The translations under genes were made by a program, and so were the position numbers. A stretch of 64,000 nucleotides of DNA from contig NZ_JAOEFD010000007.1 in NCBI RefSeq assembly GCF_025420485.1, positions 1-64,000 of the forward strand, written 5' to 3'. The DNA is from Nesterenkonia marinintestina (GTDB lineage: Bacteria; Actinomycetota; Actinomycetes; Actinomycetales; Micrococcaceae). Every line of letters begins with the position of its first letter. The first letter of the stretch is position 1. This document shows, one piece after another, positions 1 to 64,000 of this stretch. The notes under the pieces were generated by a model that worked only from the letters and a program-made list of their open reading frames with translations, was not told where the DNA came from and ran no database searches.

Positions 1-77
1 TCCCAAATGTCGAAGCCCGGCGCACCCACATAGCGGAGCGACGGCGGATCCCGCCACCCAGGCCCACAGGCACCCGG

Positions 78-1466
78 TCAGGTCAGATGCTCACGGGTGG
101 TGTCCGGCGCCAGGCGCACCATCACCACCACCGCGATCACCACGCCCACCAGGCAGACGGTGAACGCCCCGGCCAGCCCCAGCGTCGGCTCCAGCCAGGC
201 GACGAACAGCAGGGGTCCGATCCCGGCCCCGATCCGGGACACCGTCGACGCCCAGCCGAAGCCCGATCCTCGCAGGTGCGTGGGGTACAGCTCCGACACG
301 TAGGTGTAGAGCACCGGGATGCTGATCTGGATGATCAGGCCGAACGTCAGCACCAGGACGAGCACCAGCGTCGGCACATCCATCACCAGCGCCAGTCCGA
401 CCAGCGTCGCCGTGGCGATCGGCGCGGTCACCGCCAGCAGGGCCCGCCGCCCGGTCAGCTCAACCAGCGCGGTGGAGATCAGGACCCCGATCAGTCCCAC
501 CGCCGCCATGCCGGCCGAGGTGATGAACGCCCGGGACTGCTCATAGCCGGCCTCGATGAGGAAGTGCGGCATCCACTGCAGGGCGATGTAGTAGACCGTC
601 ATCACCGCCAGGAACATGACCCAGGCGGCCGTGGTGATCCGCCAACTGTGGGCCCACACCAGCTTCAGCTGCTCCCCGAGCGACCCCAGCGTCAGTCCGG
701 CAGGACGTTCCGTGGCCTCCAGTCGGTACTCGCGCCGCGGCGCACCGGTGCGCTCCACCAGGTCGTCGATCACCCGACGGGCCTCGGACAGCCTGCCTTG
801 TCGTATCAGGTACAGGGGCGACTCCGGGACGAACAGTCGGACGAAGAAGATCAGCAGAGCCGGCAGCACCATGACCAGCAGCGGGAGCCGCCAGTCGTTC
901 CAGGTGCCCACCAGCCACGCCGAGACGAACCCGGCAAGGGCCGCCCCGATGGGCCACCAGCCGTCCATCGCGGTGAGCACCCGCCCCCTATGCCGGGCGG
1001 GGGTGAACTCTCCCACCAGCGCGTAGTCCACCGGCACGCAGCCGCCGAGCCCGACGCCGGCGAGGAAGCGGAAGAGCACGAACCACGTGAGGTCGTTGGT
1101 CATCGCTCCGGCGACGGTGAACACCGAGAAGATCAGCAGCGTCCAGGCGAAGGCCTTCTTCCGGCCGATCCGATCCGCGATCGTCCCCCACATCACAGCA
1201 CCGACGGCCATTCCGATGAGGTTCGAGGTGCCGATCCACGCGGCGTCGGACGGAGCGAGGTCCCACTCCGCGCTCAGCAGCGGAATCAGGATCCCGTTGA
1301 GCGCGACGTCCCAGGCGTCGAACATGAACCCCAGGCCGCCGATGATGAAGATGCGGCCCTGTGCACCCCACCTCCAGGGGAGGGTCTGGAGGATCTCCTC
1401 ACCGGTGGGCGCCCCGGAGGCGTGGGACGCGGGCGAGGCGGACTGAGGCGGAGTGTGTCGGGTCAC
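78..1466 (-). CDS. MFS transporter (sugar/organic acid porter type)
   Basis: A 462-residue major facilitator protein with about 12 hydrophobic segments, predicted to move a small solute across the cytoplasmic membrane. After an N-terminal hydrophilic stretch of about 35 residues, the first helix carries FDAWD. The loop 2-3 signature GTIADRIGRKKA is followed by LFRFLAGVGLGG, and the central loop has VPESPLYLI, all typical of the sugar/aromatic-acid porter group. The substrate cannot be read from the sequence. The start is a GTG without a Shine-Dalgarno; a TACACT -10 box lies 7 bases upstream, which suggests a leaderless mRNA. The gene lies just 29 bases downstream of the next minus-strand gene. 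Confidence 0.85.
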   Translation of the reverse strand: MTRHTPPQSASPASHASGAPTGEEILQTLPWRWGAQGRIFIIGGLGFMFDAWDVALNGILIPLLSAEWDLAPSDAAWIGTSNLIGMAVGAVMWGTIADRIGRKKAFAWTLLIFSVFTVAGAMTNDLTWFVLFRFLAGVGLGGCVPVDYALVGEFTPARHRGRVLTAMDGWWPIGAALAGFVSAWLVGTWNDWRLPLLVMVLPALLIFFVRLFVPESPLYLIRQGRLSEARRVIDDLVERTGAPRREYRLEATERPAGLTLGSLGEQLKLVWAHSWRITTAAWVMFLAVMTVYYIALQWMPHFLIEAGYEQSRAFITSAGMAAVGLIGVLISTALVELTGRRALLAVTAPIATATLVGLALVMDVPTLVLVLVLTFGLIIQISIPVLYTYVSELYPTHLRGSGFGWASTVSRIGAGIGPLLFVAWLEPTLGLAGAFTVCLVGVVIAVVVMVRLAPDTTREHLT

Positions 1467-1473
1467 GCAGTTG

Positions 1474-1479
1474 AGTGTA
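1474..1479 (-). promoter_or_regulatory. -10 box (TACACT) of a likely leaderless promoter for the MFS gene
   Basis: TACACT on the minus strand ends 7 bases before the GTG start codon, and no ribosome binding site lies between. In actinobacteria this spacing places the transcription start on the start codon. No convincing -35 box is visible. Confidence 0.4.
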
Positions 1480-1495
1480 GAGCAGGTTCGTCAGC

Positions 1496-2935
1496 TCACT
1501 CCCAGACGACCTCGAGCTCGTCCGCCGTCATGTCCACCACGGGGGTCCCCAGCGTCGTACCGTCGCCGTGCACCGAGTACGTGTAGCCGTCGGCGAAGTC
1601 TGCGACGGTCTCCACGGAGACGAAGACGTAGGTGGAGACCAGGTTGGGATTGGTGAAGTCGAGCTCCGGGTCCAGCGTGTCGATGGACTGCTGAGAGGAG
1701 CTGTCGATGGATCGGTCCACGGTCCCCTCCTCCAGCGATTCTCCGTCGATCTCCGAGGGCAGGTCCAGGCCGCAGCCGGGTTCGATCTCCCCGGAGTCGA
1801 GGCAGGCTTCGACCTCATCTGCGATCACGCCGCGCCACTCCTCCTCCGCGTCCTCGGTCAGGGCCAGCTCGGCGTCGAGGTTCTGCGACAGCGAGTCCGT
1901 GACCACCGTCCCGGCGTCCTCGCCGTAGGTGTAGTTGTCCTCCAGCACGTCGAGCTCGACGTAGGTCCCCCAGAAGACGGCGATGTCATCGGTGCCGTTG
2001 TCGATCCCGTTGACCGAGGTGTCCATGGAGCCCGTGCTGGTCGAGTAGACGGAGATCGCTCCCTGCTGCAGCACCCAGCTGTCCGAGTAGTTGGTGACCG
2101 TGACCTCGGTGTCGATCTCCTCCTCGCCGACGGTGAAGGTCACCGGAACGTCTGCGGTGTACTCGTCCTCGGAGCTCGGCTCCTCGACGCTGATGTCGGA
2201 GATCGGCGCCTCCTCGTTGGAGTACTCCAGGTACTCGTCCGTCAGCAGCTCGGTGCTGCCGTAGGTGTCGATGAGGCTCGAGGCGGTGTCGGCGTCGGAG
2301 TCCGCCAAGGCGTCGAGGTAGGCCTCGACGGCTGCTTCGGGACTGTCGACCTCGACGTCGCCGCCGCCTCCATCGTCGTCGCCTCCATCGTCGTCGCCTC
2401 CGTCGTCCCCGCCGTCACCGTCGGAGTCGTCGTCTTCGTCGTCTTCGTCGCCGTTCTGCCCCGTCGTGCCGGTGGCGGTGCCGGTGTCGTCATCGTCGTC
2501 GCCGCCGGTGACCAGGAGGATCGCCGCGGTGGCGATGCCGCCCAACACCACCACCAGGGCCACGACCACTCCGATGATCATCCCTCGGTTGGAGCCTGAG
2601 CCCTCGGCGGCAGGTCCGCCCGGTCCGCCGTCGCCGCCGCCCGGAGGCTGTCCGTACCCGCCGGCGGCGTAGGCGTTCTGGTCGTACGACTGGTGGTCGT
2701 ACCCCTGCTGCCCATAGCCCGCCGGACCGTAGCCGTACTGCCCCTGATCGCCGACGTTCGGCTGGCCGCCGTGGCCGTACTGACCACCATGGCCGTGCGG
2801 GTCGTACTGGCCGTACTGGCCGTGCTCGCCGTACTGACCGTACTGGCCGTGCGGGTCGTGCTGACCACCATGACCGTACTGCCCGTGCTCGCCGCCCTGA
2901 CCGGACTGCGGACCGCCGCTGCTGTTGTCTGACAC
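1496..2935 (-). CDS. single-span membrane protein with Gly/Tyr/Gln-rich tail and extracytoplasmic domain (paralogue 1)
   Basis: A 479-residue protein of unknown function. Residues 1-110 are low complexity, built from GQYG/GHGG-like units. One transmembrane helix follows at about 117-142. After it comes a very acidic Asp/Gly/Glu linker (about 145-195), then a folded domain opening with SPEAAVEAYLDALADSDA, which resembles DUF4878/NTF2-like extracytoplasmic domains. The C-terminus is DMTADELEVVWE. The topology suggests N-terminus inside, globular domain outside. The start is GTG with a GGGGG tract 8 bases upstream. It is a tandem paralogue of the gene at 3145-4581: same architecture and nearly the same C-terminal motif. 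A condensate-like or envelope role is only speculation. Confidence 0.8.
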   Translation of the reverse strand: MSDNSSGGPQSGQGGEHGQYGHGGQHDPHGQYGQYGEHGQYGQYDPHGHGGQYGHGGQPNVGDQGQYGYGPAGYGQQGYDHQSYDQNAYAAGGYGQPPGGGDGGPGGPAAEGSGSNRGMIIGVVVALVVVLGGIATAAILLVTGGDDDDDTGTATGTTGQNGDEDDEDDDSDGDGGDDGGDDDGGDDDGGGGDVEVDSPEAAVEAYLDALADSDADTASSLIDTYGSTELLTDEYLEYSNEEAPISDISVEEPSSEDEYTADVPVTFTVGEEEIDTEVTVTNYSDSWVLQQGAISVYSTSTGSMDTSVNGIDNGTDDIAVFWGTYVELDVLEDNYTYGEDAGTVVTDSLSQNLDAELALTEDAEEEWRGVIADEVEACLDSGEIEPGCGLDLPSEIDGESLEEGTVDRSIDSSSQQSIDTLDPELDFTNPNLVSTYVFVSVETVADFADGYTYSVHGDGTTLGTPVVDMTADELEVVWE

Positions 2936-3072
2936 CGTGTGACCCCCGAGGTTGCACGCTTCTGCCCCTGCAGCCGAAGCGCCTGAGTGATGCGATGAGG
3001 ACCGTCCGCACGGCCCCTCGACAGCAGATTATCCCAGCGGTGACTGACATCACAGCATGCCGTGAAGACGAC

Positions 3073-3104
3073 GGAGCGCCCGGAGATCGGGCTCCGGGCG
3101 CTCC
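3073..3104 (-). terminator. hairpin downstream of paralogue 2
   Basis: A perfect 13-bp stem (3073-3085 with 3092-3104) closes a 6-base loop, about 40 bases past the stop codon of the gene at 3145-4581. There is no T-run, as is usual in high-GC actinobacteria. It should end the transcript before the next tandem gene. Confidence 0.7.
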
Positions 3105-3144
3105 GCACAGCATCCTCCGAGGTCAGTCGACCCCTACCGGTGGG

Positions 3145-4581
3145 TCACTCCCACGTGACCTCCAGCTCCTCCTGATCCATATCGACCACAGGCGTGTCCA
3201 GACTGGTCCCGTCTCCGAAGAGCTCGTAGGTCGAGCCGTCGCTGCCCTCGAACTGCACGTACACGCTGACGTACAGCGACTCCGGGGAGACCAGGTTCGG
3301 GTTGTCGTAGTCGAGGCTCGGGCTCATCTGCTCGATGCTCTGCTCGGCGGAGCTGTCGATCGATCGTTCCACCGTGCCCTCTTCGACCCCTGTCCCCTGC
3401 ACCTGGTCGGGGAGGTCGAGGCCGCAGCCGGCCTCACGGTCGTTGGACGACAGGCACTCGTCGATCTCGTCCTGGATGGCCTCGCGCCACCGCTCCTCGG
3501 CGTCCTCGGTGAGGGTCAGGTTCAGGCCGGCGGTGTCCACGTAGGCCTCGGTCACCACCACTGTGCTGTCCTCGCCGAGGGAGAAGTTCTCGCTCTCCAG
3601 TCCGAACGTCAGGGCGCTGCCGATGAACGCGGTCACCGAGTCGCCGTCGACCTCGGTGTCGTTGACCGTCAGGGTCGCGTCTCCGACGGAGGGCAGACTG
3701 CTGATGTCCACGGTGCCGTTGTCGACCGACCAGGTGTCACCGTCGTCGCTGCTCATCACGTAGAACGTGTAGGAGACGCTCTCGTCCCCGGCGGTGAACT
3801 CCGCGTCCACATCACCGTAGATGTCGGACTCGGTGGCCGGCTCGTCCACCTGGATGTCGGAGATCGGCGCCTCCTCGTTCGACACGCTGAGGGCCTCGTC
3901 GGTCAACAGCGTGGTGTCCGACGGGCTGTTCGACAGGTAGGAGAGCGCCTCCTCCGCATCGCCGTCGGCAAGGGCGTTGAGGTAGCCCTCGACGGCGGCC
4001 TGCGGGCTGGAGGCGTCCGAGTCGCCGTCGTCGTCCCCGCCGTTCCCGTCGTCTCCGCCGTCTCCTTCCTCGCCCCCGTCCTCGTCGCCGCCGTCCTCAC
4101 CCTGGTCGGAGTCCTGGTCGTCGCCGGCGTCGGAGTCGCCTCCGCCCAGCAGCAGAACGAGCGCGGTGACGACACCGCCGAGCACGAGCACGATCCCGAC
4201 GACGACGGCGATGATCAGACCCTTGCCGCCGCCCCCACCCTCATCGGAGCCGCCGGGACCGCTCGGTCCGCCCGGACCTGCCGGGCCTCCGGGGGCGCCG
4301 TAGCCCTGCTGGTACCCGGCGCCGTCCTGACCGTAGCCGGACGAGTCGTACCCCTGCGAACCATAACCCTGTGCGCCGTATCCCTGCTGACCGTGGTCCT
4401 GCGCGCCGTACCCCTGGTATGCAGGTCCGCCGGCCTGCGGGTCATAGTTCTGCTGGCCATAGCCGTGCTGGCCGTAGCCCTGCTGCCCGTAGCCCTGGTG
4501 ACTCTGGTCCGGCTGACCGTAGGTGCCGTCCGGGTCCCCGGGTCCCTTCGGGTATCCGCCCCCGCTGCCGTTGTCTGACAC
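3145..4581 (-). CDS. single-span membrane protein with Gly/Tyr/Gln-rich tail and extracytoplasmic domain (paralogue 2)
   Basis: 478 residues, with the same plan as the neighbouring paralogue at 1496-2935. It has a cytoplasmic tail of YGQQGYG-type repeats to about residue 115, a transmembrane helix at about 123-148, an acidic Asp/Glu/Gly linker, and a folded extracytoplasmic domain starting [18 protein letters not shown]. The C-terminus is [12 protein letters not shown], close to the neighbour's. The start is GTG preceded by GGGGGAAGAC, a plausible ribosome binding site. The pair surely arose by duplication; the folded domains are clearly related but well diverged, so the copies are not recent. 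Function unknown. Confidence 0.8.
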
Positions 4582-4801
4582 GTCTTCCCCCTATGATCCT
4601 GCGAGCGCTCGGCGCGCCCGAGATTCCGGCTGAGGAACCGGCCGGTCGACGCGACGGCCTCCTGCCCTGATAAGCGGGCGGATCGGCCGCCGTCACACCA
4701 CCGGCGAGCAGCTCCAAGCGCATGATAGCGCAGGGGTCTGTGGGGAAAGGTTGCAGATCGGTATCAGTCCGGACCGTGCGCTCACGGACCGACTCTCAGC
4801 C

Positions 4802-5389
4802 TCAGTCCAGGCGGCCGGCCCGGTAGGCCTGGGCGGAGGCCTCCAGGTCGGTGGCCGCGGTGATCAGGTCCGTGGAGTCCGTCCCGTTGGCCAGGGTCTG
4901 ACCACGGGCGATCACCCGGCAGAACGCCGCCGCCCTGTCGAAGGCGACGTCGATCTCCCCGACGTACATGCCTGCCAGGACCCGGTCGGCCAGGTGGAGC
5001 ATCTCGTCGGAGTCGGGCGGCTCCGGCACCCCGGCGATCGCCGCCGTCGTCGTGTTGCCGCGTCCCAGCCGGAAGTACTCGGCCATCCGTTCCGGGTCCT
5101 TCTGGACTGCGGACCGCACGGCGAAGATCCGCCAGAGGCTGCCGGCCAGCGAGCGCGGGGGCGAGTCCTGCCAGAGTTCGGCGATCGCTTCGATGCCCTC
5201 GGTCTCTGCCAGCCGGACGAAGCGCTCGGTGATCTCCGGGTCGTCGGACTGACGGCCCCGGTCGACCAGCGCGTGGGCGGAGTCCTGGGCGGCCTGAGAG
5301 ATGAACGCCGGATCTGCACCGCCTTCGCGGGCATCGAAGAAGTCCGAGTCCTTCATCTGCGGACGGCGATGTCGCGGGATCTCGTTCAC
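4802..5389 (-). CDS. conserved actinobacterial protein of unknown function
   Basis: 195 residues, soluble, mostly helical by composition. Recognisable stretches are DPAFISQAAQDSAHALV near residue 26, ELWQDSPPRSLAGSLWRIF in the middle and FDRAAAFCRVIARGQ near the C-terminus. I recall related uncharacterised proteins in many actinobacteria, but no function is established. The start is GTG with a near-perfect AAGGAGGAGCT just upstream, which makes this start secure. The region 4582-4801 upstream of paralogue 2 holds nothing else that I can recognise. Confidence 0.75.
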   Translation of the reverse strand: MNEIPRHRRPQMKDSDFFDAREGGADPAFISQAAQDSAHALVDRGRQSDDPEITERFVRLAETEGIEAIAELWQDSPPRSLAGSLWRIFAVRSAVQKDPERMAEYFRLGRGNTTTAAIAGVPEPPDSDEMLHLADRVLAGMYVGEIDVAFDRAAAFCRVIARGQTLANGTDSTDLITAATDLEASAQAYRAGRLD

Positions 5390-5457
5390 AGCTCCTCCTT
5401 CGCTTCACCCAATGATAGCCCCGAGTCCGCGCCAGGAGATCGAGGCCGCACGTGGTC

Positions 5458-5463
5458 TACGAT
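5458..5463 (+). promoter_or_regulatory. -10 box (TACGAT) upstream of tRNA-Lys
   Basis: TACGAT lies 25 bases before the mature tRNA 5' end, a suitable distance for a short leader removed by RNase P. No clear -35 box is visible. Confidence 0.35.
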
Positions 5464-5488
5464 GGAGGACGGTCTGCTCAGGACCACC

Positions 5489-5561
5489 GGGCCCTTAGCT
5501 CAGCTGGCAGAGCATCGGACTTTTAATCCGCTGGTCGCGGGTTCGATCCCCGCAGGGCCCA
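5489..5561 (+). tRNA. tRNA-Lys (anticodon TTT)
   Basis: A complete cloverleaf of 73 nt. The acceptor stem GGGCCCT pairs with AGGGCCC (5554-5560), with discriminator A at 5561. The D arm is GCTC...GAGC, the anticodon loop is CTTTTAA with anticodon TTT, and the T arm GCGGG-TTCGATC-CCCGC is present. CCA is not fully encoded (ACCCA follows), so it must be added by nucleotidyltransferase. A palindromic repeat at 5573-5640 follows directly and probably ends the transcript. Confidence 0.95.
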
Positions 5562-5572
5562 CCCACTCCGCG

Positions 5573-5640
5573 TCCGACCCGCCGACGGTGACATCACCCG
5601 GCGACAGTTCGCCGTGTCGGCTCACTTTCGGCGGGTCGGA
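5573..5640. repeat. palindromic repeat, family C copy 1 (terminator-like)
   Basis: A 13-bp perfect stem (TCCGACCCGCCGA, 5573-5585, with 5628-5640) followed inward by further pairing (GTGA/TCAC and CGACA/TGTCG). It lies between tRNA-Lys and the convergent YCII gene. A related sequence (CCGACCCGCCGAAAGTGA) occurs at 8678-8743. Confidence 0.7.
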
Positions 5641-5683
5641 ACGGTGCGGCCCGGTCGTCCCGGTCGACCCACGACGACGGCGC

Positions 5684-6088
5684 TCAGCCCAGCTCGGGCG
5701 CCTCGGAGAGGAACGGGCGGACCTCCAACCACTCACCCACCGGCTCCCCGCCCGCACCGGGCGCCGCGGAGAGCTCCCCGGCGATCTCCACCGCCCGCTC
5801 GAAGCTCGACACGTCGATCGCCATCCACCCGGCGATCAGGTCCTTCGACGCCAGCGGTCCCGCGTCCACCGCAGGCGGCCGGTCGGCGCCGTCGTACCGG
5901 ACGAACGTCCCCTCCGGGGCCAGCGCCTGCTCCCCCAGGAACTCGCCGGAGGCCCGCAGCCGGTCGGCCAGGTCGCCCATGAACCGCACATGGACGTCGA
6001 ACTCCTCCTGGGTCCAGCGGTCGAAGGGGACGTCGTTCGTCGATGCCGGGGCTCCCCGGTAGTGCTTGAGCAGAAGGTACTTCGGCAT
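5684..6088 (-). CDS. YCII-domain (DGPF family) protein
   Basis: 134 residues with the fold signature of the YCII/DGPF family: an N-terminal strand MPKYLLLKHYRG, then FMGDLADRLRASGEFLGEQAL and the C-terminal pattern ASKDLIAGWMAIDVSSFERAVEIA. In the related PhnB/DGPF proteins, which often sit beside ECF sigma factors, function is mostly unknown; none is nearby here. The start is ATG with AGGAG 8 bases upstream; a longer in-frame start lacks such a site. It is divergent from the GyrI-like gene, with a shared 139-bp promoter region that contains a 9-bp inverted repeat. Confidence 0.8.
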   Translation of the reverse strand: MPKYLLLKHYRGAPASTNDVPFDRWTQEEFDVHVRFMGDLADRLRASGEFLGEQALAPEGTFVRYDGADRPPAVDAGPLASKDLIAGWMAIDVSSFERAVEIAGELSAAPGAGGEPVGEWLEVRPFLSEAPELG

Positions 6089-6130
6089 GATCGCGCTCCT
6101 CGGTCGCCGTCCCCCCACTCCATGTGAGCA

Positions 6131-6153
6131 CAGTTCCGCGGCCGGCGGAACTG
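6131..6153. promoter_or_regulatory. candidate operator (inverted repeat) between divergent genes
   Basis: CAGTTCCGC (6131-6139) and its exact reverse complement (6145-6153) are separated by 5 bases, inside the divergent YCII/GyrI-like promoter region. A dimeric repressor site is plausible; no repressor is identified. Confidence 0.35.
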
Positions 6154-6175
6154 CCCGCGGCCCCGCATCCCTGAC

Positions 6176-6181
6176 TACGAT
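6176..6181 (+). promoter_or_regulatory. -10 box (TACGAT) for the GyrI-like gene
   Basis: TACGAT lies 46 bases before the ATG and just downstream of the 6131-6153 inverted repeat. The -35 region is not recognisable. Confidence 0.3.
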
Positions 6182-6227
6182 GTGGCCATCCCGGCGGAGG
6201 CGCCGGGCCTGGTGAGGAGCACGCGAG

Positions 6228-6845
6228 ATGGAGAAGGTAGACCTCCGACGGACCCTGGACGGCTACCGCGCCCGACAGGGTGAGTTCCGTCTGCTCGACG
6301 TCCCGGAGACCCGCTATCTGATGATCGACGGCGCCGGGGACCCGAACACGTCCTCGTCCTTCGAGCAGGCCGTCCGCACCCTGTATCCCACCGCCTATGC
6401 GCTGAAGTTCATCGGAAGGGAGCGCACAGACCTCGACTTCGTGGTCCCTCCCCTGGAGGGCCTGTGGTGGGCCGATGACATGGACGCCTTCACCGCCGAC
6501 CGGGACAAGTCGCAGTGGCGCTGGACCCTGATGCTCATGGTGCCCGACTGGCTCGACGACGACGTGATCGCCGCCGCCCTGGAGGCTGTCGCGCCCAAGG
6601 AGCCGCCGCGGCTGGCGGACCTGCGGGTGGAGGTGCTGGCCGAAGGGCGCTGCGTGCAGACCCTGCACATCGGCACCTTCGACGACGAAGCCGCGGCGCT
6701 GCAGACCATGCACCATGGGTTCATCCCCTCACACGGGCTGCGGATGACCGGACGACACCATGAGATCTACCTCAGCGACTTCCGTCGGACGGCCCCTCAG
6801 CGACGCCGCACCATCCTGCGGCAGCCGGTGACGGCGCGGGAGTGA
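6228..6845 (+). CDS. GyrI-like small-molecule-binding domain protein
   Basis: 205 residues matching GyrI-like (SOUL/AraC effector-type) domains without any DNA-binding part. It starts with a hydrophilic segment, then LLDVPETRYLMIDGAGDPN, and later PPLEGLWWADD and RVEVLAEGRCVQTLHIGTFDDE, the two symmetric halves of the fold. It ends with LRMTGRHHEIYLSDFRRT, the usual close of this family. Such proteins bind or hydrolyse small ligands; the ligand is unknown here. GGAG lies 10 bases before the ATG. The methyltransferase gene follows after 66 bases and may be co-transcribed. Confidence 0.85.
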   Translation: MEKVDLRRTLDGYRARQGEFRLLDVPETRYLMIDGAGDPNTSSSFEQAVRTLYPTAYALKFIGRERTDLDFVVPPLEGLWWADDMDAFTADRDKSQWRWTLMLMVPDWLDDDVIAAALEAVAPKEPPRLADLRVEVLAEGRCVQTLHIGTFDDEAAALQTMHHGFIPSHGLRMTGRHHEIYLSDFRRTAPQRRRTILRQPVTARE

Positions 6846-6911
6846 GTGCGCGGGAGTGAGTGTGCAGGCGCGGGGGCGGACGGAGGCCGGGCGGCGTGGA
6901 AGGATCGCACC

Positions 6912-7688
6912 ATGTCCCCGCACTGCGACGACCCCACACCTGATGCCGATGAGCAGCCGTCCGCCGACCCGGCCGCGCAGCCGACCGCCCAGCCCGCCGA
7001 TGCGTTCTGGGACGAGCTGTACTCCGAACGGGAGCGGGTCTGGTCCGGGGAGGTGAACCGGGCGACGGCCGACGTCGTCATGGGTCTCTCCGCCGGCCCG
7101 GTGGGGCCCCGCCGAGCCCTCGACATCGGCTGCGGCGAGGGCGGTGACGCGATCTGGCTGGCCCGCGAAGGATGGGACACCGTCGGGATCGACATCTCCG
7201 CCGTGGCCGTGGACCGTGCCCGTCGGGCGGCGGTCTCGCGCGGGGTGGCGGGGTCGACGGACTTCCGCACCGGGGACCTCACCGCCTGGGACGAAGCACA
7301 GTGGGCCGCTCTCGGGGACTTCGACCTGGTCACCGCGTCCTTCCTGCTGTCACCGGTCGAGTTCGCCCGCGAGGACGTGCTCCGTCGGGCGGGCGACCGG
7401 GTCCGGCCGAGAGGGCATCTGGTGGTCGTCTCCCACGCCTCGGCCCCGCCCTGGTCTCGGCATGCCGAGGAGCACGACGATGGGCACGCCCACCACGACC
7501 ATGACCTCGACGACCATGACCACCACGACGGGCCGATGGCGACTCCGGAGACCGAGCTCGCCGTCCTCGGCGCCCCGTCCCAGCCGTGGGAGACGGTGAT
7601 CGCCGAGGTCCGCTCCCGGGAGGCGGTCGGTCCCGACGGCGAGCGCGCCACCCTCGACGACGTCGTCGTCGTGCTGCGCCGCCGCTGA
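6912..7688 (+). CDS. class I SAM-dependent methyltransferase with a His/Asp-rich insertion
   Basis: 258 residues. Motif I of Rossmann methyltransferases is clear (ALDIGCGEGGDAIWLA, about residue 64), followed by the acidic end of strand 2 (VGIDIS) and motif IV-like FDLVTASFLL. Between the last core strands it carries a segment of about 24 residues rich in His and Asp (HAEEHDDGHAHHDHDLDDHD, about 178-197), which looks like a metal-binding loop. The target is unknown. The start at 6912 is chosen because an AAGG lies 9 bases upstream and upstream residues are unlike the family. It converges on the next gene with a 2-base gap. Confidence 0.85.
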   Translation: MSPHCDDPTPDADEQPSADPAAQPTAQPADAFWDELYSERERVWSGEVNRATADVVMGLSAGPVGPRRALDIGCGEGGDAIWLAREGWDTVGIDISAVAVDRARRAAVSRGVAGSTDFRTGDLTAWDEAQWAALGDFDLVTASFLLSPVEFAREDVLRRAGDRVRPRGHLVVVSHASAPPWSRHAEEHDDGHAHHDHDLDDHDHHDGPMATPETELAVLGAPSQPWETVIAEVRSREAVGPDGERATLDDVVVVLRRR

Positions 7689-7690
7689 CA

Positions 7691-8629
7691 TCACTCGAGG
7701 CCGAGCGGCTCCAGAAGTGCGGCCATCGGCGGATCCCAGTCGGTGAGCTCGAGGGCCCGCCGCCACAGCACCGGCATCTCATCGTCCCGGCTGCGCCAGA
7801 CGTGCGGTGCGATCGTCACCCGCCCGATCGGCCCGGGAAACGCCCTTCGCCAATAGGCGACCGCGAACCACCTGGGCATGCGCAGGAAGAGGATCCGCAC
7901 CGGCGCGGGCTCCACAGCCGCCCCCGAGGCGCGCAGCACGCGAAGCCCCGAACGCACCGCCTCCACGCATGCGACCAATAGACTCCGGTCCCGAGCCAGC
8001 GCCGCCGGATCCCCGCCGGCGCGCACCACGGCCGCCCCCAGTGCGGCGATGAACACCTCATGGGTGGCGGTCCAGGAGTCCATGTCCTCGGTGGTCACGA
8101 CCTCCGGACCTCCGCGGCGCAGCACGTCCATCACCTCATCGGCGCGCGGCGCCCGGCCGTCGACGGTGGTCGGCTGGGCCTTCCCCACCGCCAGCCATTC
8201 GACGGCGCCGTCGTCGGTGAGGCGACCCCCGAGGCCGGGGAACGCACGGACGAGGCGCTGAGACCCGACGTGCGCGGTGAGCAGATCGAGCTGATCCGCC
8301 AGGTGCATCATCGGTACGACGGTCGGGGCGCCCATCGCGTCGATGACCGGCAGGGCGCCGGGCAGATCCTCGGCGCGCAGGCAGACGATCACCAGATCGT
8401 ACGTGCCGGGCTCCTCCGCATCGACGACGGGTACGCGATGCACCGCATCGTCGCCGTCCTGCCGCAGCCGGACCCCCCCCCGTTCGGCGAGCCGTCGCCG
8501 GGTCCGACCCCGCGCGACCAGTGCGACGTCCACGCCGCCGGCGTGGAGCCGGGCCGCCAGCACCTGACCGATGACCCCGGCGCCGAGCACGGCGATGCGA
8601 GGCTCTGATGCTGTCTGGCTCCGGACCAT
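7691..8629 (-). CDS. ketopantoate reductase-like (ApbA/PanE family) protein
   Basis: 312 residues. The N-terminal NADPH-binding motif is RIAVLGAGVIGQVLAARL, followed by VALVARGRTRRRL and YDLVIVCLRAED, as in the ApbA/PanE family. The C-terminal helical domain is present but diverged (ATHEVFIAALGAAVVRAGG). True PanE reduces 2-dehydropantoate in pantothenate synthesis; the weak C-terminal match means another hydroxyacid substrate is possible. The ATG at 8629 has GGAGG 8 bases upstream; the longer in-frame start would run into the palindrome at 8678-8743 and is rejected. A run of nine C lies inside the gene near 8471, but the frame is open. Confidence 0.8.
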   Translation of the reverse strand: MVRSQTASEPRIAVLGAGVIGQVLAARLHAGGVDVALVARGRTRRRLAERGGVRLRQDGDDAVHRVPVVDAEEPGTYDLVIVCLRAEDLPGALPVIDAMGAPTVVPMMHLADQLDLLTAHVGSQRLVRAFPGLGGRLTDDGAVEWLAVGKAQPTTVDGRAPRADEVMDVLRRGGPEVVTTEDMDSWTATHEVFIAALGAAVVRAGGDPAALARDRSLLVACVEAVRSGLRVLRASGAAVEPAPVRILFLRMPRWFAVAYWRRAFPGPIGRVTIAPHVWRSRDDEMPVLWRRALELTDWDPPMAALLEPLGLE

Positions 8630-8677
8630 CTGACGACCTCCGACGACGTCGACCGGACGATGGTTCCCATCATCCCA

Positions 8678-8743
8678 CCGACCCGCCGAAAGTGACATCA
8701 CACACCGCACCGTCGTCGGGTGATCTCACAGTCAGCGGGTTCC
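8678..8743. repeat. palindromic repeat, family C copy 2 (imperfect)
   Basis: Begins CCGACCCGCCGAAAGTGACA, shares the outer arm with 5573-5640, and ends with TCACAGTCAGCGGG, giving an imperfect fold-back. It overlaps the stop codon of the PLDc_N gene and lies before the ketopantoate reductase start. Confidence 0.55.
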
Positions 8744-8989
8744 GTGGGATCGACCGCGGTGGTACCGCACCGTCTCCCAGATCAGGTAGGCGGTGGCTCC
8801 GAGGATGGGGAGGAAGAAGATCGCCGCGATCCACGCCAGGCCCTGCCGCAGACTGTGGTCCGAGGTCTGCACCAGCACCATCAGGGCCGCCACGATGAGA
8901 CCCACCGTGACCGTGCCGAAGGCCCAGCCCCAGAAGCCCCACGGACCTCCGTGGCCGGCCGAGGACAGCAGGATCTCAGCAGCGGTCAT
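8732..8989 (-). CDS. small membrane protein with PLDc_N domain
   Basis: 85 residues with two hydrophobic segments. The C-terminal part SLRQGLAWIAAIFFLPILG, ending in ETVRYHRGRS, matches the PLDc_N domain, the membrane segment found at the N-terminus of cardiolipin synthases and in many stand-alone small proteins. No phospholipase part follows. Start choice is uncertain: ATG at 8989 is used, but an in-frame GTG at 9013 is possible. Neither has a strong ribosome binding site. Divergent from the DUF1345 gene. Confidence 0.7.
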   Translation of the reverse strand: MTAAEILLSSAGHGGPWGFWGWAFGTVTVGLIVAALMVLVQTSDHSLRQGLAWIAAIFFLPILGATAYLIWETVRYHRGRSHGTR

Positions 8990-9117
8990 ACCACCAGCGT
9001 ACTGAGCCGACACCGTTCTGACAGGTGACGATGCCCCGGAGTGCTGGGCGGGCTGGGCCCTGGAATAGAGTGAGCCGGGACGACGTCCGGCGGCGAGGAA
9101 CGGAGGACCGAGGCACC

Positions 9118-9876
9118 ATGGGGCGCAGATCTCCCGGCAGACGCACCACGATGCGCGCCCGCCTGCAGTCGGAGGTGCTGCGCTCCCTCATCGCCTCGTG
9201 CGTGGCCGCCACCCTCATCGTGCCCCTGTGGACCGTGGATCTGCTCCCCGGCACGGCGACCGGACCGGACGGGCCGCCCGCCGGCTGGGAGGACTTCCTG
9301 CGCGCCGCCGAGGCCGCGGTGCTGATGGTGGCATGGATCGCGTTCGCCGGACTGTACCTGCTGCTCACCCACACGGCGTTCCACCGGCTCTCCGCCGGAG
9401 AGCTCCACGCCGTGGGCGCCCGTCAGCATCGCCGGAAGCTCAGTCTGGGCGATCAGCTCAAGGGAGTCCTGACCGCCGAGCAGCTCACCGTCGCCGCAGC
9501 CGGCGCGGCGGCGATGTTCGCCATCCTCATCGCCCAGTCGGGCCAGTTCCGCAACTCGGCCCCGCTGATCGTCCTGGGTCTGCTCACCGTGGCCTGCGCC
9601 TGGGGGCTGATGGTGACCTCCTTCGCCCTGCAGTACATGCGCATGCACGCCGCAGGCGAGCCGATGGACTTCCCCCTCCACGAGGAGCCCGTCTTCTCCG
9701 ACTACATGACGCTCTCCGTGCTCACCTCCACCCTGCTGGGCCACGACGTCCAGTTCCGCAGCAGCCGCGGCTGGAAGGTCCAACGGCGACACACGATGCT
9801 GTCCTTCGGCTTCAACACGGTGATCCTCGCCATGACCATCAGCCTGCTCTTCGGCGGACTGGGGTCCGGCGGTTGA
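9118..9876 (+). CDS. DUF1345 family membrane protein
   Basis: 252 residues with four or five hydrophobic segments: SLIASCVAATLIVPLW, AVLMVAWIAFAGLYLLL, QLTVAAAGAAAMFAILIA, LIVLGLLTVACAWGLM and the C-terminal FNTVILAMTISLLFGG. The conserved central motif SFALQYMRMH and the downstream FPLHEEPVFSDYMTLSV identify DUF1345. Function unknown. The ATG at 9118 follows GAGG at 5 bases; a longer frame begins at 9025 but has no ribosome binding site. A TAGAGT 48 bases upstream may be the -10 box. Confidence 0.8.
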   Translation: MGRRSPGRRTTMRARLQSEVLRSLIASCVAATLIVPLWTVDLLPGTATGPDGPPAGWEDFLRAAEAAVLMVAWIAFAGLYLLLTHTAFHRLSAGELHAVGARQHRRKLSLGDQLKGVLTAEQLTVAAAGAAAMFAILIAQSGQFRNSAPLIVLGLLTVACAWGLMVTSFALQYMRMHAAGEPMDFPLHEEPVFSDYMTLSVLTSTLLGHDVQFRSSRGWKVQRRHTMLSFGFNTVILAMTISLLFGGLGSGG

Positions 9877-9908
9877 CCGCACACCGCTCGGCGGAGGACA
9901 CTGGAGAT

Positions 9909-9992
9909 GTGCCGGGCTGCAGGTAACCCCCGGGCTCCAACTTGAAGCCGCTTCGAGCGGCCACGCGCCGTGAGGCGTTCCCAGCCCGGCAC
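9909..9992 (+). ncRNA. candidate structured RNA closed by an 11-bp stem
   Basis: GTGCCGGGCTG (9909-9919) pairs perfectly with CAGCCCGGCAC (9982-9992). Inside are at least two short hairpins with stable tetraloop-like ends: GCCGC-TTCGA-GCGGC and CGCC-GTGA-GGCG. The multi-branched plan over 84 nt looks more like an RNA element than a simple terminator. It lies between DUF1345 and the PhoU-like gene and is followed by a second hairpin at 10021-10046. It lacks the conserved SRP-RNA loop, tmRNA and RNase P motifs. It could be a small RNA, a riboswitch-like leader, or only a terminator. The strand is inferred from the flanking genes. Confidence 0.35.
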
Positions 9993-10020
9993 ACCCCAAC
10001 CTCAAGACTTCCCGCGGTTC

Positions 10021-10046
10021 GGCGGCCGGTCCCCAGACCGGCCGCC
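10021..10046 (+). terminator. strong hairpin between the RNA-like element and the PhoU-like gene
   Basis: An 11-bp perfect stem (GGCGGCCGGTC with GACCGGCCGCC) and CCCA loop. It would end transcripts from DUF1345 or from the 9909-9992 element before the phosphate genes. Confidence 0.6.
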
Positions 10047-10066
10047 GACTGCGTTAACCTCCGGGC

Positions 10067-10074
10067 TATACACT
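10067..10074 (+). promoter_or_regulatory. -10 region (TATACACT) for the PhoU-like/PiT operon
   Basis: TATACA or the overlapping TACACT lies about 65 bases before the ATG, directly after the 10021-10046 hairpin. The -35 box is weak. A PHO-box-like pair of repeats lies just downstream. Confidence 0.35.
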
Positions 10075-10085
10075 CTCAGCCGAGA

Positions 10086-10103
10086 TGTCATCCCGTGTTC
10101 ATC
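10086..10103 (+). promoter_or_regulatory. PHO-box-like direct repeat downstream of the PiT operon promoter
   Basis: TGTCATC (10086-10092) and GTTCATC (10097-10103) are spaced exactly 11 bases, the period of PhoP-binding PHO boxes. The position after the -10 box would suit repression under phosphate starvation. Confidence 0.35.
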
Positions 10104-10138
10104 AGCCATCTGTGACCGGACAGCCCTGAGGAAGGTCC

Positions 10139-10756
10139 ATGATCCCCCGTCTCAGCGCCCGCCGCTCGGAGACCGTGCAGCTGCTCACCAGCATCGCCCA
10201 GGAGCTCCGCAGCGGCGTCGACCTGCTCGGCCAGCTGCTGGGCACCCCGACCGGGCAGAGGCGGCAGATCCACGACCAGCTCAACCAGCTCGAGGGATCG
10301 GCCCTGGACCTCCACTTCCACCTGCTGACCAACATCCGCACGGTCTTCCTCACCCCGCTGCCGCGGGAGGACCTCCACTCGCTGTCCCAGCGGCTGAACC
10401 GCACCCTCGAGCACGTGGTCGCCGCCGGGGACCTCATCGTCGCCCGCGACCGCCTCTCCCTGCCCCGGCACAGCGCCGACCTGCTGGAGACCCTCGGCAT
10501 GCAGGCCGACCTGACCGTCTCGGCCCTCGCCCGACTCGAGGATCTGTCCCATCTGGAGGACTACACCATCCAGATCAATCGGCTCACGAAGCAGGCCCAA
10601 CGCACCTTCCGACGCTGGCTGACCTCCACCGACGGGGCCTTCCAGCCGAACATCGCCATGCAGCAGGAGCAGATCGCCACAGTGATGATGCACGCCGTCG
10701 AGTCCATGCGGGACGTCTCCGACGTCACCGGGTCGATCATCGTGCGCGAGTCCTGA
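10139..10756 (+). CDS. DUF47 / PhoU-like protein
   Basis: 205 residues, all helical, matching the DUF47 (PhoU-like) family commonly encoded just before PiT phosphate transporters. Typical segments are LNQLEGSALDLHFHLLTNI and PREDLHSLSQRLNRTLEHVV (the conserved R-E/D-D-I-x-x-L region). It is cytoplasmic and is thought to control the adjacent transporter. The ATG has AGGAAGG 4 bases upstream. PiT begins 9 bases after its stop, so the two form an operon. Confidence 0.9.
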   Translation: MIPRLSARRSETVQLLTSIAQELRSGVDLLGQLLGTPTGQRRQIHDQLNQLEGSALDLHFHLLTNIRTVFLTPLPREDLHSLSQRLNRTLEHVVAAGDLIVARDRLSLPRHSADLLETLGMQADLTVSALARLEDLSHLEDYTIQINRLTKQAQRTFRRWLTSTDGAFQPNIAMQQEQIATVMMHAVESMRDVSDVTGSIIVRES

Positions 10757-10765
10757 GGCCGCCCG

Positions 10766-11782
10766 GTGGAGATCGCGCTGCTCGTCCTGGTGTGCCTGTG
10801 CCTGGTGCCCACCGCATTCCTCAACGGCCTGCACGACGTCTCGAACGCCATCGCCGTACCGGTGCGCACGCGCGCACTCTCCGCCACGGCCGCCGCACGG
10901 CTCGCCGCCGCCGCCCATGTGCTCGGAGCGCTGACGGTGCTGCCGCTGGGGCTCTCGGTCTTCGCCTGGTTCGACATGCCCGACGCCGAGGCCGGCGGGA
11001 TCCTCACCGTGCTGCTGATGGCCCTGGTCACCGTGTTCGGCTGGAACCTCTACACCTACCTGCGCGGAATGCCCACCTCGAGCACCCACGGGATGCTCGC
11101 CGCCCTGCTGGGTGGGATCTTCGCGCTCTCGGCCCTGGGACTGACCGACGGCGACGACACCCGCGCCCTGCCCTGGGCGGCACCGGCCCTGACGCTGCTG
11201 ATCTCCCCGCTGGTGGCCTTCGGTGCGGCCTACGTGCTGGTGTTCCTGTGTGCCCGGCTCGCCCGCACCGCCGACCCGGACACCGTCAACGAGCGCAGCA
11301 GGGTGATCCAGGCCGCCACGGCCGGGGTGACCAGCTTCGGCATCGGTCTGCAGCAGGGGCAGCGTCTGATGTTCCTGCTCATGCTCGCCTTCGCGGCCGC
11401 GGTCCCCGACCATCCCCACACCTGGAGCACCGCGGTGTTCCTCGTCTGCGTCGTCGCGGTCGGGGCCGGCGCCCTGACCGGCGGATGGCGGATCGGCCAC
11501 TTCCTGGGACACCGTCTGGTGGTGCTGGACCCGATGCGCGGGATGGTCGCCGGGGTCACGACCTCCGGGCTGCTGCTCTTCGGCAGCCTCGCCTGGGCGC
11601 TTCCGCTGTCGACCTCGCTGACCGCCGGCTCGGCGATCGCCGGGGCAGGGTCCAACCAGCGGTTCGCCACCGTGTTCTGGTCACCGGCGCTGAAGATGGT
11701 CCGCTTCTGGATCGCCACGCCGGTGGTGACCGGGGTGACGTCCTGCCTGCTGGTGCTCGCGCTGTCCCCGCTCTACAGCTGA
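10766..11782 (+). CDS. PiT family inorganic phosphate transporter
   Basis: 338 residues, about nine to ten transmembrane segments. The two PiT signatures are present: LNGLHDVSNAIAVPVRTRAL near residue 20 and the downstream QRFATVFWSPALK, together with the internal PTSSTHGMLAALLG. It is a low-affinity, proton- or metal-coupled phosphate importer. The start is GTG with GAGG 7 bases upstream. It converges with the pstSCAB operon, separated by 40 bases holding only a weak GGCTC/GAGCC hairpin. Confidence 0.92.
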   Translation: MEIALLVLVCLCLVPTAFLNGLHDVSNAIAVPVRTRALSATAAARLAAAAHVLGALTVLPLGLSVFAWFDMPDAEAGGILTVLLMALVTVFGWNLYTYLRGMPTSSTHGMLAALLGGIFALSALGLTDGDDTRALPWAAPALTLLISPLVAFGAAYVLVFLCARLARTADPDTVNERSRVIQAATAGVTSFGIGLQQGQRLMFLLMLAFAAAVPDHPHTWSTAVFLVCVVAVGAGALTGGWRIGHFLGHRLVVLDPMRGMVAGVTTSGLLLFGSLAWALPLSTSLTAGSAIAGAGSNQRFATVFWSPALKMVRFWIATPVVTGVTSCLLVLALSPLYS

Positions 11783-11822
11783 GGGCGGCTCTGCGGCCGC
11801 GAGCCCCGGAGCGCGGCGACGA

Positions 11823-12602
11823 TCACCCGAAGCGGCCGGAGACGTAGTCCTCGGTCGACTTCTCGGACGGGTTGTTGAAGATCGTGGAGGTCTCCGCGTA
11901 CTCGATGAGCTTCCCCGGCTTGCCCGTGCCGGCGATGTTGAAGAACGCCGTCCGCTCCGACACCCGCGCAGCCTGCTGCATGTTGTGGGTGACGATGACG
12001 ACGGTGTACTCCTCCTTCAGCTCGGAGATCAGGTCCTCGACCGCCAGGGTCGAGATGGGGTCCAGCGCCGAGCAGGGCTCGTCCATCAGGATCACGTCCG
12101 GCTTCACCGCGATGGTGCGAGCGATGCAGAGACGCTGCTGCTGACCGCCGGAGAGACCCGATCCGGGCTTGTCCAGGCGGTCCTTGACCTCGTTCCAGAG
12201 GTTGGCCGAGGACAGCGACCTCTCGACGATGCTGTCGGCGTCGGACCTGCTCAGCCGGGTGCCGTTGAGCTTGTAGCCGGCCAGCACGTTCTCCCGGATC
12301 GACATGGTGGGGAACGGGTTCGGCTTCTGGAAGACCATGCCGATCATGGTGCGCACGGTGACCGGGTCCACCCCGGAGCCGTAGATGTCGTCGCCGTCGA
12401 GGAGCAGCTGTCCCTCCACGCTGGCGTAGGGCAGCACCTCGTGCATGCGGTTGATCGACCGCAGGAACGTGGTCTTGCCGCAGCCGGAGGGACCGATGAG
12501 GGCGGTCACCGATCGGGAATCGATGTCGATGCTGACACCCTCGACGGCGCGGAAGCTGCCGTAGTAGATGTTCATGTCGATCGCCTGGATGCTCTTTGAC
12601 AT
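11823..12602 (-). CDS. pstB: phosphate ABC transporter ATP-binding protein PstB
   Basis: 259 residues. Walker A is GPSGCGKTT, the ABC signature is [14 protein letters not shown], Walker B is [13 protein letters not shown], and the switch His is in [11 protein letters not shown]. The PstB-specific [19 protein letters not shown] is present. It drives PstCA for high-affinity phosphate import. The start is ATG at 12602, with only a weak GAG-rich region upstream; translation may depend on the 53-bp spacing after pstA. It is the last gene of pstSCAB. No phoU follows it; the only PhoU-like gene is the DUF47 partner of PiT. Confidence 0.97.
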
Positions 12603-12655
12603 CTCGTTCTCACTCACACTTTCTCGACAGGCGGGCTGTCGTCTCTGACGTCGGC

Positions 12656-13837
12656 TCAGCGGCCGCCGGTCTTGGGCGCGAAGACCTTCGCGATGATGCG
12701 GGCGATGAGGTTGAGCATCATCACCACGAAGATCAGCACCAGGGCGGCCGCCCATGCCCGCTGGTAGGACGGTTCCGAGAGGCTCGGGTTGATCGGGTTC
12801 TGGAACTGACGATAGATGTACACCGGCAGGGCGGTCATCCAGCCCTGGAAGAGGTTCCAGTTGACGTTGACCACGAAGCCAGCGGTGACGAGGATCGGCG
12901 CGGTCTCTCCGAAGACCCGGGCCAGGGCCAGGGTCACGCCGGAGGCGATGCCGGAGATCGCGGTGGGGAGCACCACCTTCGTGATGGTCCGCCACTTGCG
13001 CACGCCCATCGCGTAGGAGGCCTCGCGCAGCTCGTTGGGCACCACGCGCAGCATCTCCTCGGTGGTGCGCACCACGATGGGGATCATCAGCACCGACAGT
13101 GCGATGGCCGCGGTGATGCCCATCGTCGAACGCGACGAGGAGATCAGCCCCGCCTGGTTCAGGACCCCGAGGAACCAGGACATCGCCGCGACGCCGAACA
13201 GACCGGCGACGATGGACGGGATGCCGGTCATCACGTCGACGAAGAAGGTGATCGCCCGGGCCAGAGGGCCGCCGCGGGAGTACTCGACCAGGTAGATGGA
13301 GGTGAGCAGACCGATCGGCACCGAGATCGCCGCCGCGGCCAGAGTGATCATCAGCGAGCCGACCAGCGCGTGCACGATTCCGCCCTGCACCGAGGTGCCC
13401 TCCTGCACCGACTCGGCGTCGGTGGTCCCGGAGACCCCCATCATGTCGGAGGTGAGGAATCCCGGCTCCGTGAGTCCGCGCATACCCACCGAGGTCACCG
13501 ACCACAGCAGGGAGACCAGCGGGATCAGCGCCAGGATGAAGGCGGTGTAGACCAGGTTCCGGCACAGTTCGTCGTTGGCCTTGCGCCTGCCGGCCCGGCT
13601 CCGGGTGACCACGTAGCTGGTGACCAGGAAGAGCACGAGGGTGGTGACGAAGACGAAGCCGAGGTGGAAGTCGGTGAACAGTGCGGCCAGGGCCGCGGCG
13701 ACCACGGCGGAGGCGACCAGCACCACGACCCAGGTCCACGGGGGCAGGGGGCGCTGGGCGAGCTTGTTGCGGCGGGAGCCCTGCGGCTCCTGCGACGGGT
13801 TGGAGGGACGCTCGGCGGTCCGTGTCGACGACGTCAT
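12656..13837 (-). CDS. pstA: phosphate ABC transporter permease PstA
   Basis: 393 residues. An N-terminal hydrophilic tail of about 35 residues is followed by transmembrane segments and the binding-protein-dependent permease domain. The conserved EAA loop reads [21 protein letters not shown], trimmed here by one residue at each side of the family pattern. PstA-type [11 protein letters not shown] and [12 protein letters not shown] are present. It is longer than typical PstA because of the N-terminal extension. The ATG overlaps the pstC stop by one base (TGATG), so translation is coupled; GGGAG lies 7 bases upstream. Confidence 0.96.
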
Positions 13838-14841
13838 CAGTTGGCTCCCGAGAATTCCTTGTGGCGGCTCACGATCCAGCGGGCGATCATGTTGACCACC
13901 AGGGTGATGAGGAACAGCACCAGACCGATCGCGATCAGCTGGGCCTGCCGCTCAGAGCCCGGAGGCGCCTCCGGGAAGTTCAGTGCGATCTCGGCCGGGA
14001 TGGTCGAGTTGCCCGAGGAGATCAGCGAGAAGGTCAGCGGCCCGACGGAGAGGACCAGGGCGACGGCCATCGTCTCTCCGAGCGCCCGTCCCAGTCCGAG
14101 CATCACCCCGGAGATGATGCCTGCGCGGGCGAACGGGAAGACTGCGGTGCGGATCATCTCCCACTTGGTGGCGCCCAGGGCCAGCGCAGCCTCCTCGTGC
14201 AGCTTGGGGGTCTGCATGAAGATCTCGCGGGAGACGGCGGTGATGATCGCGATGATCATCACGCTGAGCACGATCCCACCGGTCAGCACGGTGCGCCCCG
14301 TCTGCGAGGGTGTCCCGGCGAAGAACGGGATGAAGTCCAGGTACTCGTGGGCGACGTCGTAGAGCGGCACCAGGGCCGGGGCGAGGAACGTCATGCCCCA
14401 GGCGCCGTAGACCACCGAGGGGATCGCGGCGAGCAGGTCGATGACGTAGCCGATGGTCCGGCTGAGCTTCGGCGGGGCGTAGTGGGAGAGGTACAGGGCC
14501 ACACCGACGGCGACGGGGGTGGCGATCATCAGGGCGATGGCCGAGGCCATCAGCGAGCCCAGCAGCAGCGGGTACGCGTACGAGAAGAAGGCGCCGAGGT
14601 TCAGCCCCTCCTCTTCGGTGTAGACCGCACCGACCGAGTTGAAGGTCAGGAAGATGGCGACGAAGGCCAGGACCAGCAGGATGGTGACTCCGGCGGCCAG
14701 GGCGAGGCCGTTGAACACCTTGTCCCCGGCCACTCCACCCTTGTCTCCGGACACCAGCGGGTTGGACCGGTCCGCCGAACCGTTCCGCCTCCGGGGGTTC
14801 TTCGTCGCAGCGGAGGACTGCGGTTCTTCAGTGCTGGGCAC
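13837..14841 (-). CDS. pstC: phosphate ABC transporter permease PstC
   Basis: 334 residues, six transmembrane helices. The permease loop is [20 protein letters not shown], and PstC-type [13 protein letters not shown] and [13 protein letters not shown] are present. With PstA it forms the membrane channel. I place the start at GTG 14841 because AAGGAG lies 7 bases upstream; a frame extending to 14889 has no such site. A 14-bp hairpin in the 142-bp gap after pstS may lower expression of pstCAB relative to pstS. Confidence 0.95.
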
Positions 14842-14902
14842 CGGGCTCTCCTTGATGTTCGATGAAGACGTCCGATGGGACGGGACCACTGTGGACCGAC
14901 GG

Positions 14903-14953
14903 GACGGTCCACGGAGCTCTCACCCGGGGGGTCGTCGAACTCCGTGGACCGTC
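14903..14953 (-). terminator. intra-operon hairpin between pstS and pstC
   Basis: GACGGTCCACGGAG (14903-14916) pairs perfectly with CTCCGTGGACCGTC (14940-14953). It lies after the pstS stop and before pstC. A partial terminator or mRNA-stabilising structure here is common where the binding protein must be in excess. Confidence 0.6.
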
Positions 14954-14983
14954 GTGCGGCCCGCAGCGAGCCTCAGCCCGTGA

Positions 14984-16099
14984 TCACTCTGCGGCGGAGA
15001 CCTGCGAGAAGGCGTCCTCCGCCTCGCTGCGCAGCTCCTCCGACATCGGAGCGGAGCCGGCGGCGTCGGCGGCGGCGTTCTGGCCGTCCTCGGAGACGGT
15101 GTACTCGCCGAAGGCCTTGACGAGGTCCACGGTCTCCTGGCTGTCGTACTCGTTGCAGAAGATGTTGTAGGCCACCATCACGATCGGGTAGGTGCCCTCC
15201 TCGGTGGTGTCGCGCTCGAGGTCGAAGGCCATGTCGTTCTCGGCCTGGCCCTCAGCCTGCGGGGACATCTCGACGGCCTGGGCGGCCGCCTCCGGGGAGT
15301 ACTCGACGTAGTCTCCGCCGACGCGGACGTCCACGGAGTTCAGCTCACCGATCTGACCGGCGTCGGCGTAGGTGATCGCGCCGTCGGTCTCGGAGGTCAG
15401 GTTGACCACGCCGGAGGTCTGCTGCGCCGACTCGGCGGACAGGTCCGAGGGCCAGTCGCCGGAGGCCTCTTCGGGCCAGGAGTCCGGGGCGGCGGCCTCG
15501 AGGTACTCGGTGAAGTTCTCGGTGGTGCCCGAGTCGTCGGCGCGGTGGACCACGGTGATCGAGGTGCTCGGCAGGTCGGCGTCCTCGTTCTGCTCCGCGA
15601 TCGCCTCGTCGTCCCAGGAGGTGATCTCGCCGGCGAAGATCTCAGCGATGGTGTCGGCGTCCAGCTGCAGGCCGTCCTCGACGCCCTCGATGTTGTAGGC
15701 CACGGCGATCGGGGAGATGTAGGACGGGATGTGGAACGCGCCCTCGTCGCCGCAGACCTCCTTGGAGTCCTCCCACTCGTCGTCGTCCATCGCCGCGTCG
15801 GAGCCGGCGAAGTCGTACTCGCCGCCGAGCAGGCCGTCGCGACCGCCGCCGGAGCCGACGGAGGCGTAGTCGACCTGGGCGTTGGGAGCGACCTCCATGA
15901 ACTGCTGGGTCCACTCGGTCATGGCGGACTCCTGCGACGAGGCGCCGCCGCCGCTGAGCGTGCCCTCGACCTCCTCGGCCGAGACCTCCTCGCCGTTCTC
16001 GCCGTTCTCTTCGTCGCCGCCGTTGCCGTTGCAGGCAGTCAGCGCCAGGGCGGTCACGGACAGGAGAGCCGCAGCGCGGCCGAAGTGAGTAACCTTCAC
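14984..16099 (-). CDS. pstS: phosphate-binding lipoprotein PstS
   Basis: 371 residues. The signal peptide ends in the lipobox LTAC (Cys about residue 23), so the protein is lipid-anchored outside the membrane. After an acidic Asn/Gly/Glu linker come the PstS binding motifs SGGGASSQ, VGSGGGRDGLLGGEYDFAGS and HRADDSGTTENFTEYL. It captures phosphate for PstCAB. The start is GTG with AGAGGG 7 bases upstream. A PHO box lies about 170 bases upstream. Confidence 0.97.
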   Translation of the reverse strand: MKVTHFGRAAALLSVTALALTACNGNGGDEENGENGEEVSAEEVEGTLSGGGASSQESAMTEWTQQFMEVAPNAQVDYASVGSGGGRDGLLGGEYDFAGSDAAMDDDEWEDSKEVCGDEGAFHIPSYISPIAVAYNIEGVEDGLQLDADTIAEIFAGEITSWDDEAIAEQNEDADLPSTSITVVHRADDSGTTENFTEYLEAAAPDSWPEEASGDWPSDLSAESAQQTSGVVNLTSETDGAITYADAGQIGELNSVDVRVGGDYVEYSPEAAAQAVEMSPQAEGQAENDMAFDLERDTTEEGTYPIVMVAYNIFCNEYDSQETVDLVKAFGEYTVSEDGQNAAADAAGSAPMSEELRSEAEDAFSQVSAAE

Positions 16100-16207
16100 A
16101 GTTGTCCCTCTCTGAGGTGTCTGAAGCCCGATCGGGCGCAGAGATCATGCAGATGTGCGTGCTCCCCCGTCGGCCCATGAGGACACGACTGTCGGCGAGC
16201 GGCTCCT

Positions 16208-16217
16208 ACGTTAGGTA
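16208..16217 (-). promoter_or_regulatory. candidate -10 region of the pstSCAB promoter
   Basis: TACCTAACGT on the minus strand contains two overlapping TAnnnT-like hexamers (TAACGT and TACCTA). It lies about 50 bases downstream of the PHO box and about 110 bases before the pstS start. Confidence 0.35.
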
Positions 16218-16266
16218 GGGCAGGTGTCCAGGAAAGGCTCAGAAGATGACCTGCTCCTCGCTCGGA

Positions 16267-16284
16267 GGTGAACTCTGGGTGAAC
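16267..16284 (-). promoter_or_regulatory. PHO box upstream of pstSCAB
   Basis: On the minus strand two perfect GTTCACC heptamers are spaced 11 bases apart (16284-16278 and 16273-16267). This matches the direct-repeat PHO box bound by PhoP in Streptomyces. It predicts induction of pstSCAB under phosphate starvation by a PhoR-PhoP system encoded elsewhere. The box also sits about 24 bases upstream of the argA -10 box on the other strand. Confidence 0.75.
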
Positions 16285-16307
16285 CGAGCCGGCCTCGTCG
16301 CAGACCG

Positions 16308-16313
16308 TAGACT
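16308..16313 (+). promoter_or_regulatory. -10 box (TAGACT), leaderless promoter of the N-acetyltransferase gene
   Basis: TAGACT ends 7 bases before the ATG and no Shine-Dalgarno is present, so the transcript probably starts at the ATG. Confidence 0.5.
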
Positions 16314-16320
16314 TGCCGTG

Positions 16321-16905
16321 ATGACGCCCCCAGCCGCACCTCAGCCCGAGACTCACCTCTCCGAGCCGCCCGCAGACCGGAGCACGGCCGAATCCTCACG
16401 TCCCCGGTTCGTCCTGCGCCGGGCCCGCACCCCGGACGTGCGTAGGATCCTCGACCTCGCACGCCCGCTGGTGGAGCGGCGGGTGCTGGTGGCCAAGGAG
16501 GCCGTGTCCTACTACGAGTCGCTGCAGGAGTTCCATGTGGCCGAGTCGGACGGCGGCGACGTCGTCGGCTTCGGGGCGCTGCACGTCATGTGGGAGGACC
16601 TCGCCGAGGTGCGCACCCTGGCCGCCGCCGAGGACTGGCTGGGCACGGGCGTCGGGGGCGCCCTGCTGCACCGGCTCCTCGACGACGCCCGGGAGCTGGG
16701 CGTCTCACGGGTGTTCTGCCTGACCTTCGAGGTGGAGTTCTTCACCCGCCACGGCTTCCGGATCATGGAGAACCAGGAGCAGGTCGACCCGGAGGTCTAC
16801 TCCGAGCTGCTGCGGTCCCAGGACGAGGGCGTCGCCGAGTTCCTCGACCTCGCCCGGGTGAAGCCGAACACGCTGGGCAACACCCGCATGATCATCGACC
16901 TCTGA
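16321..16905 (+). CDS. argA: amino-acid N-acetyltransferase (short ArgA-type GNAT)
   Basis: 194 residues, one GNAT domain. The acetyl-CoA loop is WLGTGVGGALLHRLLD. Downstream RVFCLTFEVEFFTRHGF and the C-terminal VKPNTLGNTRMII match the stand-alone acetylglutamate synthase of actinobacteria (Rv2747 type), which makes N-acetylglutamate for arginine synthesis. By contrast, classical ArgA has an added kinase-like domain that is absent here. The start at 16321 fits a leaderless mRNA (TAGACT box); upstream in-frame codons do not match the family. It converges on the FUSC gene with 8 bases between stops. Confidence 0.8.
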   Translation: MTPPAAPQPETHLSEPPADRSTAESSRPRFVLRRARTPDVRRILDLARPLVERRVLVAKEAVSYYESLQEFHVAESDGGDVVGFGALHVMWEDLAEVRTLAAAEDWLGTGVGGALLHRLLDDARELGVSRVFCLTFEVEFFTRHGFRIMENQEQVDPEVYSELLRSQDEGVAEFLDLARVKPNTLGNTRMIIDL

Positions 16906-16913
16906 GGTCCGCC

Positions 16914-18182
16914 TCACAGGTGGGGCAGGTGCTCCACCGCCTCCTCATGGGGCATCCCCACCGCGACCAGCAGGTCCACCACCATCGGACGCAGCAGCAT
17001 CACCATCGCCTCGCCCTCCAGAGTGCTGATCGACAGGCGCTCGGGGTGCAGATCCTCGGCGATCGCCGCCAGCCGCTCCTGCGCCGCCGCGGTCCTTCGC
17101 CGGTACCCGCGGCCGGGGTCCTGGACCGCCTCGGCCATCAGTGCGGAGGCGTCCCCGAGGTCGTCGAGCACGGCGGCGAGCCCCTGCGAGCCCTCATCGG
17201 AGAGGGCGGCATGGTCGATGACGCCCACCGCCCGACGGGCGACGACTCGCAGGCTGCGCACGGCCAGGTCCATCTGATCGGCCACCCGGTCCATCCGCCG
17301 GACGTAGTGGCGGTGCCGCCGATAGGCCGGGGAGTACAGGGTCAGCTCCTTGGCGGAGGCGACGGCGTCGGAGGCCTCGTCGAGCTGCTGCTGCATGGCC
17401 CGCGACCGGATCAGCGCATGCCAGGCGTCCCGGGACTCCGAGGTGCGGATCCCGGTCGCGAGCTCCCTGAGGCACCCGGTCAGCTCCTCCACCAGCCGCC
17501 CCAGCTCACGGATCGGCTCACGTCGGGGGTCGCGCGGGGTGAGCAGCGCGATGAGCATGGCCACCACTCCCCCCACCACTGCGTCCATGCTCCGGGAGAA
17601 CGGACCGAAGATCCCCGACTCCGGGGCCGGGATCAGGACGACCAGCAGGGACTGCAGCCCCATCTGCATCGCCAGCAGCGGGCTGCGGTCCAGGAAGCGC
17701 GCCAGCATGATCGCCACGAACAGCACCAGGCTCGCGGTGACCAGATTGCGGCCGAGCACGTGCAGGACCATGTCCCCGATGAGGATGCCCAGGGTGCAGC
17801 CGATGCCGACCTCCAGCACCTTGCGCAGCCGCGGCTCCCGCGAGAACCCCAGGGCGATGAGCGCGGCGATGGCGGCGAACAGCGGCGCCTCATGGCCGAG
17901 GACCTGTTCAGCGATGGTGTAGGCGCCGACCCCGGCCAACGTCATCTGCAGGGCGGGGACGATCGAGTACCGGGACCGCACGGCGCCGGACCGGCTGCGG
18001 GCGGCCAGGGCCCGGGCGGCGTCACCGGTGCCGCGCCGAAGGCGGTGCAGCGTGCCCCGCCCACCGCGGGCGCCCTGTGCGTCCTGCGCCGAGGCCCGCA
18101 GCTGCGCCTCGTTCGGGGTGCGCAGGGCCGTGGTGTCCGTGGTGGGCTCGTGTGGGTCCGGGCCGGGGGTCTGGGAGCTCAC
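16914..18182 (-). CDS. FUSC / aromatic acid exporter family protein
   Basis: 422 residues. After a hydrophilic N-terminus of about 70 residues come six hydrophobic segments, including SIVPALQMTLAGVGAYTIAE, PLFAAIAALIALGFSR and AVVGGVVAMLIALLTP. A long helical cytoplasmic C-terminal half with LYSPAYRRHRHYVRRMDRVA follows. This is the half-size (DUF939/ArAE type) FUSC plan and suggests a dimeric exporter of aromatic or toxic acids; the substrate is unknown. The GTG start is 6 bases after a TAGACT box, so it may be leaderless, although CGGAGG directly abuts the start. Confidence 0.8.
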   Translation of the reverse strand: MSSQTPGPDPHEPTTDTTALRTPNEAQLRASAQDAQGARGGRGTLHRLRRGTGDAARALAARSRSGAVRSRYSIVPALQMTLAGVGAYTIAEQVLGHEAPLFAAIAALIALGFSREPRLRKVLEVGIGCTLGILIGDMVLHVLGRNLVTASLVLFVAIMLARFLDRSPLLAMQMGLQSLLVVLIPAPESGIFGPFSRSMDAVVGGVVAMLIALLTPRDPRREPIRELGRLVEELTGCLRELATGIRTSESRDAWHALIRSRAMQQQLDEASDAVASAKELTLYSPAYRRHRHYVRRMDRVADQMDLAVRSLRVVARRAVGVIDHAALSDEGSQGLAAVLDDLGDASALMAEAVQDPGRGYRRRTAAAQERLAAIAEDLHPERLSISTLEGEAMVMLLRPMVVDLLVAVGMPHEEAVEHLPHL

Positions 18183-18188
18183 CCTCCG

Positions 18189-18194
18189 AGTCTA
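18189..18194 (-). promoter_or_regulatory. -10 box (TAGACT) before the FUSC gene
   Basis: TAGACT lies 6 bases before the GTG start. A GGAGG lies in the gap but is too close to the start codon to act as a normal ribosome binding site. Confidence 0.4.
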
Positions 18195-18276
18195 TTCCCC
18201 GGCGCCCGAGGGTCCGCGCGAACATCCGGGCGAGGGTCCCGGCGAGGGTCCGGACGAGATCGTCCGACGTGGTCGC

Positions 18277-18945
18277 TCAGCCGAGACGGAACTCATGCGG
18301 CTCGGAGGTGATGCCGCTGAGCCTGACGGTGAGCTCATAGGTCCCCGACTCCAGCTCCGCCGGCTCCGAGCAGTCCACCGAGGAGTCCGAACGCGGCCAG
18401 TTCACCTGGGCACGCTCCAGCTGCCCGGGCTCCAGGTCGATCTCCATGCTGGCGTCGTCCTCGGAGCACTGGGCCGTGGTGAATACCTCACGGCCCTGGT
18501 GGCTCACCGCGAACTCCTGCTGCCCGGTGCCGACGTCGACGGAGCAGCCGTCGGATCCGGTGTTCTCGATGGACATCACCAGCAGCGGGGCCTCGTCCGC
18601 GGCATAGCCGTCCGAGCCGGTGGAGGCGGTGACCGAGATGTCGGCCGGGTCGCAGCTGCCCTCGACGGCGTCCTCGTCGCCGGTGCCGTCCACCGAGGTG
18701 TCCTCGGCGTCCTCGGTCTCCGTGCCGGTATCGGCGTCGTCGGCGCCTCCGCCTGCGGTGACGTCGTCCTCGACGTCCTGCCCCTCCTCGGCGACGGTCT
18801 CGTCCTCACCGCCCATGATCCACGTGACCAGGGCGGAGATGCCCCAGGCCACCCCGACCAGCACCAGGAACGCCAGCACCCCGGCCACGATGCGGCGACG
18901 GCGGTAGACCGCGGCGGACTCGCGCGGAGGACGACCTTCAGACAT
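18277..18945 (-). CDS. single-span membrane protein with acidic linker and extracytoplasmic domain
   Basis: 222 residues. A short basic cytoplasmic tail (YRRRR) leads into one transmembrane helix (VAGVLAFLVLVGVAWGISAL, about 21-40). A Glu/Asp/Thr-rich linker follows, then a small domain with four Cys (SCDPADISV, NTGSDGCSVDVG, TAQCSEDD, SVDCSEPAE), probably two disulfides outside the cell. The domain resembles DUF4232-like or immunoglobulin-like actinobacterial envelope domains, but I do not recognise a function. The ATG is 7 bases after a TATCCT box. It is divergent from mutY with only 71 bases between starts. Confidence 0.75.
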   Translation of the reverse strand: MSEGRPPRESAAVYRRRRIVAGVLAFLVLVGVAWGISALVTWIMGGEDETVAEEGQDVEDDVTAGGGADDADTGTETEDAEDTSVDGTGDEDAVEGSCDPADISVTASTGSDGYAADEAPLLVMSIENTGSDGCSVDVGTGQQEFAVSHQGREVFTTAQCSEDDASMEIDLEPGQLERAQVNWPRSDSSVDCSEPAELESGTYELTVRLSGITSEPHEFRLG

Positions 18946-18952
18946 GACATCC

Positions 18953-18958
18953 AGGATA
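18953..18958 (-). promoter_or_regulatory. -10 box (TATCCT), leaderless promoter of the envelope protein
   Basis: TATCCT ends 7 bases before the ATG on the minus strand. It faces the mutY -10 box (19004-19009) on the other strand, so two divergent leaderless promoters share about 70 bases. Confidence 0.45.
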
Positions 18959-19003
18959 TCGGTGGGCGGGGACGTCTGCCGGTGACATGCGCCGGTCCCT
19001 CCA

Positions 19004-19009
19004 TAGACT
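19004..19009 (+). promoter_or_regulatory. -10 box (TAGACT), leaderless promoter of mutY
   Basis: TAGACT ends 7 bases before the ATG at 19017. No Shine-Dalgarno is present. Confidence 0.5.
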
Positions 19010-19016
19010 GGTCGGG

Positions 19017-20102
19017 ATGACCGCACCGCGCCTCTCCGACACAGACGCCGACCCAGGCTCCGACACGGGGTCCGACACAGGCTCCGACGCCGATCGCCGC
19101 GCCGTCCTCCGGGCCGGCGCCGACGTCGCCCCACCCTCGCCCGAGCGGGTCCACCGACGTGTGGTCGACTGGTTCGGGGAGGCCGCCCGCGATCTGCCCT
19201 GGCGACGACCGGAGTGCACACCGTGGGGCGTGCTGGTCTCCGAGATCATGCTCCAGCAGACACCTGTGGCACGGGTGCTGCCCCGCTGGGAGGTGTGGAT
19301 GCAGCGGTGGCCGACCCCGACCGACTGCGCCCGTGCCGACCCCGCCGAGATCCTCACCGTCTGGGACCGCCTCGGCTACCCGCGGCGCGCCCTGCGTCTG
19401 CAGTCCGCCGCCCGGGCGATCGTCGACGAGCACGCCGGCGTCGTCCCCGAGACCGCCGACGAGCTGCGCGCGCTTCCGGGGATCGGCGAGTACACCGCCG
19501 CAGCCGTCGCCTGCTTCGCCTTCGGCCGGCCCGAGACCGTGGTCGACACGAACATCCGTCGCGTCCACACGCGGGTGTTCTCCGGCGCGGCCCTGCCCGG
19601 ACCCACGTACACGGCCGCCCAGCGGCGGCTCGCCCACGACCTGATGCCCGCGGCCGACCACGACGGCGGTGCCCTGGCCTGCGCCTGGAACGCGGCGACC
19701 ATGGAGCTCGGAGCCCTGATCTGCACGGCACGCTCCCCGCAGTGCGCCGTCTGTCCGGCGGCGGACCTGTGCGCCTGGCGCGCCGCCGGCTCGCCCCCGC
19801 CCACGGAGTCCCAGCGCACGCGCGGGCAGTCCTGGAAGGGCACGGACCGGCAGGTGCGCGGCGCGATCATGGCGGCGCTGCGGGACGGGGCGGCCGACGC
19901 CGGGGCGGAACCGGGGACCGTGCCGGCGACCGTGCCGGCGACTGTGCCGGCGACCGTGCTGCTGGACGGGCTGGACCTGCCGGAGGCCTCCGCCGAGCAG
20001 CGGCGCCGCTGCCTGGACTCGCTGGTCGCCGACGGCCTCGCCGCCCGCGGCGGAGAGCCCGGGTCCGCACAGGAGCGGATCGGCCTGCCCGGCACCCTCT
20101 GA
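19017..20102 (+). CDS. mutY: A/G-specific adenine DNA glycosylase MutY
   Basis: 361 residues. It removes adenine opposite 8-oxoguanine. Visible are the substrate-recognition segment EIMLQQTPVARVLPRWEVWM, the helix-hairpin-helix LPGIGEYTAAAV with the catalytic Asp in VDTNIRRVHTR, and the iron-sulfur cluster ligands Cys-x6-Cys-x2-Cys-x5-Cys in CTARSPQCAVCPAADLC. The C-terminal NUDIX-like 8-oxoG domain of long MutY is replaced by a short winged-helix-like tail, usual in actinobacteria. Odd points are an N-terminal SDTG-type repeat and a TVPA repeat near residue 305 from a 12-bp DNA tandem. The start follows the leaderless -10 box. Confidence 0.92.
   Translation: MTAPRLSDTDADPGSDTGSDTGSDADRRAVLRAGADVAPPSPERVHRRVVDWFGEAARDLPWRRPECTPWGVLVSEIMLQQTPVARVLPRWEVWMQRWPTPTDCARADPAEILTVWDRLGYPRRALRLQSAARAIVDEHAGVVPETADELRALPGIGEYTAAAVACFAFGRPETVVDTNIRRVHTRVFSGAALPGPTYTAAQRRLAHDLMPAADHDGGALACAWNAATMELGALICTARSPQCAVCPAADLCAWRAAGSPPPTESQRTRGQSWKGTDRQVRGAIMAALRDGAADAGAEPGTVPATVPATVPATVLLDGLDLPEASAEQRRRCLDSLVADGLAARGGEPGSAQERIGLPGTL
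19916..19960 (+). repeat. 12-bp tandem repeat inside mutY
   Basis: Three units of GACCGTGCCGGC (one with C to T) plus a partial fourth encode a TVPA tetrapeptide repeat between the catalytic core and the tail of MutY. The length is a multiple of three, so copy-number change would keep the frame. Confidence 0.75.
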
Positions 20103-20136
20103 CCGGCCCCTCCCCGTGCTCTTCCCCTCCCCCTTC

Positions 20137-20214
20137 CCATCGGTTGGGCGCTCCGCGTCGCCGACACGCCCGAAACACGCCGTCTGAGCGACGCCGAACG
20201 CCCAACCGATGGGT
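20137..20214. repeat. palindromic repeat, family B copy 1 (terminator-like)
   Basis: Two 26-base arms (20137-20162 and 20189-20214) match at 24 positions. The outer part reads CCCATCGGTTGGGCG. It lies between mutY and radA, both on the plus strand. The second copy is at 42402-42474. Confidence 0.8.
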
Positions 20215-20242
20215 GGTGGGGCACGGTGTCAGAGGGCGCGGA

Positions 20243-20248
20243 TAACCT
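20243..20248 (+). promoter_or_regulatory. -10 box (TAACCT), leaderless promoter of radA
   Basis: TAACCT ends 6 bases before the ATG; GGGGGC fills the gap. Confidence 0.4.
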
Positions 20249-20254
20249 GGGGGC

Positions 20255-21664
20255 ATGGCCACACGTACCTCCTCGCGCTCCGGATCCCGTGCGAAGTCGA
20301 AGCCCACCTTCGAGTGCGGCGAGTGCGGCTGGCAGACGGTGAAGTGGGTCGGCCGATGCCCGGAGTGCCAGTCCTGGGGCACCGTGGAGGAGAAGGGCCA
20401 GGCGGTGGCCCGCACCACGGCCGCCTCCTCGCTGACCACCCCCGCACAGGTGATCGCCGAGGTCGACGCCTCCCAGGCGGAGTTCCGCGCCACCTCGGTC
20501 GGTGAGCTCGACCGGGTGCTCGGCGGCGGCCTGGTGCCCGGTGCGGTGATCCTCATGGCCGGTGAGCCGGGTGTGGGCAAGTCGACGCTGCTGCTGCAGG
20601 TGGCGGCCGCGGCGGCGAAGACCCGTCCCGCCGAGCCGGTCCTGTACCTCACCGGTGAGGAGTCGGCCTCGCAGGTGAAGAAGCGCGCCGAACGGATCGA
20701 CGCCGTCGCCGACTCCCTCTACCTGGCCTCGGAGACCGACCTGGGCCAGGCGCTGGGACAGATCGAGACGGTGGGCCCGCAGCTGACCATCATGGACTCG
20801 GTGCAGACGCTGTCCTCGTCGGAGGTCGACGGCGCCGCGGGAGGCGTGACGCAGATCCGTGAGGTGACCGCGTCGATGATCGAGGCGGCGAAGCGGCGGA
20901 ACATGACCACGATCCTGGTCGGGCACGTCACCAAGGACGGGTCGATCGCCGGACCTCGGATGCTCGAGCATCTGGTGGACGTGGTGTGCCAGTTCGAGGG
21001 AGACCGCCACTCGCGGCTCCGTCTGCTCCGCGCGGTGAAGAACCGCTACGGCCCCACCGACGACGTCGGCTGCTTCGACCTCACCGAGGACGGGCTGGAG
21101 TCGCTGGCCGACCCGTCGGGGCTGTTCGTCTCCGCGCTCACCGAGCGGGTCCCGGGCACCTGCATCACCATCACCCTGGAGGGGCGGCGGCCGCTGACCG
21201 CCGAGGTGCAGGCGCTGGTGGCCGAATCGCAGGCCTCGCAGCCGCGGCGGGCGGTGAGCGGGCTGGACTCCGCCCGGGTGTCGATGCTGCTGGCCGTGCT
21301 GCAGCGGCGGGCGAAGCTGGCCACGCTGATGAAGTCCGAGACCTACGTGGCCACCGTCGGCGGGGTGCGCATCGCCGAGCCGGCCGCCGACCTCTCCATC
21401 GCCCTGGCGGTCGGGTCCGCCGCGCTGGAGAAGCCGCTCCCGAACCGGTTCGTCGCCTTCGGCGAAGTGGGGCTGGCCGGTGAGGTGCGACAGGTGCCGG
21501 GACTCCGACAGCGCCTGCAGGAGGCCCATCGGCTGGGCTTCACCCACGCCATCATCCCGCGGGCCTCGGGCGGGGGTCAGCAGGATGTGGTGCCGGAGGG
21601 GATGCGGGTCCGGGAGGTCGGCTCCCTGCAGGAGGCCATGGCACTGGTGCTCGGCGGAGAGTGA
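20255..21664 (+). CDS. radA: DNA repair protein RadA
   Basis: 469 residues, of family length. Domain order is an N-terminal C4 zinc finger (CGECGWQTVKWVGRCPEC, about 26-43), a RecA-like ATPase with Walker A GEPGVGKST near 108, the RadA-specific KNRYG motif near 265, and a C-terminal Lon-protease-like domain (SIALAVGSAALEKPL, FGEVGLAGEVR). RadA helps branch migration in recombination. Often disA follows radA in actinobacteria; it does not here. The start follows a TAACCT box and is probably leaderless. Confidence 0.95.
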   Translation: MATRTSSRSGSRAKSKPTFECGECGWQTVKWVGRCPECQSWGTVEEKGQAVARTTAASSLTTPAQVIAEVDASQAEFRATSVGELDRVLGGGLVPGAVILMAGEPGVGKSTLLLQVAAAAAKTRPAEPVLYLTGEESASQVKKRAERIDAVADSLYLASETDLGQALGQIETVGPQLTIMDSVQTLSSSEVDGAAGGVTQIREVTASMIEAAKRRNMTTILVGHVTKDGSIAGPRMLEHLVDVVCQFEGDRHSRLRLLRAVKNRYGPTDDVGCFDLTEDGLESLADPSGLFVSALTERVPGTCITITLEGRRPLTAEVQALVAESQASQPRRAVSGLDSARVSMLLAVLQRRAKLATLMKSETYVATVGGVRIAEPAADLSIALAVGSAALEKPLPNRFVAFGEVGLAGEVRQVPGLRQRLQEAHRLGFTHAIIPRASGGGQQDVVPEGMRVREVGSLQEAMALVLGGE

Positions 21665-21689
21665 GTCGCCCCGACTGTTCTACGCCTCG

Positions 21690-21695
21690 TAGAAT
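21690..21695 (+). promoter_or_regulatory. -10 box (TAGAAT) upstream of the DUF3817 gene
   Basis: TAGAAT lies 26 bases after the radA stop and 43 bases before the GTG start, which has its own ribosome binding site. This suggests a normal leadered promoter. Confidence 0.35.
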
Positions 21696-21738
21696 GGGGG
21701 GTCGGTCCGCTCCGTCGTCGTCACTCCTGAGGAGTCCT

Positions 21739-22212
21739 GTGTTCCGCGCCCCCAAAGACCTCTTCCGCGTCATGGCCTTCGCCGAGGCCGTGTCCTGGAC
21801 CCTGCTGATCGGCGGGATGATCCTGCGCGCCACCCACGACCTCGACGTCGCGGTGACCGTCGGCGGCGGGATCCACGGGTTCGTGTTCCTGGCCTACGGG
21901 GCCACCGCCGTCATCGTGGCGAAGAACCAGCGCTGGGGACCGGTCCCGGCGGCCGTGGCGATCGTCTCCGCAGTGATCCCCTACGCCACCGTGCCCACCC
22001 ACTTCTGGCTGAGCCGCTCCGGCCGTCTGGAGGGCGACTGGCGGCACGAGCCGACCGACCACTCCCGTGACCACACCTGGCACGACCGCCTGCTGCGTGC
22101 CCTGCTCCACCACCCCGTGAAGTTCGGCATCGGTATCTCGGCACTGGTGATCCTCACCTACGTGGTCCTGCTGCAGGTCGGACCGCCCGTCGACATCAGC
22201 CCCGAGGGCTGA
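21739..22212 (+). CDS. DUF3817 family membrane protein
   Basis: 157 residues with three to four hydrophobic segments: FRVMAFAEAVSWTLLIGGMI, VGGGIHGFVFLAYGATAVIV, VPAAVAIVSAVIPYATVPTH and the C-terminal IGISALVILTYVVLL. The pattern FAEAVSWTLL...VGGGIHGFVFL is the DUF3817 core, usual in actinobacterial integral membrane proteins of unknown role. The GTG at 21739 is preceded by GAGGAG at 4 bases and is preferred over the longer frame from 21661. Confidence 0.85.
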   Translation: MFRAPKDLFRVMAFAEAVSWTLLIGGMILRATHDLDVAVTVGGGIHGFVFLAYGATAVIVAKNQRWGPVPAAVAIVSAVIPYATVPTHFWLSRSGRLEGDWRHEPTDHSRDHTWHDRLLRALLHHPVKFGIGISALVILTYVVLLQVGPPVDISPEG

Positions 22213-22274
22213 GTCCGGCCCTTCCACAGAGGCCCTCCGATCACTGACGGATCCGGCCGGTCTCCACAGGGAAG

Positions 22275-22292
22275 GCCGGCACGGATGCCGGC
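22275..22292. terminator. small hairpin between DUF3817 and the AbiEi-like gene
   Basis: GCCGGCA and TGCCGGC (7 bp) around a CGGA loop, 10 bases before the next start codon. It may end the DUF3817 transcript or affect translation of the next gene. Confidence 0.35.
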
Positions 22293-22301
22293 AGCTCGAC
22301 G

Positions 22302-23360
22302 GTGTCGGATCATCGCGGCATGCTGACCGCTGACCCCGGGCGTCCGCCCGCACCGCTGCTGTCCACCGCGTGGGTCCCGTCCTCTGAGGCTGAGCGCCTT
22401 GCGCGCTCTGCACGACGAGGGGACCTGATCCGACTCGCCCTAGGAATGTTCACCTCGTCGGAGGTCTGGCGGGAGCTCGCCCCCTGGGATCGCCACCTCC
22501 TCACTGTCGCAGCCGTCTCCGCAAGGAGTCCGGAGGCGGTGCTGTGCCGCGAGACGGCGCTGCTGATCCACGGATTGCCGGTGGTCCGCACGCCGAAGCA
22601 TGTCCACATCCGCACATCCCGCCCCGAACGAGCCGGTCGGGACCACGGCCCTACCCTCACCACAGGAGTTCCGCGGCTCTTCCGCCACGAACCGGCACTG
22701 CCGCGCGGGACGAGCCGTCGCACGGCCCGGGAGCAGCACCGAGCGGGGACAGGGCTCGACTCGATCCGCGTCGCCCTGCCGCCGACGGCGCGCGCTCCCC
22801 AGGACCTGAGGGTTCGGGTCGACCCGCTGTCTCTGACCGTGTTCGACACCGTCCCCCGCATGCCCGGGGGCGCGGCGCTGGCTGTGATGGATGCGCTGGC
22901 AGGTCGGTCCTCCGACGATCCTCCCTGGGAGACGGAGGCGTTCGTCGCCCAGCGGCCGATGTTGGGACCACGTCGCCGTGAGGCCCAGTTCGATGAGCTC
23001 GCCGAACTGGCCGACGCCCGCAGCGGATCGCCCGGGGAGTCGGTCTCCCGATGGGTCCTCCACCGACACGGACTGGCCACGCCGAGCCTGCAGCATCCCA
23101 TCACGCTGCGGGGCGGCGGCACGGCCTACGCCGACTTCGCCTGGGTGGAGGCCGGAGTCCTCGGAGAGTTCGACGGTCTGACGAAGTACTCCGGGATCCT
23201 GGACAGTCGTCCGCCGGCCGACGTCGTCGTCGCCGAGAAGCTCCGGGAGGATGCGCTCCGGGCGCAGGGCTGGACCGTCGTGCGTTGGGTGTGGTCGGAT
23301 CTCCAGAACCCCGAGCGGCTCGTCGCGAGGCTCCTGCGCGCCGGTGTCCCGCCGGCCTGA
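22302..23360 (+). CDS. AbiEi-like N-terminus with a PD-(D/E)xK (DUF559/Vsr-like) nuclease-like C-terminus
   Basis: 352 residues. The N-terminal half has the winged-helix plus AbiEi-like pattern (SARRGDLIRLALGMF, then AVLCRETALLIHGLPVV). The C-terminal part reads YADFAWVEAGVLGEFDG, then VVVAEKLREDALRAQGWTVVRW, which matches the D...ExD...K arrangement of DUF559/Vsr-like nuclease folds. This plan is common in actinobacteria and is often labelled as an antitoxin-domain protein. No toxin partner lies beside it. Start uncertain: GTG 22302 is used; ATG 22320 is also possible. Neither has a ribosome binding site. Confidence 0.65.
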   Translation: MSDHRGMLTADPGRPPAPLLSTAWVPSSEAERLARSARRGDLIRLALGMFTSSEVWRELAPWDRHLLTVAAVSARSPEAVLCRETALLIHGLPVVRTPKHVHIRTSRPERAGRDHGPTLTTGVPRLFRHEPALPRGTSRRTAREQHRAGTGLDSIRVALPPTARAPQDLRVRVDPLSLTVFDTVPRMPGGAALAVMDALAGRSSDDPPWETEAFVAQRPMLGPRRREAQFDELAELADARSGSPGESVSRWVLHRHGLATPSLQHPITLRGGGTAYADFAWVEAGVLGEFDGLTKYSGILDSRPPADVVVAEKLREDALRAQGWTVVRWVWSDLQNPERLVARLLRAGVPPA

Positions 23361-23406
23361 ACCCGGACCCGCGACGTTCCTCATCGTCATCGAGTCATCC
23401 GGCCGC

Positions 23407-23448
23407 TTCTGCAGGATCCCCGCACAAAATGGGTCGGATCCCGCAGAA
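23407..23448. terminator. inverted repeat between convergent genes (first of two)
   Basis: TTCTGCAGGATCC (23407-23419) pairs with GGATCCCGCAGAA (23436-23448), 12 of 13 positions, loop 16. It lies between the AbiEi-like gene and clpC. Confidence 0.55.
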
Positions 23449-23487
23449 CATGCTGGAAGACCGCGCCTGGGGCGGGACGAGGACGAC

Positions 23488-23521
23488 GCAGGGCCCGGGG
23501 GACGGATCCCCCGGGCCCTGC
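23488..23521. terminator. strong hairpin downstream of clpC
   Basis: A 15-bp perfect stem (23488-23502 with 23507-23521) and a 4-base loop CGGA, 26 bases past the clpC stop codon on the minus strand. It probably serves both convergent genes. Confidence 0.75.
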
Positions 23522-23546
23522 GGTGCGTATGACGCGGAGCGGCCGC

Positions 23547-26063
<2,517 letters not shown>

Positions 26064-26183
26064 CGCCAATGACACTCCTCGCGTTGATATCCACCTCTGA
26101 TGCTACGGGGCGCTGGGCCTCGGCGGGCCGGTGTTCGCCAGCGGGAGAAGTCCCCGACGACGTCGGGCCCGTCCGGGAGCCGG

Positions 26184-27560
26184 TCACCGTCCCGAGAGCC
26201 GGTTCCACAGGGCGGCGTCGAAGCGCTCCGGGGCGATCGCGCACATGTGGCGCACCGCGTGGTCGAGCTTGGCCCGCCAGATCCGCGCGGCGTCGTCGCC
26301 GCCGCCGTCGAGCACCGCGGCCAGGAGACGACGATCGTCGGCGAGGATGCGGTCCGCCGCCGGCCCGTAGTCCAGCTGCAGCACGGCGATGAACATCTGG
26401 ACCCGCAGGGTGAGCTCGTGGAACGCCTCCGCCGACTGCCGCAGCCCGGAGGCCTCCGCCATCGCCCGCTGGAAGCGCAGGTCGGCCTGGTCCACCTCGA
26501 CGGCGACGCCGACCTCGTGAGCCTCCCGCAGCCGATCCAGCGCGGCGCGCATCGGCAGCAGCCGGTGCCGGGGACGGGCCGCCGCCCCGCGCAGCAGCAC
26601 CTGTCCCAGCTGCAGCCGGGCGGCGTAGACGTCGATGACGTCGGCCCCCTGGACGGCGGCCACCGCGTGCCCCGGGCTGCGCCGCTCCACCAGTCCCCGG
26701 GCCGCCAGCTGCGTCAGTGCACCGCGCACCGCGCCGGGGCCCATGCCGGTGCGGGATCCCAGACGTCCGGGCGGGATGCGGTCCCCTGGTCGCAGCCCGG
26801 CGTCGGCCACCTCGCCGCGCAGCGCCGTCGCCAGCCGCTCACCCGGGGGGAGGTCCTCGGTCGCATGGTGATCTGAGTCAGAATCCCGGCGATCGGGGAG
26901 ACGACCGTCACGGTGCCAGCTCAGTCCCCGCAGACCCCGATGGGCCCGGGAGGCCACCTCGCGCAGCAGCGGGCCCGGCACCGCATCCTCCTGCGGGACG
27001 CAGTCCGCCAGCGCGTCGGCGACATCGCGGAGTCCGGCCGCCCACTCCGGGCCCGTCGGCCGGAGCTCCACCACCGCACCCCCGCCCACCGGGATCGGGA
27101 CACGAGGAGACTCCGAGTCCCGGGGACGGTCCGCAGGCTGCGGCGCACCGCCGGCGACCCACAGTCCCGCCATCAGCGCCGCCGCACGGCGTCGGACCCG
27201 GATGTTCGACTGACCGGGACCTTCGCCGGCAGAGGCGGGCGCGGGGCCGAACTCCACCCGGATCACGCCGTGCCTCTCCTCCACCGCGACGAGTCGCAGC
27301 CTCCGACGCGCGCGTCCGGCCTCCCCTCCGGCGTCCTGCCCGGCGTCCCGCGCGCGGCCCGGATCGACGCCGCCGCCGCGGATCCGACGCACCGACCGGC
27401 TCACCAACGACTGGCTCAGACCGACCATCGCGGCGATCTCCCGGGTGGAGTACGCCGAGGCGCCCGCCCGCGGTCCGGCGGCGGCGAGCACACTGGCGAC
27501 GACGTCGTCGGCCGTCTCCTGGATCCGGGGTCTGCCCCGCGGCCGCACCGTGGCACTCAT
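26184..27560 (-). CDS. double-HTH transcriptional regulator (N-terminal HTH plus GntR/FCD)
   Basis: 458 residues, longer than usual GntR regulators (about 230). Residues about 40-65 form a helix-turn-helix (STREIAAMVGLSQSLVSRSV). After a variable region of about 160 residues comes a GntR-type winged helix (LRPGDRIPPGRLGSRTGMGP, then ALTQLAARGLVERR), and a C-terminal all-helical FCD-like ligand domain (LQLGQVLLRGAAARPRH, AEAFHELTLRVQMFIAVLQL). It is divergent from putA, 126 bases apart, so it probably controls proline catabolism and itself. An exact 13-bp palindrome lies just before its start. The start at 27560 has no strong ribosome binding site. The large frame that continues through putA antisense is not coding. 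Confidence 0.75.
   Translation of the reverse strand: MSATVRPRGRPRIQETADDVVASVLAAAGPRAGASAYSTREIAAMVGLSQSLVSRSVRRIRGGGVDPGRARDAGQDAGGEAGRARRRLRLVAVEERHGVIRVEFGPAPASAGEGPGQSNIRVRRRAAALMAGLWVAGGAPQPADRPRDSESPRVPIPVGGGAVVELRPTGPEWAAGLRDVADALADCVPQEDAVPGPLLREVASRAHRGLRGLSWHRDGRLPDRRDSDSDHHATEDLPPGERLATALRGEVADAGLRPGDRIPPGRLGSRTGMGPGAVRGALTQLAARGLVERRSPGHAVAAVQGADVIDVYAARLQLGQVLLRGAAARPRHRLLPMRAALDRLREAHEVGVAVEVDQADLRFQRAMAEASGLRQSAEAFHELTLRVQMFIAVLQLDYGPAADRILADDRRLLAAVLDGGGDDAARIWRAKLDHAVRHMCAIAPERFDAALWNRLSGR
26872..26882. promoter_or_regulatory. second copy of the TCTGACTCAGA palindrome, inside the regulator gene
   Basis: The minus strand reads TCTGACTCAGA, identical to the core of the palindrome at 27568-27580, about 700 bases away. 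It may be an auxiliary operator for looping; chance is not excluded. Confidence 0.3.
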
Positions 27561-27567
27561 CCTGTCA

Positions 27568-27580
27568 TTCTGACTCAGAA
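27568..27580. promoter_or_regulatory. candidate operator palindrome between regulator and putA
   Basis: TTCTGACTCAGAA is a perfect 6+1+6 palindrome, 8 bases upstream of the regulator start. If the regulator mRNA is short-leadered, it overlaps the promoter and suits autoregulation. Confidence 0.5.
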
Positions 27581-27686
27581 GCCTCCGATGATCGACTCCG
27601 CCCTTCATCCCCGCCCGCCCGACCCGCCACACTGGAGACCTGACGCCCCGGTCCGCCCCGGACCGTCGCCCACCGCAGGAGGACCC

Positions 27687-30600
27687 ATGACTTCGCGACG
27701 CCCCGCCTTCGGCGGCCCCGTCGACTCCCCCATCGACACCGACCTGTCGCGCCTCACCGAGGCCGCCGTCGAAAAGGTCACCGAGTGGCTCGAAGAGACC
27801 CGGCGCTCCGGGATCAGGCCTCCGGCCGCGGCCAAGCGTCTGGCCGCCGTGCTCAGCCATCCCCGCGGCCTGGAGTTCACGGTCGGCTTCGTCGACCGCG
27901 TCATCCGCACCGAGGACACCCGCGCCGCCGCCACGGCGCTGAAGGAGCTCGGTTCCATCGCCCCGGACACCCTCTCCGCGGCCGACCGGGCACAGATCTC
28001 CGCCGGGTCGAAGCTCGGCCCGCTGCTGCCCGACGTCGTCGTCCCCGCGGCGCGCTCCCGCATGCGTTCGATGGTCGGGCACATGGTCGTCGACGCCCGG
28101 GACAGGCCGTTCGGCAAGGCGGTGGCCGCCATCCGCGAGCACGGCCACAACCTCAACATCAACCTGCTCGGCGAGGCCGTCCTCGGCGACGACGAGGCCG
28201 ACCACCACCTGGAGGACGCCCGCCGTCTGCTGCGCCGCGAGGACGTCGACTACGTGTCCATCAAGGTCTCGTCGGTGGCCTCCCAGCTGTCCATGTGGGG
28301 CTTCGAGGACACCGTCGACTACGTGGTCGAGCGCCTCATCCCCATGTACCAGGAGGCCGCCGAGGCTCCGGCCGGCACCAAGTTCATCAACCTGGACATG
28401 GAGGAGTACCGGGACCTGCACCTGACCATCGCGGTCTTCGAGCGGCTGCTCTCCCGCCCCGAGCTGACGCACCTCGAGGCCGGCATCGTGCTGCAGGCCT
28501 ACCTCCCCGACGCCCTCGGTGCGATGCGGCGGCTCGCCGCGTTCGCCGCCGATCGCGTCGACGCCGGCGGAGCGGGCATCAAGGTCCGCCTGGTCAAGGG
28601 CGCCAACCTGGCCCTGGAGGTCGCCCACGCCGAGGTCGCCGGATGGCCGCGTGCGGTCTGCGACTCCAAGGAGCACTCCGACGCCAACTACAAGCTGGTG
28701 CTGCACTGGCTGCTGGAGGCCGAGCGGATGAAGGGCGTACGCCTGGGGGTCGCCGGGCACAACCTCTTCGACATCGCCTTCGCCCACCTGCTCGGCGCCG
28801 AGCGCGGAGTCGGCGACCGGCTCGAGTTCGAGATGCTCCAGGGCATGGCCGCCGACCAGGCCGAGGCCGTCAGCGGCGACGTCGGCCGGCTGCTGCTCTA
28901 CGTCCCCGCGGTGCGCCCGCAGGAGTTCGACGTCGCCATCTCCTATCTGGTGCGTCGGCTGGAGGAGAACGCCTCCTCCGAGAACTTCATGTCCGGCATC
29001 TTCGACCTCGCACCCGGCTCCGAGGTCTTCGAGCGCGAGGCCGACCGATTCCGCTCCTCCGTGGAGGACCTCGAGGACCGTCTGCGCCGCGACGGCCACA
29101 CCCCGCCGCCGCCCCAGCACGGTCAGGACCGCCCGGCCGAGGCCGAGGACCCCGAGGGTGAGCCCGTCGAGCTGCCCACCTACCCGCACGGCGTGCCGGA
29201 GTTCGTCAACGAGCCGGACACCGACGTCTCCCTGCCGGCGAACCAGCAGTGGGCCCGCGACATCGCCGCCCGGGCCGCCGATCCGGCCTGGCTGAGCCGC
29301 CAGCCGGTCCCGCTGAACCTGGAGTACGACGACGTCGACGACCTCGTCGCCGTCGCCCGGGACGCCGGTCGGAGGTGGGCGGCCCGCCCGACCGCCGAGC
29401 GCGCCGAGATCCTGTACCGGGCCGCGGACCTGATGAACGCCCGACGCGGCCACCTGCTCACCGTGGCCGCCGCCGAGGCCGGCAAGTCGCTGGAGCAGAC
29501 CGACCCCGAGGTCTCCGAAGCGATCGACTTCGCCCGCTACTACGCCCACTCGGCCCTGGCGCTGGAGGACGTCGAGCACGCGGAGTTCACCCCGGACCGA
29601 GTGGTGCTGGTGACCCCGCCGTGGAACTTCCCGCTGGCGATCCCCTTCGGCTCCACCGTCTCTGCGCTGGCCGCAGGTGCGGCGGTCATCCACAAGCCGT
29701 CGAAGCCCACGCCGCGCTGCTCCACGGCGCTGCTCGAGATCCTCTGGGAGGCGGGAGTCCCCCGCGACGTCCTGCACGGGATCTACCCGGACGAGCGGGA
29801 CGTCGGGAAGAAGCTGGTCAGCCACGACGGCGTCGACCGGGTCATCCTGACCGGCGCCTCGGAGACGGCGGCCATGTTCCGCTCCTGGAAGCCGGACCTG
29901 CGGATCAATGCCGAGACCTCCGGGAAGAACGCCCTGGTGGTCACCCCGGCGGCCGACCGCGATCTCGCCGTGGCCGACCTGGTGAAGTCGGCCTTCGGCC
30001 ACGCGGGCCAGAAGTGCTCGGCGGCCTCGCTGGGCATCATGGTCGGCAGCGTCTACGGGTCCGAGCGCTTCCGTCGGCAGCTGATCGACGCCGCCTCCTC
30101 GCTGGTCGTCGACTGGCCGACCGACCTGAAGGCCTCGATGGGTCCGCTGACCGAGCTGCCCAGCGACAAGCTGCACCGTGCTCTCACCACCTTGGAGCCG
30201 GGTGAGTCCTGGCTCCTGGAGCCGCGTCAGCTCGACGACACCGGTCGGCTCTGGTCCCCCGGGATCAAGGAGGGCGTGAAGCCCGGCTCCTTCTTCCACA
30301 TGACCGAGGTCTTCGGTCCCGTCCTCGGCCTGATGAGCGCGAAGGACCTCGAGGAGGCGATCGAGCTGCAGAACGCGGTGGACTTCGGCCTCACCGGGGG
30401 CATCCACTCCCTGGACCCGGAGGAGGTCCGCACCTGGGTGGACCGCGTCGAGGTGGGCAACGCCTACGTCAACCGCGGGATCACCGGCGCGATCGTCCAG
30501 CGCCAGTCCTTCGGCGGCTGGAAGCAGTCCTCCGTGGGGCTGGGGTCCAAGGCCGGCGGACCGAACTACGTCATGCTCTTCGGAGGGTGGAGCGACGACC

Positions 30601-31289
30601 CGCAGTACTCCGCGCCGGCCGTCGCGCCGGTCGACCACCCCGGGGTCAGCGCCCTGCTGGAGGCCTGTGAGGACTCCCGCGACCTGGCCGGGCACCTCGA
30701 CGAGACCGCTCGGCGCCGACTCCGCCTGGCCGCAGCCGACGATGAGCGGCACTGGGACGCCGAGTTCGGCCGCGGCATCGACCGGACCGGGCTCGAGGCC
30801 GAGGCCAACATCTTTCGATACCGCCCCGAGGAGACGCTGCTGCGTGTGGCCGCCGACGCCCGGCCCGCCGACGTCGTCCGTGCCCTGCTGGCGGGACTGC
30901 GCGCCGGGACGCCGCTGGAGGTCTCGGTGGATCCGAAGGCGGACAAGGCCGTGGACAAGGTGCTGAAGGGGGCGTCCGCCGCGCTGAAGGGCACGGCCCC
31001 GCTGGACGTGTCCAAGTCGGCGGAGAAGAGGTTCGCCGCGGCCCTGCGCGCCGGAAAGCTGGACCGCGGGGTGGGACGACGGGTGCGCATCGTCGGTTCG
31101 GCGAGCACGACGCTGCGGGAGCAGCTGGTGGACCGCCCCGAGGTTGCGCTGCTCGACGACGAGGTCACCACCTCCGGGCGGGTGGAGCTGCGGTTCTGGA
31201 CCAAGGAGCAGGCGGTGTCGATGACGCTGCACCGCTTCGGCAATCCGAGCCCGGCGTTCCACGCGCTCTCGGAGGAGCTTCAGGCCTGA
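27687..31289 (+). CDS. putA: bifunctional proline dehydrogenase / L-glutamate gamma-semialdehyde dehydrogenase
   Basis: 1200 residues. It oxidises proline to glutamate in two steps. The FAD-binding proline dehydrogenase barrel covers roughly residues 60-430 (VDYVSIKVSSVASQLSMWGF, LEAGIVLQAYLPDALG, GIKVRLVKGANLA). The aldehyde dehydrogenase follows: VTPPWNFPLAIPFG near 641, catalytic Glu in NAETSGKN near 743 and catalytic Cys in GHAGQKCSAAS near 776. The last 200 residues are a less conserved tail. There is no N-terminal DNA-binding domain, so repression must come from elsewhere, probably the divergent regulator. AGGAGG lies 4 bases before the ATG; the in-frame extension back to 26913 is antisense to the regulator and not real. 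Confidence 0.95.
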   Translation: MTSRRPAFGGPVDSPIDTDLSRLTEAAVEKVTEWLEETRRSGIRPPAAAKRLAAVLSHPRGLEFTVGFVDRVIRTEDTRAAATALKELGSIAPDTLSAADRAQISAGSKLGPLLPDVVVPAARSRMRSMVGHMVVDARDRPFGKAVAAIREHGHNLNINLLGEAVLGDDEADHHLEDARRLLRREDVDYVSIKVSSVASQLSMWGFEDTVDYVVERLIPMYQEAAEAPAGTKFINLDMEEYRDLHLTIAVFERLLSRPELTHLEAGIVLQAYLPDALGAMRRLAAFAADRVDAGGAGIKVRLVKGANLALEVAHAEVAGWPRAVCDSKEHSDANYKLVLHWLLEAERMKGVRLGVAGHNLFDIAFAHLLGAERGVGDRLEFEMLQGMAADQAEAVSGDVGRLLLYVPAVRPQEFDVAISYLVRRLEENASSENFMSGIFDLAPGSEVFEREADRFRSSVEDLEDRLRRDGHTPPPPQHGQDRPAEAEDPEGEPVELPTYPHGVPEFVNEPDTDVSLPANQQWARDIAARAADPAWLSRQPVPLNLEYDDVDDLVAVARDAGRRWAARPTAERAEILYRAADLMNARRGHLLTVAAAEAGKSLEQTDPEVSEAIDFARYYAHSALALEDVEHAEFTPDRVVLVTPPWNFPLAIPFGSTVSALAAGAAVIHKPSKPTPRCSTALLEILWEAGVPRDVLHGIYPDERDVGKKLVSHDGVDRVILTGASETAAMFRSWKPDLRINAETSGKNALVVTPAADRDLAVADLVKSAFGHAGQKCSAASLGIMVGSVYGSERFRRQLIDAASSLVVDWPTDLKASMGPLTELPSDKLHRALTTLEPGESWLLEPRQLDDTGRLWSPGIKEGVKPGSFFHMTEVFGPVLGLMSAKDLEEAIELQNAVDFGLTGGIHSLDPEEVRTWVDRVEVGNAYVNRGITGAIVQRQSFGGWKQSSVGLGSKAGGPNYVMLFGGWSDDPQYSAPAVAPVDHPGVSALLEACEDSRDLAGHLDETARRRLRLAAADDERHWDAEFGRGIDRTGLEAEANIFRYRPEETLLRVAADARPADVVRALLAGLRAGTPLEVSVDPKADKAVDKVLKGASAALKGTAPLDVSKSAEKRFAAALRAGKLDRGVGRRVRIVGSASTTLREQLVDRPEVALLDDEVTTSGRVELRFWTKEQAVSMTLHRFGNPSPAFHALSEELQA

Positions 31290-31305
31290 GCGGCCCTCCC
31301 CCACG

Positions 31306-31379
31306 CATCGAGTCCCCGATCCCCGGCACAGTTCCGGGCCGAAACGGCCCGAACCGCTGCAGGGATCGGGGACTCGATG
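31306..31379. repeat. palindromic repeat, family A copy 1
   Basis: Arms CATCGAGTCCCCGATCCC (31306-31323) and its exact reverse complement (31362-31379) enclose a second hairpin (CGGGCCG-AAA-CGGCCCG). It lies between the convergent putA and ornithine cyclodeaminase genes. The whole element is nearly identical, in inverted orientation, to 34624-34697. Confidence 0.9.
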
Positions 31380-31398
31380 ACTTTCGGGGTGCGTCCTG

Positions 31399-32361
31399 CT
31401 ACGGGCGACGAGAGGTCTGAGCGGGGAGCTCCAGTCCTGAGGCGACGGCGAGGTCCTGCCAGGACATGCCCGTGCCCTTGAACACGTTCGGCCGGTCCTC
31501 GCGCCGCACGACCTCTCCGCGCACCAGATCCGCCAAGCCGTGCAGGTCGTCGCGGTCCAGGGCTCCCTCGCGCTCGGCGAGCACGATGTCCCCCGCCTCT
31601 CGCAGCGAGGTCTCCACGTCCTCCACGACCACCAGCGCACGACGCAGCAGCTCGCCCGGCAGCTCCCGACGATCGGGCTCGTGCGAACCGATCGCCGCCA
31701 CGCAGGCACCGTCGCGGATCAGACCCGCGTCGAAGAGCGGCGCGGCGGCCGAGGTCGCGCAGACCACGACGTCGGCGGCCTCCACCGCATCGGCCTGCCC
31801 CACCCGAGCCTCGACCCCTCGAGCGGCCAGGGCGTCGACCGCCGTCTGCGCGCGTGCCGGGGTGCGCCCGACGAGGACGACGTCGTCGACCGGACGGATC
31901 CCGCGAATCGCCATGACGTGCTCCACGGCCTGCGGCCCGCTGCCGAAGACCACCAGGCGTCGCACCTCGGCGGGGGCGAGCCGGTCGCAGGCCGCCGCGG
32001 TCGTCGCGGGGGTGCGCAGTGCGGTGAGCACGGAGCCTTCGAGGCACAGCTGGGGGGTCAGCGTCTCGGCATCCATCAGCAGGTACATCGCCTGGATCCG
32101 GGGCAGCCCGCGCGACGGGTTATCCGGGGCGACGGAGGCGACCTTCACCCCGACCCGGCCGCTCAGCGCCGAGGGCATCAGCAGCAGGTGCCCCGCCCCT
32201 GCGGAGACGTGCTGCCGGGCCGGGTCCTCGGCCGGGTCGAAGCCGTCGACCAGCGCCTGCTCGATCAGCCTCCGCGCCCGATCCGGGGTGATCTGCCGAC
32301 GCACCTCCTCCGCGGTGAGGAACGGCATCGAATCCTGGGATGACATGCTCATGGGGATCAC
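31399..32361 (-). CDS. ornithine cyclodeaminase / mu-crystallin family protein
   Basis: 320 residues. The family makes proline from ornithine with loss of ammonia, or reduces cyclic imino acids. The NAD-binding motif VVFGSGPQAVEHV is clear at about 135, after KVASVAPDNPSRGLP and LCLEGSVLTALRTPATTAAA, the substrate-side motifs. The C-terminus has VFKGTGMSWQDLAVASGL. A location opposite putA supports a role in ornithine/proline use, but alanine dehydrogenase-like activity is possible. GTG 32361 overlaps the transporter stop by 4 bases (GTGA), with GGAG 3 bases before; ATG 32352 is the alternative. Confidence 0.85.
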   Translation of the reverse strand: MIPMSMSSQDSMPFLTAEEVRRQITPDRARRLIEQALVDGFDPAEDPARQHVSAGAGHLLLMPSALSGRVGVKVASVAPDNPSRGLPRIQAMYLLMDAETLTPQLCLEGSVLTALRTPATTAAACDRLAPAEVRRLVVFGSGPQAVEHVMAIRGIRPVDDVVLVGRTPARAQTAVDALAARGVEARVGQADAVEAADVVVCATSAAAPLFDAGLIRDGACVAAIGSHEPDRRELPGELLRRALVVVEDVETSLREAGDIVLAEREGALDRDDLHGLADLVRGEVVRREDRPNVFKGTGMSWQDLAVASGLELPAQTSRRP

Positions 32362-33707
32362 TCGCTCCTGAAGCTCTCGACGATCTGCACCTCACCGCGC
32401 TGACGGATCAGCTCCGTCTCCCGCCGCGTCACGCTGCCGGCGGCCAGCACCGCGACCAGCGAGATGGCCGCCAGGATCATCAGGTACACCGCGATCGGGA
32501 ACCAGGCGTTGTCGAACTGGGACAGCAGCCACGTGGCGATCAGCGGGGCGGTGCCCCCGGCGATGGCCGCACCGATCTGGTAGCCGAGGGTGACTCCGGT
32601 GTACCGCACCCGGGTGGTGAAGACCTCGGAGGTCATGGTGCCCAGCGTGGCGGTGATCGGCGGCCAGATGATGCCCAGCCCGAGGACCACTGCGACGAAG
32701 ACCGCCCAGTCCATCTCGATGCCGACCAGCATGAAGAACCGGGCCGCGTAGAGCCCGATGCAGGCCGTGCCGACCAGGTAGACCGGCCGTCGGCCGAAGC
32801 GGTCGGACAGGGCGCCCATCACCGGGATCATGATGGTCGAGACCAGCGCGCCGAGGCTGACCGCGTTGAGCACGGTGGACTGTTCGAAGGTGAGCACACC
32901 GGTGGCGTAGCTGACCACGAACGTCGCGAAGATGTAGAACGGTGCGGTCTCGGTGATCTTCGCGCCGATGGCCACCAGCACGGAGCGCCAGTGGTCCCGC
33001 AGGGTGTCGGCGATGGGCAGCTTGGCGACGTCGCCGGTCTCCTTGGCCTCCCGGAACGCCGGCGTCTCGTCGAGGCCGTGGCGGATCCACAGCCCGATGA
33101 CCACCAGCAGGATCGAGGCGATGAACGGCAGGCGCCAGCCCCAGGAGTCGAACTGTTCGTCGGGCAGCTGGGAGACCGCGGAGAACGCCAGGGTGGAGAG
33201 CAGCATGCCGATGGTGATGCCCATCTGCGGCACCGAGCCGAAGAATCCGCGGCGCTTCTCCGGCGCGTACTCGAAGGCCAGCAGCAGGGCTCCGCCCCAC
33301 TCCCCTCCGATGGCGAGGCCCTGGACGATGCGGCAGAGGATGAGCAGGATCGGTGCGAGGACGCCGACCTGCTGATACGTGGGCAGCAGACCGATGGCCA
33401 CGGTGGCCACGCCCATCATGGTCAGCGTGATGACCAGGGTCCGCTTCCGGCCGATGCGGTCACCGATGTGGGAGAAGATGACCCCGCCGAAGGGGCGGAT
33501 GAAGAAGGTCAGCGCCAGCGACAGGTACGACAGCATCAGGCTGACCAGGGGATCCTGGGTGGGGAAGAAGAACCTGTCGAAGACGATGGCGGCGGCGGTG
33601 GCGTAGAGGAAGAAGTCGAACCACTCGATGGCGCTGCCGCTGAGACTTCCGATGAGCACCCGCCGATTGGTGGCGGGCCTGCCCATGCGTGACTGTTTCC
33701 GGATCAA
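32358..33707 (-). CDS. MHS-type MFS transporter
   Basis: 449 residues, 12 transmembrane helices, of the metabolite:H+ symporter group (ProP, KgtP, ShiA). Signatures are SAIEWFDFFLYATAAAIVF in helix 1, FGGVIFSHIGDRIGRKRTL in loop 2-3 and GLAIGGEWGGALLLAFEYAP in helix 5. The coupled ornithine cyclodeaminase and nearby putA suggest an amino or imino acid substrate such as ornithine or proline; this is inference. TTG 33707 has GAGGGG about 5 bases upstream; ATG 33686 is a good alternative. The region 33708-33839 holds an AT-rich promoter. Confidence 0.88.
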   Translation of the reverse strand: MIRKQSRMGRPATNRRVLIGSLSGSAIEWFDFFLYATAAAIVFDRFFFPTQDPLVSLMLSYLSLALTFFIRPFGGVIFSHIGDRIGRKRTLVITLTMMGVATVAIGLLPTYQQVGVLAPILLILCRIVQGLAIGGEWGGALLLAFEYAPEKRRGFFGSVPQMGITIGMLLSTLAFSAVSQLPDEQFDSWGWRLPFIASILLVVIGLWIRHGLDETPAFREAKETGDVAKLPIADTLRDHWRSVLVAIGAKITETAPFYIFATFVVSYATGVLTFEQSTVLNAVSLGALVSTIMIPVMGALSDRFGRRPVYLVGTACIGLYAARFFMLVGIEMDWAVFVAVVLGLGIIWPPITATLGTMTSEVFTTRVRYTGVTLGYQIGAAIAGGTAPLIATWLLSQFDNAWFPIAVYLMILAAISLVAVLAAGSVTRRETELIRQRGEVQIVESFRSE

Positions 33708-33791
33708 AGGGGCCCCTCTGCTGTGCGGTGGGTCCGCCGGCCGGGCGACGCAGACGTGAGGCGGACCACAGGATGATCACCACACAGTACA

Positions 33792-33797
33792 ATTTTA
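33792..33797 (-). promoter_or_regulatory. -10 box (TAAAAT) of the MHS-ornithine cyclodeaminase operon
   Basis: TAAAAT on the minus strand lies in an AT-rich patch about 85 bases before the start. GGTACC (33801-33806) just upstream is a small palindrome flanked by GTG/CAC-like bases and could be a GntR operator. Confidence 0.35.
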
Positions 33798-33839
33798 CGT
33801 GGTACCGCACAACAGGGAGCAGTCCCGACGTCGACGTCG

Positions 33840-34514
33840 TCAGTCCTCCGAGCGGCCCGCCCAGACTCCGCGGACGTGGCCGAGATGACGGCGCATCAGC
33901 GATTCGACGGCCGCGCGATCACCGGCTTCGACGTGGTCGAGCAGCTCATGGTGCTCCCGCGCCGTGGCCGCCAGGGTCCCCGCCTCAGCCATGGCTCGCA
34001 GGCCGTAGAGACGGGTCCGACGCCGCAGCCGCCGCACCTCCTCGAGCAGGACCCGGTTGTCGAGGATCTCCAGCAGGCCGAGGTGGAACTCCATGTCGGC
34101 GCTGATGAACCGCTCCAGCTCCCCCGCCGATGCGGTCTCCATCAGCTCCTCGGCCAGACTCCGCAGACGGTCCAGGCTGCGACCGGCGGCGAGTTCGGCG
34201 GCCCGCCCGTGGGCGGGCACCTCCAGCAGCGCGCGGACTTCGGTGACCTCGGCCAGGGTGGCTTCGTCGAGTTCGACCACCCGATAGCCCCGGTGTCGCA
34301 GAGGTTCGACGAACCCCTCGCCGGCGAGCTCCATCATCGCTTCGCGCACGGGAGTGGGCGAGACGCCCAGCTGCTCGGCGAGCTTCGGGGCCGAATAGAT
34401 CCGGCCCGGCTCCAGCTCTCCGGCGACCATGGCCAGCCGCAGCCGCTCCTCGACCTGCGCACGCAGACTCCGCCGCTCGCCCAGGGCGCCCACGCCTCGT
34501 TCCGCATCCACCAT
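33840..34514 (-). CDS. GntR family regulator (FCD type)
   Basis: 224 residues. The winged helix is AEQLGVSPTPVREAMMELA, closed by EGFVEPLRHRGYRV. The FCD domain follows with EVRALLEVPAHGRAAELA, FHLGLLEILDNRVLLEEV and HHELLDHVEAGD, whose Asp/His residues usually bind a metal. FCD regulators respond to small organic or amino acids and mostly repress. It lies upstream of, and on the same strand as, the MHS-ornithine cyclodeaminase operon with 132 bases between; that is its likely target. GAGG lies 6 bases before the chosen ATG. Confidence 0.88.
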   Translation of the reverse strand: MVDAERGVGALGERRSLRAQVEERLRLAMVAGELEPGRIYSAPKLAEQLGVSPTPVREAMMELAGEGFVEPLRHRGYRVVELDEATLAEVTEVRALLEVPAHGRAAELAAGRSLDRLRSLAEELMETASAGELERFISADMEFHLGLLEILDNRVLLEEVRRLRRRTRLYGLRAMAEAGTLAATAREHHELLDHVEAGDRAAVESLMRRHLGHVRGVWAGRSED

Positions 34515-34623
34515 GCTCCGCCTCGACTCCTGCTCGACTCCCACTCGGCTCTGCGATCGGCTCACCGCTGCTCAGGCGACCATCCTCTCACCGTCGCCGC
34601 GGTCCCTTCCCGGCCGGCAGACG

Positions 34624-34697
34624 CATCGAGTCCCCGATCCCTGCAGCAGTTCAGGCCGTTTCGGCCCGGAACTGTGCCGGGGATCGGGGACTCGATG
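34624..34697. repeat. palindromic repeat, family A copy 2
   Basis: The same 18-base arms as copy 1 (34624-34641 and 34680-34697). The interior, read on the other strand, differs from copy 1 at only about two of 38 positions. It lies downstream of lsr2. Copies 1 and 2 are inverted with respect to each other around the cyclodeaminase-MHS-GntR genes. Confidence 0.9.
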
Positions 34698-34732
34698 AGG
34701 GGCGTCGGCTCCCGTCGTCGACGGGTGCGGCC

Positions 34733-35035
34733 TCAGCGGCGCTTCGCGTTGCGATAGGCCTCCACGATGTCACGGTGCAGACGACCGCGGCTGGAGACCT
34801 GGTAGCCGTTCTTGACGGCCCACTCGCGGATCTTCCGCGCCTCGTTCTGCGGCGACGGCGGCGCCACCGCGCGTCCCCGTCGGATGTAGGGCTTCAGCGC
34901 ATCACGCAGCTCCTTGGCGTGCTCCTCGCTGAGATCGATCTCGTAATGACGTGAATCGAGACCGAATGTCACGGTCTCCTTCGCCTCTGATCCGTCCAAG
35001 TCATCCACCAGGACGACCTCCACCTTCTGAGCCAT
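34733..35035 (-). CDS. lsr2: Lsr2 nucleoid-associated protein
   Basis: 100 residues, near family length. The N-terminal dimerisation domain reads MAQKVEVVLVDDLDGSEAKE and YEIDLSEEHAKELRDALKPY. The C-terminal DNA-binding domain has IREWAVKNGYQVSSRGRLH, with the AT-hook-like RGR. Lsr2 silences AT-rich DNA, as H-NS does in enterobacteria. GAGG lies 10 bases before the ATG. Upstream is an AT-rich 339-bp region, a likely self-regulation target. Downstream is a family A palindrome. Confidence 0.96.
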   Translation of the reverse strand: MAQKVEVVLVDDLDGSEAKETVTFGLDSRHYEIDLSEEHAKELRDALKPYIRRGRAVAPPSPQNEARKIREWAVKNGYQVSSRGRLHRDIVEAYRNAKRR

Positions 35036-35374
35036 GTCTTCTGTTCCTCACTGCTTCGACTTCACCGACGCACCCTGAGGCTGATCCGATCACGGATCAC
35101 TGCCCCCACATGCCGGGATTCCGTTCTCGCACACTTCTGTTGAGCGGCTGTCATAGAACATATTCACAACTGCGAGATTGAGAGTCAAGTGAATGTAACT
35201 CAAAGTGTCATCCAGCCGGAAAACCTTGAGAAAACCTGAACTGCATCATCACGCAGAGTTCACGACGGCGTCGGTGAAGCATTCCCATAGTACTCCACAG
35301 CGCACCTGCCGGGCACTGTTGCTCCTGAGAATCATGCACTGCACGCACAAGCGCCGAATTCTCAACGAGGAGCA
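35036..35374. other. 339-bp AT-rich intergenic region upstream of lsr2
   Basis: No credible gene. Base composition is close to 50% GC, far below the surroundings. It holds a candidate minus-strand promoter for lsr2 (TTGACT at 35183-35188, GAATAT at 35160-35165) and several A/T tracts. At its right end lies the hairpin overlapping the next stop codon. Lsr2 binding is likely by analogy with its preference for AT-rich DNA. Confidence 0.6.
35160..35188 (-). promoter_or_regulatory. sigma70-type promoter for lsr2
   Basis: On the minus strand TTGACT (-35) and GAATAT (-10) are separated by 17 bases. A TATGTT overlapping the -10 gives a 20-base spacer as an alternative. The leader would be about 115 bases. 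Confidence 0.45.
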
Positions 35375-35384
35375 TCACTCCTCG
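35366..35384 (-). terminator. hairpin at the 3' end of the small membrane protein gene
   Basis: CGAGGAG and CTCCTCG (7 bp) around CATCA. It overlaps the stop codon at 35375. It probably ends the lysS transcript. Confidence 0.45.
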
Positions 35385-35563
35385 TCAGGTGCCCGAGACG
35401 TGGGAGCCTGCTCCCGTTCCGCCTCGAATTCCTCCCTCATCTCGGCCTCGCTGGCGCGCTCCCTACGGTCTGCGCGGAAGATGGCGCGGATCGCCAGCCA
35501 GAAGACCAGACCGACGCCGACGGACGGCGCCAACACCTCGAAATACGTCCAGAAATCCTCCAT
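35375..35563 (-). CDS. small single-span membrane protein
   Basis: 62 residues. One hydrophobic helix (LAPSVGVGLVFWLAIRAIF) is followed by a highly charged helix (RADRRERASEAEMREEFEAE). Small proteins of this plan are commonly found between lysS and lsr2 in Micrococcales; the function is unknown. The ATG overlaps the lysS stop by one base (TGATG), and AGGAG lies 5 bases upstream within lysS, so the two are translationally coupled. Confidence 0.75.
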   Translation of the reverse strand: MEDFWTYFEVLAPSVGVGLVFWLAIRAIFRADRRERASEAEMREEFEAEREQAPTSRAPDEE

Positions 35564-37128
35564 CACGACTCCTGTCCGTCCGAGGCCTCGGCCACCTCCG
35601 GCCTGAGCAGGGGGAAGAGGATGGTCTCGCGGATGCCCGCACCGGTGAACAGCATGACCAGGCGGTCGATCCCCAGTCCGATCCCACCCATCGGCGGAGC
35701 CCCGTATTCGAGGGCACGCAGGAAGTCCTCGTCGAACTGCATGGCCTCGTCGTCACCGCCTGCGGCCTTCCGGGACTGCTCGACCAGCCGTTCGCGCTGG
35801 ATGACCGGGTCGATCAGCTCCGAGAACGCCGTACCGCGCTCCATGCCGCCGATGATGAGGTCCCAGGCCTCGATCACCCCGTCGACGGAGCGGTGCGGGC
35901 GGGCCAGCGGCTGCGCCGCCGGGGGGTAGTCGCAGACGAACGTCGGCTGGATCAGCGTCGGCTCCACGATCTCCCCGAAGAGCTCCATGACGAGCTTCTG
36001 CTCGTCCCAGGCCGGGTCCGTCGCGACCTCGAACCGCTCGGCGACGCCGCGCAGCGTCTCCGCATCGGTGTCCGGGGTGATCTCCTGCCCCACAGCCTCG
36101 GAGAGCCCCGGGTAGACGCCCAGCCAGCGCCACTCGCCGTCGAGGTCGATCATGCCGGCCTCGGTCTCAATCCGTCGGCCCGCACCGACCGCGTCGGCGG
36201 CGTCGAGGATCATCTCCCGCATCCGCTCGGCCATCGTGTACATGTCCGCCCAGGCCTCGTAGGTCTCCAGGGTGGTGAACTCGGGCGAGTGGGTGGAGTC
36301 CACCCCTTCGTTGCGGAAGACCCGTCCCATCTCATAGACCCTGTCGATCCCGCCGACCACCGCGCGCTTGAGATACAGCTCGGTGGCGATGCGCAGAGTC
36401 ATGTCCTGGTCGAACGCGTTGAGGTGGGTGTGGAACGGGCGGGCCTGCGCCCCGCCGTGGATCAGGTTGAGCATGGGAGTCTCGACCTCCACGTAGCCGC
36501 GCCGGTGCAGGGTCTCACGGATGGAGCGGGTGATCGCCGCACGGCGGTAGACCATCTCACGGGCCTCGTCGCGGACGATGAGGTCGGCGTAGCGCTGCCG
36601 GACCCGGGTCTCCTCGTTGAGCTCGGCATGGAGGACCGGCAGCGGACGGATCGCCTTGGAGGCGATCTCGAAGGAATGCGCCATCACCGAGAGCTCGCCG
36701 CGTCGGGAGGCGATGACCTCCCCGGTCACGCGGACGTGGTCGCCCAGGTCCACCAGGGACTTCCAGTCGGCGAGCGCCTCCTCCCCGACCTCGGCCAGGG
36801 ACAGCATCGCCTGCAGCCGGACCCCGCCGCCGTCGGCCCCGCCCTCCTGGAGGGTCGCGAAGCACAGCTTGCCGGTGTTGCGGACGAACATCACGCGCCC
36901 GGCCACCGAGACGACCTCCCCGGTGGAGGCGCCGGGCTCGAGGTCGCCGTGCGCCGCACGGACCTCGGCGAGGCTGTGGGTGCGCTCGACGGCGACCGGA
37001 TAAGCCGGCACACCGCCCTGCAGGAGGCGGTCACGCTTGGAGGCGCGGACTGCACGCTGGTCGTTGGTGTCCAGCGCGTCGGAGTTCTCTGCGGACGGGT
37101 GCGGGGCGGCAGTGTTCTGGGAGCTCAC
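35563..37128 (-). CDS. lysS: lysyl-tRNA synthetase (class II)
   Basis: 521 residues. Charges tRNA-Lys. The OB-fold anticodon-binding domain is at about 75-180 (VAGRVMFVRNTGKLCFATLQ). Class II motif 2 is YEMGRVFRNEGVDSTHSPEF, and motif 3 is GIGLGIDRLVMLFTG near the C-terminus. The start GTG at 37128 lies 8 bases after a TAGAAT box, so the message is probably leaderless; the longer frame to 37437 overlaps the M13 peptidase and is rejected. Its tRNA substrate gene is at 5489-5561. Confidence 0.96.
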   Translation of the reverse strand: MSSQNTAAPHPSAENSDALDTNDQRAVRASKRDRLLQGGVPAYPVAVERTHSLAEVRAAHGDLEPGASTGEVVSVAGRVMFVRNTGKLCFATLQEGGADGGGVRLQAMLSLAEVGEEALADWKSLVDLGDHVRVTGEVIASRRGELSVMAHSFEIASKAIRPLPVLHAELNEETRVRQRYADLIVRDEAREMVYRRAAITRSIRETLHRRGYVEVETPMLNLIHGGAQARPFHTHLNAFDQDMTLRIATELYLKRAVVGGIDRVYEMGRVFRNEGVDSTHSPEFTTLETYEAWADMYTMAERMREMILDAADAVGAGRRIETEAGMIDLDGEWRWLGVYPGLSEAVGQEITPDTDAETLRGVAERFEVATDPAWDEQKLVMELFGEIVEPTLIQPTFVCDYPPAAQPLARPHRSVDGVIEAWDLIIGGMERGTAFSELIDPVIQRERLVEQSRKAAGGDDEAMQFDEDFLRALEYGAPPMGGIGLGIDRLVMLFTGAGIRETILFPLLRPEVAEASDGQES

Positions 37129-37136
37129 GGGACGCC

Positions 37137-37142
37137 ATTCTA
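37137..37142 (-). promoter_or_regulatory. -10 box (TAGAAT), leaderless promoter of lysS
   Basis: TAGAAT ends 8 bases before the GTG start. It lies in the 44-bp gap after the M13 peptidase gene. Confidence 0.45.
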
Positions 37143-37172
37143 CGGGCCGGGGACGGCACTCCGCCCGCCGTC

Positions 37173-39158
37173 TCACCAGATGGTCACGCGCTCCTGGGGC
37201 GCCAGCCACATGCCGTCGCCCTCCTGGGTGTCGAACGCCTCGTGGAAGGCGTCGAGGTTCTTCACCACCTGGTTGGCGCGGATCTCCGCAGGAGAGTGCG
37301 GGTCCACCGCCAGCAGGGTGACGGCCCGCTCGGGACGCACCAGGAAGCGCCAGACCTGTGCCCAGGAGAAGAAGTACCGCTGGTCGGGGGTCAGTCCGTC
37401 GACGGTCTCGCCGGCGTCGTCGGTGCGGTCGCGCCACAGGCTGTAGGCCTGGTGCGCGATGCCCAGACCGCCCAGGTCTCCGATGTTCTCTCCGAGGGTG
37501 AGCTCACCGTTGACGGTGCGGTGCGGGGCCGCCGAGGGGGACAGCGAGCCGAACTGGTCGACGAGCACCTCGGTCCGCGCCTCGAAGGCCGCCCGGTCCT
37601 CCTCGGTCCACCAGTCCGTCAGGGAGCCGTCGGCGCCGAACCGGGAGCCCTGATCGTCGAAGCCGTGACCGATCTCATGTCCGATGACCGCACCGATCCC
37701 CCCGAAGTTCGCCGCCATGTCCCGCTCGGCGTCGAAGAACGGGGGCTGGAGGATCGCCGCGGGGAAGCAGATGACGTTCTCCAGCGGGTGGTAGTAGGCG
37801 TTGACCGTCTGCGGGGTCATGTGCCATTCGTCGGGATCCGGTCCGTCGTCGATCTTCCGCACGTCCCGGGCCCAGGCGGCCTCGGCGGCCCGGCGGACGT
37901 TGCCCACCGGGTCCTGCGGGTCCACCACGACGTCGGAGTAGTCGATCCACTTGGCCGGGTAGCCGACCATGGGTCGGAAGGTATCCAGCTTCTCCAGCGC
38001 CTTCTCCCGGGTCTGCTCCCCCATCCAGGAGAGCCGGCCGATGGAGCTCCGGTAGGCCTCGAGCAGCGAGTCGATGAGCTCGGCCATCGCGTCCTCGGCC
38101 TCCCGCGGGTAGTGCCGGGCGACGTACGGCTGTGCGACGTCCTCCCCCAGGTGGGCGTTGGTCAGCGCGACCCCGCGCTTCCACCGGTCCTTGAGCTCCT
38201 CGGCGCCGGAGAGGGTGCGGGAGTAGAAGTCGAAGTTCTCCTCGACCAGCTCCGAGTGCAGCAGCGGCGCGTAGGCGCGCAGCACCTGGACCCGCAGCCA
38301 GTGCTGCCAGTCCTCCAGCCGTTCGCCGGTGAGCAGGCGCTCCAGCGGAGGCAGGTAGTCGGGCTGACCGACCACGATCTCCTGGGACTGGGTGTCGGTG
38401 AGCCCCCAGCCGCCGATGGCCTCGGCCAGCAGCGGCGCCGCCTCGAGCACCTCCTGGACGTCCATGAGGTTGTACCGCTTCTGCGCATCGCGCAGCTTCA
38501 CCACGTCCCAGTGGTAGGTCGCGAGCTTCTTCTCGAGCTCGACGACGGCGTCGGCGGCCCATCGGGGGTCCTGGACGCCGACGACGGCGAGGATCCGCGC
38601 GACGTGGTGGCGGTAGGCCTCCACGGTCTCGGCGTGGGCCCCGTCGCGGTAGTAGGACTCGTCGGGCAGGCCGAGACCGTCCTGCATGATGTGCCAGAGC
38701 ATGCGCTGCGGGTCTCCGGCGTCGCGCATGGCGCCGGCGGCGACGAAGCTGTCGACGCCGCGCCGCTGCCAGGAGGCGGACAGGCGCACGAGTTCGGCGG
38801 GGCCGTCGACGGCGTCGATCTCGGCGAGCATGTCTTCGATGGGTCCGAGCTTCCGCCGCTCGGCGCGGTCGGCGTCCATGAACGCGGTGTAGAAGGGTCC
38901 GATGCGGGACTGGACCTCGTCGGCGTCGCCGTCGGCCACGGCCTGTGCGGCCTCCTCCAGGATGGTGCGCACATCGGCCTCGGACCTGTCCCGCAGCTCG
39001 ATGAAGGCGCCGTAGGAGTCGAGGTCGGCGGGGATCTCGGCGGTCTTCAGCCACTCCCCGTTGACGTGGCCCTGCAGGTCGTCCTGCGGGCGGACCGAGT
39101 GGTCGGCGTAGGGGAAGGTTCGGCTGGTCTGTGCGGTCGACTCGTGCTGCTCACTCAC
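37173..39158 (-). CDS. M13 family zinc metallopeptidase (PepO/neprilysin type)
   Basis: 661 residues, family length. No signal peptide is seen, so it is likely cytoplasmic. The substrate-binding motif VNAYYHPLENVICFPAAIL is followed by the zinc site VIGHEIGHGFDDQG (HExxH) and the third ligand in GENIGDLGGLGIAH (ExxxD). The C-terminal part has FFSWAQVWRFLVRPE. M13 enzymes cut short peptides; substrate unknown here. The GTG start overlaps the panC stop by 4 bases (GTGA), with GAGGAG about 9 bases upstream, so it is co-translated with panC. Confidence 0.93.
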   Translation of the reverse strand: MSEQHESTAQTSRTFPYADHSVRPQDDLQGHVNGEWLKTAEIPADLDSYGAFIELRDRSEADVRTILEEAAQAVADGDADEVQSRIGPFYTAFMDADRAERRKLGPIEDMLAEIDAVDGPAELVRLSASWQRRGVDSFVAAGAMRDAGDPQRMLWHIMQDGLGLPDESYYRDGAHAETVEAYRHHVARILAVVGVQDPRWAADAVVELEKKLATYHWDVVKLRDAQKRYNLMDVQEVLEAAPLLAEAIGGWGLTDTQSQEIVVGQPDYLPPLERLLTGERLEDWQHWLRVQVLRAYAPLLHSELVEENFDFYSRTLSGAEELKDRWKRGVALTNAHLGEDVAQPYVARHYPREAEDAMAELIDSLLEAYRSSIGRLSWMGEQTREKALEKLDTFRPMVGYPAKWIDYSDVVVDPQDPVGNVRRAAEAAWARDVRKIDDGPDPDEWHMTPQTVNAYYHPLENVICFPAAILQPPFFDAERDMAANFGGIGAVIGHEIGHGFDDQGSRFGADGSLTDWWTEEDRAAFEARTEVLVDQFGSLSPSAAPHRTVNGELTLGENIGDLGGLGIAHQAYSLWRDRTDDAGETVDGLTPDQRYFFSWAQVWRFLVRPERAVTLLAVDPHSPAEIRANQVVKNLDAFHEAFDTQEGDGMWLAPQERVTIW

Positions 39159-40090
39159 GGCAGGTGCTCCTCGTTCCTCGTCAGGGGCTCAAGGTCCATG
39201 TTATCGATGAGACGCACACCACCGACACGGGCGGCGATCAGCCCTAGCGCCGGGCCGGTGAGCGTGCCCTCGTCGGTCAGGTCGGCGGGACGCAGCGTCC
39301 GGGGGTCGGCGACGACGAGGTAGTCGAGGTCGACGTCGTCGCGGGCGTGCAGCGCGGCGCTGAGTCCGTCCACGTCGAGGGGCTCACCTGCGGCGGCACG
39401 GCCCCGCAGCTCGGTCAGCGTCCGCGAGAGGCTGAGGGCGGAGGTGTGGTCGTCGTCGCTGAGCCGTCGGTTCCGACTGGACATGGCCAGGCCGTGCTCG
39501 TCGCGCACCACCGGCACGGTGCGCACGCGGACGGGGAGCGAGAGGTCCTCGACCATGCGTGCGATCACGGCGACCTGCTCGGCGTCCTTGCGACCGAACC
39601 AGGCCTCGAGGGCGGCCGGCGCCGGCGGCGCCATGATGCTGAAGAGCTTGGTGACCACGGTGGCGACGCCGTCGAAGTGACCGGGACGGTGGGCGCCCTC
39701 GTAGCGGCGGCCGAGGCCCCCGGCGGTGACGGTGACCAGCGGCCCGTCGGGGTGGCCGGGGTACATCTCCTCGGTGCTGGGGGCGAACACCAGCTGCGCG
39801 CCGTGGGCGGCGAGCAGGGCGAGGTCCCCGTCCATGTCCCTCGGGTAGAGGCGGTGGTCCTCCGGGTCGTCGAACTGCAGCGGGTTGACGAAGAGGGAGG
39901 CGATGACGACGTCGGCGGTCGCGTGGGCGGCGTCGAGCAGCGCGGCGTGACCCTCGTGCAGGGCGCCCATGGTGGGGACCAGTCCGACGACGGGCGGGCG
40001 GCCGCCCTCACGGGCGGGCAGGGCGAGCACCGTCTCGGTCAGGGCGGTGCGGAACTGCGCAGCGGTGGTCAGCACACGTGGCGGGGTCAT
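39155..40090 (-). CDS. panC: pantoate-beta-alanine ligase
   Basis: 311 residues. Joins pantoate and beta-alanine to pantothenate. The nucleotidyl-transferase site is VPTMGALHEGHAALLDAA (HxGH-type), with DVVIASLFVNPLQF and FGRKDAEQVAVIARMVEDL. The KMSKS-like loop is AMSSRNRRLSDDD. The ATG at 40090 lies 7 bases after a TAGACT box, giving a leaderless transcript; the frame to 40225 overlaps the ada promoter and is rejected. In related genomes panC usually follows the DUF2520 gene directly; here ada-alkA and ogt lie between. Confidence 0.95.
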   Translation of the reverse strand: MTPPRVLTTAAQFRTALTETVLALPAREGGRPPVVGLVPTMGALHEGHAALLDAAHATADVVIASLFVNPLQFDDPEDHRLYPRDMDGDLALLAAHGAQLVFAPSTEEMYPGHPDGPLVTVTAGGLGRRYEGAHRPGHFDGVATVVTKLFSIMAPPAPAALEAWFGRKDAEQVAVIARMVEDLSLPVRVRTVPVVRDEHGLAMSSRNRRLSDDDHTSALSLSRTLTELRGRAAAGEPLDVDGLSAALHARDDVDLDYLVVADPRTLRPADLTDEGTLTGPALGLIAARVGGVRLIDNMDLEPLTRNEEHLP

Positions 40091-40097
40091 CCGTGAC

Positions 40098-40103
40098 AGT
40101 CTA
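40098..40103 (-). promoter_or_regulatory. -10 box (TAGACT), leaderless promoter of panC
   Basis: TAGACT on the minus strand ends 7 bases before the ATG. Confidence 0.5.
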
Positions 40104-40167
40104 TGGGGTGGTCCGTCGACGGCCCCGCCCGGGTGGGGGCCCACCCGCTGTCCGCCCCTGCCACTGC

Positions 40168-40205
40168 GTCCGATCGCCGTGTCCGATCGCCGTGTCCGAT
40201 CTCCG
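40168..40205. repeat. three 13-bp direct repeats upstream of ada-alkA
   Basis: GTCCGATCGCCGT at 40168-40180 and 40181-40193, then GTCCGATCTCCG at 40194-40205. They end just before a TAGACG hexamer (40207-40212) that may be the -10 box of ada. They could be an iterated Ada operator. Confidence 0.6.
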
Positions 40206-40233
40206 CTAGACGTGGTGCCGCCCATGGGCTGGG

Positions 40234-41889
40234 ATGGACTGCATGCAGGACACGGCGCAGTTTCAGGAGCGGTATCGGGCGGTGCAGGCCCGCGACGCCC
40301 GGTTCGACGGGCAGTTCGTCACCGCCGTCTCCTCCACCGGGATATACTGCCGCCCCTCCTGCCCGGCACGGACGCCCAAGCCGGAGAACGTGGACTTCTT
40401 CCTGACCTCGGCCGCCGCACACGAGGCCGGGTACCGCGCCTGCCGACGCTGCCTGCCCGAGGCCGTGCCGGGCACCCCGGAGTGGAACCTGCGCACCGAC
40501 CTGGCGGCCCGGGCGATGCGCCTGATCCGTGAGGGCGCCGCGGACGCCGACGGCGTCGACGGACTCAGCGCCCGTCTCGGATACAGCTCCCGGCACCTGC
40601 ACCGGACCATGGTCGCCGAACTCGGCGCCGGACCGACGGCACTGGCTCGAGCCCATCGGGCGCAGATCGCCAGAACCCTGCTCTGCGGCACGGAGCTGAA
40701 GATCGCCGACGTCGCCTTCGCCGCGGGGTTCGGATCTGTGCGGCAGTTCAACGACACGATCCGTGAGGTCTTCGACGCCACGCCCGGCAGCATCAGGGGA
40801 CGTTCGCAGACGCCGCAGACCTCTGAGGGATCCGAGACCCTGCACCTGCCTCTGCGTCTGCCGATGCGTGAGCCCTTCGACGCCCCGGGCGTCTTCGAGT
40901 TCCTCGCCGCCCGCGCCGTTGCGGGCGTGGAGTCCGTCGAGCTGAGGGGCGGGACGCTGCGGTACGCCCGCACGCTGCGCCTGCCGCACGGTCCGGGTGC
41001 GGTGGAGGTCGTCGCCGAGCCGCGGGACCCCGCTTCCGACCATCACCGTCATGGGCATTGGACACTGACCATGCGGTCGGAGCTCAGTTCGCTGGCCGAC
41101 GTGCCCGCCGCAGTGGGGGCGACCCGTCGGCTCTTCGACCTCGACGCGGACCCGCAGGCCGTCGACGCCGCCCTGAGCGAGGACGCGCAGCTGGCGCCGC
41201 TGGTCGCGGCCGCACCCGGGATCCGACTTCCCGGAACCGCCGATCCGCAGGAGTACGTGACCCGTGCGATCATCGGTCAGCAGATCTCAGTGGCCGCCGC
41301 CCGGACCCATCTCAGCCGACTCACCGAGCGGCTCGGGACGCCGTGGGCCTCCACCTTCGAGGGACTCACGACGCTGTTCCCCACGCCGAGGGAGATCCTC
41401 CGAGGCGTCCCCGACCCGGCGGACTCGGCCGCTGCGGACGGAAGCCCGGATCCGGACCGTCCGCTGCGGCTGCCGGCCCGGTCGGTGCGCACTGTGCGGC
41501 GGGCCGCCGAAGCCCTGAGCACCGGGGAGCTGGAGGTCCACTCCGGGGTCGCGCAGGAGAGTCTCCGCGAGCGGCTGACCGCGCTTCCCGGGATCGGACG
41601 GTGGACGGCGGCCTACCTGGCGCTGCGGGTGCTGGGGGCCCCGGACGACTGGATGACCGGCGACGTCGCCCTGCTCGCCGGTGCGACGAAGGCCGGAGCC
41701 CTCGACCCCGACCTCCCACGACCGGCGGCCCATCGTGCGCTGGAGCACCATGCGAGGCGGTGGTCGCCCTGGCGCTCCTACGCGGCGCTGCACCTGTGGC
41801 AGGTGGCCGCCTCCCCCGCCTCCCACGATTCCGCCTCCGACCATTCCGCCTCCCACGATGTCGCACCGAAAGGACCCGACCATGGCTGA
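40234..41889 (+). CDS. Ada-AlkA fusion: methyl-sensing activator plus 3-methyladenine DNA glycosylase
   Basis: 551 residues. The AdaA zinc domain (residues about 10-75) has IYCRPSCPARTPKPENVDFF and YRACRRCLPE, whose Cys residues bind zinc and accept methyl from phosphotriesters. An AraC-type HTH follows (IADVAFAAGFGSVRQFNDTI), then the AlkA domain with YVTRAIIGQQISVAAARTHL and the helix-hairpin-helix LPGIGRWTAAYLALRVLG, with catalytic Asp in MTGDVAL. It senses alkylation and removes alkylated bases. The C-terminus is a His/Ser/Asp-rich tail. It overlaps ogt by 8 bases. Start ATG 40234 or 40243. Confidence 0.92.
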   Translation: MDCMQDTAQFQERYRAVQARDARFDGQFVTAVSSTGIYCRPSCPARTPKPENVDFFLTSAAAHEAGYRACRRCLPEAVPGTPEWNLRTDLAARAMRLIREGAADADGVDGLSARLGYSSRHLHRTMVAELGAGPTALARAHRAQIARTLLCGTELKIADVAFAAGFGSVRQFNDTIREVFDATPGSIRGRSQTPQTSEGSETLHLPLRLPMREPFDAPGVFEFLAARAVAGVESVELRGGTLRYARTLRLPHGPGAVEVVAEPRDPASDHHRHGHWTLTMRSELSSLADVPAAVGATRRLFDLDADPQAVDAALSEDAQLAPLVAAAPGIRLPGTADPQEYVTRAIIGQQISVAAARTHLSRLTERLGTPWASTFEGLTTLFPTPREILRGVPDPADSAAADGSPDPDRPLRLPARSVRTVRRAAEALSTGELEVHSGVAQESLRERLTALPGIGRWTAAYLALRVLGAPDDWMTGDVALLAGATKAGALDPDLPRPAAHRALEHHARRWSPWRSYAALHLWQVAASPASHDSASDHSASHDVAPKGPDHG

Positions 41890-42418
41890 GACGACCACGC
41901 TGAACACTCCGGACGGACCGTTCACGATCATCATCGGCGGCGGCGCCGTGCTGGCCTCCGGCTGGACCGACGACGCCGCGTCGCTGACCGCCCTGATCCA
42001 CCGCGAGCTGTGCACCGGCACCGGATCGCAGGACGACGGCGAGCTCCTCGGACTCGCACGGTCCGCCGTGGAGGACTACTACGCCGGCGACCACTCCGCC
42101 CCCGGTCGCCTCCCGGTGCGCCAGCGCTCCGGACCGTACCGTGAGCACGCCTGGGAGGTGCTGCGCGGGGTGGAGCCGGGTCATACCCTGACGTACTCCG
42201 ACTACGCCGAGCGCACGGGGAACCCGGCGGCCGTCCGCGCCGCGGCAGGTGCCTGCGCGCACAACGCCGCGGCCCTCTTCGTCCCCTGCCACCGGATCCT
42301 GCGCAGCGACGGCGGTCTCGGCGGCTTCCGCTACGGCACGACGATCAAGGAGTCCCTGCTGCGACGGGAGTCCCGCACCCCGAGCACGCCCACCCCCACC
42401 TCATCGGTTGGGCGCTGA
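41882..42418 (+). CDS. ogt: methylated-DNA-protein-cysteine methyltransferase
   Basis: 178 residues. Removes methyl from O6-methylguanine onto its own Cys. The active site is VPCHRILRSDGGLGGFRYG, preceded by the helix-turn-helix part LTYSDYAERTGNPAAVRAAAG, trimmed here. AAAGGA lies 9 bases before the ATG. The start overlaps the end of ada-alkA, so both are translated from one message. The last codons and the stop lie inside the left arm of the family B palindrome at 42402-42474, so the final SSVGR residues are encoded by the repeat. Confidence 0.93.
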   Translation: MAETTTLNTPDGPFTIIIGGGAVLASGWTDDAASLTALIHRELCTGTGSQDDGELLGLARSAVEDYYAGDHSAPGRLPVRQRSGPYREHAWEVLRGVEPGHTLTYSDYAERTGNPAAVRAAAGACAHNAAALFVPCHRILRSDGGLGGFRYGTTIKESLLRRESRTPSTPTPTSSVGR

Positions 42419-42474
42419 GCGTCGCTCAGATCGCCGAGATCGCGTTCTGGGCGACGCGGAGCGCCCAACCGATG
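42402..42474. repeat. palindromic repeat, family B copy 2
   Basis: Arms 42402-42425 and 42451-42474 pair at 22 of 24 positions. CATCGGTTGGGCGCT is shared with 20137-20214. It includes the ogt stop codon and lies between convergent ogt and the DUF2520 gene. Confidence 0.8.
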
Positions 42475-42484
42475 GAGAGAGGAC

Positions 42485-42501
42485 GGGGGGGGGGGGGGGG
42501 G
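42485..42501. repeat. G17 homopolymer tract
   Basis: Seventeen consecutive G, 11 bases after the family B palindrome and 9 bases before the DUF2520 stop codon. It is intergenic, and its length may be uncertain in the assembly. Confidence 0.8.
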
Positions 42502-42509
42502 AGGGGAGG

Positions 42510-43436
42510 TCAGCCGGCGAGGGCGTCGAGGAGTTCGGCGGCCGTCGCTTCGCTGATGAGCCCTCGGTCCACGGCCCGCTGCGCCGTCGCCCGCGCCATC
42601 GCCGTGTACGCCGACCGCAGGTCCGCGGGCAGCGTCCCGGCGGCCTCCGCCTCGGCCAGCACCCGCACGTGATGGGCCACTGTGCCGACGTCGCCGCGGG
42701 CCACCGGACCCGTCAGCGCCCCCGCCCCGGAGGCGAGCGCGTTGTCCAGAGAGGCCTGCATCAGCGGCGCCAGGACCCGGTCGGCCTGCTCGATGCCGAT
42801 CGACTGCAGCAGCTCCGCCGACTGTCCGGCCACCGTGTTCAGGTGGTTCGAGGCGTGGGCCAGGGCCGCGTGGTACAGCCCCCGGTCGGACTCCGCGACG
42901 ACGACGGGGTCCCCGCCCATCTCCACGACGAGCGCCTGGGCGATCGGGAGCATGGGGGCGGCCGCCGTCACCGCGAAGGAGCAGGCCGAGAGCCGCTGGA
43001 GGTCCATGCTCAGCCCCGTGAACGTCATGGCCGGGTGGATCGCCAACGGGATCGCACCGCGATCTCGCGCCGGAGCCAGCACCTCGGTGCCGAACCGCCC
43101 CGAGGTGTGGACGATCAGCTGTCCCGCCCGGATGCAGCCGGCCTCGGCCGCACCGGAGGCGACCTCGGCCAACACGTCGTCGGGCACCGCCAGCAGCACC
43201 AGCTCCGAGCGGCGGAAGATCTCCGGCACCTCGAGCATCGGCACACCGTCGAGCAGCGCCTCGGCCCGGGTCCGCGAGGCCTCGGAGACCGCGTGGACGC
43301 CGACCACCTGATGGCCCGCCGCACGCAGCGCCGCACCCAGCACGGCGCCGACCCGGCCGGCGGAGACCACACCGACGCCGAGCCTGCCCTCCCGGGCGGT
43401 CGGATCGTGCGGGGACGGGTACGGGTCTGCGATCAT
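42510..43436 (-). CDS. Rossmann-like and DUF2520 domain protein
   Basis: 308 residues. The N-terminal NAD(P)-like motif is GVGVVSAGRVGAVLGAAL, followed by SELVLLAVPDDVLAEVA. The C-terminal DUF2520 part has HPAMTFTGLSMDLQRL and LYHAALAHASNHLNTV. It resembles 6-phosphogluconate dehydrogenase or ProC-like oxidoreductases. It is regularly placed beside panC in actinobacteria and is suspected to be linked to pantothenate or CoA synthesis, unproven. The ATG overlaps the stop of the PH protein by 4 bases (ATGA). Confidence 0.9.
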   Translation of the reverse strand: MIADPYPSPHDPTAREGRLGVGVVSAGRVGAVLGAALRAAGHQVVGVHAVSEASRTRAEALLDGVPMLEVPEIFRRSELVLLAVPDDVLAEVASGAAEAGCIRAGQLIVHTSGRFGTEVLAPARDRGAIPLAIHPAMTFTGLSMDLQRLSACSFAVTAAAPMLPIAQALVVEMGGDPVVVAESDRGLYHAALAHASNHLNTVAGQSAELLQSIGIEQADRVLAPLMQASLDNALASGAGALTGPVARGDVGTVAHHVRVLAEAEAAGTLPADLRSAYTAMARATAQRAVDRGLISEATAAELLDALAG

Positions 43437-45157
43437 ACGGGCTCCTCCGCGGCCGCGGCGCGGTCCTCGGTGACCAGCTTCTCGAACTGCTGCTGCTCCT
43501 CCGGCAGCATCCACCGGTTCCGGTCGCTGAAGCGCCGGGCCACGGCGGCATGCTCGGCCTCGTACTGGAACAGCCCCCGGACCGCGTCGATGTCCTGATT
43601 CTTCACCGTGACCAGGAAGGGTCCGGTGGGCACGTGCAGGTGGATCCGCGCCAGACGACGTCGGCGGGCCAGCGGACCCGCCTCGATGCTCAGCGACTGG
43701 ATCCGCTCGTGGGCCATCATGGTCAGCCGCGGCACCACCCGGCCGTCCCGGAACATCGTGGTCGACGGCGTGGTGGCGAAGCCGCGGCGACGTCGCACCC
43801 ACGGGTCGAACACCCGGGCGCGCTTCGGACCGCAGGTGAAGCGCCCCCGGTCCCAGCGCCCGCGCAGCCCCTCCAGGAACAGATCCTCGGGGTCCTCGAC
43901 ACGGAGGTCGGGGAACATCGCCGCGGTGACGGACATGACGTCCTCGATCTTCCCGACCGGGAGCAGGGTCGACCGGGATTCGCCGGCGCCGTAGCCGGCG
44001 ACGACGACCCTCACGCTGTACCAGCCGCAGGGTCGCCACAGCGGGGACTGGGTGATCTGCAGGGCCTGCACGCGACCCGGGGGCACCGTCTGCGTGGTGG
44101 TCTCCAGCAGCCCGTAGCGCATCCGCAGCCCGGCCCGGGTCATGGTGGCGGTGAACCGGAAGCCCTTGTTGATCTGCTGGAAGTAGCTGAAGGCCAGACC
44201 GACGAGTGCGGGCACCATGCCGGGCAGCGCGGCTCCGGCGGAGATTCCGCCGACGGCGGTGAGCTCGGCGCCGAACTCCCGCTCGTCCAGGAACAGTGCG
44301 AGCCCGAGCATGGTCACACCGACTCCCAGCAGGCCGATCACCAGCAGTGCCAGCACCACCAGGGTTCCCCACCCCAGCACCACCGACCCGATGAGTCGGC
44401 CCAGCGGCACACGGGCGATGAGCCGCTCCGGGTCCGGAGTCGTCGCGGGGCCTGCGACGTCGTCGCCGGCCTCTCCGGCCTCGCCGAACTCCGGATGATC
44501 CGCGGGGTCCTGCTCCTGCCTCTGAGCCGCCTCGCGCCCGGCAGCCCGGTCCATGATCTCCTGCCGCAGCTCCTCGGCCTCGGAACGCTTCAGGAACTGG
44601 AGCGAGGCGGCGGTGCCCTCGCCGTCGGCGACCTCGAACTTCAGCTCGGCGAGCCCGGTGAACCGGGCCAGCAGCGGTTGCCGCAGATCCACCGCCTGGA
44701 CCCTGTCGATCCGGGCCTGACGGTGCTGGCGGACGAAGATCCCCGACTTCACCATCACGTGTTCGTCGGTGATCTTGTATCGGGTGAACCACCAGGACAG
44801 CACGAATCCGCCGAAGATCAGGGCGACGAGCAGCAGGAACGCCCCTCCTCCGATGAGGAACGGGGTCGGGTCCCGCTGGAACTCGTCGACGGCCTGTCCG
44901 GTGCGCAGCACCTCCCACAGGTCCGCCCAGGTCTGCCAGTTGTATCCGAAGATGATGACCGGGATCGCGACCAGCGTCAGCCAGCCGCGCACCAGAGGGC
45001 TCAGCGGGTGCACCTTGGTCCAGGACTCGTCGAACCACTTCTCCGAGGACGGCCGGGCCTCGTCATGCTCCGGAGCCTCGGCCGGCGCATCCTCCTGTCG
45101 GCGATCCTCCTGTCGGGGATCCTCCGGCTGCGGTCCGTGGTCGGGCGGCGTCGTCAT
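43433..45157 (-). CDS. PH (bPH2/YdbT-like) domain membrane protein
   Basis: 574 residues. An acidic N-terminus is followed by two transmembrane helices (WLTLVAIPVIIFGYNW and FLLLVALIFGGFVLSWWF). Then comes a bPH2 domain (YKITDEHVMVKSGIFVRQHR, RIDRVQAVDLRQPLLARFTG). Two more hydrophobic helices and two further PH-like repeats follow (YGLLETTTQTVPPGRVQALQ; MFRDGRVVPRLTMMAHERIQ). This is the YdbT plan, implicated in membrane stress or lipid-related envelope functions in Bacillus. GAGGG lies upstream of ATG 45157. It is coupled to the smaller PH protein upstream (10-base gap). Confidence 0.88.
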   Translation of the reverse strand: MTTPPDHGPQPEDPRQEDRRQEDAPAEAPEHDEARPSSEKWFDESWTKVHPLSPLVRGWLTLVAIPVIIFGYNWQTWADLWEVLRTGQAVDEFQRDPTPFLIGGGAFLLLVALIFGGFVLSWWFTRYKITDEHVMVKSGIFVRQHRQARIDRVQAVDLRQPLLARFTGLAELKFEVADGEGTAASLQFLKRSEAEELRQEIMDRAAGREAAQRQEQDPADHPEFGEAGEAGDDVAGPATTPDPERLIARVPLGRLIGSVVLGWGTLVVLALLVIGLLGVGVTMLGLALFLDEREFGAELTAVGGISAGAALPGMVPALVGLAFSYFQQINKGFRFTATMTRAGLRMRYGLLETTTQTVPPGRVQALQITQSPLWRPCGWYSVRVVVAGYGAGESRSTLLPVGKIEDVMSVTAAMFPDLRVEDPEDLFLEGLRGRWDRGRFTCGPKRARVFDPWVRRRRGFATTPSTTMFRDGRVVPRLTMMAHERIQSLSIEAGPLARRRRLARIHLHVPTGPFLVTVKNQDIDAVRGLFQYEAEHAAVARRFSDRNRWMLPEEQQQFEKLVTEDRAAAAEEPV

Positions 45158-45167
45158 CGGCTCGCCC

Positions 45168-45677
45168 TCACAGCCCCGCCAGGCGGGCCTGACCGCGGGC
45201 GGAGAGCTCATCGCGCAGCCGCGCCCCCTCGTCACGCACCACCCCGGGGATCGACGCATCGGTGGCCGCCGAGGCCGTCTTCAGCTCCACCACGCAGAGG
45301 CCGAACTTCCGCATGATCGGCCCGGCCTGGATGTCGACGTACTGCAGCCGCCCGTACGGGACGGCGACCACGCGCTGGAACAGCAGTCCGGTGCGGATGA
45401 GCAGGTCGTCGTGACGCTCGTGATACCCGATGGCACGGACCCGCCGCGGCACCAGGATCAGATCGACGGCCGCCCACGCGAGCAGCACGCCGAGCACGGA
45501 GAAGCACAGCCACAGCGGCAACCCGATGACGCCGCTGAGCGTGAGCACCACCGGGACCGAGACGACCGCCAGCGTGATCAGCCAGCTGGTGCACGACCCG
45601 ATCATCCGGACTGTGATGTAGCGTGCATCGACCCTGGTCCAGGTGATCCCTGCCGGGTCAATCGGTTCCGCGGGCAT
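45168..45677 (-). CDS. PH (bPH2/YdbS-like) domain membrane protein
   Basis: 169 residues. Two transmembrane helices (TSWLITLAVVSVPVVLTLSG and WLCFSVLGVLLAWAAVDLIL) precede one bPH2 domain with GYHERHDDLLIRTGLLFQRV and VPYGRLQYVDIQAGPIMRKF. It is the usual small partner of the YdbT-like protein. The ATG at 45677 has GGAGG close upstream and overlaps the DUF3180 gene by 20 bases; the longer frame to 45740 would overlap more. Confidence 0.88.
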   Translation of the reverse strand: MPAEPIDPAGITWTRVDARYITVRMIGSCTSWLITLAVVSVPVVLTLSGVIGLPLWLCFSVLGVLLAWAAVDLILVPRRVRAIGYHERHDDLLIRTGLLFQRVVAVPYGRLQYVDIQAGPIMRKFGLCVVELKTASAATDASIPGVVRDEGARLRDELSARGQARLAGL

Positions 45678-46260
45678 ACCCCTCCTCGCCTCGTCGTCCG
45701 GCGTCCGGTCGGCCCCGCTCACAGTGCCGACTCGCCGCACCGGCTCCGTCGTCGGGCGGCAGTCGGCACAGGTGCTCGACGACGAACCCGACGATCACCC
45801 AGCCTAGTCCTCCTGCGGCCATATACACCGCCGACTGCGCGTTGGCGGTGCCCAGCCCCACCTGCGGGGCCAGGTGCGCCAGGATCCCGAGGTGCCACCC
45901 GAGGATGATGGTTCCGGCATAGGCCGCCGACTGGGCGGCGGCGACCACACGCACGGCGAACAGCGGGGAGACCCGCCTCGCCGGCCGGGGTCCTCGGGGC
46001 TCCTCCGCACCGCCGGCGTCCCGGCGGGCCTCCCGCTCACGCTCCCGGCGCGCGGCGGCCTCCAGCCGCGCCATGTCCCGCCGGACGACGATGCCGAGGG
46101 TGAGGATCACCGCCCCCACGCCGATGAGGGTGACCAGCGCCGAGTTCGGCAGCACCGGCGCACCGTAGCCCGCACCGGCCATCACGACGGCGGCGACCAG
46201 CCCCAGCACCACCGCGCCGGCGCTGAGCGCCAGCAGCCACAGGGGACGCAGACGAGTCAT
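45658..46260 (-). CDS. DUF3180 membrane protein
   Basis: 200 residues with four hydrophobic helices in two pairs: LWLLALSAGAVVLGLVAAVV and LVTLIGVGAVILTLGIVV, a basic cytoplasmic loop, then FAVRVVAAAQSAAYAGTIIL and VYMAAGGLGWVIVGFVV. This is the DUF3180 pattern always found after folK in Micrococcales; function unknown. The ATG overlaps the folBK stop by 4 bases (ATGA). The last 20 residues are polar and overlap the next gene. Confidence 0.88.
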   Translation of the reverse strand: MTRLRPLWLLALSAGAVVLGLVAAVVMAGAGYGAPVLPNSALVTLIGVGAVILTLGIVVRRDMARLEAAARREREREARRDAGGAEEPRGPRPARRVSPLFAVRVVAAAQSAAYAGTIILGWHLGILAHLAPQVGLGTANAQSAVYMAAGGLGWVIVGFVVEHLCRLPPDDGAGAASRHCERGRPDAGRRGEEGYARGTD

Positions 46261-47186
46261 CCGGGGCGGCCCCCGTCCCCCTCGGCGTGGTCGCGATCAA
46301 CGCGTCGGACCCCGTCGGCGTCGGGGGCCTGCTCGGCGAGCTCGCGGACCGGCCTGCCGTCGAGCATCGCCTCCGGATCCATCCAGGACCAGGGGGCGAG
46401 GACGAAGGCCCGTTCGGCCGCCCGCGGGTGGGGCACCTGGAGTCGGTCGGTGTCGATGCGCTCGGCGCCGTAGGTGATGATGTCGACGTCCAGGGTCCGC
46501 GGCCCCCACCGGACATCACGCCTCCGACGGTGGGCCGATTCGACCTCGTGACCCAGGTCGAGCAGGGCGTCCGGGGACAGGGTGGTCTCGACCTCGACCA
46601 CCTGGTTCAGGAAGTCGGGCTGCCCGGCGGGACCGCCGACCGGTGCTGTGACCGCGAGCGGCGAGGTGCCCAGCAGGCGGACGCCGTCGGCCGCTGCGAG
46701 CGCGGCGACGGCGCCGCGGAGGGTGTCCTCGGAGTCGCCGAGGTTGGAGCCCAGGGCGAGGACCGCACGCACCGCGGTGGATTCCTGAAGGTCGTCCCGG
46801 TCGCGGACGACGGTGACGGCGACGTCGTCGAAGCGCTGGGTCAGCGGGGCCCTGGGCTTATGGACGGTGACCGAGGCTGCGCGGATGCGCCGGTCGGCGC
46901 GCAGCACGTCGACGGCGATGCGCTCGGCCAGAGCTTCGATGAGGTCGTAGGGCTCTCCGGTGATCGCGGTCTCGACGAGGTCGGCGATCACCGCGTAGCT
47001 CACCGTGTCGGTGAGGTCGTCGGAGACCCCTGCGGTCCGCAGGTCCACGGCGAGCTCCACGTCGGCGCGGAAGGTCTGTCCGTCGCGCCGTTCGTGCTCG
47101 AAGACGCCGTGGCGGCCGAAGGCGGTGAGTCCGGTCAGCCGAATCCGGTCCGACCCCCGTGCGTCGTCTGCCCGGCCCTGATCCAT
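46257..47186 (-). CDS. folK: FolB-FolK fusion (dihydroneopterin aldolase / HPPK)
   Basis: 309 residues, two folate enzymes in one chain. Residues about 15-130 are dihydroneopterin aldolase (RIRLTGLTAFGRHGVFEHER, TVSYAVIADLVETAI, ASVTVHKPRAP). Residues about 140-300 are 6-hydroxymethyl-dihydropterin pyrophosphokinase (AVLALGSNLGDSEDTLRGAV, GGPAGQPDFLNQVVEVET, RWGPRTLDVDIITYG, VPHPRAAERAFVLAPW). The two steps are consecutive in the pathway, so fusion favours channelling. It starts 4 bases after the folP stop. Confidence 0.95.
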   Translation of the reverse strand: MDQGRADDARGSDRIRLTGLTAFGRHGVFEHERRDGQTFRADVELAVDLRTAGVSDDLTDTVSYAVIADLVETAITGEPYDLIEALAERIAVDVLRADRRIRAASVTVHKPRAPLTQRFDDVAVTVVRDRDDLQESTAVRAVLALGSNLGDSEDTLRGAVAALAAADGVRLLGTSPLAVTAPVGGPAGQPDFLNQVVEVETTLSPDALLDLGHEVESAHRRRRDVRWGPRTLDVDIITYGAERIDTDRLQVPHPRAAERAFVLAPWSWMDPEAMLDGRPVRELAEQAPDADGVRRVDRDHAEGDGGRPG

Positions 47187-47190
47187 GGGT

Positions 47191-48156
47191 TCAGGCGTCC
47201 CCGGACCGCTGATCGGAGGAGGCGGGACCGCCGTGGACCTCGGCGACGACGCGCACCGCGTCGAGGTTCGCCTCGACGTCGTGCACTCGCACCGCCCACA
47301 CGCCGGCCTGCGCGGCCAGTGCGGTGAGCGCGACTGTGGCCGCGTCCCGGCCCTCTGCGGGACGTCTGCCGGAGGGGGCGGCGAGCAGGTCGCCCAGGAA
47401 GCCCTTGCGGGAGACGCCCACCAGCACCCGGTCGGCGTCGGCGGTGAACCGGTGCAGGTTCCGCAGCATCGTCCAGGACTGCTCGGCGGTCTTGGCGAAC
47501 CCGATCCCCGGGTCGATGATGATCCGGTCCTCCGCCACCCCGGCGTCCAGGTAGCGACGACGCACCTGTCCGAGCTCCTGCAGCACCTCGGCGACGACGT
47601 CGTCGTACTCGGCGCGTTCCTGCATGGTCTCGGGGACGTCCCGATTGTGGGTGACGATCACCCGGACCCCCGTCCGGGCGACGAGCTCGGGCATCGCCGG
47701 GTCGGTGACCAGCCCGGAGACGTCGTTGACGATCACCGCATCCGGGTTGGGGGCCGCGGCGACGGCGGCCTCCGCGGTGGCAGGACGGCGGGTGTCCACC
47801 GAGACCAGCGCCCCGGCGGTGAACAGCGCCTGCACGGCGGTGAGGATCCGACGGCGTTCGTCCTCCGGGTCCGTCGGCGTCGACCCCGGACGGGTGGACT
47901 CCCCGCCGACGTCGATGATGTCCGCCCCGGCGCGGTGCAGCCCGAGCCCCGCCTGCACGGCGAGGTCGTGGTTCACCCGGCCGCCCTCGACGAAGCGGCC
48001 GCCGTCGGAGAAGGAGTCAGGGGTGATGTTGAGTACGCCCATGACCAGCGTGCGGTCCGTCGGAAGCCGGTCGAAGTGGGCCGGCGGCGCCTTGCGCACC
48101 ACCCGCAGCGCGCCGGTGTTCGGCCCGGTCCCGGGCATCGCCCCCATCGTGTCCAT
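47191..48156 (-). CDS. folP: dihydropteroate synthase
   Basis: 321 residues, TIM barrel. Condenses the pterin pyrophosphate with p-aminobenzoate; the sulfonamide target. Signature 1 is LVMGVLNITPDSFSDGGRF and signature 2 is DIIDVGGESTRPGSTPT. Later IIDPGIGFAKTAEQSW and VGVSRKGFLGDLL are present. The N-terminal 30 residues are an extension. GGAGG lies 8 bases before the ATG. Confidence 0.96.
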   Translation of the reverse strand: MDTMGAMPGTGPNTGALRVVRKAPPAHFDRLPTDRTLVMGVLNITPDSFSDGGRFVEGGRVNHDLAVQAGLGLHRAGADIIDVGGESTRPGSTPTDPEDERRRILTAVQALFTAGALVSVDTRRPATAEAAVAAAPNPDAVIVNDVSGLVTDPAMPELVARTGVRVIVTHNRDVPETMQERAEYDDVVAEVLQELGQVRRRYLDAGVAEDRIIIDPGIGFAKTAEQSWTMLRNLHRFTADADRVLVGVSRKGFLGDLLAAPSGRRPAEGRDAATVALTALAAQAGVWAVRVHDVEANLDAVRVVAEVHGGPASSDQRSGDA

Positions 48157-48214
48157 ATCCTCATCCTCCCTGTCCTGTGAATCTCCGAAGCGTCCCCGGT
48201 CTTCCCAGCCGTGC

Positions 48215-48784
48215 TCAGCCGCGCATGATCAGGCTCATCGCCTCCGCGCGGGTGGCCGGGTCCCTCAGCTGGCCGCGCACCGCCGAGGTGATGGTCTTGG
48301 CGCCGGGCTTCGCGACCCCGCGCATCGACATGCACAGGTGCTCGCACTCCACGACGACGACGGCCCCCTGCGGCGCCAGGTGCTGCATCAGGGCGTCGAC
48401 GATCTGACTGGTCAGCTGCTCCTGCACCTGCGGCCGCTTGGCGTAGATGTCCACCAGGCGGGCCAGCTTGGACAGCCCGGTGACATGACCCTCCGCGGAG
48501 GGGATGTAGCCGACGTGGGCGACGCCGTAGAAGGGGACCAGGTGGTGCTCGCACGTCGAGTACAGGGCGATGTCCCTGACCAGGACCAGCTCCTCGTGGC
48601 CGATGTCGAAGGTGGTGGAGAGCAGCTCCGCGGGGTCCCGGTGCAGCCCGGAGAACGCGTCGGCATAGGCCTTGGCGACCCGGGTCGGCGTCTCACGCAG
48701 GCCTTCGCGGTCCGGATCCTCTCCGGCGGCGAGCAGGATCTCGCGGACGGCGGCCTCGATGCGCGGCAGGTCGACCTCGCCCAT
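48215..48784 (-). CDS. folE: GTP cyclohydrolase I
   Basis: 189 residues. First enzyme of tetrahydrofolate synthesis. Visible are [19 protein letters not shown], the zinc ligands in [19 protein letters not shown], the catalytic [20 protein letters not shown] and the C-terminal [16 protein letters not shown] with the third zinc ligand Cys. The ATG at 48784 overlaps the ftsH stop by one base, so expression is coupled to ftsH; a GTG three bases upstream is also possible. Confidence 0.97.
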
Positions 48785-50751
48785 CACACCTCACCCCGTC
48801 CTTCGCGGCGCGCACCGTCGTGCACGCCGACGCCGCTCTGGGCCGGGCCCTCCACCTCGCCGTCGACGATCAGCGGGCGCTCCGGCGAGGACTCCCAGAT
48901 CCGGCGGTGCGGGCGCTTGCGCACGTCGTGGAAGATCTCCGCCACCTCGTGGGCGTTCAGCGTCTCCACGCGCAGCAGCTCCTCGGCCAGACGGTCGAGG
49001 ACGTGGCGGTTCTCGGTGAGCGCCAGATAGGCCTCGTCGTGGGCCTCCTCGATGATGGCGCGCACCTCCGAGTCGACCACGGAGGCCATCTGCTCGGAGT
49101 AGTCGCGGCCGGTGGCCATCTCCTTGCCGAGGAACGGGTTGGAGTCCCCGGACCCCAGCTTCACCGAACCGACCTTGGAGCTCATCCCGTACTCGGTGAC
49201 CATCCGACGAGCCGACTCCGTGGCCTTCTGGATGTCGTTGGCGGCACCGGTGGAGGGGTCGTGGAAGACGATCTCCTCGGCCACCCGGCCGCCCATCGCA
49301 TAGGCGATCTGGTCGAGCAGCTCGTTGCGCGTCGTGGAGTACTTGTCGTCCTCCGGGACGACCATCGTGTACCCAAGCGCACGGCCGCGCGGGAGGATGG
49401 TGATCTTGGTGACCGGGGCCGAGTAGTTCAGGGCGGCGGCGACCAGCGCGTGGCCGCCCTCGTGGTAGGCGGTGACCCGGCGCTCATGGTCCTTCATCAG
49501 CCGGGTGCGCTTCTGCGGACCGGCCATCACGCGGTCGATGGCCTCGTCGACCGCGCGGTCGTCGATGAGGTCGGCGTTGGAGCGTGCGGTGAGCAGGGCG
49601 GCCTCGTTGAGCACGTTCGCCAGGTCCGCACCGGTGTACCCGGGGGTCTTGCGGGCGATGGCGGCGAGGTCCAGACCCTCCACCATCGGCTTGCCCTTGG
49701 CGTGGACGCCGAGGATCGCTCGGCGTCCCGCGAAGTCCGGGGCCTCGACGGGGATCTGACGGTCGAAGCGGCCGGGGCGCAGCAGCGCGGGGTCCAGCAC
49801 GTCGGGCCGGTTCGTGGCGGCGATGACGATGATGTTCGCGTTGGCCTCGAAGCCGTCCATCTCCACGAGCAGCTGGTTCAGGGTCTGCTCGCGCTCGTCG
49901 TTGCCGCCGCCGACGCCGGCGCCGCGCTGACGTCCCACCGCGTCGATCTCGTCCACGAAGATGATCGCCGGGGCGTTCTCCTTGGCCTGCTTGAACAGGT
50001 CCCGCACCCGGGAGGCGCCGACGCCGACGAACATCTCCACGAAGTCGGATCCCGAGATGGAGTAGAAGGCGCCCCCGGCCTCGCCGGCGACCGCCTTCGC
50101 CAGCAGCGTCTTACCGGTGCCCGGGGGGCCGTAGAGCAGCACTCCCTTGGGGATCTTCGCGCCGAGTCGCTGGAACTTCTCCGGCTCCGAGAGGAACTCC
50201 CTGATCTCGTCGAGCTCCTCGACCGCCTCCTCGGCGCCTGCGACATCGGTGAAGGTCACCTGCGGCATGTCCTTGTCGAACATCTTCGCCTTGGACTTGC
50301 CGAACTGCATGACCCGCGAATTGCCCCCGGACATGCGGGTGAGCAGCCAGATGAACAGCAGCGCGATGAGCAGGAACGGGATCATGAAGCCGAGCATGGA
50401 CAGGAACCAGTTCGACTGCTCCGGCTCGTCGGTGTAGCCCTCCAGGCCGCCGTCGTCGACGGCGGCGACCACGTTCTCCGCCCGCGCCTCGGAGAAGTAG
50501 AAGTACACGTTGCGCCCGAGGTCCTGGCCGTCCTGCTCGAAGGCCTCCTCGAGCTGCAGGTCCACCCGGTTGTCGGCGTCGTCGATCTGCGCCTCGGTGA
50601 CGCCGCCGTCCTGGAGCATCCCCATGCCCACGTTCGTGTCGACCCTGTTGCCGCCCCCGCCGTTGAACAGCATGGGCACGACGAGCAGCAGGGCGGCGAC
50701 CGCCAGCAGGATCCAGAACAGCGGTCCGGCGAAGAACTTCTTCAAAGTCAA
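48784..50751 (-). CDS. ftsH: ATP-dependent zinc metalloprotease FtsH
   Basis: 655 residues. Two transmembrane helices flank a small extracytoplasmic domain ([18 protein letters not shown] and [20 protein letters not shown]). The AAA domain has Walker [18 protein letters not shown] and the SRH pattern [19 protein letters not shown]. The protease site is [14 protein letters not shown]. It degrades membrane and regulatory proteins. The start is an unusual TTG with GGAG 4 bases upstream; a second TTG two codons later is the alternative. A short GACACC/GGTGTC hairpin lies in the leader near 50775. Confidence 0.96.
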
Positions 50752-50932
50752 CCAGCTCCGTGGGCACGTAGGGAGACACCGTTCGGGGGTGTCTGGCGCC
50801 TAAGCCTACTGGCAGTGCCTGACAGCAGTGCCCCCGGACGTCACGCGTTCGCGACCGGCTGAGGCTGATGGAGGCCCGTCGGCGCGGGGTCCCAGGTGTA
50901 TGAGGGCTCCGAGGCCGGTAGGACCCACCCGG

Positions 50933-51484
50933 TCACTCGTATACGTGCGGAGCGAGGATCCCGACGGAGTCCAGATTGCGGTACTTCTCCGCGAAGTCGA
51001 GGCCGTAGCCGACCACGAACTCGTTGGGGATGTCCATGCCGACGTACTTGACGTCGATGTCGACCTTCACCGCCTCCGGCTTGCGGAACAGCGTGCAGAT
51101 CTCCACCGAGGCCGGGCCGCGGGACTCCAGGTTGGCCTTCAGCCAGGACAGGGTCAGACCGGAGTCGATGATGTCCTCGGCGATGAGCACGTGCCGGTTG
51201 AGCAGGTCGGCGTCGAGGTCCTTCAGGATGCGCACCACCCCGGAGGACTTGGTGCCGGAGCCGTACGAGGAGACGGCCATCCAGTCCATGGTCAGATGCG
51301 AGCGCATCGAGCGCGAGAGGTCCGCCATGATCATGCACGCGCCCTTGAGCACGCCGACCAGCAGCACCTCGCGGCCCTCGTAGTCACGATCGATCTGGGC
51401 CGCCATCTCGCGGACCCGCTCGTCGATCTCCTCCTTGGTGTAGAGGACTTCCTTCAGATCTGCGGAGACGTCCTTGGCGTCCAT
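50933..51484 (-). CDS. hpt: hypoxanthine phosphoribosyltransferase
   Basis: 183 residues. Salvages hypoxanthine and guanine. The PRPP loop is VLIAEDIIDSGLTLSWL. Upstream VLLVGVLKGACMIMADLSR and DWMAVSSYGSGT, and downstream KYVGMDIPNEFVVGYGLDF, complete the family pattern. ATG 51484 is chosen: a second GGAG lies close and AGGAG 9 bases upstream. It lies inside the 3' part of tilS, a 101-base overlap. Confidence 0.95.
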   Translation of the reverse strand: MDAKDVSADLKEVLYTKEEIDERVREMAAQIDRDYEGREVLLVGVLKGACMIMADLSRSMRSHLTMDWMAVSSYGSGTKSSGVVRILKDLDADLLNRHVLIAEDIIDSGLTLSWLKANLESRGPASVEICTLFRKPEAVKVDIDVKYVGMDIPNEFVVGYGLDFAEKYRNLDSVGILAPHVYE

Positions 51485-52517
51485 GATCTCCATCTCCTGA
51501 CGGCGGGCCGGGCGCACCCGGCGGAACGAGCACCAGTTTTCCATACTCCGCCGAACCGGTGGTCCCCCGGTGCACGCGCGCTCCGCCCTCCATCTCGACG
51601 GGGCCCGCCGAGCCGGTGCGGGCACGCAGCCCGTCGACCGCCTCGATCCTCTCCATCGAGGGGCGAGCCCCTCCGACGGCGATCACCGCCAGCGCCAGGA
51701 CGCGGCGCCGGATCGCCGGAGAGAGCTCGTCGAGCCGGTCGAGGTCGAGGCGCACGCGGCCGTGGGCGTCGGGGTCCTCTACGAGGTCCGCGAAGCGCCC
51801 CTGGGCCTCGGCGTCGAGGTGATCGGCGTCGTCGGCGGCGATGTGGGCGGTCCGAGCCAGGGCCCCGCGGATGGTCGGCGAGAGGCGCTCCTCCAGCAGC
51901 GGGAGGATCTCCGTGCGGACGCGGGACCGCAGCAGCGCGGGGTCGCTGTTGGAGGGGTCCGACCACGGGGTCAGGCCGGCGTGGACGCAGATCGTCTCCG
52001 TGTCACGGCGCGTGAGGTCCAGCAGGGGGCGGCGGAACGGCCCGCGGCTGCGGGGGATGCCGGCCACGGAGCGGGTGCCGGAGCCGCGGGCGAGGCCGAG
52101 GAGCACCTGTTCGGCCTGGTCGTCGCGGGTGTGGGCGAGGAGGATCCGTCGGGCCCCGGTCTCTCCCATCGCGCGGGCGAAGGCGCGGTAGCGGGCGGTG
52201 CGCGCCGATCCCTCCGGCCCCTCGGCGGACTCCGGATCGACCTCGGCCGTCTCGACGACCACCGGATCGAGCCCCAGTCCGCGCAGCTGATCCACCGCCG
52301 TCGCGGTGACCTCGGCGCTGTCCGGGTGCAGGCCGTGGTCGACGACGACGGCGCCGACCTGCGCCTCCCCCCGTCGGACGAGGTGGGCCGCCGCGGCGGC
52401 GAGCGCCAGGGAGTCTGCACCGCCGGAGCAGGCGACCAGGGTGAGGCCGTCCGGGCTGAGGACGGCGGCGGTCGCGCGGCGGGCTTCGGCCACCGCCCGG
52501 GGCAGCGCCGGGCTCAC
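51384..52517 (-). CDS. tilS: tRNA(Ile)-lysidine synthetase
   Basis: 377 residues. Makes lysidine at the wobble base of tRNA-Ile(CAT). The PP-loop ATP site is LVACSGGADSLALAAAAAHL, then GAVVVDHGLHPDSA and ILLAHTRDDQAEQVLLGLAR, as in the family. The C-terminal part to EYGKLVLVP is normal; the last 35 or so residues run over the start of hpt in another frame and look like an accidental extension. GTG 52517 overlaps the metalloprotease stop by 4 bases (GTGA); GTG 52553 is the alternative. Confidence 0.92.
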   Translation of the reverse strand: MSPALPRAVAEARRATAAVLSPDGLTLVACSGGADSLALAAAAAHLVRRGEAQVGAVVVDHGLHPDSAEVTATAVDQLRGLGLDPVVVETAEVDPESAEGPEGSARTARYRAFARAMGETGARRILLAHTRDDQAEQVLLGLARGSGTRSVAGIPRSRGPFRRPLLDLTRRDTETICVHAGLTPWSDPSNSDPALLRSRVRTEILPLLEERLSPTIRGALARTAHIAADDADHLDAEAQGRFADLVEDPDAHGRVRLDLDRLDELSPAIRRRVLALAVIAVGGARPSMERIEAVDGLRARTGSAGPVEMEGGARVHRGTTGSAEYGKLVLVPPGAPGPPSGDGDHGRQGRLRRSEGSPLHQGGDRRAGPRDGGPDRS

Positions 52518-53794
52518 GCCGACGTGGGGGTCACTCCGACCCGGGCGATCCACCGATCGGGGTTGTGGAGCTCATGCTCGGTGGGCAGCGTCTCCGGGGA
52601 CTCCCAGATGCGGTTGAAGCCCTCCATCCCGATCTGCGCGACGACGTGGTCGACGAACCGCTGCCCGTCCACGTACTGGCGGGCCTTGACGTCGAGCTGG
52701 AGCATGCGGCGGACGAGACGCTCCATGATGCCGCGGTTCTTCGCCCGGGCCTCGAACCGGCGGCGGATCGTCTTCACCGAGGAGACGATGGAGGAGTCCA
52801 CGTGGTCCATCACATGGTTGGCGTGCCCCTCCAGGAGGCTCATCACCGCAGTGGCCCGGGAGAACGCCTCCCGTCCCTCGTCGGTGGCGATCACCTCGAC
52901 CACACGGTTGCGCGGGGGCACGACGTCGCCGTCGGCGTCGCGGCGCTGCTCACGGGCGGCCCTCTTCTGCGCCCTGCGTTCGGACCGGGAGGACCCGCGG
53001 GTGTCCCGCATCTCCTCCTTGAGCTGGGAGAACGCCTCGCGCAGCCGCTCGCCGAGGACGTCCCCGGCTCCGAGGGTGGTGGTGGAGACCGTCTCCATCA
53101 GGCCCATCAGATGCTCGGGGAGCCAGGGGGCGGCGGCGAACTGCACACGGTGGGTCTGTTCGTGCAGGCACACCCACAGGCGGAAGTCGTCGGGCTCGAG
53201 GTTCAGCTGGCGGCGGACCTCGACCATGTTCGGTGCGACCAGCATGAGCTGACCTCGGACGCCCTCCCGGGCGCCCGGAGCGAACGGATCGAACTGACCC
53301 AGGACGTTGGCGGAGAGGAACGCGAGGATCCCTCCCATCTCCGTGCCGGTCAGGGCTGAGCCGAAGACCTGGGAGCTCGACCCTTCGCGGAGCATGTCCG
53401 GCCGACGCTCGAGCGCGGCCTTCAGCGAGGGGGCGAGGATGCGGCGGAAGGACCGGGCGTTGGCGCGCGACCAGGTGGGCCGGTCGACGACGAGGGTGTC
53501 CTCCGGGTCGGCGCCCAGGCCGGCGGCGGCGGGGATACCGGTGATCCGGTGGACGTGGTCGACCGAGGCGAGCGCGGCCGCGCGCAGGGCGGCGACCTCG
53601 ACGGCGGCCTCACGGGCGGAGAGCTTCGGTCCGGGCGGGACGAGGGCGCGGGCGGCGTGCTCCACGACCTCCCAGTTGATCAGCAGGTCAGCGGCCTGCT
53701 CCTCGGTGAGGCCGGTGTGCCCCTCGGCCTCCTCGGTGGCCTCCTCGGTGGTGTCCTCGGTGGTCGGCTCAGCCGTGCGCATCATGTGAGACAT
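52514..53794 (-). CDS. zinc-dependent metalloprotease (DUF2342 / zincin-like)
   Basis: 426 residues. The zinc-binding LWVCLHEQTHRVQFAAAPWL (HExxH) identifies the family, preceded by NVLGQFDPFAPG and QLMLVAPNMVEVRRQL. It is a soluble actinobacterial protease of unknown substrate, constantly found beside tilS-hpt-ftsH. The N-terminus has an acidic TTEDTTEEATEEAE tract. ATG 53794 is preferred because the upstream frame reads through the family A palindrome. Confidence 0.9.
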   Translation of the reverse strand: MSHMMRTAEPTTEDTTEEATEEAEGHTGLTEEQAADLLINWEVVEHAARALVPPGPKLSAREAAVEVAALRAAALASVDHVHRITGIPAAAGLGADPEDTLVVDRPTWSRANARSFRRILAPSLKAALERRPDMLREGSSSQVFGSALTGTEMGGILAFLSANVLGQFDPFAPGAREGVRGQLMLVAPNMVEVRRQLNLEPDDFRLWVCLHEQTHRVQFAAAPWLPEHLMGLMETVSTTTLGAGDVLGERLREAFSQLKEEMRDTRGSSRSERRAQKRAAREQRRDADGDVVPPRNRVVEVIATDEGREAFSRATAVMSLLEGHANHVMDHVDSSIVSSVKTIRRRFEARAKNRGIMERLVRRMLQLDVKARQYVDGQRFVDHVVAQIGMEGFNRIWESPETLPTEHELHNPDRWIARVGVTPTSA

Positions 53795-53846
53795 CCCATC
53801 ACAGGAGTCTGAGCATTGCCCGGAGGCCCGGGTGAGACCCCCTACG

Positions 53847-53920
53847 CATCGAGTCCCCGATCCCTGCAGCGTGTCGGGCCGAAGACGGCCGAAAGTGCTG
53901 CAGGGATCGGGGACTCGATG
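53847..53920. repeat. palindromic repeat, family A copy 3
   Basis: The same 18-base arms (53847-53864 and 53903-53920) as copies 1 and 2, with a more diverged interior that still folds (CGGGCCG/CGGCCG region). It lies 16 bases past the ppa stop and before the metalloprotease gene. Confidence 0.88.
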
Positions 53921-53936
53921 GAGGGGTGGGGCGGGC

Positions 53937-54422
53937 TCAGCCGGCGAAGCGGTCGACGGAGCGCTGGAGCTCCGCCTCGGCCTCCTCACGTCCGGTCCAG
54001 CCCTCGATGCGGACCCACTTGCCCGGCTCGAGGTCCTTGTACCGGGTGAAGAAGTGCTCGATCTCCTCACGGGTCCAGTCGTCGAGGTGCTCGAGCTCGG
54101 TGATGTGGTCGAAGCGCCTGTCGTCGGGGACGCAGATGAGCTTGGCGTCGCCGCCGCCGTCGTCGGTCATGTTCAGCATGGCGATCGGCCGGGCCTCCAC
54201 CACGACGCCGGGCAGCAGCTCCACCCCGGGGATCCAGACCAGGGCGTCGAGCGGGTCGCCGTCCTCGCCGAGGGTGTCGTCGAAGTAGCCGTAGTTGGTC
54301 GGGTACTGCATCGGGGTGAACAGGACCCGGTCCAGGCGGATGCGGTGGGTCTCGTGGTCGATCTCGTACTTCACGCGAGAGCCGGTGGGGATTTCGATGG
54401 TGACGTCGCGGACCAGGGCCAC
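53937..54422 (-). CDS. ppa: inorganic diphosphatase
   Basis: 161 residues, family I pyrophosphatase. Hydrolyses pyrophosphate to drive biosynthesis. The metal-binding signature is EDGDPLDALVWIP, after YPTNYGYFDDTL and before VPDDRRFDHITELEHLDDW; YKDLEPGKWVRIEGW closes the domain. GTG 54422 is selected because GGAGG lies 4 bases upstream. A family A palindrome ends its transcript. Confidence 0.96.
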   Translation of the reverse strand: MALVRDVTIEIPTGSRVKYEIDHETHRIRLDRVLFTPMQYPTNYGYFDDTLGEDGDPLDALVWIPGVELLPGVVVEARPIAMLNMTDDGGGDAKLICVPDDRRFDHITELEHLDDWTREEIEHFFTRYKDLEPGKWVRIEGWTGREEAEAELQRSVDRFAG

Positions 54423-54475
54423 GGATCCTCCTTGCGAGAACGGGTGTCGGGGCACGTGAGGGGTGCGGAGCCAGA

Positions 54476-55708
54476 CTACAGAACGGCGTCGGGGAGGGCG
54501 ACGTCGGCGGCGCCGAGCTGGGCGGCGAGGGTCTCCGCGGCCGCACGGGTCCGGGCCTCCGCCGAGCGGCGCCGGATCCCACGCTCGGGGAAGATCCCGT
54601 TGATGCGCAGAGTGTCGCCGACCCGCTGCACATCGGCCCGGGCCACCATCCGCGACCCGGAGAGCACGCCCATCACGTAGTGGCCGTACACCCGCTTCGC
54701 CGCGGGCACATAGGCCTCGAAAAGGTAGTCGAAGCCCAGGATCCGCGAGGCCCGACGCCGGTCCCGCAGCAGCGGGTCGAACGGGCCGATCAGCCGCGCC
54801 TCCCCCGCAGGACCCACCGCCTCGCCGTCGCCCGGATCCGTGCGTCCCAGCTGCTCGGCGACCTCTGCGGTGCACCACCCCGGCGCACGCCAGCCCGCGA
54901 TCGTCACCGGCACGAGGCCCGCCGCGCGGACTCCGGTCGCAGCCTGTGTCGGCGACAGGTGGTAGTGATGGGCGACGTCGGCCTCGGTGGCCACCACCAT
55001 GGTCCCCAAGGCTCGGCGGGCCAGTCCCGCCAGCAGCTCGTCGTCCGGCTCCGAGGCGCCACCACCGGCACCGCCGGCACCGCCGTCACGGCCGGGGCCG
55101 TCGGCCTCGAGCACCTCGGCCGGCAGCCCGCGCTCGGGCAGGTCGAACAGTCGGGTGGTCCCCTCGCGGGCCGTGATCACCAGCTCCCCGGCGCGGACCA
55201 TCAGCTCGGCCGCCTTCTTGACCTCCGACCAGTTCCACCCGGCGGTGCGCACACCGGGCCCGGCGCCGGTCTCGATCGCACCGATCGGTGCGCCGCCCGG
55301 ATGATCGGCGACGACGGCGAGGATCTCCCGCCGCTCGCTCGCGGACAGCACCCGCTCGGCGTGGTCGCGGTGGCGGGCCCGGGAGAGCCGCAGCAGCGGC
55401 CAGTCCTCCACGGGGAAGAGGCAGGCGACCTTGGTGAACGCCTCGAAGCCCACTCGCTCACCGCCCCTGACGCCGGCCGGCCACAGTGCGGTGTCGACGG
55501 CCTCCGCGGAGCGACGACGCGGCAGTCGGGTCAGACACGTCAGCCGCTGCGCCGTGGAGACCCGCATGAGCGGATCCAGCTGCACCAGTCCGACGTGTCG
55601 GAGCACGTCTGCGGCGTCGCCGAACGGCGCGTCGGCGGCGGTCGCCCGCCGCGCGGGGATCCCCTGACCGGCGACGACGACGGCGCGGACCGCCTCAGCC
55701 GTGTGCAT
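54476..55708 (-). CDS. YcaQ/AlkX-like winged-helix DNA glycosylase family protein
   Basis: 410 residues. The start HTAEAVRAVVVAGQGI, the QLD motif in LVQLDPLMRVSTAQRL, FEAFTKVACLFPVEDWPLL and RLIGPFDPLLRDRRRASRIL, with the C-terminal FDYLFEAYVPAAKRVYGHYV, match the HTH_42 family. YcaQ (AlkX) repairs crosslinks and alkylated bases through a Q-phi-D motif. An Ala/Gly-rich insert interrupts the middle (about 225-245). ATG 55708 fits the family; ATG 55726 is possible. It overlaps the GNAT stop by 14 bases. Confidence 0.82.
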   Translation of the reverse strand: MHTAEAVRAVVVAGQGIPARRATAADAPFGDAADVLRHVGLVQLDPLMRVSTAQRLTCLTRLPRRRSAEAVDTALWPAGVRGGERVGFEAFTKVACLFPVEDWPLLRLSRARHRDHAERVLSASERREILAVVADHPGGAPIGAIETGAGPGVRTAGWNWSEVKKAAELMVRAGELVITAREGTTRLFDLPERGLPAEVLEADGPGRDGGAGGAGGGASEPDDELLAGLARRALGTMVVATEADVAHHYHLSPTQAATGVRAAGLVPVTIAGWRAPGWCTAEVAEQLGRTDPGDGEAVGPAGEARLIGPFDPLLRDRRRASRILGFDYLFEAYVPAAKRVYGHYVMGVLSGSRMVARADVQRVGDTLRINGIFPERGIRRRSAEARTRAAAETLAAQLGAADVALPDAVL

Positions 55709-56495
55709 CGGCCACCCGGGGATCATCGGCGTCGCCGCCGGAGTCCTCAGCGTCGTCGGCGTCCTGGCCGATGTCCTCGCCCTCGAAGAAGCTCCTCAGC
55801 CGCCGGGACCCGGCGACCTCCACGTCCCAGTCGGGTCGGATGAGCTCGGCGGACAGCAGCTCGAACCGGTCCTCGATCTCCACTCCCCCGTGGGCGTCGA
55901 CGACGCGGCCGGTGCCCGAGACCCGGTACCCCAGGCCCCGGGAGACCCGCTGGGAGGCTTCGTTCCACTGATACGCCCCCGAGACCGCGCAGTGCGCGTC
56001 GAAGTGGTCGAAGGCCCACAGCAGCATGGCCGCCCGCATCTCGCGCCCGTAGCCGCACCCCTGCTCGTCGGCACGCAGCCAGCTGCCGGAGCTGATCTGC
56101 CGCAGCGTCCGCCAGTGGGAGGCGGAGCAGTCCTGCATCCCGATCAGCCGCTCGGAGCCCGAACCCTCAGATGCGGGCCCCTCAGGTCCCATCTTCCGGA
56201 ACACCCCGAACATGAGGTACCAGTCGTCCGGCCCGATACGCCCTCGGGTCGACCACAGCCACGGAAGCGAGCTGCGGACCAGCTCCTCCGGGGACTGCTC
56301 GTTCCAGGGCGAGACGAAGGGGTTGCGATCCGTGCGCACCACACCGGAGGTCGCCGCGGCGACGTACTGGGGGAAGTCGGTCTCTCGGACCACGCGCAGC
56401 ACCAGCCGCGGAGACTCGATCCGCAGCCCGAAGGGCGGCCAGATCTCCTCCAGCGGCTGCCGCGCATCGTCCACCCGTATCCTGCCGCCGCCCAT
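55695..56495 (-). CDS. GNAT family N-acetyltransferase (RimJ/RimL-like)
   Basis: 266 residues. IESPRLVLRVVRETDFPQY opens a RimJ-type acetyltransferase domain, with SSGSWLRADEQGCGYGREMR as the acetyl-CoA loop region, and HCAVSGAYQWNEASQRVSRG and LGYRVSGTGRVV as the closing motifs. The last 30 residues are acidic (EGEDIGQDADDAEDSGG). Substrate unknown. ATG 56495 has GGAGG 4 bases upstream; the longer frame to 56675 crosses the cstA promoter and is rejected. Confidence 0.85.
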   Translation of the reverse strand: MGGGRIRVDDARQPLEEIWPPFGLRIESPRLVLRVVRETDFPQYVAAATSGVVRTDRNPFVSPWNEQSPEELVRSSLPWLWSTRGRIGPDDWYLMFGVFRKMGPEGPASEGSGSERLIGMQDCSASHWRTLRQISSGSWLRADEQGCGYGREMRAAMLLWAFDHFDAHCAVSGAYQWNEASQRVSRGLGYRVSGTGRVVDAHGGVEIEDRFELLSAELIRPDWDVEVAGSRRLRSFFEGEDIGQDADDAEDSGGDADDPRVADAHG

Positions 56496-56578
56496 GCCGC
56501 CTCCGCTCGTCGTCCGTTCCCTCCAGACGCACACTAAGACACACACCCGACCGAGCTGGACGCCTCTGCCGAACACGG

Positions 56579-56584
56579 TACTAT
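56579..56584 (+). promoter_or_regulatory. -10 box (TACTAT) of the first cstA promoter
   Basis: TACTAT, with TGGACG (4 of 6 to TTGACA) about 16 bases upstream. The ATG is about 109 bases downstream. A Crp/GlxR-like site overlaps the end of the box. Confidence 0.45.
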
Positions 56585-56597
56585 GAGCCGCGTCACA
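56582..56597 (+). promoter_or_regulatory. Crp/GlxR-like site at the first cstA promoter
   Basis: TATGA-N6-TCACA, one mismatch from TGTGA-N6-TCACA. The TCACAC starts 14 bases after the start of the -10 box, as in the second cstA promoter. Confidence 0.45.
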
Positions 56598-56692
56598 CCT
56601 CGCACCATGATGCGGTCCTCGGGGGCCGCCGCACGATTCCGTCGACCTACCCCGAGACCACCCGCGTCCGTCCACTGCCGAAGGGGATCCCT

Positions 56693-58414
56693 ATGGATGG
56701 CATCAACTCCCTCGTGCTCGCCGTCATCGGCGTCGCGATGATGGCGGCAGGCTACTTCCTCTACTCGAAGTTCCTGTCCAAGAAGGTCTACAGGCTCAAC
56801 GTCGACTTCCGCACTCCGAGCCACGAGTTCAACGACGGCGTCGACTTCGTGCCCACCAACAAGTACGTCCTCTGGGGGCACCACTTCACCTCAGTGGCCG
56901 GCGCCGCGCCGATCATCGGTCCGGCCGTGGCCGTGATCTGGGGATGGCTGCCGGCGTTCATCTGGGTCGTCTTCGGCACGGTCTTCCTGGCCGGCATGCA
57001 CGACCTGGGCGCCCTGTGGGCCTCCGCCCGCAACAAGGGCCAGTCCATCGGCACCCTGTCCGGGCGCTACATCGGCGCTCGGGGCCGCAACCTCTTCCTC
57101 GCAGTGATCTTCCTGCTGCTGCTCATGGTGGTCGCCGCCTTCGCCGTGGTGATCTCCGGACTGCTCGTCGCCCAGCCCGGCGCCGTGATCCCCACCTGGG
57201 GCGCGCTGATCGTCGCCGTCTGCGTCGGCCAGGCGATCTACCGGTTCCGGATGAACCTCATGGTCGTCTCCCTGGTCGGTGTGGCCGCGCTCTACGCGCT
57301 CATCGTGATCGGTGACCGATACCCGATCGAGCTGCCCGACCCGGTCCTGGGGATGAACCCGCAGGGATTCTGGATCGTGCTGCTGTTCGTCTACGCGGCC
57401 GTCGCCTCGATCCTGCCCGTCTGGGTGCTGCTGCAGCCGCGCGACTACATCAACGGCATCCAGCTGTTCATCGGTCTGGGGATCCTCTACGGCTCGGTCA
57501 TGATCGCCACCCCCACCGTGGTGGCGCCGGCCTGGAACGAGAACGTCCCCGCCGACACCCCGTCGATCGTGCCGCTGCTGTTCGTCACCGTGGCCTGCGG
57601 GGCGATCTCCGGAGCCCACGGGGTCATCGCCTCCGGCACCACCTCCAAGCAGCTCGACCGGGAGTCCGACGCCCGGTTCGTCGGCTACTTCGGCGCCGTC
57701 GGCGAGGGCCTGCTCGCCCTGGGCGCCATCCTGGCCACCACCGCCGGGTTCCAGTCGCTGCAGGACTGGGAGGCTGTCTACGACTCGTTCTCCTCCGGCG
57801 GCGTGCCGGTCTTCGTCGAGGGCGGCGGGGCGATCATGAACGCCGGCCTGGGCATCCCGGCCGGACTTTCGGCCACCATCCTCGCGACCATGGCCGTGCT
57901 CTTCGCCGCGACGACCATGGACACCTGCATGCGTCTGAAGCGGTTCGTCATCCAGGAGATCGGCCAGCTGGCCGGCATCCGGCTGGGAACTGTGGTCTCC
58001 ACCCTGCTGGCCACCGGCCTCGGACTGGCGCTGACCTTCTCCCAGGGCGGCGACGGCTCCGGCGGTCTGCTGATCTGGCCGCTGTTCGGCACCACCAACC
58101 AGCTGATGGCGGCGCTGACCCTGGTCATCCTCACCATCATGCTGATGCGCAAGGGACGGCCGTTCCTGCCGGTGCTCATCCCCGGACTGTTCGTCCTGGT
58201 GATGAGCGCCTGGGCCGCGTTCGTCCAGCTGGGCACCTTCTTCCGTGACGGCGAGTGGCTGCTGCTCTCCATCGACGTCGCGATCATCGTCGCCGCCGCC
58301 TGGGTGCTGGTGGAGGCGGTCATCGCGATGAGCCGGGCCCGCCACCTGCCGAGGGAGCCCGAGGACGAGGAGGCCCTCACCGAGGCGGAGAAGCTGCCGA
58401 GCCGGGAGCGCTGA
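56693..58414 (+). CDS. CstA family carbon starvation / pyruvate transporter, copy 1
   Basis: 573 residues with about 14 to 16 hydrophobic helices. CstA signatures include FLSKKVYRLNVDFRTPSHEF, NKYVLWGHHFTSVAGAAPII, VFGTVFLAGMHDLGALWASA and the C-terminal FGTTNQLMAALTLVILTIML. In E. coli CstA and BtsT import pyruvate or peptides on starvation. The ATG has AAGGGG 7 bases upstream. It is nearly a copy of the gene at 58634, roughly four in five residues by eye. It has its own promoter and terminator hairpin. The role in this genus is inferred. Confidence 0.9.
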   Translation: MDGINSLVLAVIGVAMMAAGYFLYSKFLSKKVYRLNVDFRTPSHEFNDGVDFVPTNKYVLWGHHFTSVAGAAPIIGPAVAVIWGWLPAFIWVVFGTVFLAGMHDLGALWASARNKGQSIGTLSGRYIGARGRNLFLAVIFLLLLMVVAAFAVVISGLLVAQPGAVIPTWGALIVAVCVGQAIYRFRMNLMVVSLVGVAALYALIVIGDRYPIELPDPVLGMNPQGFWIVLLFVYAAVASILPVWVLLQPRDYINGIQLFIGLGILYGSVMIATPTVVAPAWNENVPADTPSIVPLLFVTVACGAISGAHGVIASGTTSKQLDRESDARFVGYFGAVGEGLLALGAILATTAGFQSLQDWEAVYDSFSSGGVPVFVEGGGAIMNAGLGIPAGLSATILATMAVLFAATTMDTCMRLKRFVIQEIGQLAGIRLGTVVSTLLATGLGLALTFSQGGDGSGGLLIWPLFGTTNQLMAALTLVILTIMLMRKGRPFLPVLIPGLFVLVMSAWAAFVQLGTFFRDGEWLLLSIDVAIIVAAAWVLVEAVIAMSRARHLPREPEDEEALTEAEKLPSRER

Positions 58415-58460
58415 GCACGATAGCACCCGATCAGCGGCGCTGAGCCCGCGAACCCACCCC

Positions 58461-58492
58461 CTGCGGCGGCCGTGATCCGACGGCCGCCGCAG
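58461..58492 (+). terminator. hairpin after cstA copy 1
   Basis: CTGCGGCGGCCGT and ACGGCCGCCGCAG form a 13-bp perfect stem with loop GATCCG, 46 bases past the stop codon. It separates the two cstA transcripts. Confidence 0.7.
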
Positions 58493-58517
58493 GCGGCATG
58501 CTCACCCCTCGACGCGG

Positions 58518-58523
58518 TACGAT
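58518..58523 (+). promoter_or_regulatory. -10 box (TACGAT) of the second cstA promoter
   Basis: TACGAT lies 110 bases before the ATG, in the same context (CGGTAC.ATGA) as the first cstA promoter. Confidence 0.45.
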
Positions 58524-58536
58524 GACGACGATCACA
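58521..58536 (+). promoter_or_regulatory. Crp/GlxR-like site at the second cstA promoter
   Basis: GATGA-N6-TCACA, a good right half and a weaker left half. TCACAC starts 14 bases after the start of the -10 box, exactly as at the first promoter. Confidence 0.4.
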
Positions 58537-58633
58537 CATATCGCACCGGACAGCGCCCTCCGTTCGGTCGCCGGGGAACGGCCGACGCTCTGAGGAGGAC
58601 GGCGTGTCCGTCCGTCTCAGAGGGAGAGTCACT

Positions 58634-60355
58634 ATGGACGGCGTCAACTCACTGGTGCTGGCCGTCATCGGCGTGACGATGATGCTGGCCGGCTACTTCC
58701 TGTACTCGAAGTTCCTGTCCAAGAAGGTCTACAAGCTCAACGCCGAGTTCCGCACCCCCAGCCACGAGTTCGACGACGGCGTCGACTTCGTCCCCACCAA
58801 CAAGTACATCCTCTGGGGACACCACTTCACCTCCGTGGCCGGCGCGGCTCCCATCGTGGGACCCGCGGTCGCAGTCATCTGGGGATGGCTGCCGGCCTTC
58901 CTGTGGGTCGTCTTCGGCACGATCTTCCTGGCCGGCATGCACGACCTCGGGGCCCTGTGGGCCTCCACCCGCAACAAGGGGCAGTCCATCGGCACCCTGT
59001 CCGGCCGCTACATCGGCGCCCGCGGCAGGAACCTGTTCCTGGTGGTCATCTTCCTGCTGCTGCTCATGGTGGTCGCCGCCTTCGCCGTGGTGATCTCCGG
59101 ACTGCTCGTCGCCCAGCCCGGCGCCGTCATCCCCACCTGGGGCGCACTCGTCGTGGCCCTGCTGGTGGGACAGGCGATCTACCGCTTCCGGATGAACCTG
59201 GCCCTGGTGTCCGTCGTCGGCGTCGTGGCCCTCTACGGACTCATCCTGCTGGGCGACCGCTTCCCCGTCGAGCTGCCGGACCAGGTCATGGGATTGGCCC
59301 CCGAGGGCGTCTGGATCGTGCTGCTGTTCGTCTATGCCGCGATCGCCTCAGTCCTCCCGGTGTGGGTCCTGCTGCAGCCGCGCGACTACATCAACGGCAT
59401 CCAGCTGTTCATCGGTCTGGGGATCCTCTACGGCTCGGTCCTGATCGCGACGCCGACGCTCGTCGCCCCCGCCTGGAACGAGAACGTCCCCGCCGACACC
59501 CCGTCGATCGTGCCGCTGCTGTTCGTCACCATCGCCTGCGGGGCGATCTCCGGGTTCCACGGCACCGTGGCATCGGGCACCTCGTCCAAGCAGATCGACC
59601 GGGAGACCGACGCCCGGTTCGTCGGCTACTTCGGCGCCGTCGGCGAGGGCCTGCTCGCCCTGGGCGCCATCATCGCGACGACGGCCGGGTTCCAGTCGCT
59701 GCAGGACTGGGAGTCGGTCTACGAGTCCTTCTCCTCCGGCGGCGTGCCGGTCTTCGTCGAGGGCGGCGGGGCGATCATGAACGCCGGTCTGGGGATCCCC
59801 GAGGGCCTCTCGGCCACCATCCTCGCCACCATGGCCGTGCTCTTCGCCGCGACGACCATGGACACCGGGGTCCGCCTGAAGCGGTTCGTGGTGCAGGAGA
59901 TCGGTCAGCTGGCCGGCATCCGGCTGAACACCGTGGTGGCCACGATCGTCACCGTCGGCATCGCCCTGGCGCTGACCTTCTCGCAGGGCGGGGACGGCTC
60001 CGGCGGCATGCTCATCTGGCCGCTGTTCGGCACCACCAACCAGCTGCTGGCCGCGCTGACGCTGATGATCGTGACGATCATGCTGATGCGCAAGGGACGG
60101 CCGTTCCTGCCGGTGCTGATCCCGGCGCTGTTCGTCCTGATCGTGAGCGCCTGGGCCGCCTTCGTGCAGCTGGGCACCTTCTACGCCGACGGCGAGTGGC
60201 TGCTGCTGGGCATCGACGTCGTCATCATCATCGCCGCCGCCTGGGTCCTGGTGGAGTCGGCCATCGCCATGGGTCGGGTCGCCAAGGAGCCCAAGGAGCC
60301 CGAGGACGACGAGCTGCTGACCGAGGCCGAGAAGCTGCCGAGCCGGGAGCGCTGA
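58634..60355 (+). CDS. CstA family carbon starvation / pyruvate transporter, copy 2
   Basis: 573 residues, the same length as copy 1 and strongly similar throughout, including the identical end TEAEKLPSRER. Differences cluster in two places: a helix near residue 190 and the last transmembrane helices. This suggests recent duplication with some divergence, or gene conversion. ATG 58634 has GGGAG 8 bases upstream; the frame from 58604 is longer but lacks the conserved MDGVNSLVLAVIGV start. The small Cys-Cys gene starts 4 bases after its stop. Confidence 0.9.
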   Translation: MDGVNSLVLAVIGVTMMLAGYFLYSKFLSKKVYKLNAEFRTPSHEFDDGVDFVPTNKYILWGHHFTSVAGAAPIVGPAVAVIWGWLPAFLWVVFGTIFLAGMHDLGALWASTRNKGQSIGTLSGRYIGARGRNLFLVVIFLLLLMVVAAFAVVISGLLVAQPGAVIPTWGALVVALLVGQAIYRFRMNLALVSVVGVVALYGLILLGDRFPVELPDQVMGLAPEGVWIVLLFVYAAIASVLPVWVLLQPRDYINGIQLFIGLGILYGSVLIATPTLVAPAWNENVPADTPSIVPLLFVTIACGAISGFHGTVASGTSSKQIDRETDARFVGYFGAVGEGLLALGAIIATTAGFQSLQDWESVYESFSSGGVPVFVEGGGAIMNAGLGIPEGLSATILATMAVLFAATTMDTGVRLKRFVVQEIGQLAGIRLNTVVATIVTVGIALALTFSQGGDGSGGMLIWPLFGTTNQLLAALTLMIVTIMLMRKGRPFLPVLIPALFVLIVSAWAAFVQLGTFYADGEWLLLGIDVVIIIAAAWVLVESAIAMGRVAKEPKEPEDDELLTEAEKLPSRER

Positions 60356-60359
60356 GCCG

Positions 60360-60641
60360 ATGGCCGCGTCAGGGCTGGCCCGCCTCCGGGACGGGCTGCG
60401 CGGGCTCTCCCGCGGGCTCGAGGAGTTCTACGTCGCGCCGTACCGTCGGACGATGGCCCGCGCCCGACGCGACGAGGAGGACCTGTTCATGATGCTGGTC
60501 CTCTCCGAGGCGCTGGGCATCCCCAACCCGGCCTCGGGGGCGACCCTGGAGCTGCTGCCCGAGATGCTCGACCGCATGCACGACTGGCACATCCGCCAGG
60601 GGATGAAGGATCTGCCCATCGAAGGACTCTCATGCTGCTGA
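60360..60641 (+). CDS. small protein ending in Cys-Cys (cory-CC-star-like)
   Basis: 93 residues, soluble, basic and helical. The features are [20 protein letters not shown], a charged segment, [15 protein letters not shown] and a C-terminus ending LSCC directly before the stop. I recall an actinobacterial family named cory-CC-star with this plan, length and gene context; the name is from memory. A terminal Cys pair suggests metal binding or thiol chemistry. It sits where enterobacterial cstA has its small partner YbdD. It is 4 bases after cstA copy 2 and overlaps the ATPase gene by 10 bases. Confidence 0.75.
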
Positions 60642-61615
60642 ACGCACTGAGCCGCTCGGTCCAGGTCCTGTTCCTGGGCGGCAAGGGCGGGGTCGGCAAG
60701 ACCTCCACCGCCTCGGCCGTGGCCCTGCACCGTGCACGCGCCGGCGGCCGGGTCCTGCTGGTCTCCACGGACCCGGCCCACAACATCGGGCACCTGTGGG
60801 AGCGGGAGATCGGCGACGACGTCGTCACCCTGTTCCGGGACGCCGACGGGGACGGCGCGTCTGCCGGGCGGCTCGACGCCGTCGAGGTGGACCCGCGCCG
60901 CACGGTGCGCGCCCATGTGCGGGAGGTCGGCCAGACGCTGCGGTCGATGATGCCCGAGCATCTGCACCGACAGGTCGACGAGCATCTGCGCATGGCCGAG
61001 GATTCGCCGGGCACGCATGAGTCGGCGCTGCTGGAGCGGATCGCCGAGCTGGTGGAGCAGTCCCTGGACGACTACGACCTCATCGTGTTCGACACCGCGC
61101 CCTCGGGCCACACCGCCCGGCTGATGGCGCTGCCCGAGACGATGACCGTGTGGACCGAGGGGCTGCTCGCGCGGCGGGACCGGGCCGAACGGTTCGGCGC
61201 CGCAGTGCGTGCGCTGGACCGCGACGACGACCCGGCGACCCAGCGCGACCGTCGGATCCGAGCGGTGCTCACCCGGCGTCGCACCCGCTTCGAACAGCTG
61301 CGCGACGTCCTGCGCGACGAGCGGCGGTGCGCCTTCGTCGTCGTGCTCACTCCGGAGCGGCTGCCGGTGCTGGAGTCGGCGGAGCTGGTCACCGACCTGC
61401 AGGGCAGCGGAGTCCGCGTGGGCGGGCTGGTGGTCAACCGGCTGTCCCCCGACGACGCCGGGGAGTACCTGGCCCGTCGTCGGGAGCAGGAGCTGCGGCA
61501 TGTGGAGTCGCTGCGTGAGCTCCTGCCGGAGATGGAGGTGCAGACCGTGCCGCTGCTCCCGGGCGACGTGGTGGGCGCAGACGCCGTAGGACGCCTCGCC
61601 GACCTCTACGCCTGA
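60632..61615 (+). CDS. ArsA/Get3-like P-loop ATPase
   Basis: 327 residues. The deviant Walker A is [18 protein letters not shown], switch I is [13 protein letters not shown] and switch II is [19 protein letters not shown], all as in ArsA/Get3. The metal-binding Cys pair of Get3 and the second ATPase half of ArsA are absent; a single Cys is visible. Get3 targets tail-anchored membrane proteins and ArsA drives arsenite efflux. No arsenic genes are nearby, so a role with CstA and the Cys-Cys protein is more likely. It overlaps the small gene by 10 bases. Confidence 0.88.
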
Positions 61616-61635
61616 TCGGCCGCGCACCTCACCGA

Positions 61636-61685
61636 CCCCACCTCCTCACACCCGTCCCCACCTCCTCACACCCGTCCACACCTCC
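61636..61685. repeat. 20-bp tandem repeat after the ATPase gene
   Basis: Two perfect 20-base units (CCCCACCTCCTCACACCCGT, 61636-61655 and 61656-61675) and a partial third. It lies between the ATPase stop and the palindrome at 61695-61760. Confidence 0.8.
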
Positions 61686-61694
61686 ACACCGCAA

Positions 61695-61760
61695 GCGTCT
61701 ACCCCGAATGCACACGTCCCCCGCGGATTCGCGGGGGACGTGTGCATTCGGGGTAGACGC
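61695..61760. repeat. 31-bp perfect palindrome (family D), terminator-like
   Basis: Arms 61695-61725 and 61730-61760 are exact reverse complements with a 4-base loop (GATT). It starts GCGTCTACCCCGAATGCACA. It lies between the convergent ATPase and HAD genes. It is the longest perfect stem in the window, and only one copy is seen here. Confidence 0.9.
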
Positions 61761-61824
61761 ACGGTTCGGGGTGGGGTGAGGGCGTGGCTGGGGGACGCTG
61801 AGGTGCTTTCGGGTGGGCCGGCGG

Positions 61825-62730
61825 TCAGTCGGCGACGGCGTCGCGCGAGCCGTAGTCACCGTCGAGCACGCGGCGCAGCACCGGCACGAGGCCGTCGTCG
61901 TCGACGTGGTCGGTCTGCTCGTCGGCCGCCCGCACGACCTCCTCCGGCGCCTGGCCCATCGCCACGCCGCGGCCGGCCCAGACGAGCATCTCGATGTCGT
62001 TGCGCCCGTCCCCTGCGGCGACCACGTCGGTGATCGGCACCCCGAGGCGCTCGCGCAGCGCCTCGAGGGAGGATCCCTTCGTCACTCCCGCCGCTGCGAC
62101 GTCGAGCCAGGCCGACCATCCGACCGAGTAGGTCACGCCCTGCAGACCGATGCCCCCGACGGCCTCGGCGAACTCCTCGCTGGTCGCGGTGTGCGAGTTG
62201 ACCACCAGCCGCACCGCCTCCACCTGGGTGAGCTCCTGGAAGGTGACCCCCTCGGCCATCAGGCCGAAGGACATGTCCTGGAACCGTTCGGTGGAGAGGA
62301 ACCCGCCGTCGGCGGTCTCCACCGCGTAGCGGGCGTTGGGCAGGCGGTCGGCGAGCGCCTCCAGGGCCGGGGCGGGGTCGAAGACGTGGCGGGAGATGAC
62401 CTCGTAGCCGTCGGGCAGCGAGGCGTCGATGCGTACGGTCACCCCTCCGTTGGAGCAGACCGCGTACCCCTGGGTCACGCCCAGGGCCTCGACCACCGGG
62501 AGCACCGCGGGCAGCGAGCGCCCGGTGGACACGACCACCGTGTGCCCGTCCGCGACGACCTCACGACCCGTCCTGCGCACGGCGTCGGACATGTGACCGT
62601 CGTGGTCGACCAGGGTGCCGTCGACGTCGAGGCAGACCATGGCCCGACCACGACGATGGACGTGGCTGCCCCCGTCGCCCGCGGCGGGCACGGAGATCCG
62701 GCCGGTCTGGTTCGTGTCCGTGGTGGTCAT
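61825..62730 (-). CDS. HAD superfamily IIB (Cof-type) hydrolase
   Basis: 301 residues. HAD motif I is MVCLDVDGTLVDHDG (about 31-45), motif II is VVVSTGRSL, and motifs III/IV are GVTKGSSLEALRERLG and VVAAGDGRNDIEML. The middle cap domain is of the IIB type. It is probably a phosphatase for sugar phosphates or riboflavin-like compounds; substrate not known. The N-terminal 25 residues are an extension, and no ribosome binding site is visible before ATG 62730, so the start is uncertain. Confidence 0.85.
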   Translation of the reverse strand: MTTTDTNQTGRISVPAAGDGGSHVHRRGRAMVCLDVDGTLVDHDGHMSDAVRRTGREVVADGHTVVVSTGRSLPAVLPVVEALGVTQGYAVCSNGGVTVRIDASLPDGYEVISRHVFDPAPALEALADRLPNARYAVETADGGFLSTERFQDMSFGLMAEGVTFQELTQVEAVRLVVNSHTATSEEFAEAVGGIGLQGVTYSVGWSAWLDVAAAGVTKGSSLEALRERLGVPITDVVAAGDGRNDIEMLVWAGRGVAMGQAPEEVVRAADEQTDHVDDDGLVPVLRRVLDGDYGSRDAVAD

Positions 62731-62857
62731 AGAGGAGCGCCGTCCGTTCGGGGTCTGCGGTCTGGTCCGCCGACGCCGTGCTGCGCAGGGCGCCGGAGTA
62801 GGACATTATGCCGGATGGTCCCATCGGCGGAAGAACGGCAGGTGGACGGAGGGCGGC

Positions 62858-63349
62858 TCAGGAGCGCTCGAGGTGGGCGCGCACGAACCACTGGAACAGT
62901 TCGAGGTCCTTGGTCTGACCGATGAGCAGGTCCTCGGTGATCGGGTCGGTGTCGGCGACCTTGGCGATCACCTGACGGTGGTCCGAGACGACGCCGTCGT
63001 AGACCTTGTCGACCTCCGTGAGGTGCTCCTGAGTGCTGGCCCGTCCCAGCGGGTAGTCCTCCCAGGACCGTTCGGCGACCATCTGGCCGCTGCGTCCCGA
63101 GGGCGTGCCGCCGAGGGTGGCGATGCGTTCGGCGACCTCGTCGGCGAAGCCGCGGACCTTCTCGATCTCCGGGTCGAGCATCTCGTGGACGGCGATGAAG
63201 TTCGGACCCGTGACGTTCCAGTGCACGTGCTTCAGCGCCAGATGGAGGTCGTTGAGCGCGTTGAGGCGCTGCTGGAGGAGCCCGGCGATCTCGTGCCCGT
63301 TCTCCTTCGCCAGGCCGGGGACGGTGTAGTCGGCGTTGCGGTCTGCCAT
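62858..63349 (-). CDS. dps: Dps family ferritin-like DNA-binding protein
   Basis: 163 residues. The ferroxidase site is built from LKHVHWNVTGPNFIAVHEML and DPEIEKVRGFADEVAERIA, the Dps signatures, followed by SWEDYPLGRASTQEHLTEVD. It forms 12-mers that store iron and protect DNA under oxidative or starvation stress. GGAG lies 7 bases before the ATG at 63349; the longer frame to 63406 has no such site. It lies between serS and the HAD gene. Confidence 0.94.
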   Translation of the reverse strand: MADRNADYTVPGLAKENGHEIAGLLQQRLNALNDLHLALKHVHWNVTGPNFIAVHEMLDPEIEKVRGFADEVAERIATLGGTPSGRSGQMVAERSWEDYPLGRASTQEHLTEVDKVYDGVVSDHRQVIAKVADTDPITEDLLIGQTKDLELFQWFVRAHLERS

Positions 63350-63447
63350 GGTCGCTCTCCTTCGGTGAGGCGGGGCGCCAGGCGGTGCTGCCTGCCGCCG
63401 CTCCACATCTTAGCGATTCAGAAGAAGCGCCGACAGCCTGATGAGCC

Positions 63448-64000
63448 TCACCTCACCGGGGTGAGGACCTCCAGTCCGCCGAGGTAGGGACGCAGCGCCT
63501 CCGGCACACGGACCGAGCCGTCGGCCTGCTGGTGGTTCTCCAGGATCGCCACCAGCCAGCGGGTGGTGGCCAGGGTTCCGTTGAGCATGGCTGCCGGACG
63601 GGTGGGGCCCTTGGACCCGTCGTCCTTGACCGTGCGCTCCCGGATGTTCAGCCGCCGCGCCTGGAAGGTCGTGCAGTCCGACGTCGACGTCAGCTCGCGG
63701 TAGGTGCCCTGGGAGGGGACCCACGCCTCGCAGTCGAACTTCCGAGCCGCCGACATGCCCAGGTCGCCGGCGGCGATGTCGACCACCCGGTAGGGCAGCT
63801 CCATCTTCCGCAGCATCGTCTCCTCCCAGGCCAGCATCCGCTCATGCTCGGCCTTCGACTCCTCCTGGGAGCAGTAGACGAACATCTCCAGCTTGTTGAA
63901 CTGGTGGACGCGCAGGATCCCTCGGGTGTCCTTGCCGTGCGAGCCGGCCTCGCGCCGATAGCAGGTGGACCACCCGGCGTATCGCAGCGGAGCCTGGGAC
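63448..64000 (-). CDS. serS: seryl-tRNA synthetase (3' part, cut by the window edge)
   Basis: About 183 C-terminal codons are present; the 5' part is beyond position 64000. Class II motif 2 is visible as [36 protein letters not shown] and [15 protein letters not shown]. Downstream are [20 protein letters not shown] and [15 protein letters not shown]-like ([15 protein letters not shown]) motifs, and motif 3 is [19 protein letters not shown]. The catalytic core is intact in what is seen. It ends 98 bases before the Dps start on the same strand. Confidence 0.95.

Follow-up and report, generated by a model that had tools for sequence, protein, structure and literature searches.

What does an ATPase of the ArsA/Get3 family do directly behind a CstA transporter? 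CstA-family transporters import pyruvate or peptides under starvation. In the window analysed here, a stretch of 64,000 nucleotides from the genome of Nesterenkonia marinintestina, two cstA genes in tandem are followed by the gene of a small protein that ends in Cys-Cys and by the gene of such an ATPase (Table 1). The small protein belongs to NF041419, the cory-CC-star family, which is seen well beyond Corynebacterium, and we refer to it as CC-star. The layout described in the original prediction was confirmed: the CC-star gene starts 4 bases past the CstA-2 stop codon and shares 10 bases with the ATPase gene. Because the ATG of the ATPase sits within A-TGC-TGC-TGA, that is, inside the Cys-Cys-stop codons of CC-star, translational coupling of the two genes is suggested. 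In both CstA proteins, the PF02554 match covers both parts of the Pfam profile. Neither a sigma-70-like promoter nor an intrinsic terminator was found in the spacer between the cstA genes. Past the ATPase gene, a HAD-hydrolase gene occupies positions 61825-62730.

Table 1. Features of the cstA locus, in positions of the window.
Feature	Position	Strand	Description
CstA-1	56693-58414	+	573 aa from ATG; tandem paralogue; Pfam CstA (PF02554) 422 bits, gathering cut-off 27
Spacer between both cstA genes	58415-58633		219 bp
CstA-2	58634-60355	+	573 aa from ATG; adjoins CC-star gene; PF02554 446 bits, cut-off 27
cory-CC-star protein	60360-60641	+	93 aa; NF041419 113.5 bits, cut-off 80; CstX position of Castillo & Saier
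H74-x-W76-H77 codons (CC-star)	60579-60590	+	HxxH in 95/95, HxWH in 93/95 distinct homologues
Terminal Cys92-Cys93 codons (CC-star)	60633-60638	+	Overlap ATPase start codon; Cys-Cys end in 95/95 distinct homologues
ArsA/Get3-family single-domain ATPase	60632-61615	+	327 aa; TIGR00345 (GET3_arsA_TRC40) 205.9 bits, cut-off 135
ATPase deviant Walker A (P-loop) GGKGGVGKT	60677-60703	+	Residues 16-24
ATPase DTAPSGHT (DTAP) motif	61091-61114	+	Residues 154-161; motif named in the available text of PMC2963123

The association has a published precedent. According to the available text of Castillo & Saier 2010 (PMC2963123), 26 CstA-ArsA associations were recognised, 24 of them with a protein of ~90 aa, CstX, which never occurred without CstA; the CstA, CstX and ArsA trees were largely congruent, and CstX was proposed to couple CstA to ArsA. 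The window locus is an instance of this cluster, known since 2010: as far as that text describes the CstA-CstX(-CstY)-ArsA clusters, they share with it the gene set and the logic of gene order, a single-domain ArsA homologue of ~330 aa and the lack of arsenic genes. The window CC-star agrees with the published CstX in position, size and exclusivity. The original prediction had regarded the module as not described, a view that is overturned by these published operons and by the existing name of the small-protein family. A search of the available literature for CstA with ArsA, or for later work on the trio, returned nothing relevant besides PMC2963123. The CstA trio is real, conserved and known in outline. 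New here are the pattern of joint loss of CC-star and the ATPase, the Cys-Cys/HxxH signature, a Cys-Cys tail on CstA itself and an additional protein carrying SGCCGRLG; none of these, nor the retention of CstA after the loss of the pair, nor tandem cstA genes, is described in the available text of that paper.

How widely does the trio occur? A scan of named genomes recovered 80 CC-star loci, from Rubrobacter, Streptomyces, Corynebacterium, Isoptericola, Microbacterium, Salinisphaera and Nitrococcus as well as from a Bacillaceae MAG, a cyanobacterium and a Gemmatimonadetes MAG. CstA, CC-star and the ArsA homologue were encoded together on one strand at 77 of these 80 loci. Of the three exceptions, one begins at a contig end (L120), one lacks the ATPase in both the locus and the genome bin (L062), and one has no adjacent cstA but encodes CstA elsewhere in the genome (L074). 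The trio was also complete in 12/12 loci of an order sample and in 15/16 CC-star loci of a further set, whose remaining locus is truncated by the edge of its contig; some species recur between the locus sets, and these counts are not additive. In a sample of 246 genomes of the phylum, CstA was found in 64 genomes overall and in all 22 with a genuine CC-star; a weak genome match to CC-star in G240 was rejected as a MinD-like ORF. The arrangement is far beyond chance, and the tie of the ATPase and the small protein to CstA that the original prediction had drawn is borne out by an operon order conserved in several phyla. It is most improbable that the pair has a function of its own and merely travels along with CstA: the pair does lie apart from cstA in some genomes, and L074 has no adjacent cstA, but every CC-star genome checked, that of L074 included, has CstA, and the order of the operon is conserved across phyla. 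At L074 (2230-5867), the CC-star and ATPase genes lie a few genes from the ORF of a sodium-dependent (NSS-like) transporter, whose family was assigned by eye. A search of a viral collection yielded no relatives.

A deeper form of the cluster was also found. At L049-L052, CstA is accompanied by one or two small proteins and by two different ArsA-like ATPases in tandem; a profile comparison (90.6%) indicates homology to the CC-star cluster, and the small proteins have neither the Cys-Cys end nor HxxH. In a tree of 133 CstA proteins, the CC-star-linked, YbdD-linked, solo and deep-type members fall in separate clades.

The two CstA proteins of the window had been called nearly identical; they are of equal length, but the wording was too strong, because 494 of 573 residues (86.2%) are identical. 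They are sister copies, and a relative (G311) has a single CstA at its locus. A tandem of cstA genes is also present in G359 (L235), with copies from two different branches of the genus tree, so that tandem cstA arose at least twice, in that case independently of the window duplication. CstA-1 carries F308A and V312I, whereas every other examined member of the CC-star-linked clade keeps F308 and V312. Both changes adjoin the conserved H309 and hint that transport by CstA-1 may be altered. The window proteins score 199 and 218 bits against NF011590, the equivalog of the E. coli type of CstA, below its cut-off of 1188, and a PDB sequence search with CstA gave no match.

Is the ATPase a component of an arsenite pump, or a Get3? 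It belongs to the same P-loop family as ArsA and Get3 and has the same motifs, and its P-loop and DTAP motifs are conserved across 101 linked homologues; it differs, however, in being of a single domain and in lacking the arsenic-site cysteines and the CxxC motif. Against TIGR04291, the model of the ArsA arsenical pump ATPase, it scores 131.6 bits, compared with a cut-off of 650. First, no cysteine is conserved among the 101 homologues. Second, its sequence AGEYLARR aligns to CDFCRARR/CEFCNARR of the archaeal proteins 3ug6/3zq6, and CxxC is absent. Third, the segment that the alignment places at the Met-rich client groove of Get3 is Arg/Asp-rich. We deduced from these three features that the ATPase is probably not an arsenite ATPase, and not a canonical Get3 either. 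The surroundings contain no arsenic genes, as the original prediction had noted: no ars genes were seen near the ATPase, the ORF listing of 50-64 kb of the window holds no obvious arsenic gene, and a search of the source genome for an ArsD gene found none.

The genus of the window provided a view of how the genes are kept and lost. CstA was found in 20 of its 21 genomes. CC-star and the ATPase occurred jointly: 16 genomes have both, 5 have neither, and none has just one of them; three of the pair-less genomes (G369, G371 and G374) are at least 97% complete. The pair lies away from cstA in G370, G376 and G377, the ATPase alone does so in G360 and G378, and G362 and G368 have second copies of CstA that the pair does not accompany. 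This joint presence and absence, together with the retention of CstA, indicates that the pair is a unit that depends on CstA, and not the reverse. At L245, L246 and L250, where the pair is unlinked or lost, the HAD-hydrolase gene that in the window lies past the ATPase gene comes closely after cstA, and the pair is thus missing from the syntenic site. The unlinked pairs (L255-L257, in G370, G376 and G377) are beside DoxX-like and amidohydrolase-like genes, neighbours that also follow a solo second CstA at L238.

The absence of the pair from genomes that keep CstA speaks against an assembly factor that is essential and would favour a conditional modulator. The original prediction had proposed that the ATPase and the small protein target or assemble CstA, and the idea of a Get3-like ATPase, aided by the small protein in the insertion or assembly of CstA, would agree with the membership in the GET3/ArsA/TRC40 family and with the tight genetic link. 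However, the aligned region of the ATPase has neither CxxC nor a Met-rich client-binding segment, CstA, being polytopic, is no client of the tail-anchored kind, and CstA not only persists after the loss of the pair but also occurs as second copies without it. The intact CstA of near-complete pair-less congeners and the lack of Get3 hallmarks weaken the notion of an essential service, and we consider targeting or assembly quite improbable. ATP-driven transport, in which the ATPase would energise CstA as ArsA does ArsB and the small protein would be the coupling linker (Castillo & Saier 2010), we regard as unlikely. The motifs of the ATPase are complete, the small protein is encoded between the other two, and the co-clustering and tree congruence reported in the available text of PMC2963123 are consistent with it, but near-complete genomes of the same genus keep CstA without the pair, E. 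coli CstA and BtsT (annotated as a pyruvate transporter and a pyruvate:H+ symporter) move pyruvate without an ArsA partner, and the cysteines with which ArsA takes part in As(III) transport are missing from the ATPase.

How, then, might the pair act on CstA? We propose that CC-star joins the ArsA-like ATPase in a single accessory unit, dispensable and devoted to CstA, in which CC-star is the adaptor. The body of CC-star would engage the ATPase, for which a dimer of the SIMIBI type is predicted, and the flexible Cys-Cys tail of CC-star, with HxxH, would act on CstA through a thiol or a metal; the ATP cycle would set when this tail is presented or withdrawn. The unit would not build CstA but, under some conditions, activate, stabilise or switch it. 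We infer the physical contacts, the direction of the effect, the thiol or metal chemistry and the ATP-driven presentation, and we hold this proposal with about as much belief as doubt.

The candidate active site is invariant: Cys-Cys forms the C-terminal end, and HxxH lies 17-20 residues upstream of it, in every distinct CC-star protein (95/95). A metal or thiol role of the terminal pair, as suggested in the original prediction, appears strengthened by this conservation and by the Cys-Cys tail on the CstA of a pair-less lineage (see below). A fold search with the CC-star model, which has two predicted helices, gave no meaningful match. Because the deep homologues lack both Cys-Cys and HxxH, the thiol site would not be needed for the core role of the adaptor.

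The small protein occupies the place of YbdD, as had been predicted, although the Cys-Cys end of YbdD itself had been missed. The E. coli loci CstA-YbdD and BtsT-YjiX-YjiA resemble the CC-star locus in that behind a CstA-family transporter comes a small protein with a Cys-Cys end, as both YbdD and YjiX have it; the third gene of btsT-yjiX-yjiA, in contrast, encodes a P-loop GTPase annotated YjiA, not an ArsA. The position beside cstA and the Cys-Cys end that the window protein has in common with the YbdD/Sel_put family (PF04328) are shared traits, not homology: the protein has no Pfam match to PF04328, and homology of CC-star to YbdD/YjiX was rejected at an hhalign probability of 5.5%, with only the terminal residues aligned. 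A GTPase beside YbdD is not a general rule, as none was seen within short flanks at actinobacterial YbdD-type loci. The deletion of YbdD reduces pyruvate uptake in E. coli to about 20% (PMC5847655), and DUF466 proteins end in Cys-Sec in some Epsilonproteobacteria, for which redox activity has been suggested (PMC4607533). At L135, L136, L139, L140, L143, L144 and L152, the YbdD-type protein ends in Arg-Cys-Pro, not Arg-Cys-Cys; the final cysteine is thus not universal in PF04328.

We observed a Cys-Cys end on the transporter itself in a lineage without the pair. The CstA of G371 (L247:3382-5145) ends in DPFDDVSSCC and that of its sister G375 (L251:4732-5601) in DPFDDVNSCC. We count the two tails as one evolutionary event; the G375 genome is 62% complete, and its assembly interrupts the CstA frame. 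Such a tail is found in only these 2 of the 178 CstA frames surveyed and, across 30 genomes of the whole genus, only in these two; among 527 coding-like ORFs longer than 200 aa in these neighbourhoods, the CstA of G371 is the only one that has it. Fusion of the 3′ end of the CC-star gene onto cstA gained no support as its origin, the similarity beyond Cys-Cys being no better than in shuffled sequences. The pair-less G369 and G374 have CstA without the tail, and these proteins, the single event behind the tails, their lack of significant similarity to the CC-star tail beyond Cys-Cys and the Cys-Pro ends of some actinobacterial YbdD proteins count against the adaptor proposal.

A fourth component was identified in some lineages. 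A protein of ~130 aa with invariant SGCCGRLG and DPRN is encoded between cstA and CC-star in Rubrobacter, Salinisphaera and others (L053:6568-6993, L054-L056, L059-L072 and others) and is absent from the window. It also occurs beside cstA without CC-star (L166:5716-6144 and L175:4305-4718), and two members of the CC-star-linked CstA clade have it in the absence of CC-star. It matches no Pfam or NCBIfam family. The structure model predicts a thioredoxin-like topology (mean pLDDT 81, with the Cys loop below 50), the Foldseek matches of the model to thioredoxin, ArsD (3mwh/3kgk) and a SelW-like protein are weak, and so is the relation to ArsD in hhalign (probability 38%, E 3e-4).

This protein bears on another reading, the delivery of a metal cofactor, in which CC-star (His2Cys2) would serve a CstA metal site formed by H63/H64, C302 and H309 as a metallochaperone or metal subunit; the ATPase, joined in some lineages by the SGCCGRLG protein, would load it. 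The invariant HxxH and Cys-Cys of CC-star, the presence in the operon of a protein with a predicted thioredoxin-like fold and ArsD among its weak matches, and the conservation of C302 and H309 in all CstA groups would fit such a role. We nevertheless judge it distinctly unlikely, in that the ATPase has no conserved cysteine, the similarity of the SGCCGRLG protein to ArsD is weak, the deep homologues lack the site, and the conserved CstA residues show no link to the presence of partners: C302, H309 and H63/H64 were rejected as such markers, being common to groups with and without partners.

More tentatively, and as a possibility that we rate below the adaptor proposal, a C-terminal Cys-Cys peptide may be a portable effector of CstA, supplied in trans by the unrelated YbdD or by an ATPase-controlled CC-star, and in cis as a CstA tail after the loss of the pair, with the SGCCGRLG protein as a redox or metal partner. 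The occurrence of the Cys-Cys end on two unrelated partners and on the transporter of one lineage provides a specific pair of residues to mutate. The joint loss of the ATPase and its adaptor likewise points to a clean deletion of two genes. With both, a bioinformatic proposal that is now sixteen years old becomes directly testable.
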